Source: an uncultured euryarchaeote
Lineage (GTDB): Archaea > Thermoplasmatota > Poseidoniia > Poseidoniales > Poseidoniaceae
Reading direction: 5' to 3'
Assembly (NCBI GenBank): GCA_937892665.1
Contig: CALBJF010000011.1
Coordinates: 1 to 10,685, forward strand
DNA length: 10,685 bases
The notes under the pieces are model-generated. The model saw nothing but the letters and a program-made list of their open reading frames with translations, did no database searches and was not told the origin of the DNA. Every line of letters begins with the position of its first letter. Position 1 is the stretch's first letter. The position numbers were made by a program, and so were the translations under genes. Below are positions 1-10,685 of the stretch, piece by piece.

Positions 1-1
1 T

Positions 2-109
2 ACCCTCTGCTCAGACGTTTTATCAGAGATTTTCCTCTCTGAATCTACTCGCCAGGAAGAGTTGTCTTCAAGAACCATCGACCTCATGAAAGAGCATGGA
101 CGGAGGTGA
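2..109 (+). CDS. 3' end of an unidentified upstream gene (partial)
   Basis: One plus-strand frame is open from base 2 to a TGA at 107-109, giving about 35 residues that end in MKEHGRR. The composition (SEIFLSESTRQEELSSRT) looks like the end of an ordinary soluble protein. The stop lies 14 bp inside the next gene (xseA starts at 96), which matches the overlapping style of this operon. A second frame (that of xseA) is also open from base 3 to a stop at 87-89, so the frame choice rests on composition and is uncertain. Too little is visible to assign a function. The rest of the gene lies to the left of the window. Confidence 0.4.
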   Translation, partial: TLCSDVLSEIFLSESTRQEELSSRTIDLMKEHGRR

Positions 110-1340
110 GCCGGTTGCTATTGGCGAATTTGTCCAGTCCTTACGTAATCGTTTACGTTCTGATGAACGGAATAGAAATTGTTTGGTTCGGGGAGAAATT
201 CGTCAATGGAAAGCCTATGCATCTGGACATACTTACTTTAGTTTGAGAGATGAGAATGGCCAAATTAGTGCCGTCATCTGGAAAGGGCGCTGTAGAATCC
301 CATCTGAAATCGAAGAAGGACAGGAAGTTATTGTCCTTGGAAATGTTGATATTTATGCTGGGCGCGGGCAGTTACAACTCATTGTAGAACGCATTGAGCC
401 CATTCGTAAGATTGGTGCACTTGAGCAAGAGCGCCAGAAGTTGTTAGCAACCTTACAAATGGAAGGAGTCCTTGATCGGGAAAAGAAAACTCTTCCACTC
501 TTTCCAAAGCATCTTGCTATTATTACTGGAAAAGATTCAGCAGCTCTTGCTGATATGCTTCGTCTCTCTGAAACACGATGGCCTGGTTTGAGAAGGACTG
601 TTATCGGCGTAACTGTTCAAGGTGAAAGAGCGGTTGAAGAGATTACTCGTGGACTCGCTGCCGCAAGATCACTAAGTCGTAGTGAGCATGCAGAGCAACT
701 TGGAATTCCGCCTGTAGATGTCGTAATTGTTGGGCGTGGAGGTGGCTCTCCAGAGGATTTATGGGCGTTTAATCTCGAACCTGTAGCACGAGCACTCTCA
801 ACAATGCCTATCCCGGTTATCTCTGCTGTTGGGCACGAATCTGACTTACTTGTCAGCGACGTTGTTGCTGACATTCGTGCTTCAACGCCAAGCCATGCCA
901 TCGAATTAGCAGTTCCAATTCTTGATGATGTCCTCTCACTCATGGTAGATTTAGAAGACCGACTACACAGAGGTTCAATTCGTCGATTTGGCGAGGAGAA
1001 TTTACGATTACAACAATTGCAATTACGCTTACGCCTCGCTCCATCAAAAGGTCTAGATAATGCGGTACGGCATTTGGAACGGCTTGGGAATGATCTCAAT
1101 GGTTTTGTTCAGTCTACGATTCAAAAGAACAAACAGCGATTGGCTATGCTCGAAGGAACACTTCTAGCTGCTCATCCACAACGAGTTCTAGAACGCGGAT
1201 ATTTGATGACAACCAATGAGAAAGGCGAAGTGGTTGCAAAGGTTACAGATTTGACAGCAGGAGAAACTGTTTCTCTGCATTTTGCTGACGGCACAGCCGA
1301 CGCAAACATTGACAATATACAACAAAGAGAGGGAGAATAA
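96..1340 (+). CDS. xseA: Exodeoxyribonuclease VII large subunit
   Basis: Catalytic subunit of exonuclease VII, a metal-independent nuclease that degrades single-stranded DNA from both ends into short oligonucleotides, used in repair and in clearing excised strands. At 414 residues it is slightly shorter than typical bacterial XseA. An N-terminal OB-fold spans about residues 8-103 (GEI, SGHTYFSLRD, GRGQLQL). The catalytic domain spans about 135-275 with the hallmarks GRGGGSPEDLWAFN (213-226), VGHESD (245-250) and ADIRASTPSHA (258-268). By alignment of motifs, D153, R214, H247 and D250 match residues reported as important in the E. coli enzyme. A long charged helical region (about 275-355) and the usual C-terminal segment (LERGY, then a short beta domain ending FADGTADANI) follow, so the gene looks intact. 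The ATG at 96 places the OB-fold at the expected distance. The TAA overlaps the xseB ATG by one base (TAATG). The family is mainly bacterial, so its presence beside archaeal-type genes suggests old transfer. Confidence 0.96.
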   Translation: MDGGEPVAIGEFVQSLRNRLRSDERNRNCLVRGEIRQWKAYASGHTYFSLRDENGQISAVIWKGRCRIPSEIEEGQEVIVLGNVDIYAGRGQLQLIVERIEPIRKIGALEQERQKLLATLQMEGVLDREKKTLPLFPKHLAIITGKDSAALADMLRLSETRWPGLRRTVIGVTVQGERAVEEITRGLAAARSLSRSEHAEQLGIPPVDVVIVGRGGGSPEDLWAFNLEPVARALSTMPIPVISAVGHESDLLVSDVVADIRASTPSHAIELAVPILDDVLSLMVDLEDRLHRGSIRRFGEENLRLQQLQLRLRLAPSKGLDNAVRHLERLGNDLNGFVQSTIQKNKQRLAMLEGTLLAAHPQRVLERGYLMTTNEKGEVVAKVTDLTAGETVSLHFADGTADANIDNIQQREGE

Positions 1341-1561
1341 TGACAGAACAAACCTATTCAGATGCGCTACGACGATTGGAATCCATTGTTGCTGAACTTG
1401 AACGTGGAGGTATGGATTTAGAAACCACATTGACACGATTCGAGGAGGGTTCTGCTCTGCTTGAACGCTGTCAAGGTGAACTAAAAGAAGCCGAAGGGCG
1501 ATTAGAAAAATTGCGCCTGGAAGATGCTGAAGCCATGGTCGAAGAGGCGAAGAAGGAATGA
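1340..1561 (+). CDS. xseB: Exodeoxyribonuclease VII small subunit
   Basis: Small subunit of exonuclease VII. In the known enzyme several copies bind the long helical arm of each XseA to form an elongated complex needed for activity. The 73 residues match the family in length and pattern: TYSDALRRLESIVAELERG near the N-terminus, then DLETTLTRFEEGSALLERC and a charged helix to the end, which is a two-helix hairpin. The start ATG overlaps the xseA stop by one base, and a Shine-Dalgarno-like GGGAG lies at 1331-1335, favouring this start and translational coupling. The stop overlaps the next ATG by four bases (ATGA). Finding both subunits intact and adjacent makes a functional exonuclease VII likely in this organism. 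Confidence 0.95.
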   Translation: MTEQTYSDALRRLESIVAELERGGMDLETTLTRFEEGSALLERCQGELKEAEGRLEKLRLEDAEAMVEEAKKE

Positions 1562-1854
1562 ATAAACTGCAGACGAAGATTCAACGTCGTCTCGTAAAAG
1601 CGATGGGTGCATGGCGAGATCCGCACATGACAAAGCCACTGCTCGAATCAGAGAATGTTCAAGCAATCGATATATCGGAAGAAGGGAATGTCCAAATTAA
1701 GTTTCGACCCTCACGGCCTCATTGTCCGTGTTGCCTCATCGATGCTAAGGAATTGAAACTCCACTTAGAAGGAACAAAAGGTGTGAATTCAATTCATCTT
1801 GAAATCGTTGATGTCCCTGCATCTGAACGTTGGTCAAGATTGGTCAATGATTGA
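1558..1854 (+). CDS. Small MIP18/DUF59-like protein with a C-x-C-C motif (possible Fe-S assembly factor)
   Basis: A 98-residue protein. The order of elements resembles the MIP18/DUF59 fold seen in SufT/PaaD-type iron-sulfur assembly factors: an N-terminal helix, a DP-containing turn (D21-P22), two strands around GNVQIKFRPSRP, then a cysteine cluster HCPCC (C56, C58, C59), a helix (DAKELKLHLEG), a strand (VNSIHLEIVDV) and a final W92. A NifU C-terminal-like domain is the main alternative because it also has clustered cysteines and a similar strand-helix pattern. The three close cysteines could bind a metal or cluster, but this is inference. It overlaps xseB by four bases and has AAGGA just upstream of its ATG, so it is probably co-translated with exonuclease VII; why the two would be linked is unclear. 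Its last 61 bp overlap the opposing membrane protein gene. Confidence 0.7.
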   Translation: MNKLQTKIQRRLVKAMGAWRDPHMTKPLLESENVQAIDISEEGNVQIKFRPSRPHCPCCLIDAKELKLHLEGTKGVNSIHLEIVDVPASERWSRLVND

Positions 1855-2654
1855 CGCCATTGTAAGAAAAAGTAAGCAGGTACGGTCCAACCACCTACTG
1901 AAATAATCCATGTTAGGATTGAACCAATCACAACTCCATACAATGGGAAGAGCCACATTGCAACAATCGCATAGACTGCAACGCTCGCTCCACCTAACAT
2001 CATCGGGCCTGCAGCTCCTTGAGGAACATCTTGTCCTTGAGATAACCAAAGGGCAACCATTGATGTCAAAAATATGGCAGGAAAAGTACTGACCAATCCT
2101 GAAATCATTGCATAGGAGAGGCTTGACAACCATACAGCACATCCTATAGCCAGTGCTGCAGCTCCACCTCTTGCGATAAGAACAAGAGGACGTACTCGAT
2201 GCTTGCCCTTCGGAGCATGAACAGTTGTCCATGTGCTCCAGATACCGAGTAGAATCAATATGAAGAGGAGAAGAAGACCAAAGGACAACTCGCTGAGTCC
2301 CTTGTTCTGAACCAAATCTGCACCATAGAGACCCATTGTTCCAACCAAAGCCCAAACCAGAAGAGAGAGAATCATTGTCGTCAATAATCCAGTACCGAAC
2401 CGAGTTGGTACCTTCATCCACACCAATAGAAACAATGCATTTACTAGCATTCCAAGTGGAACAACAGACATTGCTCGATCGAATTCAGATCCTGTTGACA
2501 TACTGTACATCCCTATGGCTGCAGGAATAATGGTTGTAGGAACTGTGGCCAAGACGCCTCCGGTTCTACCTCCAAACTTTTCGATTGCAACCGTTACTAA
2601 TGTAGCAACTACGCCTGCAAAGAAAGCAGAAAGAAGTACCGAGGAAAGTAACAT
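1794..2654 (-). CDS. Polytopic membrane protein of unknown function with an internal repeat
   Basis: About 286 residues, dominated by hydrophobic segments; roughly eight or nine membrane helices can be counted. The ATG at 2654 is preferred: the frame stays open to a TTG at 2672, but the ATG lies one base after the stop of the upstream gene (TGA-T-ATG), the typical coupled arrangement here. Two segments resemble each other, GGVLATVPTTIIP near residue 32 and SGLVSTFPAIFL near residue 184. Each is followed by a polar loop, a glycine-rich helix and a W-containing helix (VWMKVP, AMWLFP), so the protein is probably a duplicated small membrane unit. A highly basic cytoplasmic loop (PKGKHRVRP) separates the halves. 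The GGxxGGxxAxxP pattern is reminiscent of small DUF3147/GlpM-type proteins, but I do not claim membership. A transporter-like role is possible. The soluble C-terminal tail (about 20 residues, ending STISR) is encoded antisense to the end of the small cysteine-protein gene. Confidence 0.85.
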   Translation of the reverse strand: MLLSSVLLSAFFAGVVATLVTVAIEKFGGRTGGVLATVPTTIIPAAIGMYSMSTGSEFDRAMSVVPLGMLVNALFLLVWMKVPTRFGTGLLTTMILSLLVWALVGTMGLYGADLVQNKGLSELSFGLLLLFILILLGIWSTWTTVHAPKGKHRVRPLVLIARGGAAALAIGCAVWLSSLSYAMISGLVSTFPAIFLTSMVALWLSQGQDVPQGAAGPMMLGGASVAVYAIVAMWLFPLYGVVIGSILTWIISVGGWTVPAYFFLQWRQSLTNLDQRSDAGTSTISR

Positions 2655-2655
2655 A

Positions 2656-3444
2656 TCACTCAAACGGATCAATGTTCACAATTTGTTCAATATCGATTCG
2701 CGGATAACCCCGCTCTCGAGCATTATCAGCTGCTTTCATCAACATTCTGCGAATCCATCCAAAAGCCATGAGGGCACTGAGCCTGTTAACTGAATCGATG
2801 AAATGCATTGGATCTCTTCCGAGATTTGCATGCTTGCGGATATCTGATTCAAGTTCCGAAACCATGTCTCCATAGGTGTAGAGTAAATCTTGAGCGGCTT
2901 CATCGGTGATGGCCATTTTTGCATGTGTACGAGACATTGACTTCACGTGAGGAATTGTAATCAATCCGCCACCCTGAACCTGGATTCCTTCTTCTTCTTC
3001 CACATCTTCTGAATCTTCTTCACCCGCTGATTCGCCTTTCCCCATCGAATTCAGTGCAAGTTGGAGATGTCGAGGTTTGATGGTTGAAACGCGGTCTCTC
3101 GAGGCTGCTTCTTCACAATTTCTCATGAGGCGAGCAAGGAACTTTTCGATGAATTCGATTCCACCTTGAACTGCTGCTGAGCCAACGGATTCTACTTGTT
3201 CAAGACGATCAATCATCAGTTCTCTGGTTCGATTATAATTCAAACGTGTACGGTTTGAATCATCTAAGGTCTTCCGCTCAGGATCATTTCCGAGCGTTGC
3301 TTGTTCCATTGAAGGGACGAGCGAATCGAGTTCAGAGCAAACTAAGCCAACAAGTGATTCTTTTACTGCACCAGAAATACGCATCGTTGTAAACGTCGAT
3401 GCTACGGAACCGATGTGGCTTGGAGCGTAAGGCTTTGCCGGCAT
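2656..3444 (-). CDS. Tandem histone-fold-like protein with an acidic linker
   Basis: A 262-residue soluble protein that does not match a family I can name with certainty. The segment at about 73-134 reads as a histone fold: a short helix, a long helix beginning SAAVQGGIEFIEKFL, then RVSTIKPRHLQLAL. The last part lines up with the loop-2/helix-3 pattern RKTIKAEDIELAV of archaeal histones without gaps. A strongly acidic linker follows (about 138-155, EEDSEDVEEEE). The C-terminal half repeats the plan: MAITDEAAQDLL (from 178), another long helix (SVNRLSALMAFGWIRRMLM) and ERGYPRIDIEQIVNI at the histone-like loop/helix-3 position. The N-terminal MRISGAVKESL (21-31) resembles MAITDEAAQDL (178-188), supporting internal duplication. 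Known doublet histones are shorter, with little linker. DNA binding, self-pairing or a TAF-like scaffold role are all possible. The ATG at 3444 is preceded by purine-rich GAGGTGG and AAAGG. The gene lies 49 bp after the M24 peptidase gene and one base before the membrane protein gene. The CDS is secure; the fold is inferred. Confidence 0.7.
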   Translation of the reverse strand: MPAKPYAPSHIGSVASTFTTMRISGAVKESLVGLVCSELDSLVPSMEQATLGNDPERKTLDDSNRTRLNYNRTRELMIDRLEQVESVGSAAVQGGIEFIEKFLARLMRNCEEAASRDRVSTIKPRHLQLALNSMGKGESAGEEDSEDVEEEEGIQVQGGGLITIPHVKSMSRTHAKMAITDEAAQDLLYTYGDMVSELESDIRKHANLGRDPMHFIDSVNRLSALMAFGWIRRMLMKAADNARERGYPRIDIEQIVNIDPFE

Positions 3445-3493
3445 ATCACAGGCTACCTTTCCACCTCTTTGAACACACCGTGATGAATGGCTC

Positions 3494-4768
3494 TTACCAT
3501 TCAGTCAACCATGGCCATGCGCCATCAGCTGTTACTGGACGCATACCATCCTCATCGCGAATCCACGTATCCTCAGACCCGATGCTTCCATCTGTGTGAA
3601 CAACCTTTGGCTCAATGGCCATCGTCCCTCCAATCGGCAATGGACGATCAAAACCTGCAGCGACAACTGGAGATTCGTCCAATTGCAAACCTACCGAATG
3701 GCCTAGGAATTTCGATTGGTCTGGAACCATACCCATCAGATGATCTTGATGGCCGAGCTCGTGGGCTAATGCTTGCCCTTCGATCCAAGCATCACTGCAT
3801 AGTCCGCCTTCATCAAGAACGCCTACAACTGTATCTTTGACGGCTAACATATCCTCGAGACGTTGATGCCATTCTTGAGACAGAGAACCGAGAGAAAACA
3901 TTCTGGTCATATCAACAACATAACCTCGATGGACATGAACAAGGTCAACCAAGACTGGCTCATTTTTCTTGATTTTATTGAATCCTGAACCCATACCTGC
4001 AAGTGGATGTGGCCCTGCTCCTCCAACTGCTGAGTCAAAGAAAGAAGGAACTCCTCCTGCTCTTCCTGAGACAATGACCCCCCGATTACATTGCAATGGG
4101 AAGCGCCGCATCTGAACTTGGCCTCCAAATCCTTCACTACGGCTGATCGCTTCTGCTGCTGCAACCAAATCGAGTTCAGTCATACCTTCTCCACCAAGTC
4201 TCGAAACAGCATCGAACATTCTCATTTGGACTTCTGCTGCTGCTTCCATCTGTTCTTGTTCCCATGTCGACTTGACTTCTCTTAATCGATGAATGACGGA
4301 AGTCGCATCAATGCATGTTCCAAGAGAGGACAATGCGTTAGAAAACCGATTCGCAAATGTGGTTGGCAACTCACCAAATTGTAATGCTGGAGCCTCTGAA
4401 ACTCCTCTTGCTTGCAAGGTCTCCCCAAGAAGACTTAACCGCGGAAACGCTTCGATAATGAATGGAGCATTTTCTCCACCGGCTTCATGTTGTGCACGTT
4501 GTAGAGATCTTCGAACATAGAATACTGGTCCGTCTCCACCTGCTTCGATACTACCACCTGCTCCTTGAGCTGGCACGAACATCGAGCCGTCTTGTCTTCC
4601 ACCTGCGAAATAATACAAATCGATAGGGTGCTGAATAAGGACGCCTGGAAGCGAGGATGCTCGCAGAGCAACGCCTAGAGCGTTTAATCGGTGTTCGAGT
4701 TCTGAGACTGGTACACGCCAATCCTCGCCCTCGGGACCAGATAATGCGGATGAATCCCAATCGGACAT
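3494..4768 (-). CDS. M24-family metallopeptidase (Xaa-Pro dipeptidase/aminopeptidase-like)
   Basis: A 424-residue cytoplasmic peptidase of the pita-bread (M24) fold, which typically cleaves peptides next to proline using two metal ions. The N-terminal creatinase-like domain spans about 18-155 (LIQHPIDLYYFAGG). The catalytic domain follows from about 165 (REVKSTWEQEQMEAAAEV, the usual linker into the fold). All five metal ligands are present in order: D275 (VLVDL), D286 (YVVDMTR), H357 (LGHSVGLQLDE), E386 (MAIEPKVV) and E399 (GSEDTW). The enzyme should therefore be active. Subfamily (prolidase, aminopeptidase P or other) cannot be fixed from sequence alone. A glycine-rich insert (about 68-80, QGAGGSIEAGG) in the N-terminal domain is unusual. 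The ATG at 4768 gives a full-length N-terminal domain, with no strong Shine-Dalgarno. It lies 46 bp downstream of the methyltransferase gene and probably shares its transcript. No signal peptide is visible. Confidence 0.93.
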   Translation of the reverse strand: MSDWDSSALSGPEGEDWRVPVSELEHRLNALGVALRASSLPGVLIQHPIDLYYFAGGRQDGSMFVPAQGAGGSIEAGGDGPVFYVRRSLQRAQHEAGGENAPFIIEAFPRLSLLGETLQARGVSEAPALQFGELPTTFANRFSNALSSLGTCIDATSVIHRLREVKSTWEQEQMEAAAEVQMRMFDAVSRLGGEGMTELDLVAAAEAISRSEGFGGQVQMRRFPLQCNRGVIVSGRAGGVPSFFDSAVGGAGPHPLAGMGSGFNKIKKNEPVLVDLVHVHRGYVVDMTRMFSLGSLSQEWHQRLEDMLAVKDTVVGVLDEGGLCSDAWIEGQALAHELGHQDHLMGMVPDQSKFLGHSVGLQLDESPVVAAGFDRPLPIGGTMAIEPKVVHTDGSIGSEDTWIRDEDGMRPVTADGAWPWLTEW

Positions 4769-4814
4769 GATACGTCTTCGCGTTCGCTATTCAAAACCAC
4801 TACGCTTGAAATCT

Positions 4815-5777
4815 TCATGAAGAAGGGGTTTCAACTTCTGGTGATTGTGCCGGCTCTGCATTCATAATTCGCTCATCGGCTATTGCACAATACTCTTCGG
4901 AAAGATCCATTCCAACAAACACTCTTCCAGATTGTTTTGCAGCAACACAGGTCGTTCCTGAACCATTGAACGGATCGAACACAACATCTCCTGCAAAGGT
5001 GTACATCTCAATACAACGGCGAGGCAATTCAACTGGAAACGGCGCAGGGTGATTGACACGACTTGCTCGTTCAGTTGCAAACCTCCAAATGGATTTAGTC
5101 TGTTCAATGAAATCACGCTTCTCTATTGTATCGATACGTCCTTCTGCTCGCTCTTTCTTTGAGCGAGGGAGTTTGTAATCACCTTTTGAGAATACGAGGA
5201 GGTACTCGTGTATATCGCGAAGGCAGGGATTGGAAGCACTCTGGAACGAACCCCAAGCACAGGAGGAACCAGCACTTGCAGATTTATCCCAAATGATCTC
5301 TCCACGCATGAGGAATCCTAATTCAATCATCATGCTATTGATGTATGTTGAAAGAGGGATGTACGGTTTCCTACCAAGGTTTGCTACGTTGACAACCATT
5401 CTCCCACCAGGCGATAGTACCCGATAACACTCTGCAAAAACATCGTGTAAAAGTTCGAGATATTCGTCGAGTGTTAAATCATCATCATATGCCTTTGAAG
5501 CATTGTATGGAGGAGATGTGACCACCAATTGGACACAATTATCTGGTAATGGATTTTCTCTTGCATCACCTGTAAGAACAACATTATGGAAGAGTTCTGG
5601 TAACTCTTGAGGCTCCCCCACATCTCTTTGTGAGGCTATACCTTTGTTGAGTCGACTGTTGTAATAGGTCGATGCATCATGGCTTTCTCTACGGGATACA
5701 CCAAATGCTGAAGTCGATGTTTTTGCTCTTTTACGAGCCCCATCGAATCCTTCCTTTTTCGGCTTCTCGCCACCCAT
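4815..5777 (-). CDS. Beta-class site-specific DNA methyltransferase (probably N4-cytosine or N6-adenine)
   Basis: A 320-residue SAM-dependent DNA methyltransferase that methylates an exocyclic amino group. The catalytic motif TSPPYN (87-92) precedes the SAM-binding motif FDPFNGSGTT (267-276) with GMDLSEEY after it (289-296). This order defines the beta class. SPPY is commonest in N4-cytosine enzymes, but N6-adenine enzymes also use it, so the modified base is open. Between them lie YRVLSPGGRMVVNVAN, WDKSASAGSSCAWGSF, HEYLLVFSKG and HPAPFPVELP, all typical of the family. The variable part around 200-235 probably reads the target. About 60 lysine/serine-rich residues precede the core and look disordered. 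The ATG at 5777 is chosen; the frame is open only to a TTG two codons upstream, with a stop at 5802-5804. No restriction endonuclease gene is adjacent, so it looks like an orphan methylase with a possible role in gene control, repair or protection. It is the first gene of the leftward cluster. Confidence 0.94.
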   Translation of the reverse strand: MGGEKPKKEGFDGARKRAKTSTSAFGVSRRESHDASTYYNSRLNKGIASQRDVGEPQELPELFHNVVLTGDARENPLPDNCVQLVVTSPPYNASKAYDDDLTLDEYLELLHDVFAECYRVLSPGGRMVVNVANLGRKPYIPLSTYINSMMIELGFLMRGEIIWDKSASAGSSCAWGSFQSASNPCLRDIHEYLLVFSKGDYKLPRSKKERAEGRIDTIEKRDFIEQTKSIWRFATERASRVNHPAPFPVELPRRCIEMYTFAGDVVFDPFNGSGTTCVAAKQSGRVFVGMDLSEEYCAIADERIMNAEPAQSPEVETPSS

Positions 5778-5851
5778 TGCCAAGCAACGGGTTCGACTCG
5801 GTTATGACCTTTCGCGCCAAACATATGCGATGGACGCGCGTTTTCAAGCCC

Positions 5852-5860
5852 CTTTAAGAA
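5852..5860 (-). promoter_or_regulatory. Possible TATA box for the leftward methyltransferase cluster
   Basis: Read on the minus strand the sequence is TTCTTAAAG, preceded by GGTT. If it acts as an archaeal TATA element, transcription would begin about 25 bp further left, near 5830, leaving a leader of roughly 50 bases before the ATG at 5777. The leader contains no clear Shine-Dalgarno. The call rests only on local AT content and position in a divergent spacer. Confidence 0.25.
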
Positions 5861-5911
5861 AACCATGAAAGTGCCCGTATGTACTCATCTCCTAGTTTTC
5901 CGACGTTCGAG

Positions 5912-5920
5912 TTTTAATTT
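5912..5920 (+). promoter_or_regulatory. Possible TATA box for pgk
   Basis: TTTTAATTT is the most TATA-like stretch ahead of pgk, and the following CAAAAATCAA keeps the region AT-rich. Transcription would begin about 25 bp downstream, near 5940, giving a leader of about 28 bases that contains GGAAG (5959-5963) just before the ATG at 5968. The spacing is right for an archaeal promoter, but no BRE can be named with confidence. Confidence 0.35.
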
Positions 5921-5967
5921 CAAAAATCAATCACATCACTCAAGAACTGAGTTCCCTTGGAAGAACC

Positions 5968-7230
5968 ATGGCGAACGTCCTAACATTGGACAATATCAAC
6001 ATCGAAGGCAAGACTGTTCTCTTGCGCGTTGATATCAACAGCCCGCTTGATCCTGCAACCAAGTCGTTTCTTGATGACACAAGAATTCGAGCAATTCTTC
6101 CAACCTTGAATCGATTATCAAAAGCAAAAACGGTTCTCATTGCCCACCAATCTAGACCTGGGAAAAATGATTTCACCAGTACACTTGGTCACGCACGTGA
6201 ACTTGGACGATTATTGGGGCGTTCAATTCGTTGGGTCGAGGACATTCATGGGCCAAAAGCAATGGAGGCTATTGAAGAGATGAAGATAGGTGATATCCTC
6301 ATGTTGAATAACATTCGAATGGATCCTGAAGAAGTGAATCGAAAAGGTGATGCTCTGGCGCTTTCTGAGACGCAACTCGTTCAGAATTTGGCGAGTGTTG
6401 CAGACGTATTCGTAAACGATGCGTTTGCATGCGCTCACCGTTCAAGTCCAAGTATCGTTGGTTTTGCACATCACCTTCCTTGTGTAGCTGGAGAATTAAT
6501 GGCTCACGAAATTCATCAAATCGATCTAGCACTTGAATCTCCAAAGAGACCATGTGTCGCTGTTCTTGGAGGCATAAAAGTCGACGATAGCATTGAGGTG
6601 GCGCATAATATGCTCAAGAACAACATCGCTGATGAGGTATGGTTTACTGGTGGAGTTGCTAATCTTGCCATCCATCTTTCAGGAAATGACATCGGAGAAG
6701 GAAACATCTCATTCCTTCAAAATGAATTACAGGATACTTGGGATTCAACAATAAAATCGGCTACATCTTTGCTAAAACTGTACCGTGAGAAAATATTCTT
6801 ACCAACCGATGTTGCAGCGAATGTCGAAGAGAATCGTATCGATATCAAGATTGAGAATTTGCCGATTCACGCACCACTCTTTGACTTGGGAATTGCATCA
6901 ATTCTCGCCCTATCCTCTCGGATTAAGAGTGCTGGTACAATCATTCTAAACGGACCCGCTGGAGTCTTTGAATTACCAGATTTCGCATTGGGAACTATCG
7001 AGATGCTCAACGCATGTGCAGAATCAGGCGGATATGCAGTTATGGGCGGTGGGCATACTGCAACTTTGGTGAGTAAGCGTGGTCTTGCTGACAAAATGGG
7101 CCATGTTTCAACTGGCGGAGGTGCTTGTTTGGATTATATTGCAGGCAGAACTCTTCCAGGAATTGAAGCCCTCGAGATCAGTGCTCAACGATATCAACTG
7201 GAAATCACGCCAGTTCTTCTTGATGAGTAA
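5968..7230 (+). CDS. pgk: Phosphoglycerate kinase, archaeal type
   Basis: Interconverts 1,3-bisphosphoglycerate plus ADP and 3-phosphoglycerate plus ATP, a cytoplasmic step of glycolysis and gluconeogenesis. At 420 residues it has the usual two-domain length. The N-terminal substrate domain carries LLRVDINSP (18-26), DDTRIRAILPT (36-46), IAHQSRPG (58-65) and VNDAFACAHRSSPSIVGFA (149-167). The C-terminal nucleotide domain carries VLGGIKVDDS (199-208), GPAGVFE (329-335, usually GPMGVFE), GGGHTAT (360-366) and STGGGACLDYIAG (381-393). AHRS and GGGH are characteristic of archaeal PGKs, one of the best lineage clues in the window. GGIKVDD in place of GGAKV is a mild variant. The ATG at 5968 follows GGAAGAACC, a reasonable ribosome-binding site. 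The gene faces away from the methyltransferase cluster and is followed after 84 bp by the deaminase gene, with which it may be co-transcribed. Confidence 0.97.
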   Translation: MANVLTLDNINIEGKTVLLRVDINSPLDPATKSFLDDTRIRAILPTLNRLSKAKTVLIAHQSRPGKNDFTSTLGHARELGRLLGRSIRWVEDIHGPKAMEAIEEMKIGDILMLNNIRMDPEEVNRKGDALALSETQLVQNLASVADVFVNDAFACAHRSSPSIVGFAHHLPCVAGELMAHEIHQIDLALESPKRPCVAVLGGIKVDDSIEVAHNMLKNNIADEVWFTGGVANLAIHLSGNDIGEGNISFLQNELQDTWDSTIKSATSLLKLYREKIFLPTDVAANVEENRIDIKIENLPIHAPLFDLGIASILALSSRIKSAGTIILNGPAGVFELPDFALGTIEMLNACAESGGYAVMGGGHTATLVSKRGLADKMGHVSTGGGACLDYIAGRTLPGIEALEISAQRYQLEITPVLLDE

Positions 7231-7314
7231 ACAGCCATTGTAGCATACTGAATGGAAAAGAGAATATCTCGAATCAAGCACTAGCCTCTTGAAGAAGTAC
7301 GAGCAGGAACCACC

Positions 7315-8574
7315 ATGGGCGATGATACTGCCGTTCGTTATCGAAACGCGGTTTTGTATGATGATCGATTCGTCAAACATGTTGGAGATTTCCTTCTTCA
7401 CAAAGATGGTACTTGGTCGAATTCAGTCGGTGATGAAGATGTTATCGAGGAGATTGATGGGTCTAATCGAGTCATTACTCGGTCCTTACAGAATTGGCAT
7501 ACTCATTTAGCAATGCAATTGAATGCACGAGATTTCAGTGATGGTTTTCCACTTCACCGTTGGCTCAACGAAGCTATTTTTCCCACTGAGGCGAAGATTA
7601 CTCCCGAGTTTGTTCGAATTGGTGCTCAAGCAGCTGCTGCAGAAATGATTCGCACGGGTTCCACTTTCGCAGCTGACATGTATTTCTTTCCAGCCGTTAC
7701 GGGCAATGTCCTCGATAAAGCCGGATTGAGAGGTTTGTGTGGCGGCCCTGTAAGTGATGCTGCGCTTCCTTCACATGAAAATGCCCAATCTGCACTAACT
7801 GAACTTGACGGGTTGATGGCTAACAATTCTGAAGATAACAGAGTGCAGTATGCAATTGCAACTCATTCAGTTTATCTTTGCTCTGAGGAAACTCTGGGAA
7901 GAGCGAGTGAACTTGCTGAGAAGAGAAATGGACGCCTCCACATCCACGTAAGTGAAACCCGAAAAGAAGTCGCTGAATGCAAAGAAAAGACGGGAAAGTA
8001 TCCTGTTGAATATTTGCAATCTATTGATTTTATCAAACCAGGAACCATCTTTGCTCACGCTTCATGGGTTAAGAAAAACGAAATTCGAATGATGGCTGAC
8101 TACGATGTTACTGCTGTTCATTGCCCTTCTTCAAATATGAAATTAGCCTGTGGCGGAACCCTTTCCTACCCTCCCTACAAAGATGCTGGAGTTGATTTGA
8201 GAATTGGTACAGACGGAGCTGCATCAAGCGGAAATGGACTGAACTTACTTCACGAAGCCCGTTTAGCAAGCCTTGTGCAACGGCATGATCATTGGGATTC
8301 AACCCTGCTTCCTGCAAAGGATATCTTCGGAATCGCAACAAAAGGAAGCAAAGACTGGGTTGCTTGGAATCTTGATGATATTCGAATGCGTCCTTTAGGT
8401 CGCTCAAACAATCGCCATCTTGCAAATCTTGTTTATAATGGCGGCGACTGTCTGGATGTTTGGGTCGATGGGCAAGCATTACGACTCAATGGAGAAACCA
8501 AAACAGTTGATGAAAGAGCAACTATTCAGGAACTCGATCTTGCAGTGAATGAGTATTATGATGGAGTCGAATAA
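7315..8574 (+). CDS. Amidohydrolase, MTA/S-adenosylhomocysteine deaminase-like
   Basis: A 419-residue zinc amidohydrolase of the ATZ/TRZ-type deaminase group. Closest in motif pattern are enzymes converting 5'-methylthioadenosine and S-adenosylhomocysteine to inosine forms, which removes by-products of SAM-dependent reactions. Metal ligands: H62 and H64 (NWHTHLAM), H211 (HIHVSET) and D300 (GTDGAAS). The catalytic acid is E214. Substrate-type residues also fit the characterised Thermotoga enzyme: E92 (FPTEAKIT), H184 (ATHSVY) and H248 (FAHASW). HCPSSNMKLACG (269-280) is a family signature. The C-terminal segment completes the small beta domain (DCLDVWVDGQALRLNG). Other substrates such as guanine, chlorohydrolase-type compounds or 5'-deoxyadenosine cannot be excluded. 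The ATG at 7315 is preceded by GCAGGAACCACC. The gene abuts the opposing membrane protein gene: its TAA ends at 8574 and the other stop begins at 8575. The 84-bp gap to pgk shows no clear TATA element. Confidence 0.88.
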   Translation: MGDDTAVRYRNAVLYDDRFVKHVGDFLLHKDGTWSNSVGDEDVIEEIDGSNRVITRSLQNWHTHLAMQLNARDFSDGFPLHRWLNEAIFPTEAKITPEFVRIGAQAAAAEMIRTGSTFAADMYFFPAVTGNVLDKAGLRGLCGGPVSDAALPSHENAQSALTELDGLMANNSEDNRVQYAIATHSVYLCSEETLGRASELAEKRNGRLHIHVSETRKEVAECKEKTGKYPVEYLQSIDFIKPGTIFAHASWVKKNEIRMMADYDVTAVHCPSSNMKLACGGTLSYPPYKDAGVDLRIGTDGAASSGNGLNLLHEARLASLVQRHDHWDSTLLPAKDIFGIATKGSKDWVAWNLDDIRMRPLGRSNNRHLANLVYNGGDCLDVWVDGQALRLNGETKTVDERATIQELDLAVNEYYDGVE

Positions 8575-9120
8575 TCATTCGCGACCATAATAGGTCAATG
8601 TCGCACCAATGCCAAGAATGAACATCGAAACGACAATGCTAAGCAATGAGTGCCCTATATGGGCTTCATAGTCAATCTTGACTTCAGTACCCTCTGCTAG
8701 AGCGCCATCTTTTGCACCTAAGGCAGCGAAATATGTCCCCGATTCCATTTCCCATGTAAAGCCAGTATCGGATTTTGCGTCTGCGCTACCGGCTACAAAA
8801 TTTGTTGATACTCCATCACAACCAAGTCCGCCTGCAAAGAACGAAGGGACGTCCTCGCAACGATCCTTCTCATCTTCGTCGACGATACCAATCCAGATAT
8901 CGTCGCGATCCCATGTCAATGTCAGTTCCGTAGAGAGTATACCGATGAGGGGATTACTTGGCAATGGCTCATCGGAAAAGAATGCTTGATTGGGAGCATT
9001 TGGAGTTGGAACACCTTCGACTTCTCCTTCAAAGGTGAAGCCGATCATTCCAGCTACAAGAAACAGAATAGCGAAGCTGGTTAGTCCTACTCCTATTTTT
9101 CCTCTTCCAAGTAGTGTCAT
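8575..9120 (-). CDS. Small two-helix membrane protein of unknown function
   Basis: About 181 residues. A hydrophobic segment near the N-terminus (about 9-28, VGLTSFAILFLVAGMIGFTF) acts as signal anchor. A roughly 125-residue polar, acidic domain follows, then a second helix (about 157-177, LLSIVVSMFILGIGATLTYYG) ending four residues from the C-terminus. With two helices and a short basic start (LLGRGK), both ends are probably inside and the middle domain outside. That domain contains strands such as ELTLTWDRDDIWIGIVDE and SGTYFAALGA and two cysteines (C88 and C101) that could form a disulfide, suggesting a small beta-sandwich. I recognise no family. The ATG at 9120 lies two bases after the antiporter stop; a TTG at 9126 would overlap that stop and is the alternative start. 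It is probably translated with the antiporter and could be an accessory protein, but that is only context. Confidence 0.82.
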   Translation of the reverse strand: MTLLGRGKIGVGLTSFAILFLVAGMIGFTFEGEVEGVPTPNAPNQAFFSDEPLPSNPLIGILSTELTLTWDRDDIWIGIVDEDEKDRCEDVPSFFAGGLGCDGVSTNFVAGSADAKSDTGFTWEMESGTYFAALGAKDGALAEGTEVKIDYEAHIGHSLLSIVVSMFILGIGATLTYYGRE

Positions 9121-9122
9121 AA

Positions 9123-10280
9123 TCAAGCCCCGACTTCAAATGGAATGAGGAGGAACGACAGGGCTAAGATGACATAACATGCAAGTAACATCGCTCCTTC
9201 AAGCCAGTTCGTCTTGCCATCATTTAGAATAAAATTCGCAACAAGAACACCCATGAATGTCGCTGCAGTTTCAAGCAATCCGAACTCTAATGAGAGCCCA
9301 ACGCCCATAATCCAAGCAAACAGGACCATGAGGGGAGCGACGAATACTGCAATCTGAACACTTGAACCAATCGCAATGGCGAGAGAAAGATCCATCTTGT
9401 CCTTTCCTGCAACGATGACAGCAGTGAAGTGTTCTGCGGCATTACCAAAGAACGGGAGCAGAATGACACCGATGAAGAGTGTTGGCATTCCCCATTCACT
9501 TGCTGCTTTGTCAACACTGTGAACGAGTAGTTCTGCCATATATCCCACAAGAATCGTAGCAAGAATAAGAAGAGCCCATGCATTCTTAATCGACATTTTC
9601 GGTTCTTCGTGATGAGAAGATTCCCCCTCAGTAGAATGGAAAAGATCGGAGTGGGTCTTGAACTGAAAGAAGAGAGACAATCCGTACATCACCAACAATG
9701 CTAATGAAGCGTATCGAGACAATTCCAGAATATTCTCATCCGTAACGTTGGAACCTGTGTGGTGTGCTGCTGCTGGAATGATTAAGGCGAGGATTGCCAA
9801 TAAGAGTAAACTGCCATTCATAGAAAGTGCAGATTGATTAAACGATTGAATCTTAAATTTAATTCCACCCCATAGCAACGCTAAACCAAGAACAAGAAGG
9901 AGATTACCGAGAATAGAACCTATCAATGATGCTTGAACGAGTACGATCATCGTCTCTGCTTGATCTGGATCGCTGAACGCTGTGTAGATGGCAATGCTTG
10001 CAATGATAATTTCCACAGCGTTTCCGAATGTGGCATTGAGTAAACCTCCAAGGTTTTCACCAGCTCGAAGAGCTATCTCTTCTGTAGCATGACCCATCAA
10101 AAAAGCAAGAGGCATGATTGAAATCATTGAAAACAAAAACGTCATTTCAACGTTTCCTTGAATATTAAAGAACAGTGTCACTGGTACGGCTAATAAGAGC
10201 CAATTCAAGCGATTCTTCAGTGGACTAAACGCATCAAGTAGACTATCGTAATTCGATTCATGAACAACTTCAGACATCAT
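9123..10280 (-). CDS. Ca2+/H+ antiporter, CaCA superfamily (CAX type)
   Basis: A 385-residue integral membrane exchanger expected to expel or sequester Ca2+ (or related cations) in exchange for protons. About eleven hydrophobic segments are visible. The two inverted alpha repeats that form the ion path are clear: FGNAVEIIIA (85-94) and FFGNAAEHFTAVIVAGK (277-293). E90 and E283 correspond to the essential acidic pair of the family. GHATEEIALRAGENLGGLLNA (63-83) and AIAIGSSVQIAVFVAP (301-316) flank the repeats as in CAX proteins. The central loop between the halves is acidic and histidine-rich (HSTEGESSHHEEP, 215-227), the usual position of the acidic segment. Length is normal for microbial CAX. 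Two consecutive ATGs at 10280 and 10277 are possible starts; GGTGAG lies just upstream. The gene begins 18 bp after the stop of the acidic/basic protein gene and is followed almost without a gap by the small membrane protein gene. Confidence 0.94.
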   Translation of the reverse strand: MMSEVVHESNYDSLLDAFSPLKNRLNWLLLAVPVTLFFNIQGNVEMTFLFSMISIMPLAFLMGHATEEIALRAGENLGGLLNATFGNAVEIIIASIAIYTAFSDPDQAETMIVLVQASLIGSILGNLLLVLGLALLWGGIKFKIQSFNQSALSMNGSLLLLAILALIIPAAAHHTGSNVTDENILELSRYASLALLVMYGLSLFFQFKTHSDLFHSTEGESSHHEEPKMSIKNAWALLILATILVGYMAELLVHSVDKAASEWGMPTLFIGVILLPFFGNAAEHFTAVIVAGKDKMDLSLAIAIGSSVQIAVFVAPLMVLFAWIMGVGLSLEFGLLETAATFMGVLVANFILNDGKTNWLEGAMLLACYVILALSFLLIPFEVGA

Positions 10281-10298
10281 TTCTCACCGTGGTTCGCA

Positions 10299-10685
10299 TC
10301 AATCGTCGTTTGCATTACGGCGAACTGGACGTTTGCGAGTTGGTGCTTTGCGAGCGGGTCGCTTACGGACTGGGCGCTTGCGTGGAGCAGGTTCTTCATC
10401 CTCGTCGTCATCGTCGTCCTCGTCATCATCATCGTCCCAGAAGATACCTTCTGCTTCATCTTCATCGATTTCTTCGACAACTTCCTTCTTACGGCGAGTC
10501 TTGCGTTGTACAAGATTTACTGCGAACGGATCGTCTTCATCCTTCTCAGGTTCAGGTTCAGGTTCGGCTTCCTTCTTTTCTTCATTCTCAGGTTCCGTCG
10601 CAGAACCTGTTCCTGTAATAGCATCCATATCCAGATCTTGACTTGTACCTATGAATTCTGACATCCAATCTTCATCTTCCTCTTC
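10299..10685 (-). CDS. Protein with acidic then basic low-complexity C-terminus (5' end outside window)
   Basis: A minus-strand frame is open from the right edge to a TGA at 10299-10301. A methionine codon lies at 10664, but the frame continues upstream through seven more codons reading EEEDEDW, in the same acidic style, so the gene most likely starts beyond the window. The visible 128 residues look disordered. In order they hold a short mixed segment (MSEFIGTSQDLDMDAI), an E/K/P region with an EPEPEPE repeat, DPFAVNLVQRKTRRKKEV, an acidic run of 15 Asp/Glu after IFW, PAP, and a 22-residue basic stretch of RKRP-type units before RRNANDD. Charged tails like this occur on nucleic-acid-binding proteins and on cytoplasmic ends of membrane proteins. 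I do not recognise the family, and no folded domain is visible. It stands 18 bp upstream of the antiporter gene and is probably on the same transcript. Confidence 0.75.
   Translation of the reverse strand, partial: EEEDEDWMSEFIGTSQDLDMDAITGTGSATEPENEEKKEAEPEPEPEKDEDDPFAVNLVQRKTRRKKEVVEEIDEDEAEGIFWDDDDDEDDDDDEDEEPAPRKRPVRKRPARKAPTRKRPVRRNANDD
10317..10382 (-). repeat. Arg/Lys-Pro repeat encoding a basic tail
   Basis: These 66 bp encode 22 residues built from imperfect four- to five-residue units of the type RKRPV, RKRPA, RKAPT, RKRPV. The units differ at the DNA level in third positions, so the repeat is maintained at the protein level rather than being a fresh DNA expansion. Such units resemble those of lysine/proline-rich nucleoid-binding tails. 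Confidence 0.75.
10392..10436 (-). repeat. Trinucleotide run encoding 15 consecutive Asp/Glu
   Basis: Forty-five bases of GAC/GAT/GAG/GAA codons (read on the minus strand) encode an unbroken acidic run. On the plus strand it appears as TCG/TCA/TCC triplets, which creates a false serine-rich reading frame. Runs like this are prone to slippage, so its length may vary between strains. Confidence 0.85.
10547..10565 (-). repeat. Short hexanucleotide repeat encoding Glu-Pro units
   Basis: About three copies of the hexamer AGGTTC (plus-strand reading) encode EPEPEPE in the disordered region of the same protein. The copies are nearly perfect at the DNA level, suggesting a recent expansion. Confidence 0.7.

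What the first reader, a model, noticed from the sequence alone, without database searches (positions are those of the whole stretch)
2656..3444. Divergent tandem histone-fold protein with a long acidic linker
Seen: SAAVQGGIEFIEKFL...RVSTIKPRHLQLAL aligns without gaps to the long helix, loop 2 and helix 3 of archaeal histones. The C-terminal half ends with the analogous ...RMLMKAADNARERGYPRIDIEQIVNI. The helices preceding each unit also match (MRISGAVKESL versus MAITDEAAQDL), so the whole protein looks duplicated. Known: archaeal histones are usually about 65-70 residues, and doublets exist without such linkers. Inference: this is an expanded histone-like or TAF-like protein whose units pair within the chain, with extra helices and an acidic linker that could modulate DNA binding. 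Among these ordinary genes it is the best candidate for an undescribed family.
Basis: partly seen in the sequence, partly recalled or inferred. Interest (0 to 1): 0.8.

Follow-up and report, generated by a model that had tools for sequence, protein, structure and literature searches.

The report
Four-fold single-chain archaeal histone protein
This gene of an uncultured ocean archaeon makes a long, acidic protein that looks like two chained pairs of divergent histone folds; the kind was described in print in 2026 as perhaps not binding DNA, but a strongly conserved basic loop and one kept DNA-contact motif suggest that its first half may do so.

Summary

It is not an undescribed family. Length 262, pI 5.14, Poseidoniales origin and sole-histone status match the 'cluster 5 acidic quadruplets' of Laursen and Luger (Nat Commun, April 2026), who judged them poorly conserved and possibly not DNA-binding. 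My data differ on conservation: the L1 arginine R22 and its L2 partner T121 are kept in 234 of 234 sequences, and a basic loop (57-74) is the most conserved stretch. I favour a DNA-binding N half with a C half for protein contacts, working beside the nucleoid protein MC1 (found in 75 of the 85 sampled genomes that have this gene). DNA binding is inferred, not shown.

The parts
2656..3444 (-). 262-residue quadruple histone-fold protein (whole gene, stop codon included)
   Evidence: ORF; PF00125 E 1.4e-5; 343 homologues, 120 listed,
3265..3435 (-). histone fold 1 (residues 4-60): alpha1 8-18, L1 with R22-I23, alpha2 25-53, L2 RKTL 57-60; no clear alpha3
   Evidence: model; 0 of 100 shuffles reach its profile score against archaeal histones; R22 234 of 234, R57 213, K58 231, T59 and L60 233 of 234
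3223..3276 (-). highly conserved basic loop, residues 57-74 (RKTLDDSNRTRLNYNRTR), joining fold 1 to fold 2
   Evidence: net charge +4 and the lowest mean column entropy of the regions compared, 0.58; residues 59-66 have pLDDT under 50
3046..3237 (-). histone fold 2 (residues 70-133): alpha1 70-80, alpha2 89-116, L2 with T121, alpha3 124-133
   Evidence: PF00125 best stretch 67-131; T121 234 of 234. Against: 22 of 100 shuffles reach its profile score against Methanobacteria histones
2986..3036 (-). acidic linker, residues 137-153
   Evidence: 10 acidic, 0 basic residues; net negative in 233 of 234 sequences
2830..2955 (-). degenerate histone fold 3 (residues 164-205): alpha1 164-174, alpha2 181-205
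   Evidence: 0 of 100 shuffles reach its profile score
2677..2811 (-). degenerate histone fold 4 (residues 212-256): alpha1 212-224, alpha2 227-245, alpha3 252-255
   Evidence: 1 of 100 shuffles reaches the profile score, not supported; PF00808 at this place in two of 10 relatives
3494..4768 (-). neighbour: M24 metallopeptidase gene, 49 bases upstream, same strand; gene order kept in both families of the order

Best explanation
A single-chain double-doublet histone. Folds 1 and 2 pair within the chain into an H2B-H2A-like pseudodimer (supported by model and structure comparison). This pseudodimer most likely binds DNA (inferred) through one complete L1-L2 contact, the L1 arginine R22 of fold 1 beside the L2 threonine T121 of fold 2, helped by the conserved basic loop 57-74. 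The opposite L1-L2 end is half-kept: RKTL of fold 1 is present but L1 of fold 2 has S86 in place of the arginine. The acidic linker tethers a degenerate second histone pair that has lost the DNA signatures and serves protein contacts, either with another copy (bridging) or with a partner (inferred). Single-copy occurrence, unremarkable codon usage and the presence of MC1 in most of the same genomes fit a regulatory or bridging chromatin protein better than the bulk DNA packager.
Confidence: 0.5

Rival explanations
1. A histone fold put to another use: the protein does not touch DNA and works as a protein-interaction scaffold (TAF- or SOS-like), the basic loop being a partner-binding site. That cluster 5 has a role other than genome compaction and may not bind DNA is the suggestion of Laursen and Luger.
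Against: If DNA binding were lost, the R22-T121 pair and the RKTL loop would be free to drift unless kept for another reason; they are invariant or nearly so in 234 sequences, with identities to the window protein down to 36% in the aligned sample.
Confidence: 0.32
2. The main genome-packaging histone of these archaea, assembling nucleosome-like particles from the four folds of one chain, as viral histone quadruplets are reported to do.
For: Only histone gene found in the own genome and no other archaeal histone recognised in 145 genomes of the order; present, partial copies included, in 66 of 72 own-family genomes of 79-96% completeness; viral doublets are close structural matches.
Against: MC1 is present in 75 of the 85 genomes with this gene; no match in 54 of 73 genomes of the sister family; C half lacks the DNA signatures; acidic; unremarkable codon usage.
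Confidence: 0.1
3. A histone-chaperone pair with the neighbouring M24 peptidase, in the manner of the peptidase-like domain of eukaryotic Spt16 (resemblance recalled, not from a call).
For: Where a near-full-length M24 homologue was found in a locus, it lies directly upstream on the same strand in 60 of 61 (the set is redundant and includes the window and two own-genome copies of it), in both families.
Against: All five expected metal ligands (D, D, H, E, E; positions recalled from the M24 family) are kept in 61 of 61 of these sequences, so it looks like an active peptidase. In two sister-family genera (g19, g20: L060, L061, L063-L068) no M24 homologue was found beside the histone gene.
Confidence: 0.03
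4. The C half is not a histone pair but an AAA+ lid-like domain fused to a histone doublet.
Against: Rows under 1 Z apart are ties. Histone pairs align nearly the whole 113 residues, RuvBL about 71. The strongest Cdc6-lid hit (P0072, E 7.7e-4) falls in fold 2 of the N half, residues 106-130, so this Pfam match does not tell lid from histone fold. The C half repeats the N half in sequence (0 of 100 shuffles) and in helix order. AAA+ lid and histone fold are held to be related (recalled).
Confidence: 0.15

Closest known systems
Cluster 5 'acidic quadruplet' histones (Laursen and Luger 2026, PMC13260811)
   Same: Length (262, equal to their median), pI (5.14 against 5.2), Poseidoniales, sole histone gene, four folds predicted; N half pairs within the chain.
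   Different: They call the sequences not well conserved, with classic signatures mainly in the first fold; here the L1-L2 pair spanning folds 1 and 2 and the loop 57-74 are nearly invariant, and a family-specific profile finds the gene in 85 of 145 sampled genomes of the order.
Viral histone doublets (Melbournevirus, 9cvt, 7n8n) and quadruplets
   Different: Here acidic, with DNA signatures in one pair only; no sequence link was shown.
Methanopyrus kandleri histone doublet (1f1e)
   Different: Two folds, not four; no acidic linker to a second pair.
Canonical archaeal histones (HMfB, PF00808)
   Same: Fold 1 carries RV- and RKT-type motifs in register with HMfB.
   Different: Single fold, basic, with R-D clamp and L1 glycine; these are missing here.
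SOS histone domain (1q9c)
   Different: Part of a eukaryotic Ras activator (role recalled).

Membership tests
Cluster 5 acidic quadruplet histones | length near 262 aa | tested here: met
   262 aa; published median 262
Cluster 5 acidic quadruplet histones | acidic, pI near 5.2 | tested here: met
   pI 5.14; published median 5.2
Cluster 5 acidic quadruplet histones | found in Poseidoniales | tested here: met
Cluster 5 acidic quadruplet histones | only histone gene of its genome | tested here: met
   one match each with PF00125 and PF00808, the window gene; the assembly is 83% complete
Cluster 5 acidic quadruplet histones | four histone folds | tested here: inconclusive
   N pair clear; C pair ties with AAA+ lid
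Cluster 5 acidic quadruplet histones | GRAVY and instability index within the published bounds | not tested
   not computed; the bounds are in a supplementary table not readable here
Canonical archaeal histone (PF00808) | passes the Pfam gathering score | tested here: not met
   12.7 bits against 21.4; 5 of 10 relatives pass
Canonical archaeal histone (PF00808) | RV motif in L1 and RKT[VIL] in L2 | tested here: met
   fold 1 only: R22 234 of 234 followed by I or L; R57 213, K58 231, T59 and L60 233 of 234
Canonical archaeal histone (PF00808) | R-D clamp | tested here: not met
   residue 64 variable; residue 254 of fold 4 is D in 17 of 234
Canonical archaeal histone (PF00808) | L1 glycine for hypernucleosome stacking | tested here: not met
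   residue 19 is T in 144 and I in 86 of 234
Canonical archaeal histone (PF00808) | wraps DNA via four-helix-bundle tetramers | not testable with these tools
   single-chain prediction only
Single-chain histone doublet fold (N half) | two histone folds paired in one chain | tested here: met
AAA+ lid domain (C half) | lid fold | tested here: inconclusive
TAF or NF-Y subunits | histone-fold match specific to TAF or NF-Y | tested here: inconclusive
   only sub-threshold Pfam TAF and TFIID-18kDa hits in relatives; one NF-Y chain at Foldseek rank 50 (7ah8_A)

The most novel reading that the evidence does not exclude
An archaeal lineage evolved on its own a one-chain, two-pair histone whose first pair keeps a single, asymmetric DNA-contact end plus a new conserved basic loop, and whose second pair gave up DNA for protein bridging: a DNA-binding histone architecture that polymerises or bridges through fold pairs rather than by wrapping.
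Probability: 0.25. Interest if true: 0.7.

Novelty: new member of a known kind. Interest (0 to 1): 0.42.

Why it matters
These archaea are common in the surface ocean (recalled), and an earlier survey placed loss of histones at the root of their clade (PMC7613761, passages). A four-fold histone in 66 of 72 sampled genomes of one family, with an invariant candidate DNA contact, gives a testable case of how chained histone folds are split between DNA binding and protein contact, a question also raised for viral doublets and quadruplets.

Tried and rejected
Undescribed family: rejected. Schwab et al. 2024 (PMC11390915; passages only) has no occurrence of 'Poseidon', 'Thermoplasm' or 'quadruple' in its main text; the double-histone-fold review (PMC13088155; passages only) has 'quadruple' three times, shown once for viral proteins, and no 'Poseidon'.

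A second, singlet histone in a relative (G066, PF00808 E 9.3e-16): rejected. Read by eye the match is split by what looks like an intron and resembles a eukaryotic NF-YB gene (resemblance recalled), so probably contamination. The other PF00808 matches over the cut-off lie in the quadruplet genes themselves.

Spt16-like dead peptidase next door: rejected, metal ligands kept in 61 of 61.

Profile comparisons that failed: fold 2 with Methanobacteria histones (22 of 100 shuffles reach it) and the whole C half with the same (7 of 100); fold 1 with fold 3, 2 of 100, is marginal. In the smaller alignment fold 4 failed (score 0.7 against shuffles up to 10.3). The histone profile is narrow (119 close sequences), so these are weak tests, and several comparisons were run without correction.

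Expression by codon usage was indecisive. Literature searches for Spt16, aminopeptidase, histone and archaea together, and for Marine Group II, metaproteom and histone together, gave 0 papers each. Sub-threshold Pfam names (Exo70_N, DAO_C, PCP_red and others) were disregarded. For the C half, families absent from the Foldseek list are not excluded. The NCBIfam library gave no family; a phmmer search of PDB sequences gave only matches at E 0.039 or worse, mostly histones.

Full report
What is there. The minus-strand ORF at 2656-3444 encodes 262 residues. It lies in an assembly of 1.73 Mb, 83% complete; the closest named locus is Candidatus Poseidoniales (L001, 98% identity over the protein). 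Recognised neighbours are ordinary: exonuclease VII subunits, an Fe-S assembly protein, an M24 peptidase, a DNA methylase, PGK, an amidohydrolase and a cation exchanger; two of the ten proteins scanned had no Pfam family.

Histone relationship. PF00125 matches residues 67-131 at E 1.4e-5, 25.8 bits against a cut-off of 26.4, or 26.9 bits in the genome search. Of 343 homologues found, 120 were listed; a second search with a profile of 15 sequences, mostly from the sister family, listed 120 of 174. JGI calls several of them 'histone H3/H4'.

Conservation. After reduction to under 85% identity, 50 of 169 sequences remained. The loop 57-74 has mean entropy 0.58, fold 1 1.26, fold 2 1.36, folds 3 and 4 1.62 and 1.56, linker 2.80. 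In the unreduced set of 234 (233 of 240 listed proteins that are at least 240 aa long, plus the window) R22, K28, T121 and H126 are invariant, and T59, L60, D62 and R72 are present in 233. Read with the motif definitions in PMC13260811 section 10, fold 1 L1 and fold 2 L2 form a complete R-T pair; fold 1 L2 keeps RKTL but fold 2 L1 has S86-V87 instead of R-V; the R-D clamp and the L1 glycine are missing; the C half does not show these motifs. I mapped the motifs by aligning to HMfB by eye (R22 to R19, K58-T59 to K53-T54), consistent with the profile alignment; the placing in fold 2 and the C half is less sure.

Distribution. A family profile finds the gene in 85 of 145 genomes drawn from the order: by my count of the listed rows 66 of 72 in the own family and 19 of 73 in the other, partial copies included. 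In the class draw it is 162 of 292: by the same count 131 of 147 in the own family and 31 of the remaining 145; these rely on the listing order for rows not shown, and the two draws overlap. In the sister family the matches fall in five genera (g14, g16, g18, g19, g20) and none in g11, g12, g13, g15, g17 or g21. MC1 is found in 131 of 145 genomes, and 75 of the 85 genomes with the histone also have it. No other archaeal histone was recognised: 6 of 145 genomes have a PF00808 match at E 0.001, of which three (G036, G113, G133) match in the quadruplet gene only, one (G066) in the quadruplet and in a probable eukaryotic contaminant, and two are hits under the cut-off in long frames that I did not follow. 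The handles bear no family names; I take the own family as Poseidoniaceae and the other as Thalassarchaeaceae from source names.

Neighbourhood. Where a near-full-length M24 homologue was found, it lies directly upstream of the histone gene on the same strand in 60 of 61 loci; the loci are redundant. The sister-family loci L056, L057, L059 and L062 share this order, while L060, L061 and L063-L068 show no M24. In 29 of 75 loci with at least 400 bases upstream, a small Cys/His-rich protein gene lies 4-61 bases upstream of the histone gene on the same strand; a 30th locus (L050) has it displaced and inverted. It is not beside the window gene, and one search did not find it in the own genome, which without a positive control shows little.

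What is known. Laursen and Luger (PMC13260811: abstract, passages, and sections 6, 10, 14 and 16 read) group 130 such proteins as cluster 5, found in Poseidoniales and one closely related genome, always the sole histone, with four predicted folds, and suggest they might not bind DNA. Hocher et al. 2022 (PMC7613761: search listing and passages; [quoted passage not shown] My findings agree with the first on anatomy and sole-histone status, and differ on conservation: their search used the two Pfam models, whereas the family profile used here finds strong conservation in the N half and the gene in more than half of the sampled genomes of the order.

Verdict. A real, conserved four-fold histone-like protein and a member of a published kind. 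DNA binding by the N half is my preferred reading at about even odds; the published alternative, a role without DNA binding, remains open.

Noticed in passing
L030:1173-1491 and 28 other loci, directly upstream of the histone gene: A conserved small protein (88 aa in L030) with a CxxC and GGHECLH pattern, perhaps zinc-binding, no Pfam family over cut-off, between the M24 peptidase and the histone gene in 29 of 75 loci; not beside the window gene.
   Followed up: partly
window 10299-10664, minus strand: Protein of at least 121 aa (the frame is open to the window's end) with a long acidic run followed by a basic K/R-P tail, no Pfam family over cut-off; highest codon adaptation of the 12 window genes (0.742) and kept near the cation exchanger gene in related loci.
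   Followed up: no
window 4815-5783, minus strand: N6/N4 DNA methylase (PF01555) next to the peptidase-histone pair; no restriction enzyme family among the ten window proteins scanned.
   Followed up: no
L085 (G066:C15): Probable eukaryotic NF-YB gene with an intron inside an archaeal genome bin: contamination that could be miscounted as an archaeal histone.
   Followed up: partly
L014:3255-4037 and G120:C227:3255-4037: Histone gene interrupted: two separate ORFs in L014 and one internal TGA in G120 at the same coordinates, probably the same record; a sequencing error is possible.
   Followed up: no
sister-family genera g11, g12, g13, g15, g17, g21 (handles): None of the 85 matching genomes belongs to these genera, although MC1 was found in all of them but g21: probable loss of the gene in part of the sister family.
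   Followed up: partly
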